Of a DNA stretch of 64,000 nucleotides, positions 1-64,000 are shown piece after piece. The position numbers and the translations under genes were made by a program. The DNA comes from Streptomyces sp. NBC_01294 (GTDB lineage: Bacteria; Actinomycetota; Actinomycetes; Streptomycetales; Streptomycetaceae). The DNA lies in the NCBI RefSeq assembly GCF_035917235.1, contig NZ_CP108423.1, positions 5,113,501-5,177,500 of the forward strand, read 5' to 3'. Position 1 is the stretch's first letter. Every line of letters begins with the position of its first letter. The notes under the pieces are model-generated. The model was not told where the DNA came from and did no database searches. It worked only from the letters and a program-made list of their open reading frames with translations.

Positions 1-606
1 GAGCTGGAGGCCGAGTCGGTTGAGGGTCCGGTGCAGGTAGCGATCGGTTTGGCCGCCTCCGCCGTTCCGGGGGAAGTTCTTGACCCCGTCCCAACGGATG
101 ACCGTGCCCTGCCAGGTGATCGGACGCTGGGCGTAGCGGTCGATCAGTGTCTGAGCGTAGTCGGGGGCAACGATGTCGCACTGGTATCCGTTCACCGCCC
201 GCTCCATCAGCCAACGGCGGCCCACGGCCCTCGTCCTGCGCGTCTTGCTCACGACCGTCACCGAGGACGCGTGACTCAGCGATGCGGACTTCAACCCGGT
301 GCCGAACATTCCCAGAGCCTCGGAGGCGTAGTCGCGGCGGCCTCCGACGGTCATGGCGACATCGAGTTCCTCCTCGGTCATTCCCTTCCCGTCGTCGATG
401 ACGAGGAGGCTGACGAGCCGGTCCTCGTCGCGCAGGAAGTGGATCACCACGTCCCGGGCCCCGGCGTCGATGGAGTTGTCGACGAGGTCGGCGATGGCCA
501 CCTCGAACCCGTATCCCTGGCTGCTGAGGGCCTCCATGTACCGGGCGTCAGGAGGGAGGTGCTTGCTGCCCGTAGTGGGAACTTCGAACTGCCAGTCGTC
601 GCGCAT
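1..606 (-). CDS. GHKL-type ATPase, N-terminal 202 residues (runs off the window)
   Basis: Reverse-strand frame open from the ATG at 606 to the window edge, so the C-terminus is missing. It shows the three Bergerat-fold motifs in order: N-box DLVDNSIDA (residues 40-48), G1 box DDGKGM (71-76) and G2 box GMFGTGLKSAS (99-109). These bind ATP-Mg in Hsp90, MutL, histidine kinases and MORC-like ATPases. The opening GSKHLPPDARYMEAL and the absence of a phospho-acceptor region before the ATPase fold argue against a sensor kinase. The closest look is the MutL/MORC-like HATPase_c_3 group, whose members are often found in DNA-modification or defence loci. That role is inference, because the partners would lie left of the window. 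The Shine-Dalgarno (AGGCAGG) is weak but close to the ATG. Confidence 0.8.
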   Translation of the reverse strand, partial: MRDDWQFEVPTTGSKHLPPDARYMEALSSQGYGFEVAIADLVDNSIDAGARDVVIHFLRDEDRLVSLLVIDDGKGMTEEELDVAMTVGGRRDYASEALGMFGTGLKSASLSHASSVTVVSKTRRTRAVGRRWLMERAVNGYQCDIVAPDYAQTLIDRYAQRPITWQGTVIRWDGVKNFPRNGGGGQTDRYLHRTLNRLGLQL

Positions 607-706
607 GGCCTGCCTAGGGGGATCGTTGAATCGAGGACGAGCCTAGTCCGCGTGTGTCCCCTGTGGCAGGTCTGGGTGAGTAAGGTCGGGAGCGTCGACC
701 ACGGAA

Positions 707-1711
707 TCAGGGGCCGGTGGCTCCGTGGCACTCCGAGTACGGCTTGCCCGAGGTGCACCAGCAGGTTGTGGTGGGGGTGGGGGGCCAGGGGGTGGCTTTG
801 CCGCGGGCTGCCAGGGTCGTGGCGTATTCGGCCAGGAGGCTGGGGGAGGCCGGGGAGGTCTTTTCGGAGGCTGCGAAGGCCTCGTACGACGGGACGCTCG
901 CCGTGACGATGCCGAGGTTCGTGGTGCCCGAGGCGGCGAGGGCGCGCAGGGAGGTTTCGATCTGCCTCAGGTGGGCCTCGTGCGACGGGTACTCCGAGGC
1001 CAGGGTCGGGTACGACGTCAGGAGTTCCGCCAGCTCGCGCGCCGGCCAGTGGAGGATCGCCACCGGGAAGGGGCGGGACAGGGCCGCGCGGCGGTCGCCC
1101 AGTTCGGCGCGCAGGCGGGCGATCTCGGCGCGCAGTTCGGCCGGGTCGTCGGAGCCCAGGGCCCAGATGCGCTTCGGGTCGTGGAGCTCGTCCAGGGGGA
1201 TCGGGCCGATGTGGCGCGTGTCCGCGACCATGTCCCAGTCGTCGTGCGGGCGCCCCAGGAGGCGGCGTACGCGGTGGCGGCCCGTCAGGAGGGCGGTGGT
1301 GGCCGGGGTGAGCGGGTCGTCCTCCGCGATGAGGAGGGTCGCCGCCTCCGTGAAGCAGTCGTGCGAGGCCTCCAACTCGTCGTGGGCCTCCAGGGCTTCC
1401 GCGATGACCTCCCACGGCGCCGGGTCCTTCGGGGAGGCGGCGCGGATGCCCGAGATGAGGGCGCGCGCCTCCGCCTCGTGGCCGTACTCCCAGAGGTTCG
1501 CCGCCTGCAGGGCCTTGATCAGCTGGGGGTCGGACGGCGAGGCGGAGAGGAGCTGGTCGTACAGGGCGCTCGCCCGGTCGCGTGCGTCGGCCAGTTCGAG
1601 GTGGGCCGCGGCCTGGAGGAGCAAGGGCTCCTGGTCCTCGGGGTAGCGGGTCGCCGTGCGGATGAGGCGCTCGGCTTCGGCGATGTGCTCGGCAGGCGTG
1701 TCGGGGCGCAT
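707..1711 (-). CDS. TPR-like protein with C-terminal SEC-C zinc motif
   Basis: 334 residues. The N-terminal half is Ala/Leu-rich helical sequence with TPR-like pairs (about residues 5-170: EAERLIRTATRYPEDQEPLL, ASALYDQLLSASPSD). The extreme C-terminus reads CWCTSGKPYSECHG, the C-x-C-x(8)-C-H pattern of the SEC-C zinc-binding motif first seen in SecA. Such proteins are common in Streptomyces and unassigned; the motif suggests a small metal-stabilised docking tail. The gene is divergent from the sortase gene, 47 bp away, and lies about 100 bp upstream of the GHKL gene on the same strand. Starts at ATG 1711. Function unknown. Confidence 0.8.
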   Translation of the reverse strand: MRPDTPAEHIAEAERLIRTATRYPEDQEPLLLQAAAHLELADARDRASALYDQLLSASPSDPQLIKALQAANLWEYGHEAEARALISGIRAASPKDPAPWEVIAEALEAHDELEASHDCFTEAATLLIAEDDPLTPATTALLTGRHRVRRLLGRPHDDWDMVADTRHIGPIPLDELHDPKRIWALGSDDPAELRAEIARLRAELGDRRAALSRPFPVAILHWPARELAELLTSYPTLASEYPSHEAHLRQIETSLRALAASGTTNLGIVTASVPSYEAFAASEKTSPASPSLLAEYATTLAARGKATPWPPTPTTTCWCTSGKPYSECHGATGP

Positions 1712-1758
1712 GGTTCACACCGTACTGCGGCTGGTCAGTTGAAGGGGGAGGACTTAAG

Positions 1759-2577
1759 GTGCCGCCCGTGCGAGATCGCGTACCCGTGGTGGTGCAGGGG
1801 AGCGGCCGGCGGGCGCGCCGGGCCGGTCTCGTGGGGGTGCTGTGGGCGGCCGCCGAGCTGACCGTCACGGTGGGTGTGGTGGTGTTGTTGCTGGTGGTGC
1901 ACCAGGTGTGGTGGACCAATCGGCAGGCCGCGGCCGCCGCGCAGGAGCAGGTCCAGGCCCTGGAGCGGGCCTGGGACGGTGGGAATACTTCCGGGCCCGT
2001 TGCGCCCGCGCCCTCCGGCTCCGGGGCCTCCGTCGAGCCGGGCGATCCGGCGGTGTCCGGGGCTCCGTCGGAGGGGACCCCTGGGCCGCCCGCGGCCTCC
2101 CGGTCGCCACGGCCCGCGGCCAAGCCGCCGGCCCGGGACCAGGCGTACGCCGTGCTGCGCATCCCGCGTCTCGGTCTCGTCGTGCCCGTCGCGCAGGGGA
2201 TCGACAAGCGGGCCGTGCTGGACAAGGGGTACGCCGGGCAGTATCCCGGGACCGCGCAGCCCGGGGCGCAGGGGAACTTCGCGCTGGCCGGGCACCGCAA
2301 CACCCACGGCGAGCCGTTCCGGTACATCAACCGGCTGCGGGCGGGGGACGAGCTCGTCGTCGACGTGCGGGGGCGGCGGTACACGTACGTGGTGGGGAAG
2401 ATCCTGGGCGAGACGACCGAGCGGGACACCGGGGTGATCGCGCCCGTGCCGCGGAGCCTGGTGAAACCGGACGCCGGCTACAGCGAGCCCGGCGCGTACA
2501 TCACGCTCACCACCTGCACGCCCGAGTACAGCTCCAAGTACCGGCTGGTGGTGTGGGGGACCCTCACGTCGTCCTGA
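1759..2577 (+). CDS. Class E sortase
   Basis: 272 residues. Sortases cleave a C-terminal sorting signal on secreted proteins and attach the product to peptidoglycan. A short basic N-terminus is followed by one membrane anchor (residues about 31-49), then a Pro/Ala/Gly-rich stalk (70-125) and the extracellular sortase domain. Catalytic residues are visible: His in LAGHRNTHGEPF (about 179), Cys in TLTTC (253) and Arg in SSKYRLVVWG (262). The TLTTC box and overall layout fit class E, the actinobacterial housekeeping type that uses LAXTG signals. A candidate LAHTG substrate is encoded at 8040-8789. GTG start at 1759 follows a strong GGGGGAGGA. Downstream lie tandem repeats and the DUF6412 gene. 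Confidence 0.9.
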   Translation: MPPVRDRVPVVVQGSGRRARRAGLVGVLWAAAELTVTVGVVVLLLVVHQVWWTNRQAAAAAQEQVQALERAWDGGNTSGPVAPAPSGSGASVEPGDPAVSGAPSEGTPGPPAASRSPRPAAKPPARDQAYAVLRIPRLGLVVPVAQGIDKRAVLDKGYAGQYPGTAQPGAQGNFALAGHRNTHGEPFRYINRLRAGDELVVDVRGRRYTYVVGKILGETTERDTGVIAPVPRSLVKPDAGYSEPGAYITLTTCTPEYSSKYRLVVWGTLTSS

Positions 2578-2636
2578 GCCCGCCCGACCCGGCCGATTGT
2601 CAGCGTGCCCGGTTAGTATCGGTGTCACATCTCGTA

Positions 2637-2690
2637 CGGGTGTACGCGTATCCGGGTGTATGGGCGTACGGGTGTATGGGCGTACGGGTA
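2637..2690. repeat. 16-bp tandem repeat in the leader of the DUF6412 gene
   Basis: Two exact adjacent copies of CGGGTGTATGGGCGTA (2653-2668 and 2669-2684), flanked by degenerate partial copies on both sides, between the sortase stop and the DUF6412 start. No role can be read from sequence. Confidence 0.75.
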
Positions 2691-2724
2691 TTTCGTGTGC
2701 GGGAGTGGAGAGGGGGAGGTCTGC

Positions 2725-3048
2725 ATGGCGCGGCAACGACGCGGCGGGCTGTCCTCGCTGTTCTCGCGGACGCTGCTTTCGCTGGTGCTGCTCGGGGGAG
2801 TCCTCGGGCTGTTCGCCGGGGAGGCCGGGCTGGGCGCCGTGGTGGTCGCCCTCGCCGCGACCGTCGCCGTCGGTACCGAGGCCCTGGCCGCCGCCGCTCG
2901 GCTCGTGCGGCCCGTGCCACCCCATCGAATACGCACCGCGATCCGTGATCGCGAGCAGCGCACGGCGTTCCTGCCGCAGCGCGATCCCGATGCCTCGGGC
3001 CGGTCGCGGCCCAGGGCGCCCGGCCGTCTCGTCCCGACGGCCGCGTAG
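2725..3048 (+). CDS. Small membrane protein, DUF6412-like
   Basis: 107 residues. After a basic start (MARQRRGG) come two hydrophobic segments (about 15-32 and 36-58), then a basic hydrophilic tail rich in Arg and Pro. This looks like the actinobacterial DUF6412 family, usually next to a YidC-like gene, as here (126 bp downstream). ATG 2725 was chosen for its GGGGGAGG Shine-Dalgarno 5 bp upstream; an in-frame ATG at 2656 lies in the tandem repeat and has no such site. It may assist the neighbouring insertase, but this rests only on gene order. Confidence 0.7.
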   Translation: MARQRRGGLSSLFSRTLLSLVLLGGVLGLFAGEAGLGAVVVALAATVAVGTEALAAAARLVRPVPPHRIRTAIRDREQRTAFLPQRDPDASGRSRPRAPGRLVPTAA

Positions 3049-3173
3049 GGGCGCGCAGTAGTACTGCTCGACTTGTCGCCTTCTGCTGACTGATCACTGT
3101 TGTCGCCCCTCGCGGGTCGTCACGCCGAAATGCAGTTCTTTCGACGTTCGACGAGACCCTTCGGAGGGCCCAC

Positions 3174-4016
3174 GTGTCCGTTTTCCCCCATCTTGTTGCT
3201 GAGCTGGGCCGGCTTCTCGAACCGGTGCTGGCCGAGTCCGCGACCGCTGCCGCGATCGTGCTGTTCACCGTCCTCGTACGGCTCGCCCTGTACCCGCTGA
3301 GCCGGGCCGCCTTCCGCGGGGCGACCCCGGTGGCGGGGATGCTGCCGCTCCTGCTGCAGCTGCCGGTGTTCTTCCTGATGTACCGGGCCTTCACCTCGGG
3401 GGGCGAGCTCCTCGGGCACCGGTTGTTCGCCGCGCCGCTGGGGGCGCGGTGGAGCGACGCGCTGGGCGACGGCGGTCTGTTCGGGGCGCAGGGGCTGGTG
3501 TTCCTCGGGCTGTTCGGAGCGATCGCGGCGGTGGCCACGTGGAGTGCGGTGCGGGGGCGCAGGGCGGCCGCCGTGGCTGCTGCTGCCGCCGCCTCCGCCC
3601 AGGCCGGGCCGGTCGGCCGCGCCGGCGCCAAGGCCAAGGCCGGGACGAAGGGCGGGACGAACGCCGGGGCGAAGGGCGCGGCCAAGGGCGGGGCGAAGGG
3701 CGGGGCGAAGGCCGGGACCAAGCCTGGGGCCAAGTCGAGTGTCAAGGCCGGGGCCGGGGCCGGGGCCGGGGGCGTGGTCGAGTTGAGCGCCGAGCAGCAG
3801 GAGGTCATGCGGAAGCTGGGCGGCGTACTGCCCCTGCTGTCGTTCGCGACGCTGATCACGGCTGCCGTCCTGCCGCTGGCCGCCGGGCTCTACATGCTGA
3901 CCACCACCGCGTGGTCGGTCGTGGAGCGGATCTGGCTCCAGCACCGCAAGGAACGGGCGGAGGAGAAGGAGCGCGCGGAGCGGGAGGTCGACGGAGGCGT
4001 GCGTTCCAGTCTGTGA
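3174..4016 (+). CDS. YidC/Oxa1-family membrane insertase-like protein
   Basis: 280 residues. YidC/Oxa1 proteins insert and fold inner-membrane proteins. Family hallmarks: a first transmembrane segment with a conserved Arg (VLFTVLVRLALYPLSRAAF, about 29-47), then MLPLLLQLPVFFLMYRAF (about 58-75), a middle hydrophobic segment, and a C-terminal one (LPLLSFATLITAAVLPLAAGL, about 223-243) before a basic Lys/Glu/Arg tail. The cytosolic stretch at about 145-200 is replaced by an Ala-Gly-Lys low-complexity run (AKGGAKGGAKAGTKPGAK) encoded by near-identical 9- to 12-bp units. It is shorter than the housekeeping YidC, so it is probably an accessory paralogue. GTG 3174 has GGAGGG upstream. Confidence 0.82.
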   Translation: MSVFPHLVAELGRLLEPVLAESATAAAIVLFTVLVRLALYPLSRAAFRGATPVAGMLPLLLQLPVFFLMYRAFTSGGELLGHRLFAAPLGARWSDALGDGGLFGAQGLVFLGLFGAIAAVATWSAVRGRRAAAVAAAAAASAQAGPVGRAGAKAKAGTKGGTNAGAKGAAKGGAKGGAKAGTKPGAKSSVKAGAGAGAGGVVELSAEQQEVMRKLGGVLPLLSFATLITAAVLPLAAGLYMLTTTAWSVVERIWLQHRKERAEEKERAEREVDGGVRSSL

Positions 4017-4138
4017 ACAGGGTCTTGCGGATTGGGCGGACTTCTTGGAGGATCAACCAATCCTCCGATGGCCGCAACCCATCGGCCGGCCCGCGGCACG
4101 CCCATGGGCCGACCACCCACGACCACGGGAGAATGCCC

Positions 4139-4996
4139 ATGAAGCTGCTGCGTGTCGGACCCGTCGGGTCGGAGCGCCCCGCGCTGCTCGACCAGGACGG
4201 GACCCTGCGTGACCTGTCCGGCGTGATCACGGATGTGGACGGCAGCCTGCTCGCCGACGACGCTGTGCTGTCCCGGGTACGGGACGCGGCCGCGTCCGGC
4301 GAGCTTCCGGTCCTGGGCGCCGAAGGGCTGCGGATCGGTGCGCCGGTCGGTCGCATCGGCAAGGTCGTGGGCATCGGGCTGAACTACTTCGGGCACGCGG
4401 CGGAGATCGGCGCGGAGCCGCCGGCCGAGCCGATCCTGTTCCTCAAGGCCGCGGACACCGTGGGCGGCCCCGACGACATCGTGCTGATCCCGCGCGGCAG
4501 CGTGAAGACCGACTGGGAGGCCGAGCTCGGCGTCGTCATCGGCGCCACCGCCCGCTACCTGGACTCCGCCGAGGAGGGCCTCGCGCACGTCGGCGGCTAC
4601 GTACTGGTCAACGACGTCTCGGAGCGCGAGTTCCAGATCGAGCGCGGCGGCACCTGGGACAAGGGCAAGAACTGCGAGACCTTCACCCCGCTCGGCCCCT
4701 GGCTGGTCACCGCCGACGAGGTCCCGGACCCGCAGGTCCTGGACGTGAAGCTGTGGGTCAACGGCGAGCTCAAGCAGGACGGGAACACCTCGGACCAGAT
4801 CTTCCCGGTCGGCGAGGTCGTCCGGTACCTGAGCCGTTTCATGACCCTGTACCCGGGCGACGTCATCGTCACCGGTACGCCGGCCGGAGTGGCCATGGGC
4901 CAGCCGGAGCCGAAGCCGTACCTGCGGGCCGGTGACGTCGTGGAGCTGGAGATCGAGGGCCTGGGCCGTCAGCGCCAGGAGTTCAAGAGCGCGTAA
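4139..4996 (+). CDS. Fumarylacetoacetate hydrolase-family protein
   Basis: 285 residues, normal for the single-domain FAH family (2-hydroxyhepta-2,4-diene-1,7-dioate isomerase, acylpyruvase or oxaloacetate decarboxylase types). N-terminal cap (1-70), then the FAH fold with GKVVGIGLNYFGHAAE and the metal ligands expected in EAELGVVIG and VNDVSERE. GDVIVTGTPAGVAMG is the classic C-terminal signature. It acts on C-C bonds of small dicarboxylate or acylpyruvate metabolites; the exact substrate cannot be told. ATG 4139 is preferred over in-frame ATG 4133 because GGGAGAA lies at better spacing. A strong hairpin terminator follows. Confidence 0.88.
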   Translation: MKLLRVGPVGSERPALLDQDGTLRDLSGVITDVDGSLLADDAVLSRVRDAAASGELPVLGAEGLRIGAPVGRIGKVVGIGLNYFGHAAEIGAEPPAEPILFLKAADTVGGPDDIVLIPRGSVKTDWEAELGVVIGATARYLDSAEEGLAHVGGYVLVNDVSEREFQIERGGTWDKGKNCETFTPLGPWLVTADEVPDPQVLDVKLWVNGELKQDGNTSDQIFPVGEVVRYLSRFMTLYPGDVIVTGTPAGVAMGQPEPKPYLRAGDVVELEIEGLGRQRQEFKSA

Positions 4997-5015
4997 CGGG
5001 GACGGATGCGGATAC

Positions 5016-5054
5016 GGAAGGGGCGGGGCTGCCACCGGCAGCCCCGCCCCTTCC
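5016..5054 (+). terminator. Terminator after the FAH-family gene
   Basis: Perfect 18-bp stem GGAAGGGGCGGGGCTGCC with a 3-base loop (ACC). No long T-run, as usual in Streptomyces. It lies just after the FAH stop and before the end of the convergent oxidoreductase gene, so it may serve both strands. Confidence 0.9.
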
Positions 5055-5179
5055 ACCTGCGCGTGGTGTGCTCAGCCTTCAGCCCTCAGCCCTCTCAGCC
5101 CTCAGCCGACGGTTTCTCGTTGCCGGACTTGTCGTTCCCGGACTTATGGAACGATCACCGGCCTCGAATGCCCCGATTT

Positions 5180-6319
5180 TCAGGCCGAATCGGACACTGT
5201 GGCGGGAATCTCCACCACCACGCCCTCCTGGGACGACTTGCGGGCCGCCTCCAGTACGTCGAGGCAGTGCGCGGCCTCGTGTGCCGTGACCGGGTTGGGC
5301 CCGCCCTCGCGGAGGGCGGCGGCCACCATGGCGTAGTACGCCGGGTAGTCGCCCTGCTCGGTCGGCACCGGCGTTCCGCCGCCGGTCAGCGGGGACTCGC
5401 CCGAGCCCACCCGCCCCCACAGATGCGGGGGCTCCTCGCCCCAGGGCAGGTCCCCGTCCGGCCGCAGCCCCTCCTTGAGGGCGCCCTCCTGCGGGTCGAG
5501 GCCGTACTTGACGTAGCCGGCCCGCGATCCCAGGACGCGCAGCCGCGGTCCCAGCTGGGCGGTGGTCGCGCTGACGTAGAGGTGGGAGCGGATCCCGTTC
5601 GCGTGCGTGATGGCGAGGAAGGTGTCGTCGTCGGTCTCGGCGCCCGGGCGGCGGGCGTCGGTCTCCGCGTAGACCCGTACGGCCGGTCCGAACAGCACCA
5701 GGGCCTGGTCCACGACGTGGCTGCCGAGGTCGTACAGCAGACCGCCGACCTCCTCCGGGGCGCCCGACTCGCGCCAGCCGCCCTTCAGCTGCGGGCGCCA
5801 GCGCTCGAAGCGGGACTCGAAGCGCTGGATCTCGCCGAGGTCGTCTTCGGCGATGAGGCGGCGCAGGGTGAGGAAGTCGTTGTCCCAGCGGCGGTTCTGG
5901 AAGACGGAGAGGAACGTTCCGCTGCGGTCCGCGAGGGCGGCGAGCGCGCGGGCCTCGGCGGCGGTGGCGGCGATCGGCTTGTCCACGACCACGGGGATGC
6001 CGGCTTCGAGGGCGGTGGTCGCGAGCGGGACGTGCGTCTTGTTGGGGGAGGCGATCACGATCAGGTCGAGGTCCCGGTCCCACAGCTCGTCGGCGGTGGC
6101 GGCGATGTGGACGTCGGGGAACTCCGTGCGGGCCTGGGCCTGCCGGGTCGGGGCGGAGGTCACGACCGTGTCGAGGACGAGTCCGTCCGTGGCGGCCACG
6201 AGGGGGGCGTGGAAAATGGAACCGGCGAGTCCGTAGCCGATGAGGCCGACGCGGAGGGGTGCCGTGGGTGCCGTGGGTGCGGTGGGGGCGGTGCAGGCGG
6301 AGGGGGCGGAGGTGCTCAT
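5180..6319 (-). CDS. Gfo/Idh/MocA-family oxidoreductase
   Basis: 379 residues. An NAD(P)-binding Rossmann fold begins at LRVGLIGYGLAGSIFHAP (GxGxxG-like), preceded by a repetitive N-terminus of Thr-Ala-Pro units (TAPTAPTAPTAP). The family signature DKPIAATAAEA contains the catalytic-loop Lys of this family, and the C-terminal half is the dimerisation/substrate sheet. Members oxidise or reduce sugars, inositols or related polyols; the substrate is not determinable here. It is divergent from the ROK regulator at 6375, and a near-perfect palindrome sits between them, so ROK control by a sugar ligand is likely. ATG 6319 follows the usual domain boundary. Confidence 0.87.
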   Translation of the reverse strand: MSTSAPSACTAPTAPTAPTAPLRVGLIGYGLAGSIFHAPLVAATDGLVLDTVVTSAPTRQAQARTEFPDVHIAATADELWDRDLDLIVIASPNKTHVPLATTALEAGIPVVVDKPIAATAAEARALAALADRSGTFLSVFQNRRWDNDFLTLRRLIAEDDLGEIQRFESRFERWRPQLKGGWRESGAPEEVGGLLYDLGSHVVDQALVLFGPAVRVYAETDARRPGAETDDDTFLAITHANGIRSHLYVSATTAQLGPRLRVLGSRAGYVKYGLDPQEGALKEGLRPDGDLPWGEEPPHLWGRVGSGESPLTGGGTPVPTEQGDYPAYYAMVAAALREGGPNPVTAHEAAHCLDVLEAARKSSQEGVVVEIPATVSDSA

Positions 6320-6325
6320 GGGACC

Positions 6326-6350
6326 ACTTTGGCAACAGTGTTGCCGAAGT
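6326..6350. promoter_or_regulatory. Palindromic operator candidate between Gfo/Idh gene and ROK regulator
   Basis: Core GGCAACAGTGTTGCC (6331-6345) is a perfect 15-base palindrome centred on 6338. The flanks ACTT and AAGT extend the symmetry to 25 bases with one mismatched pair. It sits between the divergent starts at 6319 and 6375, where a repressor would block both promoters. ROK repressors bind palindromes of this size. Confidence 0.75.
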
Positions 6351-6374
6351 GCAAGGAAGGTGGACAATGGGCGG

Positions 6375-7556
6375 GTGAACAGGGGTAGCGGGGAGAGTCG
6401 TGGCGGGGCGAACCTGCCGGCGTTGCGCGGGTACAACGAGGCGCTGTTGCTCGACCTGCTGCGCGGCGCCGGACCGGTGGGCCTGGGGCGCACCGAACTC
6501 GCGGCGCGTACGGGGCTCACCCCGCAGGCCGTCAGCAAGATCACGGCACGGCTCGGCGCGGACGGGCTGGTCGCGGAGGCCGGCCGCGCGGCGTCCACGG
6601 GCGGCAAGCCGCGCACCCTGCTCCGGCTGATGCCGGACGTCCGTCACGCGGTCGGAGTGCACCTGGACCGCGACGGGCTCCGGGCGGTACGGGTGGACCT
6701 GGCGGGCCGCGTCGTCGCCGAGAGCAGTGGCCCGCTGGACTTCGGGGCCGGGCCGGAGGCGGCGGTGGAGGTGGTCGTACGGGCGGTCGCGCGGGTCGGA
6801 GACCCGGGCCGGACGCCGCTCCTGGGCGTCGGGGTGGTCGCACCGGGGCCGCTCGACCACCGGGCCGGGGTGATGGGGCGGGTGACGGGGTTCCCGAGCT
6901 GGAAGGGCTTTCCGCTGCGGGGGGTGCTGGAGGGGCGGCTGGGCCTGCCAGTGCTGCTGGACAAGGACACGAACGCCGGTGCGGCCGCGGCCGCCGGGGC
7001 GTGGCTCCGGGCCGCATGGCCGGATGCGGATGCGGATGCGGATGCGGATGCGGATGTCGGGCGTGACGCGGATGCCGGGCCGGATGCGGATGCGGATGTC
7101 GGCGGGCCCCACACCTGCGTGTACCTGCACGTCGGGACCGGGCTCGGCGCGGGGTTGTGGCTCGCCGGTGGGGTCTACCGGGGTGCCCGCTCGGCGGCCG
7201 GGGAGTTCGGCCACCAGGTGCTCCTGCTGGACGGCCCGCCGTGCCGGTGCGGGGCGCGGGGCTGTGTGGAGGTGCTGTGCCTGGCGGCGGTGGCTCGAGG
7301 TGATCTTCCCGAGGCGGCGCGGATCCTGGGGGAGGGTGCGGCCAACCTGGTCGCGCTGCTGGACGTGGACCGTGTGCTGCTCGGCGGGCGGGTGGTGGCG
7401 GCGGCGCCGGAGGTCTTCGTGGCCGGGGTTCGGGCCGTTCTCGCGACCCGTGCGCTGGACCCGGCGCGGCCTGTGGTCGGGCTGGCGGGGGCCGGTGTGG
7501 CGGAGGGGGCGGCGGAGCTGGTGCTGGCGTCTTTGTTCGGGCGTGCGGGTGGATGA
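6375..7556 (+). CDS. ROK-family transcriptional regulator
   Basis: 393 residues. N-terminal winged helix (LRGYNEALLLDLLRGAGPVGLGRTELA, recognition region LTPQAVSKITARL, about 10-60) followed by the ROK sugar-kinase-like domain. The zinc signature GHQVLLLDGPPCRCGARGCVE is present with its CxCGxxxC cysteines. ROK regulators sense sugars or sugar phosphates and repress metabolic genes; the divergent Gfo/Idh dehydrogenase and shared palindrome suggest that target. An oddity is an in-frame Asp-Ala run (about residues 216-240) encoded by GGATGC hexamers, in a region where relatives have a short loop. GTG 6375 is the only start giving a normal N-terminus. Confidence 0.9.
   Translation: MNRGSGESRGGANLPALRGYNEALLLDLLRGAGPVGLGRTELAARTGLTPQAVSKITARLGADGLVAEAGRAASTGGKPRTLLRLMPDVRHAVGVHLDRDGLRAVRVDLAGRVVAESSGPLDFGAGPEAAVEVVVRAVARVGDPGRTPLLGVGVVAPGPLDHRAGVMGRVTGFPSWKGFPLRGVLEGRLGLPVLLDKDTNAGAAAAAGAWLRAAWPDADADADADADVGRDADAGPDADADVGGPHTCVYLHVGTGLGAGLWLAGGVYRGARSAAGEFGHQVLLLDGPPCRCGARGCVEVLCLAAVARGDLPEAARILGEGAANLVALLDVDRVLLGGRVVAAAPEVFVAGVRAVLATRALDPARPVVGLAGAGVAEGAAELVLASLFGRAGG
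7021..7099 (+). repeat. GGATGC hexanucleotide repeat inside the ROK gene
   Basis: Two runs of perfect GGATGC units (five or more, then three), separated by an interrupted stretch, all in one reading frame and coding Asp-Ala. Copy-number change would alter the loop by two residues per unit without a frameshift. Confidence 0.85.
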
Positions 7557-7589
7557 TGCCGGGCGTGAGGGTGCGGCGCCGTTGCCGGG

Positions 7590-7787
7590 AGCTCCGCCCC
7601 CGGGCCCCGCGCCTCAAACGCCGGCGGGGCTGAAAGATCGGGGCTCCGCCCCGGACCCCGCGCCTCAAACGCCGGCGGGGCTGAAAGATCGGGGCTCCGC
7701 CCCGGACCCCGCGCCTCAAACGCCGGCGGGGCTGAAAGATCGGGGCTCCGCCCCGGACCCCGCGCCTCAAACGCCGGCGAGGCTGGA
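7590..7787. repeat. Streptomycete intergenic repeat, four tandem copies (51-bp period)
   Basis: Four copies of the core CTCAAACGCCGGCGGGGCT, the last slightly diverged. The repeat unit is 51 bp and includes the self-complementary GGGGCTCCGCCCC. The 483-base stretch 7557-8039 holds this array, then G-rich degenerate sequence, and no credible gene. The same element recurs at 12909, 27541, 42151, 48991 and 49441. Confidence 0.9.
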
Positions 7788-8039
7788 GTGTGTGCGGCGG
7801 GGGCTGGAGGGTGTGCGGCGGGGCTGGAATGGGCCCGGCGGGTGGAGTGAGTGTGGTGGGTGGGTGTGCACGGGCATGAGTGACGGGCTTGACCCCTACA
7901 CCGATCAGGCGTAAACCGGAACAACTCAGGCGTGGTGTGCGGTGAGAGGGTGCGGGTGCGTGGCAGGGTGCGGGCAGGGCCGGGGTGATTGTCACCTGGT
8001 CCGATCATCGTCCCGTCCGGCGAGCAGCGAAGGTCTTCC

Positions 8040-8789
8040 ATGCGACTGCGCAAAGCCCTTGCCCTCACCGCCGTCCTCTCCGCCGCCCTGGTCGCCGCCA
8101 CCGCCCCCACGGCCGGTGCGGACATCGGTGCCGGCGGCGGCCGCCCCGCCCCCGCGCTGCCGTCGCGCGCGGAGGCGACCTGCGGCGACGGGAAGAGCCA
8201 CGCCTTCCCCATCGGGGCACGCATCCGCGGCGGCCCCGCCGTGTACCGGACCGGCGGCGAGCCGCAGACCTGGTACCTGGACCTGACCAACACCACCAAC
8301 TCCAAGTGCACGGCCATCCACCCCGTCGTCGTCCTGACCGACAAGGCCCGCACACTGCGCCCCGCCCACCTGCGGATGGAGTTCGACGCACCGGGCGGCA
8401 CCTTTCCCGCCAGCCTGGAGCACAGCGACCGCGACGAGATCATCGCCGTCTTCGACGGCGGCGACGCCTTCCCCGGCTTCACCGTCGGCGCAGGCGGCTC
8501 CCTGACGGTCAGGGTCGGGCTCGCCTTCTCCGACGACGCCCCCACCGGCGAGGTCGTCGCCGACGCCGCCCTCGTCCAGCGCAAGGGCGACGACGGCGAG
8601 TGGATCGGCGAGGCCGGCGGGTACCGCTTCTCCGTCGAGCGTCCGGAGGATCCGGTCGAGGCGGGTTCGCTCGCCCACACCGGCCTCCGCGAGTGGGTGT
8701 ACGGCGCGAGCGCCGTGACCGCCCTCGCCGTGGGCGGCGGATTCCTGCTGGGCGCCCGCCGCCTGCGTCGTCGTTCCCTTGTTCGTTGA
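8040..8789 (+). CDS. Secreted surface protein with LAHTG sorting signal
   Basis: 249 residues. Signal peptide (MRLRKALALTAVLSAALVAA, cleavage near AGA/DIG at about 30). The ectodomain (about 45-205) is beta-rich, with the pattern of a bacterial Ig-like domain (WYLDLTNTTNSKCTAIHPVVV). The C-terminus has a complete sorting signal: LAHTG, a hydrophobic span (YGASAVTALAVGGGFLLG) and a basic tail RRLRRR. LAXTG is the class E sortase motif in Streptomyces, so the sortase at 1759 or another class E enzyme probably anchors it to the wall. It stands alone between two repeat tracts. ATG 8040 is the first start giving a signal peptide. Ligand unknown. Confidence 0.85.
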   Translation: MRLRKALALTAVLSAALVAATAPTAGADIGAGGGRPAPALPSRAEATCGDGKSHAFPIGARIRGGPAVYRTGGEPQTWYLDLTNTTNSKCTAIHPVVVLTDKARTLRPAHLRMEFDAPGGTFPASLEHSDRDEIIAVFDGGDAFPGFTVGAGGSLTVRVGLAFSDDAPTGEVVADAALVQRKGDDGEWIGEAGGYRFSVERPEDPVEAGSLAHTGLREWVYGASAVTALAVGGGFLLGARRLRRRSLVR

Positions 8790-8881
8790 TGGCGAATCGA
8801 TGTTCGTTGATGACGAACCGCAACCGCTGATCTCGGCCCGCTGGTCTCGGCCCGCTGATCTCGCCCGCTGATCTCGGCCCG
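8781..8881. repeat. Direct repeats downstream of the LAHTG protein gene
   Basis: A 16-bp direct repeat GTTCGTTGATGGCGAA (8781-8796; copy at 8802-8817 with one change) overlaps the stop codon. It is followed by four tandem 13-14-bp units of CTGATCTCGGCCCG (8827-8881). Confidence 0.8.
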
Positions 8882-8950
8882 TCCCAGTCGGCGCCGCGCA
8901 TGCCCCTACGGCCCGTCCGTCCCTTCCACCGCCCCGCATAGAGTCCCACC

Positions 8951-9715
8951 GTGGAAGAACAGACCCCGCGTCACCGCCCCGGCTCACCCGTGCGTTCCGG
9001 CATTCCCGAGCACGGCCGCATCCCCAAGTACTACGCCGTCAAGGCCCGGATCTCCGGTCTCCTCGACGAGCTCGGCGAGGGTGGCGTGCTGCCCACCGAG
9101 CGTGATCTCGCCGAGCGGTACGAGGTGTCCCGCGAGACCGTCCGCCAGGCCCTGCGCGAGCTGCTGCTGGAGGGCCGGCTGCGCCGTTCCGGCCGGGGGA
9201 CCGTCGTCGCCGGACCGAAGCTGGAGCAGCCGCTCTCCCTCGCCAGCTACACCGAGGGCGTACGCCGTCAGGGGCGCCGCCCGGGCCGTCACCTCATCGG
9301 CCTGGAGGAGTTCCCCTGCCCGCCCGACCTCGCCCCCGGCATCGGCGCCGAGCCCGGCGAGCCCGTCTGGCACCTGGAGCGGGTCCTGCTGGCCGACGAC
9401 GAGCGCGTCGGCCTGGAGAGCACGTACATCCGGGTGGCCCGGGCCCCCCGCCTGAACAGTGATTTCCAGCCGGACTCCTCCTTCTACGGGTACCTCCGCG
9501 ACAGCCTCGGCATCTCCTTCGGCGAAGCCGACGAGAAGCTGGAGACGGTCCTGGCGACCCCCCGCGAAGCGTTGCTGATCGGCACTCCGCCGGCCCTCCC
9601 CATGCTGCTCATCCACCGCTTCTCGCGGGATCAGGACGGCCGGCCCCTGGAACGGGTGCGTTCGCTCTACCGTGGTGACCGGTTCAGCTTCACGACCCGT
9701 CTGCGGGCCGAATAG
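8951..9715 (+). CDS. GntR-family regulator (HutC/UTRA type) of aminophosphonate genes
   Basis: 254 residues. N-terminal winged helix (PKYYAVKARISGLL to GRGTVV, about 25-92) with the GntR pattern LPTERDLAERYEVSRETVRQ. A C-terminal UTRA ligand domain follows (about 100-250: EPVWHLERVLLADDERVGLES). HutC-type GntR proteins sense small metabolites; DasR and PhnF belong here. It precedes the phosphonate-type oxidoreductase, hydrolase and transporter genes on the same strand, so control of that cluster is the natural reading. A HutC-type box is at 9785. GTG 8951 start. Confidence 0.9.
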   Translation: MEEQTPRHRPGSPVRSGIPEHGRIPKYYAVKARISGLLDELGEGGVLPTERDLAERYEVSRETVRQALRELLLEGRLRRSGRGTVVAGPKLEQPLSLASYTEGVRRQGRRPGRHLIGLEEFPCPPDLAPGIGAEPGEPVWHLERVLLADDERVGLESTYIRVARAPRLNSDFQPDSSFYGYLRDSLGISFGEADEKLETVLATPREALLIGTPPALPMLLIHRFSRDQDGRPLERVRSLYRGDRFSFTTRLRAE

Positions 9716-9784
9716 GCGAACCGCCGCAAGCGAATCCCACCGTATCGGCCATTAAGGGGCGCCTTGATGTCACAGAATGATAAC

Positions 9785-9796
9785 GGGTCTAGTCCA
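9785..9796. promoter_or_regulatory. HutC/DasR-like operator candidate (GGGTCTAGTCCA)
   Basis: An imperfect palindrome matching the TGGTCTAGACCA type bound by HutC-class GntR proteins. It is almost the same as the chitinase box at 30212 (TGGTCTAGTCCT). It lies between the GntR gene and the favoured start of the FAD enzyme at 9872. Confidence 0.5.
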
Positions 9797-9871
9797 AGTG
9801 TCGAGGGTCGTTCACCGGCACGTCGCCGGACGGATCCCCCCGGGTCACGGACCGCGCCGACCGTTGACGGC

Positions 9872-10999
9872 GTGAGAGTCATAGTCGTAGGAGGCGGCGT
9901 GGTCGGCACCATGCACGCCTGGCAAGCAGTCGAACGCGGCCACGAGGTCGTCCAGATCGAGCGAGAGGCCGAGGCCCGCGGCGCGTCACTGCGCAATTTC
10001 GGCCAGATCTGGGTCAGCGGACGGGCCGGGGGCGAGGAGCTCGACACCGCCCTGCGGGCCCGCGAGCTCTGGGAGCGCATCGGCGCGGAGGTGCCCGGCC
10101 TGGGCTTCCGCGCCATCGGCTCCCTCACCCCCGTACGCAATCCCCGCGAGTACGCGGTCGCCGAGGCGGCCGTGGCCCGCTCCGATGCCGCCGCCCGCGG
10201 CTACGAACTGGTCACCGCCGACCAGGCGCGGAAGATCAACCCGGCCCTGCGCGGCGCCTTCGAGGCCGCCCTGTGGTGCGAGCGGGACGCGGCCGTCGAA
10301 CCGCGCACCGCACAGCTCCACCTCCGCGAGGCCCTGCGCGCCAAGGCGAACGGCCGCTACACCTTCCTCCCCGGCCGCGAAGTCCGCGAGGTGGTGGGCC
10401 CCGGCGCCGTCCGCGACGACCACGGCGACGTCCACCGCGGCGACACGGTGGTCCTCGCCACCGGAGCCTGGCTGTCCGGCCTGGTCCGCGAACTGGTCCC
10501 CGACCTGCCCGTGCGCCGCGTCCGGCTCCAGATGATGCAGACCGCCCCGCTCGGCGAGGAGCTCACCACGTCCATCGCGGACGCCGACAGCTTCCGCTAC
10601 TACCCCGCCTACCAGTCCGCGGCCCTCGACGACCTGAACGTCGCCCAGGCCCAGGCGCCGATCGCCGCTGCCCACAAGATGCAGCTGCTGATGGTCCAGC
10701 GCCAGGACGGCGGGCTGACGATCGGCGACACCCACGAGTACGAGCACCCCTTCGCCTTCGACACCCTCGAAGAGCCCTACGAGCACCTCACCGAGGTGGT
10801 CGAGTCGTTCCTCGGCCGCCCGCTGCCGAAGATCCGGCACCGCTGGGCCGGCGTGTACGCGCAGTGCACCGACACCACCCGCGTCGTCCACCGCCAGCAG
10901 GTGGCCGACGGCGTCTGGCTGGTGACCGGACCGGGCGGACGCGGCATGACCTGCTCGCCCGCCATAGCCGAGACCACCGCGAACGAACTGGGCTGGTAA
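9872..10999 (+). CDS. FAD-dependent oxidoreductase of the TIGR03364 (phosphonate-associated) type
   Basis: 375 residues, DAO-type flavoprotein. The dinucleotide motif VIVVGGGVVGTMHAW opens the protein. The second conserved block is DTVVLATGAWLSGLV, and the C-terminus TGPGGRGMTCSPAIA closes the FAD site. The family is known to co-occur with a phosphonatase-like HAD enzyme, and that gene follows 5 bp downstream. The proposed role is oxidative deamination of an aminophosphonate related to 2-aminoethylphosphonate. GTG 9872 places the Rossmann motif at the N-terminus, as in relatives, and leaves the operator-like box upstream. An in-frame ATG at 9767 with AAGGGG upstream would add 35 unstructured residues and cannot be excluded. 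Confidence 0.82.
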   Translation: MRVIVVGGGVVGTMHAWQAVERGHEVVQIEREAEARGASLRNFGQIWVSGRAGGEELDTALRARELWERIGAEVPGLGFRAIGSLTPVRNPREYAVAEAAVARSDAAARGYELVTADQARKINPALRGAFEAALWCERDAAVEPRTAQLHLREALRAKANGRYTFLPGREVREVVGPGAVRDDHGDVHRGDTVVLATGAWLSGLVRELVPDLPVRRVRLQMMQTAPLGEELTTSIADADSFRYYPAYQSAALDDLNVAQAQAPIAAAHKMQLLMVQRQDGGLTIGDTHEYEHPFAFDTLEEPYEHLTEVVESFLGRPLPKIRHRWAGVYAQCTDTTRVVHRQQVADGVWLVTGPGGRGMTCSPAIAETTANELGW

Positions 11000-11004
11000 G
11001 TCAG

Positions 11005-11825
11005 ATGACCGACACGACCGACGCAACCGGCGCAACCGACACGACCGGCGCAACCGACACGACCGGCGCAACCGGCACGACTCATACGACCGGCACGACC
11101 GACAGTCGCAGGCTGATCGTCCTCGACATGGCCGGCACCACCGTCGCCGACGGCGGCCTCGTCGAGCGTGCCTTCGAGCGCGCCGCCGTGCGCCTCGGCG
11201 TCGAGCCCGGCACCCCCGAACACGCCGAGAAGCTCCGGTACGTCCTCGACACCATGGGCGAATCCAAGATCTCCGTCTTCCGCCACCTCTTCGGTACGGA
11301 GGACCTCGCCCAGCGCGCCAACTCCGCCTTCGAGGAGGCGTACGGGGATCTCGTCGACGGCGGCCTCGTCGTCCCGCTGCCCGGCGCCCGCGCCGCGATC
11401 GAGCAACTCCGCGCCGACGGCCGCACCGTCGTCCTGACCACCGGCTTCGCCCGGATCACCCAGGACGCCATCCTCGACGCCCTCGGTTGGCAGGACCTCG
11501 CCGACCTGACCCTGTGCCCCGCCGACGCGGGCGGCCGCGGCCGGCCCTTCCCGGACATGGTGCTGACCGCGTTCCTGCGTACCGGCGCCGTGGCCGACGT
11601 ACGGGACGTCGTGGTCGCGGGCGACACCGCCTACGACATGCTCAGCGGCCGGCGCGCCGGCGCCGGGATCGTGGCGGGCGTCCTCACCGGCGCCCACGAC
11701 CGCGCGGCGCTGACGGCCCACGGCGCGACCCACGTCCTCGGCTCCGTCGCCGAACTCCCCGCCGTCCTCGCCGTTCGCGCCACCCCTGCTGTCCCCGCCG
11801 CTCCCGCCGTCCCCGCGGAGTCGTC

Positions 11826-11829
<4 letters not shown>
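11005..11829 (+). CDS. Phosphonatase-like HAD hydrolase (TIGR03351 type)
   Basis: 274 residues. HAD motif I is LDMAGTTVADGG, motif II TTGF, and motif IV VVAGDTAYDMLSG. The cap carries MGESKISVFRHLF, whose Lys is a candidate for the Schiff-base residue of phosphonoacetaldehyde hydrolase. Phosphonatases cleave the C-P bond of phosphonoacetaldehyde-type substrates; with the FAD enzyme it would form a two-step route from aminophosphonate to phosphate. The first 33 residues are an Ala-Thr-Asp-Gly low-complexity extension encoded by tandem DNA units (11008-11103). The stop overlaps the ABC ATPase start (GTGA). Confidence 0.85.
11008..11103 (+). repeat. Tandem repeat encoding the N-terminal extension of the HAD enzyme
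   Basis: Imperfect tandem units based on ACGACCGGCGCAACCGAC (18 bp), all in frame, coding Thr-Thr-Gly-Ala-Thr-Asp-like residues ahead of the HAD fold. Confidence 0.75.
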
Positions 11830-12873
<1,044 letters not shown>

Positions 12874-12881
<8 letters not shown>

Positions 12882-13851
12882 GGTCACGCGGCGGGCCGCA
12901 GCGCCGGCTCAAGATCGGGGCTCCGCCCCGGACCCCGCGCCTCAAACGCCGGCGGGGCTGAAAGATCGGGGCTCCGCCCCGGACCCCGCGCCTCAAACGC
13001 CGGCGGGGCTGGAATCGGCCCAGGCGGAGGGGCGGACCGGCCGTTGGCTGTGGGCGTTGCCGCCCGTCCTCGTGCTCGTGCTGGGGTTCCTGTATCCGCT
13101 CGGGCTGGTCGTGCAGCAGTCGTTCACTCCCGAGGGCGGTGGCGGGGCCTTCGACGCCTATCGCTCCGTGTTCGCCTCTTCCGCCTTCCGGGAGGCCCTC
13201 GGGACGACCGTCTGGCTGGCCGTCGGGGCGACCGCCGGCTGTCTCGTGCTCGGCTTCGTGCTCGCGCTGATCATCGCCTTCGTGCCCTTCCCCGGGGCCC
13301 GCGCCGTCGCGAAGTTCATCGACGTGTTCCTGTCCTTCCCCTCCTTCCTCGTCACCCTCGCCCTCCTCTTCATCTACGGGACGGTGGGCATGGCCAACGG
13401 GGTCTGGACCGACGTCACCGGCGCCGCGGACGGCCCCTTCCACTTCCTCTCCACCCTCTGGGGCGTCCTCCTCGCGGAGATCACCTACTTCACGCCCTTC
13501 GTCATGCGCCCCCTGCTCGCCGCCTTCTCCCAGCTGGACACCGCCCAGCTGGAGGTCGCCGCGGGACTCGGCGCCCGGCCCGCCCGGATCGTGCGGCAGG
13601 TGATCCTTCCCGAGGCACTCCCCGCCCTCGCGGCGGGCGGCAGCCTCGTCCTCGTGATGTGCCTGAACGAGTTCGGGATCGTCCTGTTCACCGGCGCCAA
13701 GGACGTCACGACCCTCCCGATGCTCATCTACGGCAAGGCCATCCTCGAATCGGACTACGCGGCCGCCTGCGTGGTCGCCGTCGTCAACATCGTGATCTCC
13801 GTCGGCCTGTTCGGCCTCTACCGGGTGGTGAGCAAGCGTGCTGGTGCATAG
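12874..13851 (+). CDS. ABC permease with the intergenic repeat translated in its N-terminus
   Basis: 325 residues. BPD-type importer permease with about six membrane spans starting at residue 55 (LWALPPVLVLVLGFLYPLGLVV). The EAA cytoplasmic loop is AAGLGARPARIVRQVILPEALPALAAG. It pairs with the permease at 13838. Residues 14-46 are the amino-acid translation of two tandem copies of the streptomycete intergenic repeat (DRGSAPDPAPQTPAGL twice). No other ATG or GTG in frame lies between 12874 and the first membrane span, so the repeat is probably translated. Coding frames of the operon overlap on both sides. Confidence 0.87.
12909..13013 (+). repeat. Two copies of the 51-bp intergenic repeat inside a coding sequence
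   Basis: Two tandem copies, 51 bp apart and so 17 codons each, nearly identical to the array at 7590-7787. They lie wholly within the permease reading frame and contain no stop in that frame. Confidence 0.92.
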
Positions 13852-14635
13852 CAAGACCGGCCGCTGGGCCGCCTGGGGCCTCTTCGGCCTGCTCTTCCTG
13901 CCGCTCTTCGCGCTGCCGCTGCTCGTCGTGGTCGCGGCCTCCTTTGCCACCCACTGGTCCGGGGCCTTCCCCTCCGGCCCCACCGCCGGGAACTACGCCT
14001 CCGCCGTGCGGGGCGAATTCCTCCAGGCCCTGACCACCAGCCTGGTCACCGCCCTCGCCGCCGGCCTCCTCGCGCTCACCGTCGGCACCTGGGCCGCGCT
14101 GGCCGCCGCCACGCTGAAGAAGCGCGGGAAGCGGTCCCTGGACGCGCTGTTCATGCTGCCCGTCGCCGTGCCGTCGGTGGTCGTCGGCCTCGCCGTGCTC
14201 GTCGCGTTCAGCCGGCCGCCGGTGCTGCTCAACGGCACCGGGTCGATCGTCGTCCTGGCACACACGATCCTCGTCACGGCGTTCGCCTACCAGTCGGTCT
14301 CGGCCGCGATCGTGCGGCTCGACCCGGCGTACGAGCAGGCGGCGGCCTCCCTGGGCGCCCGCCCCGCGTACGTGCTCTGGCGGGTCAGGCTCCCCCTGCT
14401 GCTGCCCTCGCTCACGGCAGCGGCCGGGCTCTGCTTCGCCCTGTCCATGGGCGAGCTGAGCGCCACGATGATGCTCTACCCGCCGGACTGGATGCCCCTC
14501 CCGGTCCGCATCTTCACCGCCACCGACCGCGGCTCGCTCTTCAGCGGCTCCGCCGTCGCCGTGGTCCTGATGGCCGCCACCCTGCTGGTCCTCCTGGCCG
14601 TCTCCCGCATCCGCACCAAGGCCTCGTACCGCTGA
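13838..14635 (+). CDS. Second ABC permease of the aminophosphonate transporter
   Basis: 265 residues. About six membrane spans, with the EAA loop AAASLGARPAYVLWRVRLPLLLPSL near residue 170. Spermidine/iron/phosphonate importer type. It overlaps the previous permease by 14 bp (GTG 13838), so the two are translationally coupled and probably form the heterodimeric channel. A 96-bp gap then precedes the binding-protein gene. Confidence 0.87.
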   Translation: MLVHSKTGRWAAWGLFGLLFLPLFALPLLVVVAASFATHWSGAFPSGPTAGNYASAVRGEFLQALTTSLVTALAAGLLALTVGTWAALAAATLKKRGKRSLDALFMLPVAVPSVVVGLAVLVAFSRPPVLLNGTGSIVVLAHTILVTAFAYQSVSAAIVRLDPAYEQAAASLGARPAYVLWRVRLPLLLPSLTAAAGLCFALSMGELSATMMLYPPDWMPLPVRIFTATDRGSLFSGSAVAVVLMAATLLVLLAVSRIRTKASYR

Positions 14636-14731
14636 AGGCCGTACCGCCGAAGCCCCGTACCGCTGATCCCCGCCGGTAGCTGCTGATCCCGGCACACCCC
14701 CGCTGACTCCCCTTTCCCGTGAGGAAGTTCC

Positions 14732-15826
14732 ATGCCCAGCACGCCCCTGATCCGCACGCCCCTGATCCGCACCGCCGCCGCCGTCACCGGCGGCCTCGCC
14801 CTCACCGCCTCCCTCACCGCCTGCGGCGGTTCCTCCTCCGCCGACTCCGACTCCCGGAGCGGCGAGAAGATCGTCACCGTCTACAGCGCCGACGGCCTCA
14901 AGAGCGAGAAGGGCGACGGCTGGTACGACAAGGTCTTCGCCGACTTCACCAAGAAGACCGGCATCGAGGTCAAGTACGTCGAGGGCGGCTCGGGCGAGAT
15001 GGTGCAGCGCGCCGTCCGCGAGAAGACCAACACCCAGGCCGACGTACTGATCACCCTGCCGCCCTTCATCCAGCAGGCCGACGGCAAGGGCCTGCTCCAG
15101 GCCTACCGGCCGCAGGGCTCCGACAAGGTCAGCGGCGCGGACAAGGCCACCGACGGCAAGTGGACCTCGGTCGTCAACAACTACTTCGGCTTCATCTACA
15201 ACAAGAAGGAGCTCGCCCAGGCCCCCAAGACCTGGGAGGAGCTGCTGGACCCCAAGTTCAAGGGCAAGCTGCAGTACTCCACCCCGGGCGTCGCGGGCGA
15301 CGGCACCGCCGTCCTCATCAAGTCGATGCACGACTTCGGCGGCAAGGAGCCGGCGATGGAGTACCTGAAGAAGCTCCAGGCCAACAACGTCGGCCCGTCC
15401 TCCTCCACCAGCAAGCTCGCGCCGAAGACGGACAAGGGCGAGCTGCTCGTGGCCAACGGCGACGTCCAGATGAACTTCGCGCAGTCCAAGTCCATGCCGA
15501 ACCTGGGCATCTGGTTCCCGGCGAAGGACGGCGGCAAGCCCACCAGCTTCGCCCTGCCGTACGCGGCCGGCCTGGTCGACAAGGCCCCGCACACCGAGAA
15601 CGGCAAGAAGCTCCTCGACCACCTGCTCAGCGAGGAGGCCCAGAAGCTGGTCAGCGAGGTCGGCGGCGGCTTCCCGGCGCGCACCGACGTCAAGCCGACC
15701 GACGCCAACGCCGTCGAACTCACGAAGATCATGTCGGGCGTCGAGATCTTCGAGCCGAACTGGTCGGACATCGGCGAGAACCTCACCGCTTACGTCGACG
15801 CGTGGAAGTCGGCAACCGGAAGCTGA
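14732..15826 (+). CDS. Substrate-binding lipoprotein of the aminophosphonate transporter
   Basis: 364 residues. Lipoprotein signal with lipobox LTAC at about residues 27-30 (SLTACGGSSS), then a type 2 periplasmic binding fold (EKIVTVYSADGLKSEKGDG; VNNYFGFIYNKKEL; VEGGSGEMVQRAVREKT). This is the iron/2-aminoethylphosphonate class of binding proteins. Context with the ABC genes and the phosphonatase supports a phosphonate ligand over iron. It has its own Shine-Dalgarno (GAGGAAG) after a short gap, a position that often allows higher expression than the membrane subunits. A hairpin follows. Confidence 0.85.
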   Translation: MPSTPLIRTPLIRTAAAVTGGLALTASLTACGGSSSADSDSRSGEKIVTVYSADGLKSEKGDGWYDKVFADFTKKTGIEVKYVEGGSGEMVQRAVREKTNTQADVLITLPPFIQQADGKGLLQAYRPQGSDKVSGADKATDGKWTSVVNNYFGFIYNKKELAQAPKTWEELLDPKFKGKLQYSTPGVAGDGTAVLIKSMHDFGGKEPAMEYLKKLQANNVGPSSSTSKLAPKTDKGELLVANGDVQMNFAQSKSMPNLGIWFPAKDGGKPTSFALPYAAGLVDKAPHTENGKKLLDHLLSEEAQKLVSEVGGGFPARTDVKPTDANAVELTKIMSGVEIFEPNWSDIGENLTAYVDAWKSATGS

Positions 15827-15881
15827 CCGGTTACTTCCTGGCCACCCACGCCCGGCAGAGTGACGCTCGAATAACGGGTCT

Positions 15882-15906
15882 GGACCGAAGACCGCACCTT
15901 CGGTCC
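15882..15906 (+). terminator. Hairpin after the phosphonate operon
   Basis: Perfect 9-bp stem GGACCGAAG with a 7-base loop, in the gap between the binding-protein gene and the secreted phosphodiesterase gene. It may separate their transcription. Confidence 0.65.
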
Positions 15907-16013
15907 GGACCCGGACCCCGGACCGGGACCGGCACCCAGACCCCGGACCCGGAACCCTGATCCCTGATCCCGTCCCGTACCTTTCGCCGCTCACTTGCTC
16001 CCAGGAGGAGTGC

Positions 16014-17546
16014 GTGTCCCCTGCCCTGCCCGGACGACGCGTCATCGCCGCGACGGCCACCGCCACCGCCCTGCTCGCCGCGACCGTCGCGGCCACCCCC
16101 GCCGGAGCCGCTGACGCGGCTGACGCGGCCGCCACCACCGACAAGGTCCTCGTCATCGGCATCGACGGCGCCGTCCTGGACCGCGTCAAGGTCGCCAACG
16201 CGCCATATCTCCAGGGCCTGATGGCCCAGGGCCTGACCGCCCGCAGCACGCTCTACGCCAACCCGATGGCCGCCACCTCCTCGGGCCCCGGCTGGTCCAC
16301 CATCGCCACCGGAGTCTGGCCCGACAAGCACGGAGTGAAGGACAACTCCTTCAACGGCAAGAACTACACCGCGTACCCGGACTTCCTGACCCGCATCGAG
16401 AACGCCAAGCCGGCGCTCAACACGTACGCGGCCGCCGACTGGGAGCCCATCACCTCCACCGACCAGAACGGCCCGATCTTCTCCCCCAAGGTCGACAAGC
16501 GCCTCTCCCTCAAGGGCGACCGCGACGGCTACGGCAAGGAGGACCCGAAGATCGCCGCCGCGGCCGCCGCCGAGCTGCAGGGCCAGAACCCGGACGCCGC
16601 CTTCGTCTACCTCGGCGAGATCGACGTGGCCGGCCACTCCCACGGCGCCGCCAGCCAGCAGTACCTCGACGCCGTCGGCCGCGTGGACAAGCTGATCGGC
16701 CAGCTCCTGACCGCCGTCCAGAACCGCCCGACGTACGCCCAGGAGAACTGGAAGGTCCTGGTCACCACCGACCACGGCCACACCAACTCCGGCGGCCACG
16801 GCGGCTCGACCATCCAGGAGCGCGGCACCTTCGTCATCGCCAAGGGCGCGGGCATCCCGGCCGGCTCCGTCCGCGACGACGTGAAGCTGGTCGACGTGGC
16901 CGCCACCGCCCTCGCCCAGGTCGGTGTCAGCGGCTCCGGCCTCGACGGCGTCCCGCTGGACGCCCCGGACGCCGACCCCTTCGACACCCTGCGCCCGAAC
17001 CTGCAGGCCCGCGTGGACGAGACGGGCATCCCGGCGGGGACGAAGGGCTTCACGCACACCCCGCCCGCCGGCTGGTCCGTCGACAACTCCGGGATGGGCA
17101 CGGGCGGCGTCACCGAGTGGGCCGGCTGGGCCTTCGCGACCGACGAGTTCTGGAGCCAGGCGCAGCGCGACCAGTGGCGCGAGCTGAACGTCCGCTCCCG
17201 TGACGTCTTCGCCGTCGCCGACTCCGACGAGTGGGACGACAAGAGCCACACGGGCACCTTCGACTCCACCCTGATCACCCCCAAGTGGGCGGTCACGGGC
17301 GGCAGCACGCGCACCCTGACCTACCAGACGCACTACCGCCAGGAGGCAGGCCAGACCGCCCAGGTCCTGGTCTCCTACAACGGCGCCGCCCCGACCGTGG
17401 TGAAGTCCTACACCGCCGACGCCGTGGCCAAGACCGAGTCCCTCGCGCTCCAGGTCCCGGCCGGTGCCACCGACGTCCAGATCCGCTTCCGCTACAGCGG
17501 GAACAACAACTGGTACTGGACCGTCGACAACGTCCGCCTGGGCTGA
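16014..17546 (+). CDS. Secreted alkaline-phosphatase-superfamily enzyme (NPP-like) with C-terminal beta domain
   Basis: 510 residues. Sec-type signal peptide (cleavage near AGA/ADA, about 32). The catalytic domain has the superfamily metal and nucleophile sites: VIGIDGAVLD, AATSSGPGWSTIATG (nucleophile Ser/Thr), LGEIDVAGHSHG and TTDHGHTNSGGHGG. These fit nucleotide pyrophosphatase/phosphodiesterases, and phosphonoacetate hydrolase shares the fold. From about residue 370 an extra beta-rich region (NNWYWTVDNVRLG at the end) looks like a carbohydrate-binding-type sandwich. Next to an aminophosphonate operon it could release phosphonate or phosphate from extracellular esters; that is inference. 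GTG 16014 has AGGAGG upstream. Confidence 0.82.
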   Translation: MSPALPGRRVIAATATATALLAATVAATPAGAADAADAAATTDKVLVIGIDGAVLDRVKVANAPYLQGLMAQGLTARSTLYANPMAATSSGPGWSTIATGVWPDKHGVKDNSFNGKNYTAYPDFLTRIENAKPALNTYAAADWEPITSTDQNGPIFSPKVDKRLSLKGDRDGYGKEDPKIAAAAAAELQGQNPDAAFVYLGEIDVAGHSHGAASQQYLDAVGRVDKLIGQLLTAVQNRPTYAQENWKVLVTTDHGHTNSGGHGGSTIQERGTFVIAKGAGIPAGSVRDDVKLVDVAATALAQVGVSGSGLDGVPLDAPDADPFDTLRPNLQARVDETGIPAGTKGFTHTPPAGWSVDNSGMGTGGVTEWAGWAFATDEFWSQAQRDQWRELNVRSRDVFAVADSDEWDDKSHTGTFDSTLITPKWAVTGGSTRTLTYQTHYRQEAGQTAQVLVSYNGAAPTVVKSYTADAVAKTESLALQVPAGATDVQIRFRYSGNNNWYWTVDNVRLG

Positions 17547-17739
17547 TCCCGGCCCTCCCGGTCCGGGCTGTGGACGGCCAGGACGTCCACGGCCCGGTCC
17601 CGATAGGGTGGTACAGACCAGAGGTCAGAGTGTTCGGAGTGCACGTTCACCGTGCACGGTTCACAGATCAGAGGATCAGAATTCGGTGGTCAGGGGCCGG
17701 TTCGGTAGTCACCGGCCACCGAGAGCGGAGAGCAGTCCA

Positions 17740-18519
17740 GTGGCAGAGCGCAAGCCGATCGAATCCTGGCTCACCGACATGGACGGGGTCCTCATCCACG
17801 AGGGCACCCCGATCCCCGGCGCCGATGCCTTCATCAAGCGGCTGCGCGAGTCCGGCAAGCCCTTCCTGGTGCTGACCAACAACTCCATCTACACCCCCCG
17901 CGACCTCCAGGCCCGCCTGTCCCGCATGGGTCTGGCCGTCCCCGTCGAGAACATCTGGACCTCCGCGCTGGCCACCGCGAAGTTCCTCGACGACCAGCGC
18001 CCGGGCGGCACGGCCTACGTCATCGGCGAGGCCGGTCTGACCACCGCCCTGCACGACATCGGCTACATCCTGACCGACCACGAGCCCGACTACGTGGTCC
18101 TGGGCGAGACCCGGACGTACAGCTTCGAGGCGATGACGAAGGCGGTCCGCCTGATCAACGGGGGCGCGCGCTTCATCTGCACCAACCCCGACGAGACCGG
18201 CCCCTCCACCGAGGGCCCGCTCCCGGCCACCGGCGCGGTCGCCGCACTGATCACCAAGGCGACCGGCAAGCAGCCGTACTTCGCCGGCAAGCCGAACCCG
18301 CTGATGATGCGCACCGGCCTGAACGCCATCGGCGCGCACTCGGAGACCAGCGCGATGATCGGCGACCGGATGGACACCGACGTGCTGGCCGGCCTGGAGG
18401 CGGGCATGCAGACCTTCCTCGTCCTCACCGGTCTGACCAGCGTCCAGGACACGGAGAAGTTCCCGTACCGCCCGACCAGGACGGTCGACTCGATCGCGGA
18501 TCTCATCGACCTCGTCTGA
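17740..18519 (+). CDS. HAD-IIA family phosphatase (NagD-like)
   Basis: 259 residues, the usual size. Motif I is DMDGVLIHEG, motif II VLTNNSIYTPRD, motif III K in AGKPNPLMM, and motif IV IGDRMDTDVLAGLEAG. These enzymes dephosphorylate nucleotides, sugar phosphates or glycerol phosphates as housecleaning. GTG 17740 is directly followed by AERKPIESWLTDMDGV, the usual N-terminus. It is likely a single-gene unit, 193 bp after the phosphodiesterase gene. Confidence 0.9.
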   Translation: MAERKPIESWLTDMDGVLIHEGTPIPGADAFIKRLRESGKPFLVLTNNSIYTPRDLQARLSRMGLAVPVENIWTSALATAKFLDDQRPGGTAYVIGEAGLTTALHDIGYILTDHEPDYVVLGETRTYSFEAMTKAVRLINGGARFICTNPDETGPSTEGPLPATGAVAALITKATGKQPYFAGKPNPLMMRTGLNAIGAHSETSAMIGDRMDTDVLAGLEAGMQTFLVLTGLTSVQDTEKFPYRPTRTVDSIADLIDLV

Positions 18520-18635
18520 CGCGCGTACGGCCGATGGGGCGTACCGCGTTTGGGGCGTACGGCTGACACGTACGGCGTCGTTCCGGATGCGGAGCGGCGC
18601 GCCGCGCGTGAATCTCCTTGTCGAGGAGGTTCACC

Positions 18636-19238
18636 ATGCGCAGTGTTCCGATCGCTGTCCGCGCCGCCGGGGTGGCCGTCGCCCTGGCGGCATTCTCCGT
18701 AGTGTCCGCGTCCACCGCCCTCGCGGGCGAGGAGGACCGGGGCCGCGGCAGCATCGCGGTCGAGCCTGACCCGGCCCACCCCGGATCGCAGGTCAAGCTG
18801 CGCGTCCAGGGGTGCGAGGGAACCCGGGGGGAGGCCAAGTCCTCCGTCTTCGTGTCGAACGTCGACCTCCACGGCCGCGACGGCGGCCGCAGTCCGCTCT
18901 ACGGCGAGGCGACGATCAGCTCGCACGCCTCGCCCGGCTGGCACTCCGTCCGGGTGAGGTGCGACGGCCACGAGAAGATCAGCGGCTCCGTCCAGATCTC
19001 CCCGTACCGCCACCCCTCCCACCACGCCTCGCCGGTCTGGCCGGTCCACGCGGGCGGCGGTGGCATGGCCGCCGAACTCGCGGAGAAGGGCAAGCCGGTC
19101 ACCGTCGCGGAGAAGAAGCACGCCGACGACGGTCCGGGCCTGCCGCACACGGTGATCGGCGCCATCCTCGCCGCGGTCGCCACCCTGGCCGTCGCGGGCC
19201 GGGCGCTGGCCCTGCGCCGCCGCCGCAGTGGTGAGTGA
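18636..19238 (+). CDS. Secreted protein with C-terminal membrane anchor, probable sortase substrate
   Basis: 200 residues. ATG 18636 follows GAGGAGG. Signal peptide (IAVRAAGVAVALAAFSVVSAS, ALAGEED cleavage), an Ig-like extracellular domain with two Cys (VQGCEGT, VRCDGHE), then a His/Pro-rich linker. The tail has the sorting layout: GLPHT, a hydrophobic span (VIGAILAAVATLAVAGRALAL) and RRRRSGE. Its stop overlaps the start of the class F-like sortase gene, so the pair is translationally coupled and the sortase probably processes this protein. The motif is not a textbook LPXTG. Confidence 0.8.
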   Translation: MRSVPIAVRAAGVAVALAAFSVVSASTALAGEEDRGRGSIAVEPDPAHPGSQVKLRVQGCEGTRGEAKSSVFVSNVDLHGRDGGRSPLYGEATISSHASPGWHSVRVRCDGHEKISGSVQISPYRHPSHHASPVWPVHAGGGGMAAELAEKGKPVTVAEKKHADDGPGLPHTVIGAILAAVATLAVAGRALALRRRRSGE

Positions 19239-19890
19239 GGGCAAGACCCCTGCCGGCGGCCGGCTGCTGACCTTCGCCGCCTGGTCGGTGCTGGTGCTCG
19301 GGCTGTGGCTGTGGGGCCGCCAGCTCACCGTGGCGCCGGCCCCGCTCGACGGTCAGGCCGGCGGGGCGGTGGGCCCGGGGCTGCCGGCCGCGCACGCCCC
19401 GCTCGGCGCCGCCCTGCCACAGCGCGTCGACGTGCCCTCCATAGGCATCCAGGCCCCGGTGATCCCCCGGGGCCTGGACAAGGACGGTGCGATCGAGCCG
19501 CCCCCGTACGACCGACCGGGCACGGTGGGCTGGTGGGACAAGGGCGCCCAGCCGGGGACGGCCGGGACCGCGCTGATGGTGGGGCACGTGGACACCCGGT
19601 CCAAGCCGGCGGTGTTCTACGGTCTGAGCTCGGCGCAGCCGGGCGACAAGGTGCGGGTGGTGCGGGCGGACGCTTCGGTCGCCGAGTTCACGATCGAGGA
19701 CGTACGGGTCTACGAGCGGGCGGCCTTCGACGCGCACAAGGCGTACGGTCCGCGGGTCCGGGGCCGTGCGGAGCTGCGGCTGGTGACGTGCGGGGGCACC
19801 TACGACAAGGCGGCCAAGGAGTACACGGCGAACGTGGTGGTATCCGCCTACCTGACGGGCGTGGGAGTCCGCCCGGGCAAGCCGGTCTAG
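19228..19890 (+). CDS. Class F-like sortase
   Basis: 220 residues. N-terminal anchor (LTFAAWSVLVLGLWLWG), short linker, sortase domain with His in ALMVGHVDT, Cys in LRLVTCGG and a downstream basic region. The compact size and GHVDT/LVTCGG boxes fit the class F sortases of actinobacteria. GTG 19228 or 19231 both overlap the preceding gene; translation is coupled to its only neighbour, a sortase-signal protein. A strong shared terminator lies downstream, facing the tRNA. Confidence 0.87.
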   Translation: MVSEGKTPAGGRLLTFAAWSVLVLGLWLWGRQLTVAPAPLDGQAGGAVGPGLPAAHAPLGAALPQRVDVPSIGIQAPVIPRGLDKDGAIEPPPYDRPGTVGWWDKGAQPGTAGTALMVGHVDTRSKPAVFYGLSSAQPGDKVRVVRADASVAEFTIEDVRVYERAAFDAHKAYGPRVRGRAELRLVTCGGTYDKAAKEYTANVVVSAYLTGVGVRPGKPV

Positions 19891-19961
19891 CGCGGAGGCG
19901 CGGAAGCACGGAAGCACGGAGGCGCGGCCGAACGGGTGCCGTGCGGACCGGGACCAACGAA

Positions 19962-19995
19962 GAAGCCCCTCGCAGCTTTCGCTGCGAGGGGCTTC
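19962..19995. terminator. Bidirectional terminator between sortase gene and tRNA-Lys
   Basis: Perfect 15-bp stem GAAGCCCCTCGCAGC with a TTTC loop. It serves the sortase on plus and the tRNA on minus. Confidence 0.92.
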
Positions 19996-20004
19996 CTCCG
20001 TCTG

Positions 20005-20078
20005 TGCGCCGCCAGGGACTCGAACCCCGGACCCGCTGATTAAGAGTCAGCTGCTCTAACCAACTGAGCTAGCGGCGC
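20005..20078 (-). tRNA. tRNA-Lys (CTT), copy 1
   Basis: 74 bases that fold as a full cloverleaf: acceptor stem GCGCCGC/GCGGCGC, D arm GCTC/GAGC, anticodon stem GCTGA/TCAGC around CTCTTAA (anticodon CTT), T arm with TTCGAGT. CCA is not encoded. Identical to the genes at 27789 and 41308. It lies just after the terminator at 19962-19995 on its 3' side. Confidence 0.97.
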
Positions 20079-20263
20079 TTGCTGACAGGGAAAACTCTAC
20101 CCCACCTCCACCGGTGCTCGTGACCAGCCACGCCCGCATTGTCCGATTAACCCATGTTTGAGGGGTCTATCGTGCACGATATGTCTGCGCCGTCCACATC
20201 TGATGCGCTATCAGGTGTGGCGCCGGTCGACCAGTGGACGAGCAGGGGAGTGGACGGACCCGC

Positions 20264-21724
20264 ATGACGATGCAGCCTCCGACGCATGTGCAGATGCCGA
20301 TGCCCGCTTTCGAGGAATACGAGCCCGCGGGCGACTGCGTGTGCCGCGGATGCGCGCAGCGGCGCCGCGCCCTCGCCCGCGCGCGGGCCATACCGCTTCG
20401 GGACGGGGGGCACCCGGCCGCGCGCGGTGCCCGCCGGGCGCTGGTCCTGGCGACCGCCGCGGGCGTGGTCCTGGGCGGTGGCGGCGGGGCGGCGGTGGCC
20501 GTGACCACCCCCGCGCCCACGCCCACCCCCGGTCCGGTGGCGCTGGACGATCCCGGCTCCCCGCAGGGCGGCCGGACCCCGCTGCACGGCCCGAAGGGCG
20601 GCCCGGTCGGTCAGCCCGGAGCCCCCGCCAACCCCGGCGCCGTGAAGCGGATCGACCGGACGACGATCATCAACCGGGCGAAGCTGTGGCTGGACGCGAA
20701 GGTCCCTTACAGCATGTCCACGTACTTCACGGACGGCTACCGGCAGGACTGCTCGGGCTACGTCTCCATGGCCTGGAACCTCGGCTCGAACGAGTGGACC
20801 GGCAGCCTCGACGCATTCGCCACGAAGATCACCAAGGAGGAGCTGCTGCCGGGGGACATGCTGCTCTTCCACAACCCGGCGGACCCCAACAACGGCTCGC
20901 ACGTGGTCATCTTCGGCGGCTGGGTCGACGAGACGCGGACGCACTACGTCGCCTACGAGCAGACGCGCCCCCACACGCGGAAGCTGGCCACGCCCTACGG
21001 GTACTGGGAGAACGCGACGAAGTACCTCCCGTACCGGTTCAACGGGGTGACGAGCGGGACCGTTCCGATCGTTCCGACCACTCCCGTCGTTCCCGTCGTA
21101 CCCGTCGCTCCGGAGGTCCCCGGTGTTCCGGCCGTCCCGGGTGCCGAGCCGCCGGCGGCGGGCCCGAAGCCGGGGGACGTGACGGTCTTCCCCGGCGCGG
21201 CCCAGTTCGCTCCCGGCGCGACGAACGACCACGTGGCCCAGCTGGGCCGGATGCTGATCGAGCGCGGCGCGTACCGCTTCTACCCGAAGGGCGTGGCCGA
21301 CCGGACGTGGAGCGAGCACGACAAGCTCGCCACCCAGGCCTTCCAGCACGCGCAGGGCTGGGCGGGCGCCGACGCCGACGGCATCCCCGGCGCGCACACC
21401 TGGCGCCTGCTCGTCCAGAAGCAGGGCAACAACATCCCGCCGACGGTGGGCACGGCGCCGCCGCCGGCGCCGGGGCCGGGCGGTGTCCGGGCCTACCCGG
21501 GCGCCGCGGTGTTCCGCCCGGGCCAGTCGCACCCGGCCGTCGCGGCCCTGGGCCGGCAGCTGGTGAAGAAGGGCTTCGGCAAGTACTACACATCCGGTCC
21601 GGGCCCCCGCTGGGGTGAGGCCGACCGCCGCAACGTCGAGGCCTTCCAGCGCGCGCAGGGCTGGCGCGGCGCCTCGGCCAACGGTTACCCGGGCCCGGAA
21701 ACCTGGCGCCGGCTGTTCGCATGA
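20264..21724 (+). CDS. Membrane-anchored NlpC/P60-like hydrolase with two peptidoglycan-binding repeats
   Basis: About 486 residues from ATG 20264 (an in-frame GTG at 20234 would add 10). A Cys/Arg cluster (CVCRGCAQRRRALARAR) and one membrane span (ALVLATAAGVVLGGGGGAAVAV) place the rest outside. NlpC/P60-like domain at about 130-270, with DCSGYVSMAW (Cys) and NGSHVVIFGGW (His). A Val-Pro linker and two tandem repeats follow (FPGAAQFAPGATNDHVAQLGRML and YPGAAVFRPGQSHPAVAALGRQL), each ending in an AFQ(H/R)AQGW block. These repeats are of peptidoglycan-binding type. The stop overlaps the SPFH gene's start (ATGA), so the two are co-translated. The DCSG core resembles that of the lectin hydrolase at 36263. 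Confidence 0.83.
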   Translation: MTMQPPTHVQMPMPAFEEYEPAGDCVCRGCAQRRRALARARAIPLRDGGHPAARGARRALVLATAAGVVLGGGGGAAVAVTTPAPTPTPGPVALDDPGSPQGGRTPLHGPKGGPVGQPGAPANPGAVKRIDRTTIINRAKLWLDAKVPYSMSTYFTDGYRQDCSGYVSMAWNLGSNEWTGSLDAFATKITKEELLPGDMLLFHNPADPNNGSHVVIFGGWVDETRTHYVAYEQTRPHTRKLATPYGYWENATKYLPYRFNGVTSGTVPIVPTTPVVPVVPVAPEVPGVPAVPGAEPPAAGPKPGDVTVFPGAAQFAPGATNDHVAQLGRMLIERGAYRFYPKGVADRTWSEHDKLATQAFQHAQGWAGADADGIPGAHTWRLLVQKQGNNIPPTVGTAPPPAPGPGGVRAYPGAAVFRPGQSHPAVAALGRQLVKKGFGKYYTSGPGPRWGEADRRNVEAFQRAQGWRGASANGYPGPETWRRLFA

Positions 21725-24700
21725 CGGAGGTAACGATGTTCCCCACGCACACCACCTCGACGACGGGCACCCTCCGCGTACCGCCGCTGACCGCCCGGAC
21801 AGCGACAACCGCCACGGCGCCCCCGACCCCCACGCCCGCACCCCGACCGGGCACGTGGACGGCAGCGCCCGCGCCCGCGTCCCGCCAGGGTGTCTGGGCG
21901 GCGGCGCCGGTGCCGGCGTCCCGCCCGGACCCCGGGACGGTTCCGACGGCACACCCGGCGCGGGCCGCGGGCGTCGGCTTCGGCCCGGCCGCGGCACCTG
22001 CGGCCCGCCCGGCCGTCGCCGCACCGCGCGGTGCGGCCGGGCCGAGCACCCCGACGGCCGAGACCTCGTTCGGCTGGGCCGCGGCCACGTCCTCCTGGGC
22101 CTCGACGCCCGCCCACCCGCCGCGTTCGGCGGCGCCCCGGCCCGCCGCATCAGCCGCCCACCCGGTGCAGGCGCCCCGCTCGGCGGCACCGGAGCCCGCG
22201 CCCCCGGCGCGGACTCCGTGGCCGGCGGCGACCGTCCACCCGGCGCGGGCTTCCTCCTGGGCGGCGGCGCCCGATCCCTACGCACCGACCGTCCGCCCGC
22301 AGACTCCGGCCCACTCGGCGGTCCATGACCCGGAGCCCGCGGCATCCACCGCTCGGCCGACGCACACGCAGACCCGGCCGATGGCGCAAGAGCCGGAGCC
22401 CACGGCCTCGGCCGTTCGCCCGGCACAGGCTCCGCCGCGGTCGGCGGCACAGGAGTCGCAGCACGGGCAGCAGCCCGTACGCCAGGCGCAGGAGACCGAG
22501 GTCGCGGCGCGGGCGTCCGAGCCTGCGGCGTCGACGGTCCGTCCGGGTCAGGCATCACCCTGGGCGGCGGCGCAGCAGGCCGAGGACCCGGCCTCGACCG
22601 GCCGCCCGACGCAGTCTTCGCCCTGGTCGGTGACGCCGGTGCGGGAGTTCGACGCGTCGACCGGTCGTCCGACGCAGGAGCCGGAGCCTGCGCAGCAGCC
22701 CGTAGGCCAGGCGCATGCGTCGCCCCGCGCGGCGGTGCAAGAGGCCGAGGTCGCGGCGCCGACCGTCCGTCCGACACGGGAGGGGGAGCCCGCCGCGTCG
22801 GCGGTTCGCCCGGCGCAGGCTTCGTCCCGCGCTGCGGTGCAGCAGACCGAGTTCGCGACGTCGGCCGCCCACTCGACGCCGGCGCCCGAGCCCTCCGTGT
22901 CGGCCGTCCGCCCTGCGGTGGCTTCGCCCTGGGCGGAGGCTCAGAAGACCGAGGTCCCGGCGCCGACCGTCCGCCCGACGCAGGCGGGGGCCCAGGCGGC
23001 GGAGCTCGCGGCACCGGCCGTTCGCTCGGCGCAGGCTTCGTCCCGCCCGGCGGTGCACGAGGTCGAGGGCGTCGCTACGGCTCGGGCGGTGGTGCCGGAG
23101 CCCGCGGCTGAGCATCGGCAGGCGCAGGCCGAGGTGCCCGCGGCGCGGTCCCAGTGCGAGGCCGAGCCGGCCTACGCCTCGGCCGGCCACGGCACGCACG
23201 GCACGTACAACACGGGTGGCCAGGGCCCCGACCCGCAGGGCATCGCGGGCCTGGACATCCCGCACCCGCAGGACGAGGCGGCCCACCCCGGAGTGGCCAC
23301 CCTGCGCCTGCGGAGCGGCGCCCCCGCGGCCGCCGCAGCGCACCCGCAGCACTCCCGCCCGGAGTCGGCGCACGAGCCGGAGGCCGCCCTCGACGCCGGG
23401 CCCCACCCCGAGGCCGACCCCCGGGCGGCACCCGAGCCCGCGGCCGGAACCGAGCCCAAGGCCCGGTCCGGAGCCCAGGCCGTACCTGTGCGCGCGGCCG
23501 GAACCGTGCCCGAGCCCACGCGCGGAACCCAGGCCGTGCCTGTGCCCGAGGCCGGAACTCAGACCGTGCCCGTGCCCGGAACCCGGCCCGCGGCCGGAAC
23601 CCAGGCCGTTCGCGTACCCGAGGCCGGAACCCGGCCCGAGGCCAAGGCCGGAGCCATGGCCGAGCCCCTCCCGGGGACCGGAACCCAGCCCGAGCCGGGA
23701 ACCCAGGCCGTTCGCGTGCCCAAGGCCGGAACCGTGCCCGCGGCCGGAACCCAGGCCGAGCCCGCTGGCGGAGCTCAGGCCGGGGTGCCCGGGCCCGGGG
23801 TGGTCGAGATCGTTGCTCAGGCCGTGGCGCGCGGTCTGGACAAGCCGGCGGAGGGGGGCCACCTCCAGGACACCCCCCGCCTCGGGCGGCCACGCGGCGC
23901 CGCCGTGACCGAGGTGCCCGTGCACCTACCCTTCCGCGGGGAGCCGCACCGCATGCCCGCCCCCACCCCCACCGCCGGGCCCGCCGCAGGCGGCAGGACC
24001 CCCCGCCCCGCCCCCGGCCGCCGCGTCCCCCGCGGCGACGACCGGCTCCGTGAGCACCGCGGCCCGGTGCTGCCCGGCTGGGTCGCCGTGGCCGTCGGCG
24101 GGATCGCCCTCGCCGGCTGCACGGCCGTGCTCTGGCGGGCCGGGGCCGTCCCCGCCCCCTTCCTGGCCGCGTTCGGCGCGGCCCCCCGCGCCTACCAGGG
24201 CCTGCGCGCCACCCACTGGCCCCCGCTCGCCTTCCTCAGCATCGTCGCCCTCGTCGCGCTCGGCGGCCTCGGGCGTGCCCGCGCCGGCCACGCCTGGGTG
24301 CTCACCCTCTTCGGCCGCTACCGCGGCACGGTCCGCCGTACCGGCCTGACCTGGGTCAGCCCCCTCCTCCTGCGCCGCCGGGTCGACGTACGCCTGCGCC
24401 ACTGGCGCAGCGACCCGATGCCCGCCGTGGACTCCGGCGGCCTCGCCCTCCAGGTCGTCGTCCAGGTCGTCTGGCAGGTCAAGGACACGGCCCGGGCCAC
24501 CCTCGCCGTCGAGGACCACACGGAGTACCTCGCCGAGCAGGTCGAATCGGCCATGGCCCGCGTACTGTCCCAGCTGCCCGCCGACGCCTTCCACGAGGAC
24601 GCTCTGACCCTGCGCGACGCCGAGGCCGTCGGCGACGCGCTGACCCGGATGCTGGCGGCCGAGACCGAGGCCGTCGGGATCGAGGTGTTCTCGGCCCAGC

Positions 24701-24927
24701 CGACCCGGATCGAATACGCCGCCGAGGTCGCCGAGGCCATGCGCCGCCGCAGGGTCGCGGCGATCGACGCCAAGCACCGGGACTCCGTGCTGAGCTCGGT
24801 CGTGGACGCGGTGGACGACACCGTCCACCGGCTGACCTCGCGCGGGCTGGTCGAGCTCGACGACTACGAGCGCAAGGCCCTGGTGAAGGACCTCACGGTC
24901 GCCTTCTACACCGGGCGCCCCGAGTGA
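21721..24927 (+). CDS. Giant SPFH (band 7/stomatin) protein with disordered Ala/Pro repeat region
   Basis: 1068 residues. Residues 1 to about 780 are low-complexity Ala/Pro/Glu/Val sequence with imperfect repeats, first of the ASSRAAVQ/VRPTQASPWA kind and later (about 570-690) of the GTQAVRVPEAG kind. Then come two hydrophobic spans (GWVAVAVGGIALAGCTAVLW, about 786-806; PPLAFLSIVALVALGGLG, about 833-850) and an SPFH domain to the end (LTFGRYRGTVRRTGLTWVSP-like motif, VVWQVKDTARAT). SPFH proteins build membrane microdomain scaffolds. Translation is coupled to the upstream wall hydrolase, suggesting a scaffold for wall enzymes. The long disordered arm is far beyond normal SPFH length. Confidence 0.8.
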   Translation: MTEVTMFPTHTTSTTGTLRVPPLTARTATTATAPPTPTPAPRPGTWTAAPAPASRQGVWAAAPVPASRPDPGTVPTAHPARAAGVGFGPAAAPAARPAVAAPRGAAGPSTPTAETSFGWAAATSSWASTPAHPPRSAAPRPAASAAHPVQAPRSAAPEPAPPARTPWPAATVHPARASSWAAAPDPYAPTVRPQTPAHSAVHDPEPAASTARPTHTQTRPMAQEPEPTASAVRPAQAPPRSAAQESQHGQQPVRQAQETEVAARASEPAASTVRPGQASPWAAAQQAEDPASTGRPTQSSPWSVTPVREFDASTGRPTQEPEPAQQPVGQAHASPRAAVQEAEVAAPTVRPTREGEPAASAVRPAQASSRAAVQQTEFATSAAHSTPAPEPSVSAVRPAVASPWAEAQKTEVPAPTVRPTQAGAQAAELAAPAVRSAQASSRPAVHEVEGVATARAVVPEPAAEHRQAQAEVPAARSQCEAEPAYASAGHGTHGTYNTGGQGPDPQGIAGLDIPHPQDEAAHPGVATLRLRSGAPAAAAAHPQHSRPESAHEPEAALDAGPHPEADPRAAPEPAAGTEPKARSGAQAVPVRAAGTVPEPTRGTQAVPVPEAGTQTVPVPGTRPAAGTQAVRVPEAGTRPEAKAGAMAEPLPGTGTQPEPGTQAVRVPKAGTVPAAGTQAEPAGGAQAGVPGPGVVEIVAQAVARGLDKPAEGGHLQDTPRLGRPRGAAVTEVPVHLPFRGEPHRMPAPTPTAGPAAGGRTPRPAPGRRVPRGDDRLREHRGPVLPGWVAVAVGGIALAGCTAVLWRAGAVPAPFLAAFGAAPRAYQGLRATHWPPLAFLSIVALVALGGLGRARAGHAWVLTLFGRYRGTVRRTGLTWVSPLLLRRRVDVRLRHWRSDPMPAVDSGGLALQVVVQVVWQVKDTARATLAVEDHTEYLAEQVESAMARVLSQLPADAFHEDALTLRDAEAVGDALTRMLAAETEAVGIEVFSAQPTRIEYAAEVAEAMRRRRVAAIDAKHRDSVLSSVVDAVDDTVHRLTSRGLVELDDYERKALVKDLTVAFYTGRPE

Positions 24928-25000
24928 TGCCCCTGATGCGCTGATGCGCTGATGCCTCGCGTGCCTCGCGCGACACTCTGAACAGCACCACGAGGACAAC

Positions 25001-25039
25001 GGGAACGGGTGGCCGGAATGAACCGGACCACCCGTTCCC
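25001..25039 (+). terminator. Terminator after the SPFH gene
   Basis: Perfect 12-bp stem GGGAACGGGTGG (25001-25012 with 25028-25039), extended by an inner CCGG pair. Confidence 0.85.
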
Positions 25040-25043
25040 TCTT

Positions 25044-25095
25044 TGGTATGGACATGGCCAACTCTCGTCCATAGTCTGGGACTTGGTCTAGACCT
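25044..25095 (+). promoter_or_regulatory. DasR/chitin-control boxes upstream of the LPMO gene
   Basis: TGGTCTAGACCT at 25084-25095, within ACTTGGTCTAGACC, closely matches the DasR-responsive 'dre' consensus (ACTGGTCTAGACCA-type) and the 12-bp repeats of streptomycete chitinase promoters. A weaker copy, TGGTATGGACAT, lies at 25044-25055. It predicts N-acetylglucosamine/chitin induction. Confidence 0.75.
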
Positions 25096-25100
25096 AATCC

Positions 25101-25181
25101 CCACACGCACACCCACACGCACACCCACACGCACACCCACGTGCACACCCACGTGCACGCTCACGCACGTACACGCACACG
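25101..25181 (+). repeat. CAC-rich 12-bp tandem repeat in the LPMO leader
   Basis: Three exact CACACGCACACC-like units, then diverged CACGTGCACACC units and single CACGC pieces, between the dre box and the start codon. The transcript leader would be an almost pure C/A/G tract. Confidence 0.85.
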
Positions 25182-25225
25182 CAGCGCGCGCTCTCGCCGA
25201 ACTCCCCCCACGTTCAAGGAGCATC

Positions 25226-25834
25226 ATGCGTAACATCCGCATGCCCGGACGGGCCGGCGTCGCCGCGCTCGGCCTCGGCCTCGTCGCCGGAATCACCCTC
25301 CTCGGCGCCCCCAGCGCCAGCAGTCACGGCTACACCGACACCCCCATCAGCCGCCAGAAGCTCTGCGCCAACCGGGCCGTCGCCGACTGCGGCGCGATCC
25401 AGTGGGAGCCGCAGAGCGTCGAGGGCTTCAAGGGGTTCCCGGCCGCCGGCCCCGCCGACGGCAAGATATGTTCGGCAGGCCTCCCGCAGTTCGCCGAGCT
25501 CGACAACCCGCGCGGCGGCGCCTGGCCCACCACCAAGGTGACCAGTGGCCAGAGCTACGGCTTCCGGTGGCAGTTCACCGCCAACCACTCCACCACCGAC
25601 TTCAAGTACTACGTCACCAAGAACGGCTGGACCGGCGGCAAGGCCCTCACCCGCGCCGACCTCGACCCCCAGCCCTTCCTCACCGTCGCCTACAACGGCG
25701 CCCGCCCCGCCATGACCACCGTCCACCAGGGCGCCATGCCGAGCGGCAAGTCGGGCCGGCACCTGATCCTCGCCGTCTGGACCGTCAACGACACCCCGAT
25801 GGCCTTCTACGCCTGCTCTGACGTTCAGTTCTGA
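25226..25834 (+). CDS. Chitin-active lytic polysaccharide monooxygenase (AA10)
   Basis: 202 residues. ATG 25226 follows AAGGA. After signal peptide cleavage (PSASS/HGYTDTP) the first residue is His, the defining N-terminal copper ligand, and the second ligand is in ANHSTTDFKYYVTK. Further AA10 markers are CANRAVADCGAIQWEPQSVEG and the FYACSDVQF end. It cuts crystalline chitin oxidatively, ahead of the GH18 chitinase at 30321. No binding module is attached. The two dre-like boxes and CAC repeat lie upstream. A longer reading frame through the CAC repeat exists but would bury the signal peptide and N-terminal His. Confidence 0.93.
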   Translation: MRNIRMPGRAGVAALGLGLVAGITLLGAPSASSHGYTDTPISRQKLCANRAVADCGAIQWEPQSVEGFKGFPAAGPADGKICSAGLPQFAELDNPRGGAWPTTKVTSGQSYGFRWQFTANHSTTDFKYYVTKNGWTGGKALTRADLDPQPFLTVAYNGARPAMTTVHQGAMPSGKSGRHLILAVWTVNDTPMAFYACSDVQF

Positions 25835-25860
25835 CGGAACGTCAGCTACCCTCCGGCGGC

Positions 25861-27534
25861 ATGCGGACGACGACTGCACCCGAAACCGTCGCGGAGCTCA
25901 TAGCGCGCCAATGGGGCGACCACCGGCCCGGACTGATGCACGCGGACGGCGTGCTCACCCACCACCGGACCGCCCAGGCGGCCGCCGCGCGCGCCGCGCT
26001 CCTCGTCGACCTCATGCCCCCGGGGGCCGAGCCGCACCTCGGGGTCCTGCTCGACAACACCCCCGAGTTCCCCTTCTGGCTCGGCGCGGCGGCCCTCGCG
26101 GGGGCCGCCGTCGCCGGGATCAACCCCACCCGGCGCGGCCCCGAGCTGGCCCGCGACATCCTGCACACCGACTGCCGGCTCCTGATCACCGAGCGCGCCC
26201 ACCTGCCGCTGCTGCGCGGCCTCGACCTGCCCGGCGTACGCATCCTGGTCACCGGCACCGAGGCGTACGAGGCCCTGCTCGCCCCGTACGCCGCCGCCAA
26301 GCCCGGCGAAGCAGCCCTGCGCCCGCCCGCCCCCGACTCCCGCCTCCTCCTCTACTTCACCTCCGGCTCCACCGGCGCCCCCAAGGCCGCCCTCTGCACC
26401 CAGGGCCGCCTCGCGGCGGCGGGCGGTGCACTCGCCCGTCAGTTCTCCGTCGTGCCGGACGACGTCCACTACATCTGCATGCCGCTCTTCCACGGCAACG
26501 CCGTCATCGCCGACTGGCTCCCCGCGCTCGTCGGCGGCGCCGCGGTGGCGCTGCGCCGGCGCTTCTCGGCCTCCGCGTTCCTGGCCGACGTACGGGCGTA
26601 CCGGGCCACCTACTTCACCTACGTCGGCCGGGCGATCCAGTACCTCCTGGCCACCGAGCCCCGCCCCGACGACCGCGCGCACACCCTGCGGCTCGGCTTC
26701 GGCACCGAGGCCGGGGCGGTCGATGCGGCGCGCTTCGCCGAGCGGTTCGGGGTCCGGCTGGTGGAGGGCTACGGCGCCACCGAGGGCGGCGCCTCCGTCC
26801 AGCGAACCCCGGACACCCCGCCGGGCGCGCTGGGCCGGGCGGGCGCGGGGGACGACCTGGCGGTGATCGACCCGGAGACGGGGGAGGAGTGCCCGCCCGC
26901 GCTCCTCGCCCCGGACGGCCGCCTGCTCAACGGCTCGGCCGCGATCGGCGAACTGGTCAACCGGGGCCGCAGCCTGTTCGAGGGGTACTGGCGCAACCCG
27001 GACGCGGAGGCCGACCGCACGCGGGGCGGCTGGTACTGGACGGGAGACCTCTTCTTCCGCGACGCGGCGGGCTTCCTCTACTTCGCGGGCCGCACGGACG
27101 ACCGCCTCCGGGTCGACAGCGAGAACCTCGCCGCGGCGGTGATCGAGAACATCCTGGCCCGCTGGACGGACGCGGCGGCGGTCGCCGTCTACGGGGTCCC
27201 GGACGAGGTGTCGGGGGACCAGGTCATGGCGGCGGTCTCCCTCCGGGACGGCGCGGTGTTCGACCCGTCGTCCTTCACGAGGTTCCTCTCCCTCCAGCCG
27301 GACCTGGGCACGAAGATGTCCCCGCGGTACGTCCGGATCGTCCCGGCGATGCCGGTCACGGCGACGAACAAGATCCACCGGGTCTCCCTCCGCCGCGAGG
27401 GCTTCCGCTGCCCGGACCCGGTCTGGCACCGCACCCCTGCCGGGAGCTACGCCCCCCTGGACGAGCCCGCCCTGTCCACCCTCCTCACCGTGTACGAGTC
27501 CCACACCCGCACGGACCTCCTGGGCGGGGCTTGA
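25861..27534 (+). CDS. AMP-dependent acyl-CoA synthetase family protein
   Basis: 557 residues. ANL enzyme: P-loop YFTSGSTGAPKAA, A5 motif VEGYGATEGG, A7-type TGDLFFRD, and the A10 Lys in TNKIHRVS. It activates an organic acid as acyl-AMP, then usually forms the CoA thioester. The pocket type resembles long-chain or fatty-acid ligases but cannot be assigned. The ATG is 26 bp after the LPMO stop, so it may be co-transcribed by read-through. There is no obvious chitin role. Followed by the intergenic repeat. Confidence 0.87.
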   Translation: MRTTTAPETVAELIARQWGDHRPGLMHADGVLTHHRTAQAAAARAALLVDLMPPGAEPHLGVLLDNTPEFPFWLGAAALAGAAVAGINPTRRGPELARDILHTDCRLLITERAHLPLLRGLDLPGVRILVTGTEAYEALLAPYAAAKPGEAALRPPAPDSRLLLYFTSGSTGAPKAALCTQGRLAAAGGALARQFSVVPDDVHYICMPLFHGNAVIADWLPALVGGAAVALRRRFSASAFLADVRAYRATYFTYVGRAIQYLLATEPRPDDRAHTLRLGFGTEAGAVDAARFAERFGVRLVEGYGATEGGASVQRTPDTPPGALGRAGAGDDLAVIDPETGEECPPALLAPDGRLLNGSAAIGELVNRGRSLFEGYWRNPDAEADRTRGGWYWTGDLFFRDAAGFLYFAGRTDDRLRVDSENLAAAVIENILARWTDAAAVAVYGVPDEVSGDQVMAAVSLRDGAVFDPSSFTRFLSLQPDLGTKMSPRYVRIVPAMPVTATNKIHRVSLRREGFRCPDPVWHRTPAGSYAPLDEPALSTLLTVYESHTRTDLLGGA

Positions 27535-27540
27535 AAGACC

Positions 27541-27673
27541 GCCTCAATCGCCGGCGGGGCTGGATCGGCCCGGCCATTCCAGCCCCTCCGGCGTTTGAGG
27601 AGCGGGGTCCGGGGCGGAGCCCCGATCCTTCAGCCTCGCCGGCGTTTGAGGCGCGGGTCCGGGCAGAGCCCGG
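27541..27673. repeat. Streptomycete intergenic repeat copies in both orientations
   Basis: Three cores: CTCAATCGCCGGCGGGGCT in the forward sense and two CCGGCGTTTGAGG in the reverse, with GGGGTCCGGGGCGGAGCCCC between. They lie between the ligase gene and tRNA-Lys. Confidence 0.88.
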
Positions 27674-27788
27674 GAAACGGCGAAAGGGCGGGGCGGGGAG
27701 AAGGCTCCGCGCAGCGGCCCCCGCACCGCCCCCCGGTTACTGGTTTTGAGCACCCCGGAGGAGCAGGTAGTATTTTCTCTGTCAGCAG

Positions 27789-27862
27789 GCGCCGCTAGCT
27801 CAGTTGGTTAGAGCAGCTGACTCTTAATCAGCGGGTCCGGGGTTCGAGTCCCTGGCGGCGCA
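27789..27862 (+). tRNA. tRNA-Lys (CTT), copy 2
   Basis: Same 74 bases as copies 1 and 3, here on plus. The 5' flank GTCAGCAG is shared with the other two (GTCAGCAA). A terminator follows at once. Confidence 0.97.
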
Positions 27863-27868
27863 CCTGTC

Positions 27869-27906
27869 CTTCGGGCGGTTTCCGGTTCACCGGGAACCGC
27901 CCGAAG
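27869..27906. terminator. Terminator between tRNA-Lys and IclR gene
   Basis: Long stem CTTCGGGCGGTT (27869-27880) with AACCGCCCGAAG, inner CCGG/CCGG and a TTCA loop, one wobble pair, then TGTTTT. It serves the plus-strand tRNA and perhaps the convergent gene. Confidence 0.9.
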
Positions 27907-27965
27907 TGTTTTCCGGGCCGATACTGCCCGGCCCCGGCGGGCGCTCCCTGGCCGCCCCCCACCCG

Positions 27966-28724
27966 CTAGAGCGTGAGCGACAGCAGCAGAGGTGCGGCCT
28001 TCCGGTTCAGGGTGTCCGCCGCGGCCCGCAGCCGGTGCGCGTGCTCGACCGGCATCGACAGGGCCAGGCAGCCCACCGAGGCCCCGGCCGTGATCGGGAC
28101 CGCCGCGCAGACCGTGCCCACGGCGTATTCCTGCAGGTCCAGCATCGGCACGGTGGCCGGCTGGGCGTCCAGCTTCGAGAACAGGATCCGCTCGTTGACG
28201 ATGGTCTTCGACGTGAGCCGGGCGATCTTGTGCCGGGACAGGTGGTCGCGCCGCCCGTTCAGGTCGAGCTGCGTCAGCAGGCACTTGCCGACCGCGCTGG
28301 CGTGCGCGGCGGAGCGGAAGTCGACCCACTCGTGCACCTTCGGCGTGCGGGGGCTGTCCGCGAACTGCGTGATCCTGACCTCACCGTCCACGTACCGGCT
28401 GATGTAGACGGCCGCGCCGACCGAGTCGCGCAGCCGGTCCAGCGTCTCCTGGAGCTTGTCCGTCAGGGCCTGCTGCCGGTCGATGCCGGAGCCGAGCAGC
28501 ACGAGGGAATCCCCTATGGCGTAGGCGCCGTCGGACACCTGCAGGACATATCCCTCCCGGCGCAGCATGAGCAGCATCGGAGCGAGATGGACTGCGGGCA
28601 GGCCGGTCTCACGCGCGATCTGCACGTCGGTCACACCACCGGTGTGCCGTGCGATCGTTTCGAGTACGCGTAGTGCGTACTGCACCGAGTGGAACGGCGC
28701 GGTCGGCTCGGGCTTCAGCGCCAC
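27966..28724 (-). CDS. IclR-family transcriptional regulator
   Basis: 252 residues. N-terminal winged helix (HSVQYALRVLETIARHTGGVTDVQIARETGLPAVHLAPML, about 12-55) followed by the IclR effector domain (AVYISRYVDGEVRI; SAAHASAVGKCLL; VGTVCAAVPITAGASVGCLAL). Members act on small aromatic or sugar effectors. GTG 28724 start. Divergent from the LLM flavin enzyme, with a palindrome between them at 28804, so it may control that gene and itself. Confidence 0.88.
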   Translation of the reverse strand: MALKPEPTAPFHSVQYALRVLETIARHTGGVTDVQIARETGLPAVHLAPMLLMLRREGYVLQVSDGAYAIGDSLVLLGSGIDRQQALTDKLQETLDRLRDSVGAAVYISRYVDGEVRITQFADSPRTPKVHEWVDFRSAAHASAVGKCLLTQLDLNGRRDHLSRHKIARLTSKTIVNERILFSKLDAQPATVPMLDLQEYAVGTVCAAVPITAGASVGCLALSMPVEHAHRLRAAADTLNRKAAPLLLSLTL

Positions 28725-28803
28725 GGTTTCCCCCTAGCAGGTTGTTACCGCTTGCCCTACCACGATAGCCACCAAGAGGCCCATGTGGAGCGCCGGTTGA
28801 GGA

Positions 28804-28819
28804 GATTGATGGCTCAATC
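28804..28819. promoter_or_regulatory. Inverted repeat between IclR and LLM genes
   Basis: GATTGA-TGGC-TCAATC, a perfect 6-bp inverted repeat with a 4-base centre, in the divergent intergenic region. Candidate IclR-type operator; no experiment known. Confidence 0.5.
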
Positions 28820-28953
28820 AGGTCTCTCTGCCTGGATCTACTCCGCTGGCATATGCCATGGTCACGCCCACTGCCCCACTGTGCCGGGAATGCCCGGCGA
28901 CCGCTCACGGTTCGAATTCTTCGTACGGATGACACGGCGAGACGGGAGCGACG

Positions 28954-30066
28954 ATGAGTGACACTGGTGGCGCACTTCGACAGGAGGGCGGGAACGGCAT
29001 CCGGGGCACCGCGCGGGGCCGGGCGGGCGTGCCGCTCTCCGTCCTGGACCTGGTCACCGTGGGCGCCGGCAGCACCGCCCACGACTCCTTGCGCACCAGC
29101 GTGGCGATAGCCCGGCTCGCAGAATCCCGCGGGTACCACCGCCACTGGGTCGCCGAGCACCACTCCATGCCCGGCGTCGCCAGCTCCTCCCCGGCCGTGA
29201 TCCTGGCCCACCTCGCCGCGCACACCTCCCGCATCCGGCTCGGATCGGGCGGGGTCATGCTGCCCAACCACGCCCCGCTCGCCATCGCCGAGCAGTTCGG
29301 CACCCTGGAGGCGCTCGCCCCGGGGCGGATCGACCTCGGGCTCGGCCGCGCCCCCGGCACCGACGGCCGCACGGCCGCCGCGCTGCGCGGACCCGGGCGC
29401 CTGGACGAGGCCGCGGACGAGTTCCCCCGGCAGCTCGCGGAGCTCACCCGCTTCCTCGACGACGACTTCCCGGACGGGCACCCGTACGCCCGCGTGCACG
29501 CCGTACCCGGCCCGGTGCAGGGCTCCGCCGGACGGCCGCCGATCTGGCTGCTCGGCTCCTCCGGCTTCAGCGCCCGGCTGGCCGGCGAACTCGGCCTGCC
29601 CTTCGCCTACGCCCACCACTTCTCGGCCGCCGGCACCCTGCCCGCGCTCGACCTCTACCGGCAGGCCTTCCGGCCCTCGGCCGTCCTGGACGCCCCGTAC
29701 GCCGTCATCGGGGTCTCGGCGCTCGCCGCGGACACCGACGGGGAGGCCCGCGCGCAGGTGCTCACCGGCGCGCTGTCGATGCTGCGGCTGCGCACCGGGC
29801 GGCCCGGGCTGATCCCGACGCCGGAGGAGGCGGCGGCGTACCCCTTCTCCCGGCCGGAGCGTGAGTTCGTGGACAGCTGGCTCTCGAACGTCGTCCACGG
29901 CACCGCCGACGAGGTCCGCACCGGGCTCGACGACCTCGCCAAGCGGACCGGCGCGGACGAGCTGATGCTGACGGCCAACACCCACAGCGGGGCGGCCCGG
30001 TTGCGTTCGTACGGCCTCGTCGCAGATGCGTACGGCATGCCCGTGGAGGCGCCCGCGGCCGATTGA
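28954..30066 (+). CDS. LLM-class flavin-dependent oxidoreductase
   Basis: 370 residues. Luciferase-like TIM barrel: SVLDLVTVGAGSTAHDSLR, RGYHRHWVAEHHSMPG, IRLGSGGVMLPNHAPLAIAEQFGTLEAL and RIDLGLGRAPGTD, the characteristic MsnO8-like block. It uses FMNH2 for mono-oxygenation or reduction of unknown substrates. ATG 28954 lies close behind GACGGGAGCGACG. The terminator at 30135 ends the unit. Probably controlled by the divergent IclR protein. Confidence 0.87.
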   Translation: MSDTGGALRQEGGNGIRGTARGRAGVPLSVLDLVTVGAGSTAHDSLRTSVAIARLAESRGYHRHWVAEHHSMPGVASSSPAVILAHLAAHTSRIRLGSGGVMLPNHAPLAIAEQFGTLEALAPGRIDLGLGRAPGTDGRTAAALRGPGRLDEAADEFPRQLAELTRFLDDDFPDGHPYARVHAVPGPVQGSAGRPPIWLLGSSGFSARLAGELGLPFAYAHHFSAAGTLPALDLYRQAFRPSAVLDAPYAVIGVSALAADTDGEARAQVLTGALSMLRLRTGRPGLIPTPEEAAAYPFSRPEREFVDSWLSNVVHGTADEVRTGLDDLAKRTGADELMLTANTHSGAARLRSYGLVADAYGMPVEAPAAD

Positions 30067-30134
30067 CCGCGTGCGAACGGGGTTCGGCTGGTTTGTTGCC
30101 GAAACCTTGCGAGGGGGTGCCTGAAGGCAGCCTT

Positions 30135-30167
30135 AAACCGCTCGTCACCCGGGGTGGCGAGCGGTTT
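30135..30167 (+). terminator. Terminator after the LLM gene
   Basis: Stem AAACCGCTCG paired with CGAGCGGTTT (10 bp perfect, further pairs inside). Confidence 0.88.
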
Positions 30168-30211
30168 CTGATGTGCGCTCAGGTCTCTGACAAGGGGATT
30201 TGGGTCGGGAG

Positions 30212-30269
30212 TGGTCTAGTCCTTCTTTGGTCCGAACCATTGACGCGGGGCTGGAGTGATCGCTATCAC
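30212..30269 (+). promoter_or_regulatory. Chitinase promoter with two 12-bp direct repeats
   Basis: TGGTCTAGTCCT (30212-30223) and TGGTCCGAACCA (30228-30239) are a direct-repeat pair of the streptomycete chitinase/DasR type. A TTGACG -35 at 30240-30245 and TATCAC -10 at 30264-30269, 18 bp apart, lie just downstream. This arrangement predicts chitin-dependent control. Confidence 0.7.
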
Positions 30270-30320
30270 TGCTCTCACCTGAACTTCTTGCTCTCCCCTC
30301 CCACCCCCACGGAGCAGTTC

Positions 30321-32015
<1,695 letters not shown>

Positions 32016-32181
32016 TCTCCCCCCACCCCGCGCCGAGCGACGCCCCCGCCCTGTCCCCTCTCCGGGGGCGGGGCGGAGGTGTGTCACATGTTTACCGGAT
32101 TCCCGACATCGCGTCGCAGTGGTGTCGTTACGCTCGGCTATGTGCGAATCCGACCCGCGTCTACATGGGGGTGACCGTCCC

Positions 32182-33030
32182 ATGGTCCAGGCCCGCGACA
32201 TCGATCCCAGCGCCTCGCCGCTGGACTACTACGGCTATGAGCTGCGCCGCCTGAGAGAGGACGCCGGCCTGAAGCAGGCCCAGTTGGGCGCGATCATCTT
32301 CTGTACGGGCTCCCTGATCGGCATGGTCGAGAACGGCCGAAGGGTCCCTACTCGGGACTTCTCCGAACGGGTCGACGCGGCCCTCGGGACGGGCGGGCAC
32401 TTCTCGCGGCTGGTCGGGCTGGTCCTGCGCAGCGTGTTGCCGACGTGGTTCCAGGCCTACGCGGAAATGGAGGCCCGGGCGGCGTTCATCTCCGCCTATC
32501 AGCCTCAGCTGGTGCACGGACTGCTCCAGACGGAGGCGTACGCGCGGGCTGTGCTGGCGAGCGGGCTTCCGGAACAGCTCGATGAGCTGGTCGCGGCCCG
32601 AATGGAGCGCCATCGCATCCTGCGCCGGGAGAAGCCGCCGATGGTCTGGGTGGTGCTCGACGAGGGAGTGCTTCACCGGTCGATTGGTGGTCGACAGGCG
32701 ATGCGTGAGCAACTCGCTCACCTGCTGAGCTTCCATGGGAACCGGTGGGTGCAGATCCAGGTACTCCCCAATGCGGCCGGCGAACACGCCGGCCTGATCG
32801 GGGCGTTCAACGCGATGCGGTTCGCCAACGACCCGGACTTGGTCTACACGGAAGACCTCATCTCGGGCCACACGACGGCCAACCCCGACACGGTCCGGGA
32901 AGCCGCGCTTCGTTACGCTCACTTGCAGGCCGCCGCTCTCTCTGTCGAGGACTCGGCGGCGTTGATCACCCGGGTCATGGAGGAGCGTTATGCGGAGCAG
33001 CCAGAACCCGACGGGCGCCTTGTGGCGTAA
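32182..33030 (+). CDS. Helix-turn-helix protein with DUF5753 (Scr1/WhiJ-like) domain
   Basis: 282 residues. N-terminal XRE helix-turn-helix (LDYYGYELRRLREDAGLKQAQLGAIIFCTGSLIGMVENGRR, about 10-55) and a C-terminal DUF5753 region (VHGLLQTEAYARAVLASGLPEQLDELVAARMERHRILRRE). Such regulators are numerous in Streptomyces and pair with small DUF397 proteins, as here (41-bp overlap). They influence development or antibiotic production, or may act as a toxin-antitoxin-like pair. An in-frame ATG at 32140 is possible, but 32182 fits the family N-terminus. Confidence 0.88.
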   Translation: MVQARDIDPSASPLDYYGYELRRLREDAGLKQAQLGAIIFCTGSLIGMVENGRRVPTRDFSERVDAALGTGGHFSRLVGLVLRSVLPTWFQAYAEMEARAAFISAYQPQLVHGLLQTEAYARAVLASGLPEQLDELVAARMERHRILRREKPPMVWVVLDEGVLHRSIGGRQAMREQLAHLLSFHGNRWVQIQVLPNAAGEHAGLIGAFNAMRFANDPDLVYTEDLISGHTTANPDTVREAALRYAHLQAAALSVEDSAALITRVMEERYAEQPEPDGRLVA

Positions 33031-33178
33031 GTCCAGCTACAGCGGGAACACCGGCGGCGACTGCGTCGAGGTGGCCGCGCAGCCCTGCCGGGTCGCCGTG
33101 CGGGACTCGAAGCGGCCCAACGGGCCTGTCTTCACCGTCGGGCCGGAGGCGTTCGCCGCGTTCGTCCGCAGCGTCTGA
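32990..33178 (+). CDS. DUF397 small protein, partner of the upstream regulator
   Basis: 62 residues, typical DUF397: LWRKSSYSGNTGGDCVEVA, VAVRDSKRPNGPVF and a C-terminal FAAFV stretch. The start lies inside the regulator's coding sequence (overlap 41 bp, different frame), so the pair is translationally coupled. DUF397 proteins bind and modulate their DUF5753 partner. Confidence 0.88.
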   Translation: MRSSQNPTGALWRKSSYSGNTGGDCVEVAAQPCRVAVRDSKRPNGPVFTVGPEAFAAFVRSV

Positions 33179-33193
33179 CCGGCGGAGCCACCG

Positions 33194-34180
33194 TCAGAGC
33201 CAGCCCTGCTGCGCCGCCTTGAGGCCCGCTTCGAAGCGGCTCGTCGCGTGGAGGCGTTCCATCAGGGCGGACATCTGGCGCCTGACGGTACGCAGGGACA
33301 CCCCGAGCCGCTTGCCGGCCGCCTCGTCCGTCATGCCCGAGGCCAGCAGCTTCAGCAGTTCGAGTTCGGTCGCGGTGGGGCGGGCGTCGCTGGGGCGGGG
33401 GCGGTCGGCTCCGAGCGGTACGGCCGAGGCCCACGTCTGCTCGAACAGGGTGGCGAGGGAGGCCACGATCCCCGGCGCGCTGGTGCACAGGGCGCCCAGA
33501 CGGGAGTTGCCGGGGTCGATGGGCACGACCGCGACCGTGCGGTCGAATATCAGCAGCCGCGGCGGAAGGAGCGGGCTGGTGCGCACCTGGCCGCCCTGCT
33601 CGGTGAGCCATCGGGCGTAGGCGAGCGTCGTCGGATCGTTGCGGGCGCTGTCCTGGTACACCGAGCGCATCTCGATGCCGCGGGCCAGCGCACGCTGGTC
33701 CAGCGGCCGGGAGGCCTCCAGGCTCGCCTCGGACAGCGCGCCGCCCGGCAGTATCGCCAGGCATTCCCTGACCAGGCCGTGGGCGAGCTGTTCGAGTCGG
33801 CCCTGGATGGCGTCCATCCCCACGAGCCGTTCCGCGCCGTCGACCTCGGTGTTGGGGGAGAGCTCGGCGAATTCGGAGACCACCTGCGCCGCGGCCGCCT
33901 TGCTGCGGGCCAGCTCCTGCTGCTGCCGGGCCAGTTCCTCCTCCTGGCGGCGCAGCAGCAGTTCCAGGCCCAGTTCGGGTCTCACCGCCCGCAGCGCGCC
34001 CGGGCAATCGCGTGACGGTCTGAGCAGGTCGAGGTCGACGAGCCGGTCCAGGCCCTCGCGGACCTGCGCCTGGGTGAGTCCGAGGCGGGCGCTCAGCTCG
34101 GCGATCCCTCCCGAGGGGTCGGCCAGCATGCCCCGGTACACGGCTTCCACGTCGGCACCGAGCCCCAGCGTTTGCAGCAT
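33194..34180 (-). CDS. TrmB/LuxR-type transcriptional regulator next to a secreted peptide gene
   Basis: 328 residues. N-terminal TrmB-like winged helix (GIAELSARLGLTQAQVREGLDRLVDLDLL, about 25-55), a coiled stretch (LLRRQEEELARQQQELARSK), a middle sensing domain, and a C-terminal LuxR/GerE HTH (PTATELELLKLLASGMTDEAAGKRLGVSLRTVRRQMSALM). Streptomyces has many such proteins of unknown ligand. The gene is divergent from the SINWD peptide gene across 266 bp that hold an 8-bp direct repeat. The stop is 15 bp from the DUF397 stop, convergent. Confidence 0.85.
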   Translation of the reverse strand: MLQTLGLGADVEAVYRGMLADPSGGIAELSARLGLTQAQVREGLDRLVDLDLLRPSRDCPGALRAVRPELGLELLLRRQEEELARQQQELARSKAAAAQVVSEFAELSPNTEVDGAERLVGMDAIQGRLEQLAHGLVRECLAILPGGALSEASLEASRPLDQRALARGIEMRSVYQDSARNDPTTLAYARWLTEQGGQVRTSPLLPPRLLIFDRTVAVVPIDPGNSRLGALCTSAPGIVASLATLFEQTWASAVPLGADRPRPSDARPTATELELLKLLASGMTDEAAGKRLGVSLRTVRRQMSALMERLHATSRFEAGLKAAQQGWL

Positions 34181-34257
34181 CTCCCAGTCCCCCGACTGTA
34201 GTTGGGCAGCCCCTGGCGAGCGCCGCCTCCGTGATCGTAGGCGAAGACTGTCACCAA

Positions 34258-34280
34258 GGTGCCAGACCTGTTGGTGCCAG
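34258..34280. promoter_or_regulatory. GGTGCCAG direct repeats between regulator and peptide genes
   Basis: GGTGCCAG at 34258-34265 and 34273-34280, 15 bp apart, with inverted ACCAAGGT nearby. Sits in the divergent gap; candidate site for the TrmB/LuxR-type protein. Confidence 0.4.
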
Positions 34281-34446
34281 CCGGAACCTCTTTTTCACAG
34301 GTGTCCAGGGCAGCAACATGGTGCTCACCGGGACGGCGGGGACGAGAGTCCCCGACTCAGGCCAGAGCCGCAAGGACGATCCGGATCAGCGCGCACCACA
34401 CCGCACCGAACGCATCGCTCACCGGCTTTCGACCTCGGGGGAAACC

Positions 34447-34632
34447 ATGTCCCGCACCGCCCGCTTCGCCGCTGCCGCCGCCGTCTTCACCGCCCTCTGC
34501 GCCGGCGCGCTCACCACCACCACGGTGACCGCCTCCGCCGAGAGCGGCCACCACGTCGGCGCCTCCGCCGAGGCCAGCATCAACTGGGACACGGCGCCCA
34601 CGTCCATCACGGACAGCATCAACTGGGACTAG
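34447..34632 (+). CDS. Small secreted peptide with duplicated SINWD motif
   Basis: 61 residues. Signal peptide (MSRTARFAAAAAVFTALCAGAL; cut near ASA/ESG). The mature part is about 28 residues and contains EASINWDTAPTSITDSINWD, with the last five residues repeating SINWD. The two repeats are encoded by the same 15 bases AGCATCAACTGGGAC (34576-34590 and 34615-34629). The start is preceded by GGGGGAAA. No known family was recognised. Position next to a regulator gene and size suggest an extracellular signal or a precursor cut to release the repeats; that is inference. A Cys is present only in the signal peptide, so disulfides are not expected. Confidence 0.72.
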   Translation: MSRTARFAAAAAVFTALCAGALTTTTVTASAESGHHVGASAEASINWDTAPTSITDSINWD

Positions 34633-34637
34633 CCGGC

Positions 34638-34913
34638 ATGCGCGTCATCCGGGCCTCCCTCTCCGGACCTTGTCATGGCCCTGATCGGAGCGGTGCGCTC
34701 GCGCTCGTCTCCGATCTGATCTGGGCCCACACGCCCGCGGCGCACGGACTCGAACACCTGCGGACCAAAGCCGCCGACGACGGCGTGGACGTCTACCTCT
34801 TCCTGCGCGCCGCCTCCGAGGCCGCAGCCCTCCACCAGGCCCGCGCCATCCTCGACGGCGCCCGCGCCCCTCTGCGGGCGCACGGCTACAGCACCACCGA
34901 GCCGCATCGCTGA
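34638..34913 (+). CDS. 91-residue unknown protein downstream of the SINWD peptide
   Basis: Starts 5 bp after the peptide stop. Sequence begins RVIRASLSGPCHGPDRSGALALVSDLIW and has a helical C-terminal half (LFLRAASEAAALHQARAILDGA). No signal peptide or membrane span, so it is probably cytosolic. It may process or bind the peptide or be an unrelated small protein; no family was recognised. Near-contiguous coding with the peptide and GC-rich third positions support it as real. Confidence 0.6.
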   Translation: MRVIRASLSGPCHGPDRSGALALVSDLIWAHTPAAHGLEHLRTKAADDGVDVYLFLRAASEAAALHQARAILDGARAPLRAHGYSTTEPHR

Positions 34914-34955
34914 CGGCATCCTCGCCCCCCCACGAACGTTCCCCAGGAGAACGCA

Positions 34956-36161
34956 GTGACCACCACCCTCCGTCAGGCTGCCCGCAAGAGCGCGGTCGCC
35001 GCCCTCTCCACCGCGATCGGTGCCGGACTGCTCACCGCCGCGTCCGTCGCCACCGCCCCGGCCGCACAGGCCGCGACGAGCTGCAGCGGGACGGCCTCGA
35101 TCTACGGCATCCTTCCCGACGGCCGCCTCACCTTCAGCACCATCACGCCCGCCACCGGCGAGCTGAAGAAGGTGCTGGTCGGAGCCGACCTGGGGTTCGA
35201 GCCGAAGGCGATGGCCACCCTCAACTTCAACACCATCCTCGTCACGTCGACGACCGGTGCGCTCTACCGCCTCGACGTGCTCACCAACAACACCTCCCTC
35301 GTCCTGGAGCGCCCGCCCGTCAAGCTCTTCGACAGCGGCTGGACCCACGACAAGCTCACCTACGACGGCCACGGGCACCTCTACGGCACCGCGGGCGGCG
35401 TCCTGATCCAGTACCTGGTCTCGCAGCCCAAGCCGACCGGCTCGGCGCACATCGGCCAGCGCAAGGAGATCGGCGGCGGCTTCGTCCTGAAGACCCTCAC
35501 GGCCGCCGGCGACGACCGGCTGCTCGCCACCACGTCGGCCGGCGCGCTCTACTCGTACAAGATCAGCGGCGACGGCAGCTGGGACCGCGACGACCTCAAG
35601 ACCGCCGGCTGGTCCGGCTTCGACCAGGTCGTATCGCCTGGTGGAGGCCTCTACTACGGCCGGATCGAAACCACGGGCGCCATGTACTGGTACAAGGACG
35701 CCAACCCGGCCGACGGCACCGGCACGGACATCGCCTACCACAACGACACCCCCGTCAACACGGGCGGCTGGACGCAGAAGCTCCTCTCCGCCCAGCCGGC
35801 GACCTTCAGTTGCACCACCACCGCGGACCCGCTCGACGGCAGGGACATACCCGCGGTGAAGGCGGCCGGCCGCGATCTGATGAACAAGCACGACGGCGGT
35901 GCCTGGAACAACTCCACCCAGTGGAACTGTCTGGAGCAGCTCTGGGACAAGGAGAGCGGCTGGCGCTACTGGGCCGACAACCCGAGCTCCACGGCCTACG
36001 GCATCCCCCAGGCCCTGCCCGGTTCCAAGATGGACGCCTTCGGCGACGACTGGCGCACCAACCCCGTCACCCAGATCAGGTGGGGCCTGTCCTACATCGA
36101 CGGCCGCTACAACACGCCCTGCGGCGCCTGGACCCACTTCCTGAACAACAACTGGTACTGA
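34956..36161 (+). CDS. Secreted tachylectin-like propeller fused to a lytic-transglycosylase-like domain
   Basis: 401 residues. Signal peptide (cut near AQA/ATS, about 40). Residues about 45-290 form tachylectin-2-like propeller repeats (SIYGILPDGRLTFSTI, FNTILVTSTTGALYRLD, GHLYGTAGGVLIQYL), a sugar-binding fold. The C-terminal 105 residues (WNCLEQLWDKESGWRYWADNPS, AYGIPQALPG, GLSYIDGRYNTPCGAW) resemble SLT/aggregation-promoting-factor-type muralytic domains, with Glu in WDKESGW as candidate catalyst. GTG 34956 has AGGAG. It shares its propeller with the next gene, so the pair arose by duplication with swap of the catalytic end. Confidence 0.85.
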   Translation: MTTTLRQAARKSAVAALSTAIGAGLLTAASVATAPAAQAATSCSGTASIYGILPDGRLTFSTITPATGELKKVLVGADLGFEPKAMATLNFNTILVTSTTGALYRLDVLTNNTSLVLERPPVKLFDSGWTHDKLTYDGHGHLYGTAGGVLIQYLVSQPKPTGSAHIGQRKEIGGGFVLKTLTAAGDDRLLATTSAGALYSYKISGDGSWDRDDLKTAGWSGFDQVVSPGGGLYYGRIETTGAMYWYKDANPADGTGTDIAYHNDTPVNTGGWTQKLLSAQPATFSCTTTADPLDGRDIPAVKAAGRDLMNKHDGGAWNNSTQWNCLEQLWDKESGWRYWADNPSSTAYGIPQALPGSKMDAFGDDWRTNPVTQIRWGLSYIDGRYNTPCGAWTHFLNNNWY

Positions 36162-36262
36162 GCCGCCGCTCCCGCCGCGCCGTACCTCCTCCTTCTGCTT
36201 CCTCGTTCCCCTCCTCCAGCCCGACGCGAGTACGTCAGGGCTGCCCGAATCCGGAGACACCC

Positions 36263-37573
36263 ATGTTCTCGTCGTCCCTCAAGCGCCGCCTCGCCGCCAC
36301 CCTCGCCGTCGGCGCCACCACCCTCGGCCTGGTCACCGTCACCTCGGCCCCGGCCCAGGCCGCCGCCATCTGCGGCGGTGACGTGTCCGTCTACGGCGTC
36401 CTCGCCGACGGACGCCTCACCTACACGGCGATATCCCCCAATACCGGCGACCGGGTCAAGACCCTGATCGGCTCGAACCTCGGCTTCACGCCGAAGGCGA
36501 TGGCCACCCTCAACTTCAACACCGTCCTCGTGACGTCCACGGCCGGCGAGCTGTACCGCGTCGACATCCAGACCAACGACAACGCCCTGGCCCTGGCCGG
36601 AGTCACCAGGATCTGGGACAGCGGCTGGACCTTCGACAAGATGACCTACGACGGCGCCGGCCACCTCTACGGCACGGTCGCCGGCCAGCTCCACCGGTAC
36701 AACGTCTCCCAGGCCAAGCCCAGCGGACCCGCCCACATCGCCAAGCACGCGGTGATCGACGACGGCTTCGTCCTCAAGACCCTTGCCGCCGCCGGAGACG
36801 ACGTCCTCATCGCCAGCACGGCCGACGGCAGGCTGCTCTCCTACCAGATCAACGGCGTCGGCGACTGGGAGAGCTCGGAGCTCAAGAGCAGCGGGTGGTC
36901 GGCGGTCGACAGCCTGGTCTCGCCCGGCGGCGGCCTCTACTACGGCCGGACGAACGGCGGCATGTACTGGTACCACGACGCCGACCCCACCGACGGCAAG
37001 GGCGACGACATCGCCTACCACCCCGCCGACCCGGTCGACGCGAGCGGCTGGACCCAGACCCTGCTCTCCGCCTTCGCCAACGACTGCACCTACCGGCCGC
37101 CGGTGCCCCCCACCCCCACCCCCTCCACCAAGGGCGGGCAGATCGCCCGCAGCGAGATCATGAGCCGCGCCGCGAACTGGCTGAGCCGTGACATCCCGTA
37201 CAGCCAGAGCGCGTACGCCTCCGACCCGGACGGCGACCACACCTACCGCACCGACTGCTCGGGCTTCATCTCCATGGCCTGGCACGCCGCCACCAGCTAC
37301 ACGACCGCCAGCCTTCCGAGCGTCAGCACCACGATCTCCAAGTCCGACCTCCAGCCCGGCGACGCGCTGAACACGTCGAGCGGGCACGTGGTGCTCTTCG
37401 AGAAGTGGATCGACAAGGGCGCCGGGAAGTTCTCGTACATCCACGAGTCCAACCCGAACGACGACATGATGCGCGGTCAGGACTACCTCAACGGAGGCAC
37501 CGACGGACGCATCGCCGGCCACGCCGCCTCGGGCTACGTCGCCCTGCGCTACGACAACGTCGTCAACGGCTAG
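36263..37573 (+). CDS. Secreted tachylectin-like propeller fused to an NlpC/P60-like domain
   Basis: 436 residues. Signal peptide (cut near AQA/AAI). The propeller (SVYGVLADGRLTYTAI, LGFTPKAMATLNFNTVLVTST, GHLYGTVAGQL) aligns with the upstream protein nearly blade by blade. A Pro/Thr linker then leads to an NlpC/P60-like domain with DCSGFISMAW (Cys), SGHVVLFEKW (His) and a polar third region (HESNP). It is expected to cut peptidoglycan stems. ATG 36263 follows CGGAGAC. The tandem neighbour has the same lectin but a glycan-cleaving-type domain, so the two could attack both bond types at one binding site. Confidence 0.85.
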   Translation: MFSSSLKRRLAATLAVGATTLGLVTVTSAPAQAAAICGGDVSVYGVLADGRLTYTAISPNTGDRVKTLIGSNLGFTPKAMATLNFNTVLVTSTAGELYRVDIQTNDNALALAGVTRIWDSGWTFDKMTYDGAGHLYGTVAGQLHRYNVSQAKPSGPAHIAKHAVIDDGFVLKTLAAAGDDVLIASTADGRLLSYQINGVGDWESSELKSSGWSAVDSLVSPGGGLYYGRTNGGMYWYHDADPTDGKGDDIAYHPADPVDASGWTQTLLSAFANDCTYRPPVPPTPTPSTKGGQIARSEIMSRAANWLSRDIPYSQSAYASDPDGDHTYRTDCSGFISMAWHAATSYTTASLPSVSTTISKSDLQPGDALNTSSGHVVLFEKWIDKGAGKFSYIHESNPNDDMMRGQDYLNGGTDGRIAGHAASGYVALRYDNVVNG

Positions 37574-37641
37574 AGCCCGCCCGGCCCACGTCCCGGCCCC
37601 GGCGGCCGGACCCCGGCAGGCCCGTCCCGTCCCCCTGGTTC

Positions 37642-39645
37642 TCAGACGAGGGGGTGCGGGGCGGGCTCGTCGGGCTGTGCGGCGGCCGCAACGGAGGCGG
37701 GAGCCGAGTCGGCAGCCGTGGCCACGGTTGCGGCCGAGGCCGCTTCCGCCGCCTGGCGGACGATCATGCGGGCGATCACGTCCGGGGCCACCGCGCGGGA
37801 GTAGAGCCAGCCCTGTCCCGTGTCGCAGCCGACACGGCGCAGCCGGGCCGCCTGCCCGGGCGTCTCCACGCACTCCGCGGTCACCGTCAGGCCCAGCCGG
37901 TGCGCGAGCTGGACCAGGGCCTCGACGATGGTCTCGTCGGCCGGGTTGGGGTGCGTGCCCTCCTCGTAGCGGAAGCCCCGTACGAAGGAGCCGTCCAGCT
38001 TCAGCACCGAGACCGGCAGCCGGCTGAGGTAGGCCAGGTTCGAGTACCCGGTGCCGAAGTCGTCGATCGCGATCCGCACGCCCATGTCGCTCAGTGCCTG
38101 GAGGGCCTGCAGCGGGCGGCCCGCCGAGCCCATGACCGCCGACTCGGTCAGCTCCAGCTGCAGCAGCTGCGGTGCCAGGCCCGTCTCGGCGAGGATCTCC
38201 GCGACGTCGCCCACCAGGTCGGAGTCCCACACCTGCCGCACGGCCACGTTGACCGAGACGAAGACCGGCGCGTCGCTGGGCTGCTCGATCTGCCAGCGCC
38301 GCGCCTGCCGGCAGGCGGTCTTCAGCACCCACTGCCCCAACTGGACGATGGAGCCGTCCTCTTCGGCAATTCCGATGAACCGATTCGGCGTGAGCGTGCC
38401 GAACTGCGGGTGCTTCCAGCGCACCAGGGCCTCGACCCCGCGCACCGCACCGCTCTCCAGGTCCACCAGCGGCTGGTACTCCAGCTCGAACTCGCCGCGC
38501 TCCACGGCCGGCCGGAGCGTGGAGGAGAGCGCCTGGCGGGTCATGCGGTGCGCGTTGCGCTCCGGGTCGAAGAGGGTCCAGCGGGCCTTGCCGTCCGCCT
38601 TGGCCCAGTACAGGGTCGTGTCGGCGGCCTGCATCAGCCCGGTCGCCGAGGTGCCGTCCGTCGCGCGCTCCACGACCCCGATCGACGCGGAGACCGACAG
38701 CCGCTGCCCGGCCAGGTCGAAAGGTTCCTGTACGGCGGCCAGGACGCTCCGTGCCAGGTCCGCGAGCTGTTCGGTGCCGGTGGAGTCCTCCACGAGCAGG
38801 GCGAACTCGTCGCCGCCGAGCCGCGCGACCAGGTGCCCGCCGGTGCGCCCGTATCCGGACTGGTCGGCGCACTGGGTCAGGCGGGCGGCGACGGCGGTCA
38901 GCAGCCGGTCGCCGACCCGGTGGCCGAGGGTGTCGTTGACGGCCTTGAACCCGTCGAGGTCCAGGTAGCACAGGCCGATCCGGCCGGTGCCGCCGCCGTG
39001 GTCGTAGGAGGAGGCCTCCAGGGCGGCGGAGAGCCGCTCGAAGAACAGCGCGCGGTTGGGCAGCCGCGTGACCGGGTCGTGCATCTGGAGGTGGCGCAGC
39101 CGGGCCTGGAGGTCGCGCCGGTCGCTGATGTCGGAGACGGACAGCAGGACGTCCCCGGTCCCGGGTACGGGCCCGAGCGTGACCTCGGTCCACAGCGAGT
39201 GCCCGTCGGGGTGCTTGAGGCGCCGGGTGCAGCGCAGCCGGGCCTGCCGGCCGCGGAGCACCTCCTGGTACGCGGCCCAGGTGCGGGCCTCCGCGGCCAG
39301 GTCCACCAGGTCGGCGGCGCATCGGTGGACGAGCGCGTGCGGCTCGCTGCCCAGCAGCCCCGCGAACGCCTGGTTGGCGGCGACCACGTAGCCGTCGCGG
39401 TCGACGACGGCCATGGCGAGGTGGGCCGCGTTGAAGGCGGCCCGGTAGTCGCGCAGCTCGGACTCGGCGCGGCGGGGCGACGCCGGGTCGGCCGAGTTGG
39501 CCGGGATGGCCGGGATGGTTGGGATAGCCGGGATGACCGGATTGACCGAGGTCGACGGCACCGCCGGCACTGCCGGGTGACGCTCCGTGATGGCCGATCG
39601 GATGCTGTCGGCCGCCGAACCGGTTCCTTCTGAGGTTCCGCTCAC
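37642..39645 (-). CDS. PAS-GGDEF-EAL cyclic-di-GMP enzyme
   Basis: 667 residues. Repetitive Pro-Ala-Ile N-terminus, PAS domain (about 65-185), GGDEF domain with RLGGDEFALL, EAL domain with EALVRWKHP and NVNVAVRQ, ending in a degenerate Ala tail. Both signatures are intact, so synthesis and hydrolysis of c-di-GMP are possible; the architecture matches Streptomyces RmdA-type proteins, but the locus is not proven. c-di-GMP controls sporulation timing in Streptomyces. GTG 39645 start; convergent with the lectin hydrolase gene. Confidence 0.9.
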   Translation of the reverse strand: MSGTSEGTGSAADSIRSAITERHPAVPAVPSTSVNPVIPAIPTIPAIPANSADPASPRRAESELRDYRAAFNAAHLAMAVVDRDGYVVAANQAFAGLLGSEPHALVHRCAADLVDLAAEARTWAAYQEVLRGRQARLRCTRRLKHPDGHSLWTEVTLGPVPGTGDVLLSVSDISDRRDLQARLRHLQMHDPVTRLPNRALFFERLSAALEASSYDHGGGTGRIGLCYLDLDGFKAVNDTLGHRVGDRLLTAVAARLTQCADQSGYGRTGGHLVARLGGDEFALLVEDSTGTEQLADLARSVLAAVQEPFDLAGQRLSVSASIGVVERATDGTSATGLMQAADTTLYWAKADGKARWTLFDPERNAHRMTRQALSSTLRPAVERGEFELEYQPLVDLESGAVRGVEALVRWKHPQFGTLTPNRFIGIAEEDGSIVQLGQWVLKTACRQARRWQIEQPSDAPVFVSVNVAVRQVWDSDLVGDVAEILAETGLAPQLLQLELTESAVMGSAGRPLQALQALSDMGVRIAIDDFGTGYSNLAYLSRLPVSVLKLDGSFVRGFRYEEGTHPNPADETIVEALVQLAHRLGLTVTAECVETPGQAARLRRVGCDTGQGWLYSRAVAPDVIARMIVRQAAEAASAATVATAADSAPASVAAAAQPDEPAPHPLV

Positions 39646-39990
39646 CGTTGGCCCCGCAGTGTTCGTGAGTGTCCGTGCAGGAAAGTGTGCCGATCATAGA
39701 GGCTGCCGGGAGGCCCTATCCAGCGGCGTCGCCGGGTGAGACGCGGGAGTTCGGCGTGATGACGGATCGGCGGACCAAGATCGCGTGATCGTTTCTGCGC
39801 GGCTCTGAGCGAGCGGCGCCCCCTGCTGATCTCGGGTGATCGGTCGTGACGTTCTGTAGGCAGGCGCGTGAAGTCCGGGGGTCACCGGCTTGCCCTATTG
39901 CTCACTCGTGTGGGGCAGCGGAACAGGGCATTAGTAAGACAATCGCCTCAAGGTGGCTAAACAGGCACGAATCCACCACCGGAGGTCGAT
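39646..39990. other. 345-base gap, promoter space only
   Basis: Divergent upstream region for the GGDEF-EAL and M6 protease genes. It lacks the third-position bias of coding DNA and no repeat or RNA was recognised. A short frame of 63 codons on minus (39694-39885) is judged a chance opening. Confidence 0.5.
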
Positions 39991-41226
39991 GTGGCGCGAC
40001 AGCAGACACCCGGGGGAGTGGACCGTTCCCGCATCCGAAGTACCGCTGCGGCGCTCACTTCCCTCACGGCGCTCGCCGCCATGTCGCTCGTCGCGGGTCC
40101 CGCGGTGGCCGATCCCGGAGCCGGCCCCTGCGCCCTGACCCGCACCGGGGCGCACCACTCCCTGGGGGTGGACAGCTGGAACGGCGCCTACCCCAAGCCC
40201 GAGCGCACGCTCAACGCGGTGATGGTCTTCCTCTCGTTCCCCGACCACCGCAGCACCCTCACGCCCGAGCAGATCACCGGCGACTACTTCCCCGCCACCA
40301 GCGACTTCTTCGAGCAGGCCTCGTACGGGCGCTTCCGCCTCGTCCCGCACCCGCAGAAGCAGTGGATCCGGATGCCCAAGCCGTCCACGGCGTACGGCAT
40401 AAGGCGGGACTGGGCCCCCGCGGACCGCGCGGCCTACCTGCGGGACGCGGTCGCCACCGCCGACGCCGCGGTGGACTTCGCCCAGTACGACGTCGTCTAC
40501 TTCGTCGCCGACCCGGACGCGCCCGGCGTGGACTCCGACGCCACCAAGGTCGTGAACTTCGAACGCCCGATCGTCGCGGACGGCACCGAACTGCGGCGGA
40601 TCGTCACCGTCTTCGAACGCCACCCGCCGGACCGGAACGTGCTGGCCCACGAGACCGGACACGTCTTCGACCTGCCCGACCTCTACCACCGGCCCACGGA
40701 CGGCAAGGGCGACTGGGACACCTACGTCGGCGACTGGGACGTCATGGGCAGTCAGTTCGGGATGGCCCCGGACCTCTTCGCCTGGCACAAGTGGAAGCTG
40801 GGCTGGCTGGACGCCTCCCAGGTGGACTGCGTGCAGTCGGGCTCCTCGCTGCACACCCTGCAGCCGCTGGCGCAGGCCCCGCCGAGCGGCGGTACGGGCG
40901 GCACCCGGCTCGCGGTGATCCGTACGGGTCCCGGCAGCGCGATCGCCGTCGAGGCGCGGGGCTCCGCCGGCAACGACGGGGACACCTGCACGGAAGGGGT
41001 CCTGGTCTACCGGGTGCGCAACGAGGCGTCGTCGGGCGGTGGCCCCATCGAGGTGCTGGACGCGCATCCGGAGACGGAGGCGTGCTGGGACCGCTCGGTA
41101 TACCCGCCGCTGGCGGACGCGCCGCTGGAGGTGGGCGAGACGTACACCGTGCCGGGGGAGCGGATCACCATCGAGGTCGCGGACCGGACCCGGTCCGGCG
41201 CCTACACGGTGAAGATCATGACATGA
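39991..41226 (+). CDS. Secreted M6-family zinc metalloprotease
   Basis: 411 residues. Signal peptide (AAALTSLTALAAMSLVAG, cut near AVA/DPG). The zinc site is HETGHVFDLPDLYH (HExxH with downstream Asp), the hallmark of the M6/InhA group, followed by a DVMGSQFG Met-turn-like block. The C-terminal half is a beta-rich domain (about 280-411). It digests extracellular proteins. GTG 39991 with GGAGG. The stop codon lies at the head of a pentanucleotide repeat, and a terminator and tRNA-Lys follow. Confidence 0.9.
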   Translation: MARQQTPGGVDRSRIRSTAAALTSLTALAAMSLVAGPAVADPGAGPCALTRTGAHHSLGVDSWNGAYPKPERTLNAVMVFLSFPDHRSTLTPEQITGDYFPATSDFFEQASYGRFRLVPHPQKQWIRMPKPSTAYGIRRDWAPADRAAYLRDAVATADAAVDFAQYDVVYFVADPDAPGVDSDATKVVNFERPIVADGTELRRIVTVFERHPPDRNVLAHETGHVFDLPDLYHRPTDGKGDWDTYVGDWDVMGSQFGMAPDLFAWHKWKLGWLDASQVDCVQSGSSLHTLQPLAQAPPSGGTGGTRLAVIRTGPGSAIAVEARGSAGNDGDTCTEGVLVYRVRNEASSGGGPIEVLDAHPETEACWDRSVYPPLADAPLEVGETYTVPGERITIEVADRTRSGAYTVKIMT

Positions 41227-41245
41227 CATGACATGACATGACATG
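41214..41245 (+). repeat. Pentanucleotide ACATG repeat overlapping the protease stop codon
   Basis: Five or more units of ACATG. The stop TGA falls within the first units, so extra copies downstream do not change the protein. Confidence 0.85.
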
Positions 41246-41270
41246 ACGTGGCGCGACACGGCATGACGAA

Positions 41271-41298
41271 GAAGGCCCCCACTTGCGTGGGGGCCTTC
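41271..41298. terminator. Terminator between M6 protease gene and tRNA-Lys
   Basis: Perfect 12-bp stem GAAGGCCCCCAC with a TTGC loop. Confidence 0.92.
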
Positions 41299-41307
41299 TT
41301 CCGTCTG

Positions 41308-41381
41308 TGCGCCGCCAGGGACTCGAACCCCGGACCCGCTGATTAAGAGTCAGCTGCTCTAACCAACTGAGCTAGCGGCGC
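41308..41381 (-). tRNA. tRNA-Lys (CTT), copy 3
   Basis: Identical to copies 1 and 2 over all 74 bases. The 3' flank (CCGTCTG on plus) and the 5' flank (TTGCTGAC on plus) also match copy 1, showing duplication of the locus. Confidence 0.97.
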
Positions 41382-41399
41382 TTGCTGACGAGGAAGACA

Positions 41400-41999
41400 T
41401 TAGCAGGAGGATCCGCGGAACGAAAAATCGATATCCCCAGGTCCGGTCGGTGCGGGGGTGCGGGCCGCCCGGACGAAGGCCCAGAGCAGGGCCTCGGGCC
41501 CGGGAAGCCAGGGCTCGCGCGCGTCCGGTGCCACGAGCCACCGGGAGGGACCGGGCCCGGCGGCCAGCGGGGGCACGGTGACGGCGTCGCCGCGGCCGTG
41601 ACACAGGGGCGCCGGGGCGCTGCGGGAACCTCCCCACTCCTCCCACGCCAGCAGGGCGGGAAGCCGGTGGGCGGTGCCCGGGGCGGCGAAGAGCAGCAGC
41701 CGGCCGCGGTGCACGGCGACCGGGCCGGAGCCGGGGCCCTCGGCCCAGAGCAGGTCCAGGATGCGGCGCCCGAGGACGAGCGGGACGTTGACGACGTCGA
41801 AGGCGGTTCCGCAGGGCAGCGTGGCGGACGCGGAGGGCCGGGCCTCCCACAGCGCGAGGGTGGTCCGGGGGTGCGCGGACGCGGAGGCGAGCCAGGCGGC
41901 GCCCTGCGGGGTGACGTGCGCGGTGCGCGGGGTGCGGTCGGCGCGCTCGGACCGTGCGTCGAGGGCGGGGCAGCCGGGAGCCGTCGTCAGGGTCGTCAT
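41400..41999 (-). CDS. Prim-Pol-like protein (bifunctional DNA primase/polymerase N-terminal type)
   Basis: 199 residues. Blocks such as ASASAHPRTTLALWEARPSA, LPCGTAFDVVNVPLVLGRRI, RGRLLLFAAPGTAHRLP and SRWLVAPDAREPWLPGPEALLWAFVRAARTA resemble the small actinobacterial proteins annotated as bifunctional primase/polymerase N-terminal domain. The catalytic acidic residues of true Prim-Pol are not obvious, so activity is doubtful. ATG 41999 start. Located directly upstream of tRNA-Lys on the same strand. Confidence 0.62.
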   Translation of the reverse strand: MTTLTTAPGCPALDARSERADRTPRTAHVTPQGAAWLASASAHPRTTLALWEARPSASATLPCGTAFDVVNVPLVLGRRILDLLWAEGPGSGPVAVHRGRLLLFAAPGTAHRLPALLAWEEWGGSRSAPAPLCHGRGDAVTVPPLAAGPGPSRWLVAPDAREPWLPGPEALLWAFVRAARTPAPTGPGDIDFSFRGSSC

Positions 42000-42150
42000 A
42001 TGCCAAGGTCTACCGGCCGTAGTGGCCCGGTTTCCAGGAGTTACCGGAAACCGGGACAGGGCGGGTGGCTTTGGGGTATGTTGCGCCCCGCATATGCCAG
42101 TCCGCTGCGCTTGGCGGTGCGGGACCCCTGCGCCTGCGGCTCCGCTGCGG

Positions 42151-42198
42151 GGGGCTCCGCCCCCGGACCCCCGCGCCTCAAACGCCGGCGAGGCTGGA
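42151..42198. repeat. Streptomycete intergenic repeat, single copy
   Basis: Core CTCAAACGCCGGCGAGGCT preceded by the GGGGCTCCGCCCCCGG motif; its end abuts the next gene's stop. Confidence 0.85.
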
Positions 42199-42199
42199 C

Positions 42200-42541
42200 C
42201 TACGGCGTACCCGATCCGCGTTGGAGGGTTTCGCCGAACTCGATCATCTTGACGGCGTAGTCCTCGGTCCACTCCGCCTGCTCGGCGATCGCCGCCGCGG
42301 ACAGCCGGTCGAACCGCCGCGGATCGGCGAGCTGCGCCGCGGCCAGCGCCTGGAACTCCACGGCCCGGTCCTGGGCCGCCCGGAAGGCGAGGGTCAGTTC
42401 GGTGGCGCGGGCCAGCAGCTCCCGCGGGTCCACGATGGACTCCAGATCGAAGAAGTGCTCCGGATCCGCCACGGCCTCCGAGGGCTCGAAGAGCAGCGGC
42501 GCCGGCCGTAGCCGCCGCTCGGTCCGCTCGGGCTCTGCCAT
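42200..42541 (-). CDS. Conserved hypothetical protein, 113 residues
   Basis: Begins AEPERTERRLRPAPLLFEP and continues as a helical protein (LLARATELTLAFRAAQDRAVEFQALAAAQLADPRRFDRLSAAAIAEQAEWTEDYAVKMIEFGETL). No signal peptide, no membrane span, no domain recognised. Its C-terminal part could be a small helical bundle. Third positions are GC-rich, supporting coding. Separated from the FMN reductase gene by 195 bases. Confidence 0.72.
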   Translation of the reverse strand: MAEPERTERRLRPAPLLFEPSEAVADPEHFFDLESIVDPRELLARATELTLAFRAAQDRAVEFQALAAAQLADPRRFDRLSAAAIAEQAEWTEDYAVKMIEFGETLQRGSGTP

Positions 42542-42736
42542 GCGTGTCCTCCTGCTGCGCGTGCGAAATCCTTCCGGGCCACCGTCCATTGTCCAACGCC
42601 GCGCAAGACCCCACAGGGGCGGGCTGGAACGCCTGTGCGGACGATGAGGCGTGCGAGCAGACGGGTGACATCAGGGGCGGGGGAGTCGCGCAGGTGATCG
42701 GCCGACGCCGTCACGACCGCCCCGCCGGGCGTCGGA

Positions 42737-43306
42737 TCAGACCGTGACGGACTCCGCGGCGCGCTGCGCGGACAGCTCCGCCACGTCGTCCAGTACGCCG
42801 GCCAGCTCGCCCGCGAGCGTCTCCGGAGCCTGGAACCCCTCGGGTCCGATCAGCTTCGGGAGACCCGGGATCGCGACGGACCGCGCGGCGGGCAGCATGC
42901 CGACCCGGGTGAGCACCGGCAGCAGCATCTCGGCCGCCGGGGCGCCGCCGGTGGGGCCGCCGCTGTAGCTGACGATGCCGACCGGCTTGCCCTTCCACTC
43001 GTTGTAGAGGAAGTCGATGGCGTTCTTGAAGGGGGCGGTGAAGCCGCCGTTGTACATCGGCAGGACGAAGAGGAAGGCGTCGGCGGAGTCGACCAGGGCG
43101 CTCCAGTCGCGGGTGTGCTGATGTGCGTAGTTCCCGGTGGAGGCGTATTCGGGTTCGTCCAGGAAGGGCAGCGCGATCTCGGCGAGGTCGACGGCGGTGA
43201 CCTCGAAGCCGCCGCGCTCACGGACCTGCTCGGTGACCCACTGGGCGAGGGGGCGGCCGGAGGAGGTGGGGCGGGTGGCGGCGGAGACGACGTGCAGACG
43301 GGTCAT
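42737..43306 (-). CDS. NAD(P)H-dependent FMN reductase-family protein
   Basis: 189 residues. Flavodoxin-like fold: HVVSAATRPTSSGRPLAQWV at the N-terminus, PMYNGGFTAPFKNAIDFL with the FMN-binding loop, and GIVSYSGGPTGGAPAAEML. Reduces flavin or quinones. It is divergent from the MarR gene, whose product probably represses both through the repeats at 43333. ATG 43306 chosen over an upstream in-frame ATG because it gives the family N-terminus. Confidence 0.87.
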   Translation of the reverse strand: MTRLHVVSAATRPTSSGRPLAQWVTEQVRERGGFEVTAVDLAEIALPFLDEPEYASTGNYAHQHTRDWSALVDSADAFLFVLPMYNGGFTAPFKNAIDFLYNEWKGKPVGIVSYSGGPTGGAPAAEMLLPVLTRVGMLPAARSVAIPGLPKLIGPEGFQAPETLAGELAGVLDDVAELSAQRAAESVTV

Positions 43307-43332
43307 GGCAGGGGCTCCCGAGGGATGTGGTG

Positions 43333-43398
43333 GTTGATGTGTCACCTATAAAACCCGAGATGTTGATGACGTGTCAACCAGGTAGATGATGTATCACC
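43333..43398. promoter_or_regulatory. Operator-like repeats between FMN reductase and MarR genes
   Basis: Three related boxes: GTTGATGTGTCACC (43333-43346), GTTGATGACGTGTCAACC (43362-43379, nearly palindromic GTTGA/TCAAC) and GTAGATGATGTATCACC (43382-43398). They fill the divergent gap, as expected of MarR-binding sites. Confidence 0.65.
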
Positions 43399-43419
43399 GA
43401 CCTGGCTAGAGTGGCAGGC

Positions 43420-43896
43420 ATGACCCCCGTACCCGAGCCGCGCTGGCTCACCGAGTCCGAGCAGGACGCCTGGTACGCGTGGCGGCGGACGTTCCCGCTG
43501 GTCAACGCAGGGATCGCACGCGACCTCAGCCAGGACAGCGGGCTCTCCGAGGCCGACTACGACGTCCTGTCGGTGCTCGGTTCCACCGACGGCCACCGCA
43601 TGCGGATCAGCGCGCTGGCCGAGCTGATGCAGTGGTCGCGCAGCCGGCTGTCCCACCAGCTCACCCGCATGGAACAGCGCGGCATCGTCCGCCGCGAGGA
43701 GGTCGCCACCGACGGCCGGGGCGCGGAGGTGGTCCTCACCGAGACCGGCGTGGCCACGATCACCGATGCGGCCCCGCTCCACGTGGAGTCGGTACGCCGC
43801 CACCTGATCGACCTCCTGACGCCGGCGCAGCTGCGCACCCTGGCCGAGGTGGGCGAGGTACTCGGCGCCCGGCATGGGGCACGACGGAAGGCGTGA
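43420..43896 (+). CDS. MarR-family regulator
   Basis: 158 residues. Winged helix with ISALAELMQWSRSRLSHQLTRMEQRGIVRREEVATDGRGAEVVLTETG, the MarR signature including the wing. Dimerisation helices at both ends. Probably senses a phenolic, quinone or oxidant and represses the divergent FMN reductase. ATG 43420 preferred over GTG 43411. Confidence 0.88.
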   Translation: MTPVPEPRWLTESEQDAWYAWRRTFPLVNAGIARDLSQDSGLSEADYDVLSVLGSTDGHRMRISALAELMQWSRSRLSHQLTRMEQRGIVRREEVATDGRGAEVVLTETGVATITDAAPLHVESVRRHLIDLLTPAQLRTLAEVGEVLGARHGARRKA

Positions 43897-44113
43897 GTCC
43901 ACGCCCTGCGGGGTTCTCGCTCACGGCAGCGCCTTCGGGTCGGCGGACCGGAGGGTGCGTACGCCGCCCACCCGGACGGGTCGGCCCCATGGTGGCCGCA
44001 CACGCCCGGGAACCCGCACAGGCGCCACCGGATTCCCCCGGGTGGCCGAAACGGACCGGCGCCGCGAGGGGATCCGGCCGGGGAGCCTCAGGCGGCGGGG
44101 AGGCGGGTTGGCC

Positions 44114-45454
44114 TCAGGGGCGCCAGGCGATGCGGTGTTCCGCCAGGTGGGCCAGGACCGAGTGGTTGGCCTCCCAGCCGTCCGGGAACTTCACGGTCAC
44201 GCCCAGCTGGACCGGTTCCGTCGACGGGTGGTCGTCCAGGAGTTCCGCTATGCCCGCCCGGGCCACCACCACGCACGCGTGCCGGTGCCGGGAGGCCAGG
44301 ACGCACAGGCGGCCCGTCTCCAGGTGGAAGGCCGTCGCGTCCGGGCGGCCCGACAGCGGGTGGAGGACCACCGTGAGGTCGTACTCGCGGCCCTGGAGCC
44401 GGTTCGCGGTGTCGACCGTGACCCCCGTGACGCCGAGCGAGACCAGCGCCGCGCGGACCGCGGCCGCCTGGTCGCGGTGGGCGGTGCCGACCGCGATCCG
44501 GTCGGCGGTCAGCGCGGCCGGCGCCGGGGACTGCTCGTCGGAGGTCACCGCCCCGCGGTCCAGGGCGCGGCGGACCACCAGGGCCACCGCCCGGACCGCC
44601 TCCGGGTCGGTGCGCGGGGTGTGCCGCGCGGGCAGCTCCAGCAGGCCCCAGCCCGCCTCGGCCGCCTCGTCGAGCACCCGGTCCGGGCCCGACCCGTCCG
44701 AGGGGACCCCGTACGAGAGCCGCCGCTCGCCCGGGCCCGTACCGCTGCGGAACCGCGTGTACGGGTAGAACGCGCGGGAGACCAGCGGCGCAGCCGTCGC
44801 CGGGAGCCGCCAGGACACCGGCAGCCGGTGCTGCGGCAGCTGCGGGTTGTGCGCGAGCAGGGTGCTCACCGCCGAGGCGGAAGGGTCGTAGGACAGGCCC
44901 GCCCACTGCTCGGCGCCGACCACGCTGAAGGGGTCCAACTGGCCCGGGTCGCCCACGAACAGCGCCCGGTCGAACAGCCCGGCCACGGCCAGCAGCGCGT
45001 CCGAGCGCATCTGGTACGCCTCGTCGACGATGGCGTGCTGCCAGGGCTCGACGTCCTTGACGAACGCCCACTTCGCGGCCGTCGAGATGGTGATCGGCAG
45101 CTCCGCGAGGTCCCCCGGCTTGGCCGACAGGGTGACCGAGGCGAGCTCCCGCAGCGCCGGGTCGTACGCGTCGCCCTCGCTGCTGTGCAGCCGGCCGACC
45201 TTCAGCTCCGGATCCTTGTCGGCCAGGCGCAGCACCAGGTCGTCGACCTGCGCGTTCGTCTGCGCCACGACCATCAGCCGGCGCCCGGCCGCGGCCAGCT
45301 CGCGGGCCGCCCGGACGACGAGCGTGGACTTGCCGGCGCCGGGCGGGGAGTCGACGACCACGCCCCGCTCCGTCCCGTGCAGGGTGTCGTGCAGGATCGC
45401 GGCGGTCGCCCGGGCGGCCGCCGCGCCCGGATCGAAGGGGGCGGTCGCGGTCAC
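44114..45454 (-). CDS. Upf1/Dna2-type SF1B helicase
   Basis: 446 residues. Helicase motifs in order: Walker A PPGAGKST (37-44), Ia AQTNAQVDDLV, Walker B DEAYQM (144-149), III GDPGQLDP (168-175), and V/VI VDTANRLQGREYDLTVV and ASRHRHACVVV. The DEAxQ and QGxExD boxes define the Upf1/Dna2-like SF1B group, which moves 5' to 3' on nucleic acid. Start GTG 45454 overlaps the stop of the upstream gene (GTGA), so it is translationally coupled to the unknown gene and downstream of the RecB/Cas4-like nuclease. With that nuclease it would supply the two halves of a Dna2-like enzyme. Confidence 0.88.
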   Translation of the reverse strand: MTATAPFDPGAAAARATAAILHDTLHGTERGVVVDSPPGAGKSTLVVRAARELAAAGRRLMVVAQTNAQVDDLVLRLADKDPELKVGRLHSSEGDAYDPALRELASVTLSAKPGDLAELPITISTAAKWAFVKDVEPWQHAIVDEAYQMRSDALLAVAGLFDRALFVGDPGQLDPFSVVGAEQWAGLSYDPSASAVSTLLAHNPQLPQHRLPVSWRLPATAAPLVSRAFYPYTRFRSGTGPGERRLSYGVPSDGSGPDRVLDEAAEAGWGLLELPARHTPRTDPEAVRAVALVVRRALDRGAVTSDEQSPAPAALTADRIAVGTAHRDQAAAVRAALVSLGVTGVTVDTANRLQGREYDLTVVLHPLSGRPDATAFHLETGRLCVLASRHRHACVVVARAGIAELLDDHPSTEPVQLGVTVKFPDGWEANHSVLAHLAEHRIAWRP

Positions 45455-47034
45455 AGCAGGTCCTCGTCGGTCACGGTGTCGGGCAGGGGGACGGCGGTCA
45501 GGTGCCCGGGCGGGCCGCCGTGGGTCCACGGGGTCTGCTCGGGCTCCGGGAGCTTCGGGCCGCCGCGCGCGTCGTGCTCGAAGAGCGTCCAGCACACCCG
45601 GTCGCCCTTCTCCGGCACCGAGCCCGGCTCCGGATCCCGGCCGCGGCCCATCTTGTCGAGGAGCCGCAGCACCACCTGGCCGTCCTCCTCGAAGCGTACG
45701 AACCGGGCGCTCTGCGGGCGTCCGTCCAGCGAGCGGAACACCTTCGCGCCGCCGCCGTCCGAGAGCTGCGGGGTGTCCTCCGTGGCCACCGTCACCAGCG
45801 GGCGCGGGCTCGGCCGCTTCGACTCCGTCCACTCCATCACCACCTCGGTGACCTCGCCCGCGAAGGCCTCGCCCGTGAGGCGGCGGCCCGCCATCACCAG
45901 GGGGTCGTCCAGCGCCTCCTGCGCGTCGAGCCGCACCTGCTCGGTCTCCCGCGTGGCCAGCTTCTGGGCCGCGGTCACCGCGTCGTCGCGGCGCGGCTGC
46001 GGCGGCTCGCCCGCCCGGACGCGGTCCCGGTGGCCGGTGTACGACCAGCGGTCGCGCGTCCAGCGCTCCTCCGCGCGCTCGCCCGGAGGCAGGGTGCGCA
46101 GCCGGTCGATCGCCTCCCACGTCATCTGCCAGGTGCTCGACATCTGGGGCACGACCAGCTCGCGCACGGCCCGCTCGGCCCTCCGCACGTCGGTGTCGTC
46201 GCCCTCGGGCCGGGCCGCCAGGGCCGTGCGCGCCGCGTCGTAGCGGGCGATCGCCGGGGCCAGCAGCCTGTTGTCGAAGGCCGGGTCGGTGGCCGGACCG
46301 GCCGGCGGGCACAGCAGCTGGCCGTCCTTGTCGCGGCCCAGCTCCGCCCGGAGGGCCGCCTCGGCCCCCGACCGGCCCTCGGGCGGGTCGATCCAGCCCA
46401 GCAGCGCGCCCAGGTGCTGGTCCTCCAGGTTGCTCTGGCCGGTCGCCCAGTGCCGGGACAGCAGGTCCGTCGCCGACAGCAGCATCGAGGAGCCGGGCAC
46501 CCGCGCGCGCTCGGCGAGGTGGGTGAACCAGCGCCCGAGCATCGGCACCTGCGAGGGCGCCGGATACGGGTTGTCCGGATCCTCCTCGGCGGTGCGCCGG
46601 AACCGCATCGACCGCCCGAGCAGCCGTACGTACTCGATGCCCGCCCGGCTCGGCACGATCAACTGCGGCGCGTCCACGCACAGCTCGGTCTCGACCTTGA
46701 CCCGCTTGCCGGTCTCCGGGTCGGTCTCGCTGCGCTCGGCCGGCTCCACGTCGTCCGCGTAGGAGTCGATGTGGGCCAGCACGTGGACCGCCAGGTCCGC
46801 GAGGAACTCCCAGCGCCGGTCCCGGTCGCGCGGCTGGGGTATGACGAAGACCCGCGGCTCGTGCCGGTCGGTCCCGACCAGCGCGCCCAGCGGAGCCCCC
46901 GTCTCACCGGCCGTGGTGAGCGGCACGAAGACCATCGGGTTCTCGCTCAGGTGGCGGTGGCGCACGGTCGCGAGCGGCTGCGCGCGGCCCGCGCGGACGG
47001 CCTCCAGCCGGGCCAGGGTGCTCAGCAGGGGCAT
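45451..47034 (-). CDS. Middle gene of the nuclease-helicase operon, function unknown
   Basis: 527 residues. Opens PLLSTLARLEAVRAGRAQPL and contains a block APLGALVGTDRHEPRVFVIPQPRDRDR, a run of charged helices (ARYDAARTALAARPEGDDTDVRRAERAVREL) and a C-terminal OB-like or beta region (VVMEWTESKRPSPRPLVTVAT; GDRVCWTLFEHDARGG). No family recognised. It starts inside the nuclease gene (13-bp overlap) and its stop overlaps the helicase start. This tight coupling argues for a stoichiometric subunit, perhaps a DNA-binding or bridging one. Confidence 0.8.
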   Translation of the reverse strand: MPLLSTLARLEAVRAGRAQPLATVRHRHLSENPMVFVPLTTAGETGAPLGALVGTDRHEPRVFVIPQPRDRDRRWEFLADLAVHVLAHIDSYADDVEPAERSETDPETGKRVKVETELCVDAPQLIVPSRAGIEYVRLLGRSMRFRRTAEEDPDNPYPAPSQVPMLGRWFTHLAERARVPGSSMLLSATDLLSRHWATGQSNLEDQHLGALLGWIDPPEGRSGAEAALRAELGRDKDGQLLCPPAGPATDPAFDNRLLAPAIARYDAARTALAARPEGDDTDVRRAERAVRELVVPQMSSTWQMTWEAIDRLRTLPPGERAEERWTRDRWSYTGHRDRVRAGEPPQPRRDDAVTAAQKLATRETEQVRLDAQEALDDPLVMAGRRLTGEAFAGEVTEVVMEWTESKRPSPRPLVTVATEDTPQLSDGGGAKVFRSLDGRPQSARFVRFEEDGQVVLRLLDKMGRGRDPEPGSVPEKGDRVCWTLFEHDARGGPKLPEPEQTPWTHGGPPGHLTAVPLPDTVTDEDLL

Positions 47035-48203
47035 TCGGTGGTCTCCGGGACGTGGTGCGGGGGACGTGCGGCGGCCAGTTCCAGCGCCTCGGCGCGCAGC
47101 CGGGCGGCGCGGTGCAGCGCGGCGGCGGTCGGATCCTCGGCGCAGCCGGCCCCGGTGGCCGCCGCGAGCGCGTCCTCGACGGTGGTCAGCGCGCCCAGCT
47201 CACCCCGTACGGACCGGCCCAGCGCGGTCACCTCGTCGGCTGCGCGGGCCCGGTCCCGGCAGTGGAAGGCCAGCTCGCAGGCGGCCAGGCACTCGGGGGC
47301 GTAGGCCGCGTCCACCGCGGACACGGCCTCGGCCAGTTCCTCGGCGGTCCGCGCCGGGTCGAAGCTGAGCCCCTCGGGCAGGGCGGCGGCCAGCTCCTCG
47401 ACCCGGGTCAGCCGGTCCAGCTGGCGCCGGGTCACGGCGCGCTCGCGGCGGACGTCTACGCGGGCGGCGGTGGGCAGGTTGGAGAAGTCCTTGGGGCAGA
47501 CCAGCAGCACGGTGTGCCCGACCTCGGCGCCGTCCAGCTTCTCGGCGGTCTTCTCCAGGGCCAGGACGTAGACGGCGGCCTGGCGGGCGGCGGCGCCCAC
47601 CTTCGCGGCGTCGGCCGCCCCGTCGATCATCGGGAACGACTTGATCTCCACGACGGTCCAGCGGCCGTCGGGATGCACGACGACGGCGTCCGGCTCCAGG
47701 TAGGCCGGGGAGCCCGCCACCTCCAGGGCCAGCATCGGGTGGTCCAGCAGGGTCCAGGCCCCGGTCTCCCGCCCGGCGGCGGTGGCCTCGCGCAGGGCGA
47801 GCGCGGTGCGGGCGGCGCGGCCCTCGGGGCCGGCGGCGGTGAGGTCGGGGACGCGGGCGCCGGCCCCCGGGGGCTCGGCGGCGGGGTCGAGGTGGCCGTG
47901 GACCAGCCGCAGCAGCTCGGCTCCGCCGTCGCCCTTGACCTTGGCCTCGAAGGAGTTCCCGCGGACTATCGCGAACTGCGACTGCCCGAAGGCAGCGGGG
48001 GAGCCGAGTGCCGCGGCGAGGACGGTCTTGTCCACGCCGGCGCCGTCGAGCAGGGCGCGTCTGCCGCAGCCGGGATTGGCGGCGAGGGCCGCCAGCGCCC
48101 GGGCGTCGAGCGGACGGGGCGGCACGGCGGGGCCGCGCAGGCCGGCGAGCCGCTGCCGCAGGGTGGTCGGCTGCGCAGGGCTGCTGGGCGGGTAGGAGCT
48201 CAC
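47022..48203 (-). CDS. RecB/Cas4-type PD-(D/E)XK nuclease with Fe-S cysteine set
   Basis: 393 residues from GTG 48203 (an upstream in-frame TTG at 48233 is less likely). Motifs: Cys46 in NPGCGRR, the Asp of the active site in YLEPDAVVVHPDG (Asp172), EIKSF (Glu186, Lys188), QAAVY (QxxxY, 208-212), and C-terminal Cys305, Cys309 and Cys315 (ECLAACELAFHC). One upstream Cys and three after the nuclease core is the layout of the Fe-S clusters in Cas4, AddB and Dna2 nucleases. It is the first gene of an overlapping three-gene operon. Confidence 0.85.
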   Translation of the reverse strand: MSSYPPSSPAQPTTLRQRLAGLRGPAVPPRPLDARALAALAANPGCGRRALLDGAGVDKTVLAAALGSPAAFGQSQFAIVRGNSFEAKVKGDGGAELLRLVHGHLDPAAEPPGAGARVPDLTAAGPEGRAARTALALREATAAGRETGAWTLLDHPMLALEVAGSPAYLEPDAVVVHPDGRWTVVEIKSFPMIDGAADAAKVGAAARQAAVYVLALEKTAEKLDGAEVGHTVLLVCPKDFSNLPTAARVDVRRERAVTRRQLDRLTRVEELAAALPEGLSFDPARTAEELAEAVSAVDAAYAPECLAACELAFHCRDRARAADEVTALGRSVRGELGALTTVEDALAAATGAGCAEDPTAAALHRAARLRAEALELAAARPPHHVPETTECPC

Positions 48204-48361
48204 CCGCGGAAGTGTCCCATCCGCCACTGACAATCGTGGGCTTGGCGCGGAAACCGGCTGTAGGGCCGGAGGGGATCACCGGATGTTCACGTGTTGGATG
48301 ATGGACGGACGACGGAATGACCGGATAAACGCGCAACCTCGTACGAAACCGGAGAATCCCC

Positions 48362-48958
48362 ATGGCCCCCCGCATCCTCCTGGCCCGCCACGGCCAGACC
48401 GCGTGGTCCCAGCTCGGCAAGCACACGGGACGCACGGACGTGCCCATGCTGGAGGAGGGCAAGCGGGGCGCGAAGCTCCTCGGCGAGCGGCTGGCCCGCG
48501 ACCCGTGGAAGGGCCTGCCCGGCGTGGAGGTGCGCACCAGCCCGCTGGTCCGCGCGAGCGAGAGCTGCGACCTGGCGGGGTTCGGGGCGCAGGCGGAGCC
48601 GTGGGACGCGCTGCTGGAGTGGGACTACGGCGACTACGAGGGCATGACCCCGGCCGAGATCCAGGCGGTCCGGCCCGGCTGGCTGATCTGGCGCGACGGC
48701 GTTCCGGGCGGCGAGTCCGTCGCCGACATCGCTGCGCGGGCGGACGAGGTGGTGGCGTGGGCCCGCTCGGCGGAGCGCGACGTCCTGGTCTTCGCCCACG
48801 GCCACATCCTGCGCACCCTGGCCGCCCGCTGGCTCGGCTTCGAGGCCTCCTTCGGTGCCCGCATCCGCCTGGAACCCACCTCCCTCTCGGTCCTCGGCTG
48901 GGCCTACGGGGCCCCCGCCCTGGAACGCTGGAACGACACGGGCCACCTGGACGCGTAA
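48362..48958 (+). CDS. Histidine phosphatase-family protein
   Basis: 198 residues. Branch 1 histidine phosphatase: [12 protein letters not shown] (catalytic His), [13 protein letters not shown] (Arg), and the second His in [19 protein letters not shown]. Acts on phosphorylated sugars or glycerates; substrate unknown. Divergent from the nuclease operon. The long downstream stretch is a repeat island. Confidence 0.9.
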
Positions 48959-48990
48959 CCGCTGCGCGAAGCTCTGGGGGCGGCTGCGCG

Positions 48991-49040
48991 AAGCCCCCGG
49001 GCGCTGCCCGGACCCGCGCCTCAAACGCCGGCGAGGCTGA
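48991..49040. repeat. Streptomycete intergenic repeat, first copy of the 49-kb island
   Basis: GGGCGCTGCCCGGACCCGCG followed by CTCAAACGCCGGCGAGGCT, 33 bases after the phosphatase stop. Confidence 0.88.
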
Positions 49041-49158
49041 ATATGCCGGACCTGCGCGGGCCGGGTCCCCTGCGGGGGCTTGGCGGTGTTACGGCCCGGG
49101 CCGGTTCCCTGCGGGGTTTGGCGGTGTGTGGGGGTGGGTCGGGGCCCCGCACGAGGAT

Positions 49159-49391
49159 CTCCTCGGCTCGCGCACTTGGCAGTGGCTGCGCCCTGCGGCC
49201 TGGGTTGCGCGCTCGTCCTGCGGGGACCCTCCTGCGTGTCCCCGCCCCACCGGCCGGCTTCGGCAGTGCGGGGGAAGTTCCTTCGCGTGGCTGGGGCGGA
49301 GGGGAGTGGGGACGTGGCGGGGTGTCCCCGCAGGACGAGCGCGCAACCCAGGCCGATGGCCGGGACCTGCCCGCAGGCGCGAGCCGAGGAG
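49159..49391. repeat. Composite inverted repeat with 31-bp perfect arms
   Basis: Arms 49197-49227 and 49324-49354 match exactly over 31 bp (starting GGCCTGGGTTGCGCGC). Outer arms 49159-49173 and 49377-49391 match over 15 bp (CTCCTCGGCTCGCGC). Inner parts pair further (GTCCCC with GGGGAC). It could form a long hairpin. It sits in 731 bases (48959-49689) without a gene. Confidence 0.9.
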
Positions 49392-49440
49392 ACATCCCGG
49401 CACGGCCCCACGGACCGACCTGCGCCGACAGACCCGCACC

Positions 49441-49653
49441 ATTCAGCCCCGCCGGCGTTTGAGGCGCGAGTCCGGGCAGCGCCCGGAAGCTCAGCGCAGA
49501 CAAATTCAGCCCCGCCGGCGATTGAGGCGCGGGTCCGGGCAGAGCCCGGCACGGCTCGAGCCGAGCAGACACCGCCGAGCCGCCCGCAGGGCAACCCGCA
49601 CCATTCAGCCCCGCCGGCGTTTGAGGCGCGGGTCCGGGCAGCGCCCGGCACGG
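49441..49653. repeat. Three reverse-sense copies of the streptomycete intergenic repeat
   Basis: ATTCAGCCCCGCCGGCGTTT-type cores at about 49441, 49504 and 49604 (one with ATTG), each followed by the GGCGCGGGTCCGGGCAG tail. They lie between the inverted repeat and the NsdA-like gene. Confidence 0.88.
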
Positions 49654-49689
49654 CGTGAGCCGAGGAGACGGTGCCGGCCTGGCCCCGGT

Positions 49690-51009
49690 TCAGACTGCCG
49701 CGTGCCGCGTCAGGAAGGCGCCTACCCGAGGAGAGCGTTGATGCGGAACAAGGGTGCCGGCCGTCTCCGAGAGCATGGCGCGGACCCGGGTGGACTGGAC
49801 CTCGGACAGCAGGTCCAGGACCCGGCCGCCCGCCCACGCGGCCTCGTCGGGGGCGCCCGCGCGGGCCAGGTTGCCGGCCAGCTCGGCGGTGTAGAGGGCC
49901 ACGTTCCGGGCGAAGTGCGGATCCTGGAGGTCCGCGGCGCGCCGCGCGTGCCGGGCCGCGCGGGCGTGCTCCCCGAGCGCCGCCCAGCAGCGCGCCTCCA
50001 GGGATTCCAGCTCGGCCTCGCCGAAGAAGGACATCCACTCGGGGTCGTCGTCCGACTCGCCCCGGGAGAAATCCCGGTGGGCCAGCGTCAGCGCCTCCTC
50101 GCAGGCCTTGCGGTCGCCCAGCCCCGCCCAGCCGCCGGCCTCCCGCAGCGCGAGCAGCGACAGCAGCCGCGGGGAACCGAGGGAGCGCGCGGCGCGGCGG
50201 CCCGCCTGGGCCGCCCGTACCGCCTCGCGCGAGCGCCCGCAGTCCCGGGCCAGGAAGGCCATGTTGCTGAAGGCGTGCGCCTCCAGGCCCGCGTCCCGCG
50301 CGACCCGCGCCGTCGCCAGCGCCTCCGCGTAGTGCGAGCGGGCGTCGTCGAAGCGCCCGGAGTCGTGGGCCAGCCAGCCGACCGAGACGGCCAGTTCGCC
50401 GGCGCCCGCGTGCAGCCGGTCCTCGGTGGACTGCCGGGTGGCGCCCGCGTCGAGCAGCGCATAGGCGGTGCGCAGCGGTTCGGCGGCCTTGCGGTACAGG
50501 GAGTCGGCCCCGTGCCGGTCGTCCAGCAGCCGGATCTGGCGTACGGCGTCCTCGACGGCCGCCGCCTCGGACTCACCGGCGCGGGAGGGGAGGCGGCGGG
50601 TGTCGCCGAGCAGGGTGAGGCTGAGCGTCGCGGCCGCCACGGTCGCGGAGCCGCCCGCCATGAACGCGCGACGCAGCACGTCGCTCTCCTTGGAACTGGA
50701 TGGGGATCGGTGGACGGGGACGGAGAAGGGGGCGCGCTGCGCCGACCGGCCGCGGACGCTCGCGCGCGGGGAGAAGCCGAGGTCGGCCAGGGCACGGCCG
50801 GGGAACATGTGGAGGAAGACCCGCTCGTAGGCGTAGTTGGGGCAGCGGATCTCGCCGGACTCGACCCGGCCGATGTAGCGCGCGTCGCAGGAAACCGTTT
50901 CTCCGATTTCCTTCGCCGCCCGGCGCACCAGGGCCGCGAACTCGGCCGGGGAGTGCTGCCCGCGCAGCCGCCGGAACGTGGAGTTGGGTGAGTGGGGGAA
51001 CGCCGCCAT
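49690..51009 (-). CDS. NsdA-like HTH/TPR regulator
   Basis: 439 residues from ATG 51009. The N-terminal HTH-like region SPNSTFRRLRGQHSPAEFAALVRRAAKEIGE, then CDARYIGRVESGEIRCPNYAYERVFLHMFPGRALADLGF, match the actinobacterial NsdA family block. A linker and a TPR array follow (about 150-430: LRTAYALLDAGATRQS, SHYAEALATARVARDAGLEAH). NsdA in S. coelicolor negatively affects development and antibiotic production. Exact orthology is not shown here, so no symbol is given. Upstream it is divergent from the gene at 51248. Confidence 0.83.
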   Translation of the reverse strand: MAAFPHSPNSTFRRLRGQHSPAEFAALVRRAAKEIGETVSCDARYIGRVESGEIRCPNYAYERVFLHMFPGRALADLGFSPRASVRGRSAQRAPFSVPVHRSPSSSKESDVLRRAFMAGGSATVAAATLSLTLLGDTRRLPSRAGESEAAAVEDAVRQIRLLDDRHGADSLYRKAAEPLRTAYALLDAGATRQSTEDRLHAGAGELAVSVGWLAHDSGRFDDARSHYAEALATARVARDAGLEAHAFSNMAFLARDCGRSREAVRAAQAGRRAARSLGSPRLLSLLALREAGGWAGLGDRKACEEALTLAHRDFSRGESDDDPEWMSFFGEAELESLEARCWAALGEHARAARHARRAADLQDPHFARNVALYTAELAGNLARAGAPDEAAWAGGRVLDLLSEVQSTRVRAMLSETAGTLVPHQRSPRVGAFLTRHAAV

Positions 51010-51247
51010 GGACGTGACCTCTCTGGCAAGGAACGCAGCGCCGGTGCTGTGACGTGTGAGGGTGGAGCCCGGCGCGCATGAACGTACCGCCAGCGCCAAG
51101 GTGTTCATGCGATGTTTGCCTACAAAACGGATATCTCACCCGCGATCCGCCATGAACTGCCATCCTTTGCAGCGTCTTGCCGCCGCACCCGTTGACGTTC
51201 CCGTGCGTTGAACCCATGCGGATACGGATCGAGGAGGGGTTCCCTTG

Positions 51248-51661
51248 GTGGAGGCCGGCATGGAGAGCACTGGAACGAACACCGCGCCCGAGCCCGGCGC
51301 GGCCCCGGAACTGGATCTGGTGACCGTGCCCACCCGGCAGGGGCTGGAGGCGGTGGACATCATCCGCCGCGCCGCCAGCCAGGCCGGCGGGGTCGGACCC
51401 GTCCTGCACGACGGATCCGGCGACACCCTCGGCTTCCTCGTCCCGTCCGGCACCGCCGACGCCTGGGACCTCCCGGGCAGTGCGTGTACGCAGACCAACG
51501 GGCGCGGGATGCGCTTCGGCGACACCGCCTCCCCCACCGCGGGCGCCACCGGCTGGCTGCTCCCGCCGGAGGCCGTCGGGCCGGTCACCGACCCCGAGGT
51601 GCTGCGCGCGGCCCTCGGCGAGGCGGCCCGGCTGATCGAGGCCGCGGACAACTGCCGCTGA
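51248..51661 (+). CDS. Conserved hypothetical protein, 137 residues
   Basis: Begins VEAGMESTGTNTAPEPGAAPELDLVTVPTRQGLEAVDIIRRAA, then GVGPVLHDGSGDTLGFLVPSGTADAWDLPGSACTQTNGRGMRFGD and a helical end. No signal peptide or membrane span. It looks like the small actinobacterial proteins found beside BldB/NsdA-type genes; no catalytic motif. GTG 51248 with GAGGAGGGG upstream. ATG 51260 is an alternative. Confidence 0.7.
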   Translation: MEAGMESTGTNTAPEPGAAPELDLVTVPTRQGLEAVDIIRRAASQAGGVGPVLHDGSGDTLGFLVPSGTADAWDLPGSACTQTNGRGMRFGDTASPTAGATGWLLPPEAVGPVTDPEVLRAALGEAARLIEAADNCR

Positions 51662-51691
51662 CCCCTGCGGGCCGCCGCCCGGCACAATGGG

Positions 51692-52579
51692 GTGGTGGCA
51701 GGCAAGGACAGGAACAAGGGCAGGCAGCGCGGACGCGGCAGCGGCAGCGCCGAGGCGGTCGTCGGGCAGGTGGACGGCGGCCGGGCGGAGCTGGAGCCGG
51801 ACCGTGAGCGCTCCGGCGCCTGGACCCTGCTGATCGACGGCGCCCCGCAGTCGCACGTGGACCTGGACGATCCCGCGTACCTGGACTTCGCGTACCAGCG
51901 GCGGATCGGCCACCTGATCGACCTCGTCGCGCCCGCCCGGCAGCCCCTGAACGTCGTGCACCTGGGCGGCGGCGCCTTCACCCTCGCCCGCTACACCGCC
52001 GCCTCCCGCCCCCGCTCCACCCAGCAGGTCGTCGAGATCGACGCCGCCCTGGTCGCCTTCGTACGGGAACACCTGCCGCTGGATCCGCAGGCGCGGGTCC
52101 GGGTCCGCGCGGTGGACGCGCGGGCGGGCCTGGCCAAGCTGCCGGACGGCTGGGCGGACCTGGTGATCGCGGACGTGTTCAGCGGCGCGCGCACCCCGGC
52201 GCACCTGACGAGCACCGAGTTCCTGGACGACGTACGCCGGGTCCTGGCGCCCACCGGGTGGTACGTCGCCAACCTCGCGGACGGTCCGCCGCTGACCCAC
52301 CTGCGTGGCCAGATCGCGACGGCCGCGTCCCGGTTCACGGAGCTGGCGCTGGCCGCCGATCCGGTGGTGTGGCGGGGGAAACGGTTCGGCAACGCCGTCC
52401 TGGTGGCGGCCGACCGCGAGCTGCCCGTCGCGGAATTCACCCGCCGGGTCGCGAGCGATCCGCACCCGGGACGCGTCGAGCACGGCCGGGCGCTGGCGGA
52501 CTTCGCGGGCGGCGCGGCCCCGGTCGCCGACGCCTCCGCGGTGGCCTCGCCGCAGCCTCCGCTTTCGGTCTTCCGGTAA
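51692..52579 (+). CDS. Spermidine synthase-fold methyltransferase-like protein
   Basis: 295 residues. Basic Gly/Arg/Lys-rich N-terminus (1-20). Rossmann core LNVVHLGGGAFTLARY (SAM or decarboxy-SAM binding), then VVEIDAALVAFVREHL, and the polyamine-synthase-type DVFSGARTPAHLTSTEFLDDVRRVL. Resembles the spermine/spermidine synthase superfamily members often annotated as such in Streptomyces; whether it makes polyamines is open because the canonical aspartates are not all placed. GTG 51692 start, 30 bp after the preceding gene. Confidence 0.8.
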   Translation: MVAGKDRNKGRQRGRGSGSAEAVVGQVDGGRAELEPDRERSGAWTLLIDGAPQSHVDLDDPAYLDFAYQRRIGHLIDLVAPARQPLNVVHLGGGAFTLARYTAASRPRSTQQVVEIDAALVAFVREHLPLDPQARVRVRAVDARAGLAKLPDGWADLVIADVFSGARTPAHLTSTEFLDDVRRVLAPTGWYVANLADGPPLTHLRGQIATAASRFTELALAADPVVWRGKRFGNAVLVAADRELPVAEFTRRVASDPHPGRVEHGRALADFAGGAAPVADASAVASPQPPLSVFR

Positions 52580-52756
52580 CCCGCAGTCGCCCCCAGGGGC
52601 GCTGAAGCAGGTCGCGGACCCGGTTCCGGATAGCGGACGCGGCCTTGCTTGTAAAGATCGGCAGAGTACTCCCGGCGGGTGGCCTGCCCTGCGTAGCCTG
52701 TGAACCCCTAGGAGGGCTTTTGCCCTTCTACGACGCGTTCAGGAGACGGCACAACC

Positions 52757-53401
52757 ATGTCTGATTTCCCCGCAGCCTCTGGTGCCCCGACCCCGGGCAC
52801 GCCGATGACCCCCAGCACCGCCACCTCCGACTACACCCGGAGGCTGGCCCGCCTGGAGCAGGCCGGAATCAAGCGCCTGCTGCCCACCCAGGCGCCGTAC
52901 CGGTGGAACCTGCGGCGGCTGCACCTGGGCCGGGTCCTCGACATCGGGTGCGGGCTCGGGCGCAACCTCCTCAACTGCGGTCCCGGCAGCGTCGGGGTCG
53001 ACCACAACCCGCACTCGGTGGGGACCTGCCGTGAGCGCGGCCTGAACGCCTACACCCCCGACGGGCTGGCCGCCGCCCCCGGCTGCGGCCCCGGATCCTT
53101 CGACAGCCTGCTGCTCGCGCACGTGCTGGAGCACGTCGACGAGGAGACCGCGGCGTCGCTGCTGGAGCAGTACCTTCCGCTGGTCAAGCCGCGCGGTTCG
53201 GTCGTCATGATCACCCCGCAGGAGGTCGGCTACCGCTCCGACGACACCCACATCCGCTGGGTCGGCTTCGAGGAGCTGCGCAGCCACGCCGCCAGGGCCG
53301 GGATCGCGGTCGGGCGGACCTACTCCTTCCCGCTGCCCCGCCCGATGGGCAAGGTCTTCCCGTACAACGAGTTCGTCCTGGTCGGCAAGGTCGCGGCCTG
53401 A
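52757..53401 (+). CDS. Class I SAM-dependent methyltransferase
   Basis: 214 residues. Motif I VLDIGCGLGRNLLNCG and the post-motif VGVDHNPHSVG, then a HVLEHVDEETAASLLEQYLPLVKPRGSVVMITP block and a C-terminal RWVGFEELRSHAARAGIAVGRTYSFPLP. The fold and small size fit a generic methyltransferase; target unknown. A promoter-proximal hairpin (about 52710-52729) precedes it and could attenuate transcription. Confidence 0.85.
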   Translation: MSDFPAASGAPTPGTPMTPSTATSDYTRRLARLEQAGIKRLLPTQAPYRWNLRRLHLGRVLDIGCGLGRNLLNCGPGSVGVDHNPHSVGTCRERGLNAYTPDGLAAAPGCGPGSFDSLLLAHVLEHVDEETAASLLEQYLPLVKPRGSVVMITPQEVGYRSDDTHIRWVGFEELRSHAARAGIAVGRTYSFPLPRPMGKVFPYNEFVLVGKVAA

Positions 53402-53405
53402 GCGT

Positions 53406-53954
53406 TCAGGGATCGACGATCTCGACCCGCGGCGCGTGGTCGTGCCAGGTGCAGAACACCGACACCTCGCGGCCGTCCCGGGTGAAGGTGACCCGGATCC
53501 AGTAGTCCTGCTTCCACACCTGCATCCGCCAGCCGGCCGCAGGGGTCGCCGAGACCAGCTCGGCGCTCGACGCGCCGAGGGAGAAGACGACCCGGCCGCC
53601 GGAGACGGGATAGGCCTGCACGTTGCCGGGATCCTGGTCCTCCGCCTGCTGCTCGCCGCGCGAGCCGGCCGCAGGAGACTGGGACGCCTTGCCGGGGGAG
53701 GCCCCGGCCGTCGGCGTCGCGGCCGGGGTGGCCGGCGCGGAGGGCGAGGAGGACGGGGACTGCGACGGCGACGGGGAGTCCGGCGGCTGCGTGTGCTGCG
53801 TCGAGGAGGACAGCGGCCGGGTGGCCAGCGGCACCGCGAGCGGCGGATCGTAGGCGGTGCCCGACATGACGGAGTGCACGCCCCACCAGGACAGCGTCAC
53901 CGCCGCCCCGGTCGCCAGCATCCATGCCACGGCATGAAGAAGTCCTCGTTGCAT
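53406..53954 (-). CDS. Membrane-anchored protein with Ser/Pro linker and small ectodomain
   Basis: 182 residues. One N-terminal membrane span (LHAVAWMLATGAAVTLSWWGVHSVM), a Ser/Pro/Ala-rich linker (about 55-100: PPDSPSPSQSPSSSPSAPATPAA) and a beta-rich C-terminal domain (VVFSLGASSAELVSATPAAGWRMQVWKQDYWIRVTF). No family recognised. It may be an extracytoplasmic sensor or stress protein. It is divergent from the response-regulator gene at 54034, and its C-terminal end is next to the methyltransferase gene on the other strand. Confidence 0.7.
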   Translation of the reverse strand: MQRGLLHAVAWMLATGAAVTLSWWGVHSVMSGTAYDPPLAVPLATRPLSSSTQHTQPPDSPSPSQSPSSSPSAPATPAATPTAGASPGKASQSPAAGSRGEQQAEDQDPGNVQAYPVSGGRVVFSLGASSAELVSATPAAGWRMQVWKQDYWIRVTFTRDGREVSVFCTWHDHAPRVEIVDP

Positions 53955-54033
53955 CAGGGCACATACTGCACCACCCGCCCCTAGAGTGGCCCGACACCCC
54001 GCCGGGTCCCTCGAATGGACTACCGTGCGGGCC

Positions 54034-54723
54034 ATGGCAAGTGTGCTCGTGGTCGAGGACGACCAGTTCGTACGTTCCGCCCTCATCCGGCACCTGACCG
54101 AGGCCTCGCACACCGTGCGGAGCGTCGGCACGGCCCTGGAGGCCCTGCGCGAGGTCGCGCACCACCGCTTCGACGTGGTCATCCTCGACCTCGGACTGCC
54201 CGACCTGGACGGGTCGGAGGCGCTGAAGATGCTGCGCGGCATCACCGACGTACCCGTGATCATCGCGACCGCGCGCGACGACGAGGCGGAGATCGTCCGG
54301 CTGCTCAACGACGGCGCCGACGACTACCTGACCAAACCCTTCTCCGTGGAACACCTCTCCGCCCGGATGGCCGCCGTCCTGCGCCGCGCCCGCGCCGCAG
54401 CCGGGGCCGAACCCCCCTCGCGCGTGCTGCGCGTCGGCGGGCTCGCCATCGACCCGCTGCGCCGCCAGGCTGAGCTCGACGGGGCCGTACTGGACCTCAC
54501 CCGGCGCGAGTTCGACCTGCTGGCCTTCCTCGCCGGGCGGCCCGGAGTGGTCGTGGCCCGGCGCGAACTGCTCGCCGAGGTCTGGCAGCAGTCGTACGGG
54601 GACGACCAGACCATCGACGTCCACCTGTCCTGGCTGCGCCGCAAGCTCGGCGAGACGGCCGCCCGGCCGCGGTACCTGCACACGCTGCGGGGGGTCGGTG
54701 TGAAGCTGGAGCCGCCGCAGTGA
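54034..54723 (+). CDS. OmpR/PhoB-family response regulator
   Basis: 229 residues. Receiver with Asp in VVILDLGLPDLDG (about 51), Thr/Ser in IIATARDD and Lys in YLTKPFS. Winged-helix DNA-binding domain LTRREFDLLAFLAGRPGVVVARRELL with SYGDDQTIDVHLSWLRRKLGE. It works with the histidine kinase encoded 7 bp downstream. Confidence 0.92.
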   Translation: MASVLVVEDDQFVRSALIRHLTEASHTVRSVGTALEALREVAHHRFDVVILDLGLPDLDGSEALKMLRGITDVPVIIATARDDEAEIVRLLNDGADDYLTKPFSVEHLSARMAAVLRRARAAAGAEPPSRVLRVGGLAIDPLRRQAELDGAVLDLTRREFDLLAFLAGRPGVVVARRELLAEVWQQSYGDDQTIDVHLSWLRRKLGETAARPRYLHTLRGVGVKLEPPQ

Positions 54724-54730
54724 TGCCGCG

Positions 54731-56128
54731 ATGAGATGGGCCCTGGTCAAGGTGTGCCTCGCGGTCACGGCCATGGTGGTCGTGGCCTTCGCCGTACCCC
54801 TCGGGCTCGTCGTCCAGGAGATGGCCAGCGACCGGGCCTTCTCCAACGCCGAGCGGCAGGCCGCCACCATCGGGCCGACGCTCTCCATCACCACCGACCC
54901 GGTGCAGCTGCGCAAGGCGGTGGAGTCCACGCAGATGGGCGCCGTCCGGCGGATGGCCGTCCACGTGCCGGCGATCGGGTCCGACGCCCCGGTGGACATC
55001 GGCGAGGGCTGGGCGGGCGCGCACGCCGTCGCGGAGACCCGGCGAATCGGGCGGGCCACGACGGCCTCGGTGGCGGGCGGGGGCTCGGCGCTGCTCCAGC
55101 CGACCGCGCTCGGGTCCGGAGACATCGCCGTGGTGGAGATCTTCGTACCGGAGAGCGAGGTCAGCAACGGCGTCGCGACCGCCTGGCTGGTGCTCGCGGG
55201 CGTCGGGCTGGCGCTGATCGTGGGATCGGTGGGGGTCGCCGACCGCCTCGGTGCCCGGCTGGTCCGGCCGGCCGAGCGGCTCGCGGACGCCGCGCACCAG
55301 CTGGGCGAGGGCCGGCTCGGGGCGCGGGTCCCGGAGGACGGACCGAAGGAACTCCGCTCGGCGGCCGTCGCGTTCAACGCGATGGCGGACCAGGTGGTGG
55401 AACTCCTCGCCAACGAGCGGGAGCTGGCCGCCGACCTGTCGCACCGGCTGCGGACGCCGCTGACGGTGCTGCGGCTCAACACGGCCTCGCTCGGGGACGG
55501 TCCGGCCGCCGAGCAGACCCGGGCGGCCGTGGAGCAGCTGGAGCGCGAGGTCGACACGATCATCCGGACGGCCCGGGAGCAGCGTCCGGCCACCGGTCTG
55601 GTCGGGGCGGGCGCGGGGTGTGACGCCTCCGAGGTGATCCGCGACCGGATGGCCTTCTGGTCGGCGCTCGCCGAGGACGAGGGCCGCGAGGTGCGGCTGG
55701 CGGGCGTGGACCGTACGGTACGGATCCCCGTGGCCCGGCCCGAACTCGCCGCCGCCCTCGACGCCATGCTCGGCAACGTCTTCCGGCACACCCCCGAGGG
55801 CACCCCCTTCGCGGTGGACGTCCACGACGCCGGGGACGCGGTCATCGTGCTCGTCTCGGACGCGGGCCCCGGCATCGACGACCCCGACGCCGCCCTGCGC
55901 CGCGGCAACGACGGCGGCCGGGACGGGTCGACGGGCCTGGGCCTGGACATCGTGCGCCGGGTCGCGGAGTCGACCGGGGGAGACGTACGGCTGGGGCGCT
56001 CGGTGCTCGGCGGGACCGAGGTCCGGGTCTGGATCGGCCTGGACGGCCGGAGCCTCGGCGGCCCGGGGGCGGGGCGGGCCCGCGGCCGACGCGGCAACCG
56101 ACGTAACCGGGGGCGCGCCACGCCGTAG
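54731..56128 (+). CDS. Sensor histidine kinase
   Basis: 465 residues. Two membrane spans (about 7-27 and 150-172) bracket an extracytoplasmic sensor of about 120 residues. A HAMP linker leads to the H-box DLSHRLRTPLTVL, N-box AMLGNVFRHTPEG, G1 DAGPGIDD and G2 STGLGLDIVRRVAEST. C-terminal Arg/Gly tail. Partner of the response regulator; signal unknown. Confidence 0.92.
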   Translation: MRWALVKVCLAVTAMVVVAFAVPLGLVVQEMASDRAFSNAERQAATIGPTLSITTDPVQLRKAVESTQMGAVRRMAVHVPAIGSDAPVDIGEGWAGAHAVAETRRIGRATTASVAGGGSALLQPTALGSGDIAVVEIFVPESEVSNGVATAWLVLAGVGLALIVGSVGVADRLGARLVRPAERLADAAHQLGEGRLGARVPEDGPKELRSAAVAFNAMADQVVELLANERELAADLSHRLRTPLTVLRLNTASLGDGPAAEQTRAAVEQLEREVDTIIRTAREQRPATGLVGAGAGCDASEVIRDRMAFWSALAEDEGREVRLAGVDRTVRIPVARPELAAALDAMLGNVFRHTPEGTPFAVDVHDAGDAVIVLVSDAGPGIDDPDAALRRGNDGGRDGSTGLGLDIVRRVAESTGGDVRLGRSVLGGTEVRVWIGLDGRSLGGPGAGRARGRRGNRRNRGRATP

Positions 56129-56180
56129 CCGGGGGCGCGCCTGGCCGACGGGGTGTCCACGTCTCGGTACGGTCCGTGGC

Positions 56181-56345
56181 ATGGACACCCTCATCTTCGG
56201 CGGGCTCCTCGCCACGCTGATCGCCCTGTACCGGGACTCGTCGCGGATGGTCGCGCTCGGCGCGTGGTGGGTCATGCTGGTCGCCGTCATCCTGCTGATG
56301 GCGCACCACATCACCAGCAGCCTCGCCCTGACGCTGAGCTACTGA
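56181..56345 (+). CDS. DUF5993-like small membrane protein
   Basis: 54 residues, MDTLIFGGLLATLIALYRDSSRMVALGAW and VMLVAVILLMAHHITSSLALTLSY: two hydrophobic segments. The family (DUF5993) is typically encoded beside a DsbB-like thiol oxidase, and that gene starts at 56348, 2 bp after this stop. Role unknown; maybe a small subunit of DsbB. Confidence 0.68.
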   Translation: MDTLIFGGLLATLIALYRDSSRMVALGAWWVMLVAVILLMAHHITSSLALTLSY

Positions 56346-56347
56346 CC

Positions 56348-56998
56348 GTGGCCGCGATGTACAGCCTCCTGCCGGACGCCCCGCCGCAGGGCGGACTGCT
56401 GGGCAAGGTGCAGTACTGGTTCGCCTGCTTCTTCGCGATCGGCTGGACGGCCGTCGTCTGCGGCGGGCTCTTCTACCAGTTCGGGCTGTGGGAGTACCCG
56501 TGCCCGCTCTGCATCGTGCAGCGGATGTTCATGCTGCTGGCGGCGATGGGCGCGGCGTACATCATCCGCACGGCGCTGGCCTACGGGGCGGTGACGGGCC
56601 GCGACTACATGACGGGCTGGGGCATGTCCCTGGTGGCGGTGGTCGCGGGCTCCTTCGCGTCGTGGCGGCAGACGATGCTGCACGTCCTGCCGGGGGACAA
56701 GGGGTACGGGAGCGAGGTGTTCGGCCTGCACCTGTACGTGTGGGCGTGGATCCTCTTCCAGGCCTCGGTGGTCGCCATCGGCATCGCCCTGGCGTTCGCC
56801 CGTGCGACGGCGGACCGCAGTGTTCCGGCGGCCGGGCCGGGGCCGCTGCGGACGGTGGGGATGTTCGCGCTGTGGTTCCTGGGGCTGGTCATCGCCGTGA
56901 ACATGGTGGCCGTCTTCTTCGAGGAGGGCTTCCACTGGTTCCTCCCGGACGACCCGGACCGGTACCGGTTCTTCTACGACATCGGGATCCTGGGCTAG
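56348..56998 (+). CDS. DsbB-like disulfide bond formation protein
   Basis: 216 residues. Four or more membrane spans. First periplasmic-loop motif CPLC (LWEYPCPLCIVQRMFM, about 60), the quinone-linked thiol pair of DsbB. A second redox Cys pair as in E. coli DsbB was not found, so its electron path may differ. It oxidises a DsbA or thioredoxin-like partner outside the membrane, but no such gene is in the window. Starts 2 bp after the DUF5993 stop; GTG 56348 or ATG 56357. Confidence 0.82.
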   Translation: MAAMYSLLPDAPPQGGLLGKVQYWFACFFAIGWTAVVCGGLFYQFGLWEYPCPLCIVQRMFMLLAAMGAAYIIRTALAYGAVTGRDYMTGWGMSLVAVVAGSFASWRQTMLHVLPGDKGYGSEVFGLHLYVWAWILFQASVVAIGIALAFARATADRSVPAAGPGPLRTVGMFALWFLGLVIAVNMVAVFFEEGFHWFLPDDPDRYRFFYDIGILG

Positions 56999-57144
56999 GG
57001 GGCCGCCCTGCCGGGACAGGGGCGGCCGGGGCGGGGGCGGCCCGGACGGGGCCTGTCCCGGCACGGGGCCTGCCCGGACGGGGGCGCAAATGTTGCCGCG
57101 CCCCCGGCCCGCGCGGAGGGTGGGCGTGACGGAAGGAGCCATGC

Positions 57145-57444
57145 ATGAGGGTCATGCTCAGGGCGCACTTCGACACGGCCGCCACCAACGAGGGCATCAC
57201 GACCGGTTCCTTGCCCCAGGCGGTCAAGAAGCTGATGGACACGGTGAAGCCGGAGGCGGCGTACTTCGGCCTGCACGAGGGCGTGCGCTCCTGCTGGATC
57301 GTCTTCGACCTCCAGGACAGCTCGCGGATGCCGGCGTTGATGGAGGACCTGTTCCTGCAGTTCAACGCGGAGCTCGAGGTCGCTCCCGTGATGAACGCCG
57401 AGGACCTGGCGAAGGGCCTGGCGGCGATGCAGTCCTCGCCCTAG
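57145..57444 (+). CDS. Conserved hypothetical protein, 99 residues (DUF3303-like)
   Basis: RVMLRAHFDTAATNEGITTGSLPQAVKKLMDTVKPEAAYFGLHEGVRSCWIVFDLQDSSRMPALMEDLFLQFNAELEVAPVM. A small alpha/beta protein that resembles the DUF3303 or muconolactone-isomerase-like ferredoxin fold. No signal peptide. Function unknown. Terminated by the hairpin at 57486. Confidence 0.72.
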   Translation: MRVMLRAHFDTAATNEGITTGSLPQAVKKLMDTVKPEAAYFGLHEGVRSCWIVFDLQDSSRMPALMEDLFLQFNAELEVAPVMNAEDLAKGLAAMQSSP

Positions 57445-57485
57445 CCGGACCCCTGTCTACCGCTGTCTCGTCCCCGGACACGCAC

Positions 57486-57528
57486 GAAGGGGGCGGCGGG
57501 CGCTCATTCAGCGCCCGCCGCCCCCTTC
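57486..57528. terminator. Terminator after the 99-residue protein gene
   Basis: Perfect 19-bp stem GAAGGGGGCGGCGGGCGCT with a CATTC loop; bidirectional with the convergent PKD gene. Confidence 0.93.
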
Positions 57529-57573
57529 GCCTGCCTGCCTATGGCCTATGGCCTTCAGCCTTCGGCCTCCGGA

Positions 57574-59154
57574 TCAGTAGGCGTCGTACTCGCCGAACCA
57601 GTCGACGACGTAGTGGACCTCACGACTGCTCTGGTTCCAGAGGTCGACGACCCCGTGGGGGCCCGGCTTCGCCTGGACCAGGTTGGAAGCGTCCTTGCCC
57701 GCCGTCCAGTTCAGCGTGGAGGAGGTGGGCCGCGGCGGCGTGACCGCGTGCCCGTTGCGGTACGCGTCCATCGAGTTCGGGTCGGGGGCGACCGAGAGGT
57801 GGCCCGCTCCCGTCGTGCTGGTGACGGTGACGTTCAGGGCGTAGGCCTCGATCGGCAGACCGTTCCGGTTGCCGTGGCCCATGTTCAGCGGGAGGTACCC
57901 GCCCGCGAGGCACGGCCAGCCCGTCCAGCGGCGGGAGTCGATGATCCGCCACGGGGCACCCGTCGGGATGCCGGGCGTCGCGCTGGTGAAGGCCGCCTTG
58001 CTGTCGGGGCTGTAGTAGCCGACGACGTCGACGATGACGTCGGTACCGGCCCAGGCGCCGTTGCGGACGTCGATCTTCCCGTCGGTGCCGACGGGGACGA
58101 TGACCGAGTTGGCGACCGTCTGACCGGCGGTGAAGTTCAGGCTGGAGGTGGACGGAGCCGCCTGGCCGCTCGGGAAGACCGTCAGGTGGCCGGCCTGCTT
58201 CGGGTTGGTGACGGTCACGTTGAGTGCCACGGCGGTCGCCCCGGCCGGGATGCCGCTCCTGCCGGTGATCTGGACGCCGAAGGTGCCCTGCCCGGCGACC
58301 TGACCGCGCGCCGCACCGAGGCCCTCACGGGTGTCGACGAAACGGACCGGGTTCAGCGCGGTGTAGCCGTTGGACGCCGTGCGGTCGAAGTAGCCCGTCA
58401 CGTCGGCGATCAGGTCCACGGAGTTCCAGCCGCCGTTGTACAGCTCGATGTACCCGTCCTTGCCGACCGGCACGATCACCTGGTTCGGGACGGTCTGGCC
58501 GGCGGTGTAGTTCAGGTTCGAGGACTCGGGCCGCGTCCGGTCCGACGGGTAGACACTGACGTGCCCGCCCGCTGTGGTGTTGGTGGCGGTGACGTTGAGG
58601 ACCACGGCGGCGGCCCCGGCCGGGACCTTCGCGTTGCCCGCGATCTTCAGCCGGACCGGTGTGTACGCACCGACCTTGCCCTGCTTCGCGCCGACGCCGG
58701 CCCGGGTGTCGAGCAGCCGGGTGGGGGCGTGCGGCACGAAGAAGGAGCCCGCCGTGGAGAACGGGAGCTGCTTGACGACCTTGACGTTGTTCACGCTGTC
58801 CGTCGCGGTGACGGTGATCGTGTAGTCGCCGGGCCGGGGGTAGGTGTGCTTCTTGTTCCGCAGGATGTCACCACCGGTGGTGGTGGCCGTGTCCGTCGTG
58901 CCGTCGCCCCAGGCGATGGTGACCTCGTGGGCGACGGGCGCGCCGTTGTAGAGGTTGACGGTCAGGGATATCCCGCGGGCGGTCGTGATGTCCCCCGACA
59001 TCAGGAGTTCGAGGTTCGAAGCGTCGGCGGCCACCTCGGCGGGTGGAACGGAAACTCCGGGCACCGCCGGTTCGGCGGCCTGCGCCACGCCCGGCATGAA
59101 ACCCACGCTTGCCGCAAGGGCGGCAGCTGAGACTACGAGTCGGCGACTACGCAC
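57574..59154 (-). CDS. Secreted PKD-domain protein with three actinobacterial surface repeats
   Basis: 526 residues. Signal peptide (VSAAALAASVGFMPGVAQA). PKD-like domain (VTIAWGDGTTDTATTT, TYPRPGDYTITVTATD, about 75-130). Then three repeats, each opening with an RLLDTRAGVGA/RFVDTREGLGA/RIIDSRRWTGW block and ending with a DVTGYF/DVVGYYS-type strand. Such repeats are found in extracellular adhesins or enzymes' non-catalytic parts. No catalytic motif was recognised. GTG 59154 start. Confidence 0.82.
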   Translation of the reverse strand: MRSRRLVVSAAALAASVGFMPGVAQAAEPAVPGVSVPPAEVAADASNLELLMSGDITTARGISLTVNLYNGAPVAHEVTIAWGDGTTDTATTTGGDILRNKKHTYPRPGDYTITVTATDSVNNVKVVKQLPFSTAGSFFVPHAPTRLLDTRAGVGAKQGKVGAYTPVRLKIAGNAKVPAGAAAVVLNVTATNTTAGGHVSVYPSDRTRPESSNLNYTAGQTVPNQVIVPVGKDGYIELYNGGWNSVDLIADVTGYFDRTASNGYTALNPVRFVDTREGLGAARGQVAGQGTFGVQITGRSGIPAGATAVALNVTVTNPKQAGHLTVFPSGQAAPSTSSLNFTAGQTVANSVIVPVGTDGKIDVRNGAWAGTDVIVDVVGYYSPDSKAAFTSATPGIPTGAPWRIIDSRRWTGWPCLAGGYLPLNMGHGNRNGLPIEAYALNVTVTSTTGAGHLSVAPDPNSMDAYRNGHAVTPPRPTSSTLNWTAGKDASNLVQAKPGPHGVVDLWNQSSREVHYVVDWFGEYDAY

Positions 59155-59263
59155 CGGCCCCCCATTTTCTGTTAGTGCCTGAACAAGTTCGAAAGCCTGC
59201 TCAGCGTACAGATCGACAAGTACATGTCATACGCCTGACCGAGGACGAAAGGCCGCGATCCCG

Positions 59264-60589
59264 TCACATGAGACGTGGTGCGGCCGGGGCCTGGCCGGGC
59301 GGGGGGCCGAACCGGTCCTTCCGGCACGCCGTCAGGGCGAGGGCCGCGGAGGCGACCACCGCGGTGCACGAGACGGCGAAGGCGGCCCGGTGGCCGTGCG
59401 CGCTCGCCAGCGGTCCCGAGACCGCGGCGGCCAGCGCCTGGCCGAGGATCAGGCCGCTGCCGACCATGGTCATCGCCTCGCCCATCCGCTCCGCCGGGCC
59501 GGCCCGTTCCACCAGCCCGAACAGGGCGATCAGGTGCGGGGCGACGGCCAGCCCGATGCCCGCGACGGCGAAGGCGGCGCCCCACAGTCCGGAGACCGCC
59601 AGCAGCGGCAGCGTGAGCGCCGCCTGGACCGCGATCGTCCACCGCAGCCGCACGGCCAGGTCCGCCGACCCGGGGCGGGCGACCGTGACGAAGCCGGCGA
59701 GCGAACTGGTCACGGCCATGGCGGCCCACACCAGCCCGGCCGCGCCCGCCTCGTCCAGGGACTCGGAGAGCGCGTTGACACCGGTGTTGGCCCCGCTCCA
59801 CGCGGCGCCCTGCAGCACGGCGATCGCGCACAGCAGGGCCAGGCCGGGCGACCACAGCCGTACGCCGGCCCGCGCGCCCGGCGCCGCGGCGGCCGGGCCC
59901 GGAGCGGTCGGATGCACCGCGAACAGCGTGCCGAACACCAGGATCAGCACGCCGGCGAGGAGCAGGGCCGAGGCGGGGTGCACCGTCACGGCCAGGATGC
60001 CGGCGAGCGCGGGGCCGACCATGAAGCCGACCTCGTCCAGGGTGGTGTCGAAGGACAGGGCGGCTCCGAGCAGCCGCTTGTCCTCGCCGGCCAGCCGCGC
60101 CCAGCGGGCCCTGGCCAGCGGTCCGACCTGCGGGACGGTCAGACCGGCGGCGACGGCGAGCGCCATGCGGGCGGCCAGGGGCAGTCCGCCGAGGACGGCC
60201 GCCACGAGGGCGAAGAGGACGACGGCGTTCGCGCCGCAGGCGACGAGCAGCACGGGGCGGTGGCCGCGCCGGTCGGCGAGCCGGCCGATGACGGGGCCGC
60301 CGAGGGCCTGGCCGAGCCAGAGCGCGGCGGCGACGGCGCCGGCGGGGCCGATGCCGTCGCGTTCGTTGATGAGCAGGAGCGTTCCGATGGGGCACAGCGC
60401 GGCGGGGAGGCGCGCGAGGAACGCGTGGAGGGGGAGAGCGGCACCGCCGAGTGCGAACACCGCGCGGAAGCCACGGCTCGCGGGCTCGGGCTCTGGTGTG
60501 GGCGCGGATGCGTGCGCGGGCTTGGGGGCGGGCGCGGGCGTGGGGGCGGGCGCGGGGACGGGCGCGGGCGTGGGGACGGGCTGGGACAC
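59264..60589 (-). CDS. MFS transporter with Pro/Ala-rich N-terminus
   Basis: 441 residues. Twelve predicted membrane spans after a low-complexity start (PVPTPAPVPAPAPTPAPAPK, GTG 60589 with GGAGG upstream). MFS marker RLADRRGHRPVLLV between spans 2 and 3. Probably an efflux pump for a small molecule, controlled by the upstream MarR gene on the same strand. Confidence 0.87.
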   Translation of the reverse strand: MSQPVPTPAPVPAPAPTPAPAPKPAHASAPTPEPEPASRGFRAVFALGGAALPLHAFLARLPAALCPIGTLLLINERDGIGPAGAVAAALWLGQALGGPVIGRLADRRGHRPVLLVACGANAVVLFALVAAVLGGLPLAARMALAVAAGLTVPQVGPLARARWARLAGEDKRLLGAALSFDTTLDEVGFMVGPALAGILAVTVHPASALLLAGVLILVFGTLFAVHPTAPGPAAAAPGARAGVRLWSPGLALLCAIAVLQGAAWSGANTGVNALSESLDEAGAAGLVWAAMAVTSSLAGFVTVARPGSADLAVRLRWTIAVQAALTLPLLAVSGLWGAAFAVAGIGLAVAPHLIALFGLVERAGPAERMGEAMTMVGSGLILGQALAAAVSGPLASAHGHRAAFAVSCTAVVASAALALTACRKDRFGPPPGQAPAAPRLM

Positions 60590-60714
60590 GGACAACCTCC
60601 GACCGCGCGCCGACCCTCCCGTTTCTCCGGCGCGCGCCGTTGCCCGTTGACGGGGACCGTAGTGCCGGAACGGTCCCTTCGGAAGCCCCTGTTCACGGCC
60701 TGGGTGCGGGTATG

Positions 60715-61215
60715 TCAGCCGGTGTCGCCGGAGGCCAGCCGTTCGGCCTGGGCCCGGCCGACCTCGGCGGCGCGGTGCAGGTAGTCGGCGATGACGGCGA
60801 GTTCGGAGTCGGAGTAGTTCTCGAGTGCGGCTCCGAAGGCGCGGCCGGGGGTGTCCCACGCCGCCCCGATCCGCTCGCGGGCCTCGGGTGCGAGGGAGAC
60901 GAGGGAGCGGCGGCGGTCGTTCGGGTCGGCGTGCCGCTGGACGATGCCCGCCTTGACCATCCGGTCGACGAGGCGGGTGGCGGAGCCGGAGGTCAGGCCG
61001 GTGAGGCGGGCGATGCCGCCGGTGCTGACCGGGCCGGGCTCCATGGCGAGCAGGGCGACGCACTGCATGTCGGTGGGATGCAGGCCGACGTGGTCGGCCA
61101 TGGCCTGGTTGAGGAGGGAGTAGTCGGCGTAGTGCCGCCGGCTCTCGGTGAGGATGCGCGCGAGCAGCTCGGCGCGGCTCCACTCCTCACCCGTACGGGG
61201 GGAATCGGTTGACAT
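60715..61215 (-). CDS. MarR-family regulator of the MFS exporter
   Basis: 166 residues. Helix-turn-helix VSTGGIARLTGLTSGSATRLVDRMVKAGIVQRHADPNDRRRSLVSLA, the full MarR pattern with wing. ATG 61215. Upstream are the palindromes at 61235-61266, a likely autoregulatory site. The MFS gene starts 125 bp downstream. Confidence 0.9.
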   Translation of the reverse strand: MSTDSPRTGEEWSRAELLARILTESRRHYADYSLLNQAMADHVGLHPTDMQCVALLAMEPGPVSTGGIARLTGLTSGSATRLVDRMVKAGIVQRHADPNDRRRSLVSLAPEARERIGAAWDTPGRAFGAALENYSDSELAVIADYLHRAAEVGRAQAERLASGDTG

Positions 61216-61234
61216 CGGGTTCTCCGTGCTTCAA

Positions 61235-61266
61235 ATTTATATGCGTGACGCAGAGAATGCGTCGCA
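61235..61266. promoter_or_regulatory. MarR operator palindromes
   Basis: TGCGTGACGCA (61242-61252) and TGCGTCGCA (61258-61266), with a TATAAA -10 (minus strand, 61236-61241) beside them. Overlap with the MarR promoter suggests autorepression. Confidence 0.65.
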
Positions 61267-61480
61267 CAGAATCTGCGCCATGTGTGGATTCTACAGCCGT
61301 AGCGGACGGTGGGCTCGCGCTGGTCGAGCCGCTCGTTCAGCCGGAGCCACGGGCGCTCCTGGGGCGGTGGAGGGGTGGTGGGGAGGCAGTCGAGGGCGGT
61401 GATCCGGCTCCGGACGGGTGGCCGCTGGAGGGCTAGGGTCGTCAGCGTGTCGGCCAACTAGCGTGTGTGGGGGGATCGTT

Positions 61481-62299
61481 GTGATCGTGGTGACGGGTGC
61501 GACCGGGCACATCGGACGGGAACTCGTGCGGATCCTCGCCGAGGGCGGCGAGCAGGTGACCGCCGTCTCCCGGCGGCCGGCGGACGTGCCGGACGGGGTC
61601 CGCCACCAGCCGGGCGACCTCGCCGAGCCGGAGAGCCTGCGCCCCGCGTTCGAAGGAGCCGACGCGCTGTCCCTGCTCGTCGCCGGCGAGGACCCGCAGG
61701 GCGTCCTCGAACAGGCCGAGGCCGCCGGGATACGCAGGGTCGTCCTGCTCTCCTCCCAGGGCGTCGCGACACGCCCCGAGGCCTTCCAGCACCCCGCCCG
61801 GTTCGAGGCCGCCGTCCGCCGGACGGGCCTGGAGTGGACGATCCTGCGCTCCGGCGGCCTGAACTCCAACGTCTACGCCTGGGCCGAGTCGATCCGTACG
61901 CGGCGCACCGTCGCGGCGCCGTTCGGCGACATCGGGCTCCCGACCGTCGACCCGGCGGACGTCGCGGAGGTCGCGGCCGCGGTCCTGCGCGAGCCCGGCC
62001 GCCACGCGGGCAAGACCTACGAGCTCAACGGGCCCGCCCCGGTCACCCCGCGGGGCCGGGTCGAGGCGATCGCCGCGGCCCTGGGTGAGCCCGTGCGGTT
62101 CGTCGAGCAGACCCGGGAGGAGGCCCGCGCCAAGATGCTGACCTTCATGTCCGAGCCGGCCGTGGAGGGCACCCTCGCGATACTCGGCGACCCGCTGCCC
62201 GCCGAACGGACGCCGACCTCCGGGGTGGAGCGGATCCTCGGCCGCCCCGCCCGCTCCTTCGCCGACTGGGCGGCCCGCTCCGCCCCCGCCTTCCGCTGA
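61481..62299 (+). CDS. NmrA-like NAD(P)-binding protein
   Basis: 272 residues. VIVVTGATGHIGRELVRILAEGG (NADP motif GxTGxxG) and a VLLSSQGVATR block. Resembles the azoreductase-type or NmrA redox sensors of Streptomyces. Divergent from the MarR gene, so shared control is possible. GTG 61481. Confidence 0.85.
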   Translation: MIVVTGATGHIGRELVRILAEGGEQVTAVSRRPADVPDGVRHQPGDLAEPESLRPAFEGADALSLLVAGEDPQGVLEQAEAAGIRRVVLLSSQGVATRPEAFQHPARFEAAVRRTGLEWTILRSGGLNSNVYAWAESIRTRRTVAAPFGDIGLPTVDPADVAEVAAAVLREPGRHAGKTYELNGPAPVTPRGRVEAIAAALGEPVRFVEQTREEARAKMLTFMSEPAVEGTLAILGDPLPAERTPTSGVERILGRPARSFADWAARSAPAFR

Positions 62300-62306
62300 G
62301 CGGCGG

Positions 62307-63689
62307 TCAGAAGGCTCCCTTCCTCGCCAGCCGGGCGTACCAGTGGGCGCTGGAGCGCGGGGTGCGGACCTGGGTCTCGTAGTCGACGTGCACGATGCCG
62401 AAACGCTTGCTGTAGCCGTAGGACCACTCGAAGTTGTCCAGCAGCGACCAGAGGAAATAACCCTCCACCGGGGCGCCGTCCGTCACGGCGCGGTGCACGG
62501 CGGCGAGGTGGGCCTCCAGGTAGGCGATGCGCTGCGGGTCGTGGACGTCCGGGGCGTAGGCCGCGCCGTTCTCGGTGACCAGCAGGGGCAGGCCGGGTGC
62601 CTCGCGGTTGAAGCGCATCAGCAGGTCGTACAGGCCGGTGGAGTCGATCGACCAGCCCATGTCGGTCTGCTCGCCGGGCGGCTGATGGAAGGCCACCGTG
62701 TCCGCCGCGGGCCAGGGGGAGTGCGTCGTGGCCCCGTGGCCGTCGGCGCGCGGGCCGCCCCCGTCGGGGGCCGCCGACACCACCGTCGGCGTGTAGTAGT
62801 TCACGCCGAGGAAGTCCAGCGGCTGGTTGATCAGCGACTCGTCGCCGGGGCGGACGAACGACCAGTCCGTGAGGGCGGCGGTGTCCGCGAGCAGGTCCTG
62901 CGGGTAGGCGCCGTGCAGCAGCGGCCCGGTGAAGATCCGGTTGGCCAGGGCGTCGATGCGGCGCTGTGCGTCCGCATCGGCCGCCGAGCCGGTCAGCGGC
63001 CGGACCGCGCTGGGGTTGAGCGCGATGCCGACCCGGGCCCGGCTCGGCAGGGCGGCGGTGGCCAGGCCGTGGGCCAGGTTGAGGTGGTGGGCCGCGCGCA
63101 GGGAGTCGGCGGGCGAGGTGCGGCCTGGGGCGTGGATCCCGGAGGCGTAGCCGAGGAAGGCGCTGCACCAGGGCTCGTTGAGGGTGGTCCAGAGCTCCAC
63201 CCGGTCGGCCAGCGCCTCCGAGACCTGGGAGGCGTACCGGGCGAAGGCGTAGGCCGTCTCCCGCTCGGGCCAGCCCCCGGCGTCCTCCAGCGCCTGCGGC
63301 AGGTCCCAGTGGTACAGGGTCACGCAGGGCCGGATCCCGTACGAGAGCAGCTCGTCGACGAGCGCGTCGTAGAAGCCGAGTCCGCCGGCGAGCACCCGCG
63401 GCCAGGACACCGAGAACCGGTAGGCGCCCAGCCCCAGTTCCGCCATCATCCGGACGTCCTCGCGCCACAGCCGGTGGTGGTCGACGGCCACGTCGCCGGT
63501 GTGACCGCCGTGCACCTTGCCCGGCGTCCGGCAGAAGGTGTCCCAGATGGACGGCCCGCGCAGGGCGGCCGCGCCCTCGATCTGGAAGGCCGCCGTGGCC
63601 GTGCCCCACAGGAACCCGTCGGGGAACCGCAGTTCCCCCGCGTCCCCCGCGTTCCTCGTGTCCGTCCCGTTCATCGGGGTGTACGTCAT
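62307..63689 (-). CDS. bglC: GH1 beta-glucosidase (BglC-like)
   Basis: 460 residues. GH1 barrel: [21 protein letters not shown] at the start, acid/base Glu in TLNEPW, nucleophile Glu in VTENGAAY. Start ATG 63689 overlaps the stop of the upstream permease (ATGA), as in the Streptomyces cebEFG-bglC operon, in which BglC cleaves imported cellobiose to glucose. A CebR-type operator is not in the window. Confidence 0.92.
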
Positions 63690-64000
63690 CCCTTCACCGC
63701 TCCTTGCATGATGCCGCCGACGATCTGGCGGCCGAAGACGAGGAACACCAGCAGCAGCGGGAGCGTGCCCAGGAGCGCGCCCGCCATGATCACCGACTGG
63801 TCCGGTATGTAGCCCCGGCCCAGACCGGTCAGGGCCACCTGCACCGTCGGGCTGCCGTTCTGGGTCAGCGCGATGATCGGCCAGAAGAAGTCGTTCCAGG
63901 CCATGACGAAGGTCAGCATGGCCAGCACCGCCATCGCGGGACGCGCGGCGGGGAAGACCACGTGCCACACGACCCGCAGCGAACTCGCGCCGTCCGAGCG
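63686..64000 (-). CDS. cebG: Carbohydrate ABC transporter permease, C-terminal 104 residues (CebG-like)
   Basis: Only the C-terminal part lies in the window. It shows the EAA loop ([25 protein letters not shown]) and the last membrane spans ([44 protein letters not shown]). MalG-type. Direct coupling to the bglC gene identifies it as the cellobiose permease CebG with good probability. Confidence 0.82.

Follow-up and report, generated by a model that had tools for sequence, protein, structure and literature searches.

A candidate peptide-signalling locus joining a TrmB/LuxR-type regulator, a tryptophan-repeat peptide and wall hydrolases in Streptomyces sp. NBC_01294

In the RRNPP systems of Bacillota (Rap, Rgg, NprR, PlcR and PrgX), the gene of a small secreted precursor lies beside that of a cytoplasmic DNA-binding receptor, and the functional unit of the precursor is short and often C-terminal. 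Several copies of one short unit with spacers between them are found in the secreted yeast alpha-factor-type precursors, and peptide-regulated secreted wall hydrolases are known from the competence-controlled fratricins of Streptococcus, which depend on sensing by a membrane histidine kinase. TrmB proteins bind sugars, and the TrmB fold is a sugar-binding fold in archaea. Peptide signals are described for Bacillota, with those of Actinomycetota typically being small molecules made by enzymes, according to an excerpt of PMC10075063; cyclic or modified peptides and butyrolactones are listed for Actinomycetota as well (PMC4748050). For Streptomyces, an excerpt of PMC9640686 postulates an imported oligopeptide signal and gives the BldK signal of Streptomyces coelicolor as a 655-Da peptide, with strains possibly using different peptides, and an excerpt of PMC11303876 states that BldK takes up the BLD261 oligopeptide; no sequence of the BldK-imported signal was found in either excerpt. 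A literature search for a system with the parts described below yielded no description, and among the matches listed for the unit words of the peptides, none was on this system by title.

The window analysed here is a 64,000-nt stretch of Streptomyces sp. NBC_01294 (GCF_035917235.1, NZ_CP108423.1, positions 5,113,501 to 5,177,500, forward strand), of which positions 33194..37573 were studied. This locus comprises a regulator gene on the reverse strand, followed on the forward strand by the genes of a small peptide, a 91-aa protein (p91) and two propeller proteins.

The regulator (33194..34180, reverse strand, 328 aa) is predicted to consist of a TrmB-like winged HTH, a coiled coil, a PLD/TrmB-like middle domain and a C-terminal LuxR/GerE HTH. 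A Pfam scan up to E 1 returned GerE, which passed the cut-off, together with other HTH models, a weak DUF6879 match and a TrmB match below threshold (15.0 bits versus a cut-off of 25.6). Searching with the predicted structure (pLDDT 83.8, pTM 0.58), Foldseek placed TrmBL2 best (E 4e-12) and PLD folds next, the middle domain resembling 5bpd, 3qph and 2f5t. By fold, the predicted winged HTH at the N-terminus and the PLD-like effector domain resemble those of archaeal TrmB/TrmBL2, but the protein has an extra C-terminal LuxR HTH and linked secreted repeat peptides. The GerE-type C-terminal HTH is common to LuxR/LuxI systems; no autoinducer-binding domain N-terminal to it was detected in the scan up to E 1, and acyl-homoserine-lactone quorum sensing was rejected on this ground. 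As in RRNPP systems, a small precursor gene adjoins the regulator, but the Pfam scan revealed no TPR and the model matched TrmB/PLD folds instead, so that membership was rejected; identical multi-copy units and a Streptomyces host are further differences.

The peptide gene (34447..34632, forward strand) encodes a putative secreted precursor of 61 aa with a signal-like N-terminus and the C-terminus SINWD-TAPTSITD-SINWD-stop. The two 15-bp SINWD copies (34576..34590 and 34615..34629, forward strand) are identical, the second reaching the stop codon. The 25 proteins found for it are hypothetical where named and carry no Pfam domains. The peptides directly upstream of p91 in related loci (see below) end at the stop in SINWD, VIGWD, GIGWD or similar, with 1–6 copies counted. 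Exceptions in detail were the peptides of loci L092 and L095, without a clear signal sequence, and those of L087 and L098, with a C-terminal extension past the W unit. A multi-copy unit with spacers in a secreted precursor recalls the yeast alpha-factor type, although organism, processing and receptor are all unrelated. Five bases after the peptide stop begins p91 (34638..34913, forward strand), the N-terminus of which is not signal-like by eye. The 69 proteins found for it have no Pfam assignment and are hypothetical where named; the predicted fold is ferredoxin-like (beta-alpha-beta-beta-alpha, pLDDT 92.9), and comparison with the PDB gave no match at E ≤ 0.001, the best matches being generic. 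Like every other element of the locus, the divergent regulator and 61-residue peptide with two SINWD copies, as well as the closely following 91-residue frame, were found at the coordinates given in the initial annotation.

The grouping of the five genes proposed there was supported by 48 related loci of the window branch. The regulator was present in 46 of them (43 by the gene caller, which missed or lacked it at L003, L009, L092, L095 and L098), p91 in 44, with a motif-ending secreted peptide directly upstream of it in 38 of the 44, and secreted wall hydrolases of the propeller group in 35. Among genes of at least 100 aa, only the regulator and hydrolase groups were widespread, the next group occurring in 8 loci; p91 mostly falls below 100 aa and is therefore outside this count. 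A RiPP locus was rejected, as no conserved modifying enzyme occurred among these genes and p91 has no known family. An XRE-DUF5753/DUF397 pair and a GH18 chitinase in the neighbourhood were likewise rejected as module parts, since by tblastn no more than 4 of 27 loci (L002, L005, L008 and L010) had the three together. A divergent secreted ORF with a W motif lay upstream of 27 of the 43 regulators versus 5 of 204 control genes; peptides of the same family account for two of these five. Fisher's test gave 4e-20, a value overstating independence because the loci are related. Absence of the peptide beside homologous regulators had been named as counter-evidence; a W peptide in some form was recognised in all but three of the 48 loci (L014, L027 and L091). 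Farther afield it was not recognised in 11 of 30 loci from the L081 search, in 20 of 25 from the L064 search and in any of the 12 loci examined of families f18 and f19, and most regulators examined outside Streptomyces were without one by the filter used.

A sister branch of the family, matched in 113 of 121 sampled Streptomyces, allowed a closer look at the units. Twelve of the 90 sister loci examined were dropped because the stretch used did not contain the regulator frame in full. Each of the other 78 had W-centred units in a divergent peptide, which was sought either by a signature at its N-terminus or by the combination of a signal-like start and W. They yielded 52 distinct dominant [D/E/N]xxWx units. 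Copies matched at 4.66 of 5 positions within a peptide versus 2.33 of 5 between peptides, with agreement at unit positions 2 and 3 of 98% and 96% versus 24% and 20%, respectively; the linkers drift, flanking positions matching at 16–34% except +4 (53%). Codon differences between copies (1470 comparisons, unit positions 1–3) were 363 synonymous versus 13 nonsynonymous, implying that selection, and not merely recent duplication, keeps the unit constant.

Unit type co-varied with the regulator's middle domain when the remainder of the protein was controlled for (partial r 0.40, 0/2000 permutations), whereas control for the middle domain left hardly any co-variation with that remainder (partial r 0.05, 112/2000 permutations); the ten most strongly co-varying columns all fell within the middle domain, to which 88 of the 173 variable columns belong. 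The main result against this link came from a control: the signal sequence, too, co-varied with the middle domain (partial r 0.31) and with the remainder (partial r 0.34). Across 39 independent pairs, the two measures used gave Spearman coefficients of 0.38 (p 0.016) and 0.30 (p 0.066). An early 25-row test had left out 5 of the first 30 sister loci, which are included in the 78-row test; co-variation and codon selection were computed on the sister branch only. The co-variation of the unit with the putative sensing domain lends moderate support to the peptide being a ligand. The initial annotation had not noted that the window peptide belongs to a large family, whose units differ and whose other members lie near further TrmB-LuxR regulators.

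At the divergent promoter, a 32-bp operator-like element (TGTCACCAAGGTGCCAGACCTGTTGGTGCCAG, 34249..34280, forward strand) was found, consisting of TGGCACC-NN-GGTGCCA plus TTGGTGCCA and agreeing with the consensus at 26 of 27 scored positions. The consensus was derived from an alignment of 24 intergenic regions, and the loci drawn on were later scored too; a score of at least 20/27 was reached in 36 of 48 loci; of the 20 stretches not used for the alignment, 13 matched, and the top score in a shuffle control (one shuffle per locus) was 19. The ungapped scan did not find the element in 12 of the 48 loci. In the own genome, a shortened pattern matched 34249..34280 with 1 mismatch and one other site with 3 mismatches, and the reversed control pattern had two matches. 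Where the peptide operon and the regulator are apart, at L019, L025 (second peptide) and L028, the element accompanies the operon, and it is also present at the operons of L092 and L095, where 16 kb examined contained no regulator. A second element, the GGTGNNCACC palindrome (34320..34329, forward strand), is conserved in the same alignment, and CAACAT directly before it is a possible −10 candidate. Sigma-70 promoter and terminator scans of 33100–37800 were both empty.

The best reading of these data is that the multi-copy precursor peptides may act as ligands of their neighbouring regulators, pheromone-like and with a non-RRNPP receptor, and we assign a probability of roughly 0.6 to the locus being a peptide-signalling module that is complete in itself and has wall hydrolases as its output. 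The course of events that we infer, from processing, import and binding to the operon structure, the sign of regulation and what p91 does, is as follows. The signal sequence would export the peptide, and extracellular cutting would release short units containing or ending in SINWD; a unit would re-enter the cell, oligopeptide importers such as BldK being present in Streptomyces, and bind the regulator at its PLD/TrmB-like middle domain. The regulator would act via the operator-like element, most likely as an activator of peptide, p91 and both hydrolases as one operon, giving a positive loop that p91 probably tunes inside the cell. If so, the locus would resemble the BldK system, whose oligopeptide is a developmental signal, in combining an extracellular oligopeptide with permease uptake.

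The proposed output consists of two secreted proteins. One (34956..36161, forward strand) ends in a lysozyme-like aggregation-promoting-factor domain (AggPromo_Cterm, E 2.1e-35; no Pfam domain above cut-off). The other (36263..37573, forward strand) has a tachylectin propeller above the Pfam cut-off and a C-terminal NlpC/P60-like domain with a DCSGF motif, which scored below it (14.7 bits versus 23), the cut-off being passed by the relatives at L080 (27.8) and L023 (23.8). As the initial annotation had it, both share a propeller and differ in their C-terminal domains; the two proteins are about 60% identical over 237–264 residues. Of the peptide-controlled wall-attack system suggested there, the gene linkage was supported, sensing of the peptide and control of the genes by the regulator are predicted, and attack on other cells and remodelling of the own wall fit the enzymes equally well. 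Proposed peptide regulation of secreted wall hydrolases recalls the fratricins, which differ in their histidine-kinase sensing and have no propellers.

The frequent presence of these hydrolases would also suit a peptide that works outside the cell, binding the wall or the propeller hydrolases to guide, inhibit or activate them, with the regulator answering another cue. Its W repeats could be multivalent ligands, and at L092 and L095 peptide, p91 and hydrolases occur in an examined stretch that contains no regulator. Against this stand the moderate link of unit type to the regulator middle domain and three further regulators of the family in the own genome with W-unit peptides nearby, where no wall-hydrolase domain was found in the 20 neighbouring proteins scanned. 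We regard such an effector role as unlikely, though the foremost of the alternatives; judging by the three loci, the core seems to be the regulator–peptide pair, with the lectin-hydrolases as one cargo.

Given the sugar binding of the archaeal TrmB fold, the regulator might sense a sugar or a fragment of the wall, the peptide then being an output with an unrelated job, e.g., a protease decoy or an antimicrobial. The structures resembling the middle domain and the wall hydrolases among the outputs agree with this, but strain-specific units with strict copy agreement, and their moderate co-variation with the sensing domain, would not be expected of a plain output, and we consider sugar sensing slightly less probable still.

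Propellers are related within a locus and of different types between loci, and some loci carry additional cargo containing DNase-like or Rv2525c-like domains, as a competitor-killing cassette might, in which peptide and hydrolases are the weapon, the propeller is swapped to change the target and p91 confers immunity. However, p91 without a signal-like start is an unlikely wall shield, and Rpf-like and NlpC/P60-like enzymes also serve normal growth and germination; we deem this improbable, and it would not exclude signalling. A repeat that arose by chance in a frame that is non-coding or evolves fast, conceivable for a short gene of high GC, is ruled out for practical purposes by the peptide–p91 adjacency, the same architecture in dozens of loci, the few positive control genes and the mostly synonymous drift within the sister-branch unit.

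Returning to the signalling reading, the regulator–peptide pairs in many Streptomyces look like an undescribed peptide signalling family. At about even odds, Streptomyces may possess a large family of strain-specific tryptophan pentapeptide pheromones ([D/E/N]xxWx, xIGWD/xINWD, x[G/S]WQ) with secreted, often multi-copy precursors and TrmB/PLD-LuxR receptors, the hydrolase cassette of the window being one output; some could be the oligopeptide signals taken up by BldK-type permeases. The peptide genes beside candidate receptors provide exact sequences for synthesis and a receptor class outside RRNPP, and with them a possible handle on development, wall lysis and silent pathways. Agreement within peptides combined with diversity between strains looks like pherotypes, so that orthogonal channels for engineering might exist.

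The five genes of the locus described in the initial annotation were all confirmed: a regulator (34180..33194, minus strand) facing a small secreted peptide (34447..34632, plus strand), the 91-residue partner protein p91 (34638..34913, plus strand) and two hydrolase genes (34956..36161 and 36263..37573, plus strand), in a genome of 8.5 Mb. The nearest named relatives of the regulator are from Streptomyces (96% identity). A domain scan revealed a LuxR/GerE helix-turn-helix at its C-terminus, and a structure search with its model (pLDDT 83.8, pTM 0.58) matched archaeal TrmBL2/TrmB and PLD-like folds. At its C-terminus the peptide reads SINWD-TAPTSITD-SINWD; five bases separate its stop from the start of p91, which was modelled as a ferredoxin-like fold (pLDDT 92.9) for which the structure search gave no PDB match at E ≤ 0.001. 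The two proteins encoded 3' of p91 are secreted, the first with an aggregation-promoting-factor domain and the second with tachylectin and NlpC/P60-like domains. The module is adjoined by an XRE-DUF5753/DUF397 pair and a GH18 chitinase (31978..33178 and 30063..32015), all found together in 4 of 27 relatives, and a PAS-GGDEF-EAL protein (37642..39645) is convergent with the last hydrolase gene.

Searching genome contigs with the regulator yielded 27 loci, and a p91 profile matched in 76 of 392 Streptomyces genomes (E ≤ 0.001). Linkage was established in 48 loci (the window, these 27 and 20 further stretches), whose mutual relatedness means that the counts are not independent events: the regulator is present in 46 and p91 in 44, and 38 of these 44 p91 genes are immediately preceded by the gene of a peptide ending x[IVLAYMF][GNSA]W[DE]. 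The units at this position are SINWD, SISWD, VIGWD, VISWD, AIGWD, GIGWD, TIGWD, AVAWD and GYNWE, in 1 to 6 counted copies per peptide, with further copies possible in locus L007 due to a masked run. In four other loci (L022, L028, L088, L099) the peptide lies at another place in the stretch, the L081 peptide carries DMGWQ, a tail extends beyond the W unit in L087 and L098, and no W peptide was found in the stretches of L014, L027 and L091. When genes of at least 100 residues from the 48 loci were clustered, only two clusters spanned most of the loci: the regulators, which the gene caller placed in 43 loci, and the hydrolases (69 proteins, 35 loci); the third-ranking cluster occurs in 8 loci only.

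In a control, a divergent secreted small ORF with [ISTLVDMAF][GNS]W was found upstream of 27/43 regulators versus 5/204 other genes, and with a C-terminal motif upstream of 27/43 versus 2/204. Two of the five control matches are family peptides themselves (L019, L028). Part of the regulator misses result from the ORF filter: the L007 peptide exceeds its length, that of L022 is probably rejected for its hydrophobicity, and a distance of about 2-3 kb separates peptide and regulator in L080, L084 and L093.

Alignment of 24 intergenic regions revealed an operator-like element (34249..34280, plus strand), TGGCACCAAGGTGCCAG-N5-TTGGTGCCAG, followed farther along by CAnCATGGTGntCACCGGGAC. It is present in 36 of the 48 loci with a best ungapped score of at least 20/27, and 13 of the 20 stretches outside the alignment are among these 36; in a control of one single-base shuffle per locus, the best score was at most 19. 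In the window's genome, a shorter pattern matched the window site with one mismatch and one other site with three, and the reversed control pattern gave two matches. The element accompanies peptide operons away from the regulator (L019, L028 and the second peptide of L025) and is also found in operons of L092 and L095, with no regulator within the 16-kb stretch. The ungapped scan gave no element in L080, the second copy in the window's genome, and its relatives L084 and L093, so that different copies possibly use different sites. Judging from its position, the regulator would bind this candidate site and activate. In L028 (8107-9720), an SLNWD-ending peptide and the element precede a 413-residue protein that falls outside the common hydrolase group and represents another kind of cargo. 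L092 and L095, which have no nearby regulator, combine operator, p91 and hydrolases with very short peptides that lack a signal sequence (26 and 21 residues counted from the probable ATG); L095 also contains an altered second copy ending VIGYTPDPLIHH.

Besides the two window hydrolases, 30 downstream proteins were scanned (29 of the hydrolase group and one from L020). Domains found were Rpf-like transglycosylase (PF06737; 9/30), CHAP (8/30), NlpC/P60 (5/30; two above and three below cut-off), Rv2525c-like glycoside hydrolase (2/30) and endonuclease/exonuclease/phosphatase (2/30); four had no catalytic Pfam match, two of these carrying a DCSG motif. A typical locus encodes one protein with a peptidase-like domain and another with an Rpf-like or aggregation-promoting-factor domain. 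The propeller is tachylectin, FG-GAP or without Pfam name depending on the locus, and tails vary too. Local alignments, catalytic parts included, within the 28 loci with at least two hydrolases gave best matches of 31% to 99% identity, with about 60% for the window pair and 97-99% over more than 220 residues in L016, L080, L084, L093 and L098. The near-identical stretch in these five is mostly the C-terminal propeller or tail. The targeting part may possibly undergo locus-wise exchange or gene conversion. Proteins in L018 (800-2509) and L019 (3679-4749) join the endonuclease/exonuclease/phosphatase domain to FG-GAP repeats and are possibly secreted DNases; in L080 (3703-5622) and L098 (9870-12014), the Rv2525c-like domain is joined to the shared tail.

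The window's genome encodes seven such regulators that are complete or almost complete, five of them with a small secreted [GN]W-unit peptide within about 3 kb: SINWD (window), GIGWD (L080), DMGWQ (L081), NGWQ (L064, past the regulator 3' end) and three copies of DTGWT (L066). Among 20 neighbouring proteins scanned around the last three, a subset of the neighbours, none had a wall-hydrolase domain. The L066 branch, a sister branch, matched at 1e-30 in 113/121 Streptomyces genomes, paralogues included. From 90 sister loci (30 from a genome search and 60 stretches), 12 without a full regulator frame in the stretch were left out; all 78 remaining have a divergent peptide, with 52 distinct dominant units (e.g., DTGWT, DSTWV, EISWS, DPGWH, NSTWP, EPSWE) in 1-10 copies. 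Among 30 loci for the L081 query, a [GS]WQ-ending peptide is present in 15, another four belong to the window type and 11 have none; with L064, four of 25 end NGWQ, one FNWD, and 20 have none convincing. A class-wide regulator search at 1e-40 matched 71/246 genomes in 23/103 genera, and 5 of 29 further loci have family-like W peptides (L249, L250, L253, L258, L263), only L253 being outside Streptomyces. The 11 loci of family f18 and the single f19 locus examined showed no W peptide. Sister-type regulators often occur in tandem in other genomes. In the window's genome, the sister pair (L274, 3796000-3812000) lies between clpB-like and dnaJ/dnaK genes, and proteins with NRPS condensation and thioesterase domains are encoded a few kb from the DMGWQ pair (L081, 3656000-3672000).

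In the sister branch, selection on the unit is evident. Within a peptide (68 peptides with at least two copies), copies share 4.66 of 5 positions, versus 2.33 between peptides (3003 pairs), with 98% versus 24% at position 2, 96% versus 20% at position 3 and 74% versus 13% at position 5. Flanking positions agree at 16-34%, except for +4 (53%), which is proline in 90/251 sister copies and in 11/19 copies of eight hand-picked window-type peptides. Recent duplication alone is insufficient as an explanation, since 1470 codon comparisons at positions 1-3 of copy pairs, which are not independent, gave 363 synonymous differences versus 13 nonsynonymous ones.

Unit distance correlated with distance in the PLD/TrmB-like middle domain of the regulator (r 0.56) and in the rest of the regulator (r 0.43), with partial values of 0.40 (0/2000 permutations) and 0.05 (112/2000), respectively. 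In a control, the signal sequence, with partial values of 0.31 and 0.34, tracks both regulator parts about equally, in contrast to the unit, whose partial value with signal-sequence distance also held constant was 0.41. For 39 independent pairs, Spearman correlation was 0.38 (p 0.016) or 0.30 (p 0.066). The ten most associated columns are all in the middle domain (window regulator residues 140, 150, 152, 153, 155, 161, 163, 164, 212 and 227). This co-variation of sequences moderately supports specificity.

Among 5.8 billion proteins searched, there were 69 matches to p91 and 25 to the peptide, the window's own included; named ones are hypothetical or uncharacterized, and none has a Pfam domain. 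No description of the regulator-peptide system was found in the literature searched, a scope that left out preprints and most subscription journals. PMC10075063 presents quorum sensing by peptides as a trait of Bacillota, PMC9640686 describes a 655-Da peptide for BldK and suggests that different strains may use different peptides, PMC11303876 describes BldKB, and PMC3543389 offered on this subject only bldJ and bldK strains and references. A link of the W-peptide family to BldK is a lead only.

Taken together, a signalling reading appears likely, in which, in the simplest account, the unit of the precursor peptide would be the ligand of the adjacent regulator; we infer processing, uptake and binding of the peptide, the operon structure, the sign of regulation and the role of p91. 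The window-type system would work similarly to peptide quorum sensing and is no RRNPP member, since the receptor fold differs; yeast alpha-factor and streptococcal fratricins are systems for comparison. In the window branch, wall hydrolases would be the output of the peptide/regulator pair.
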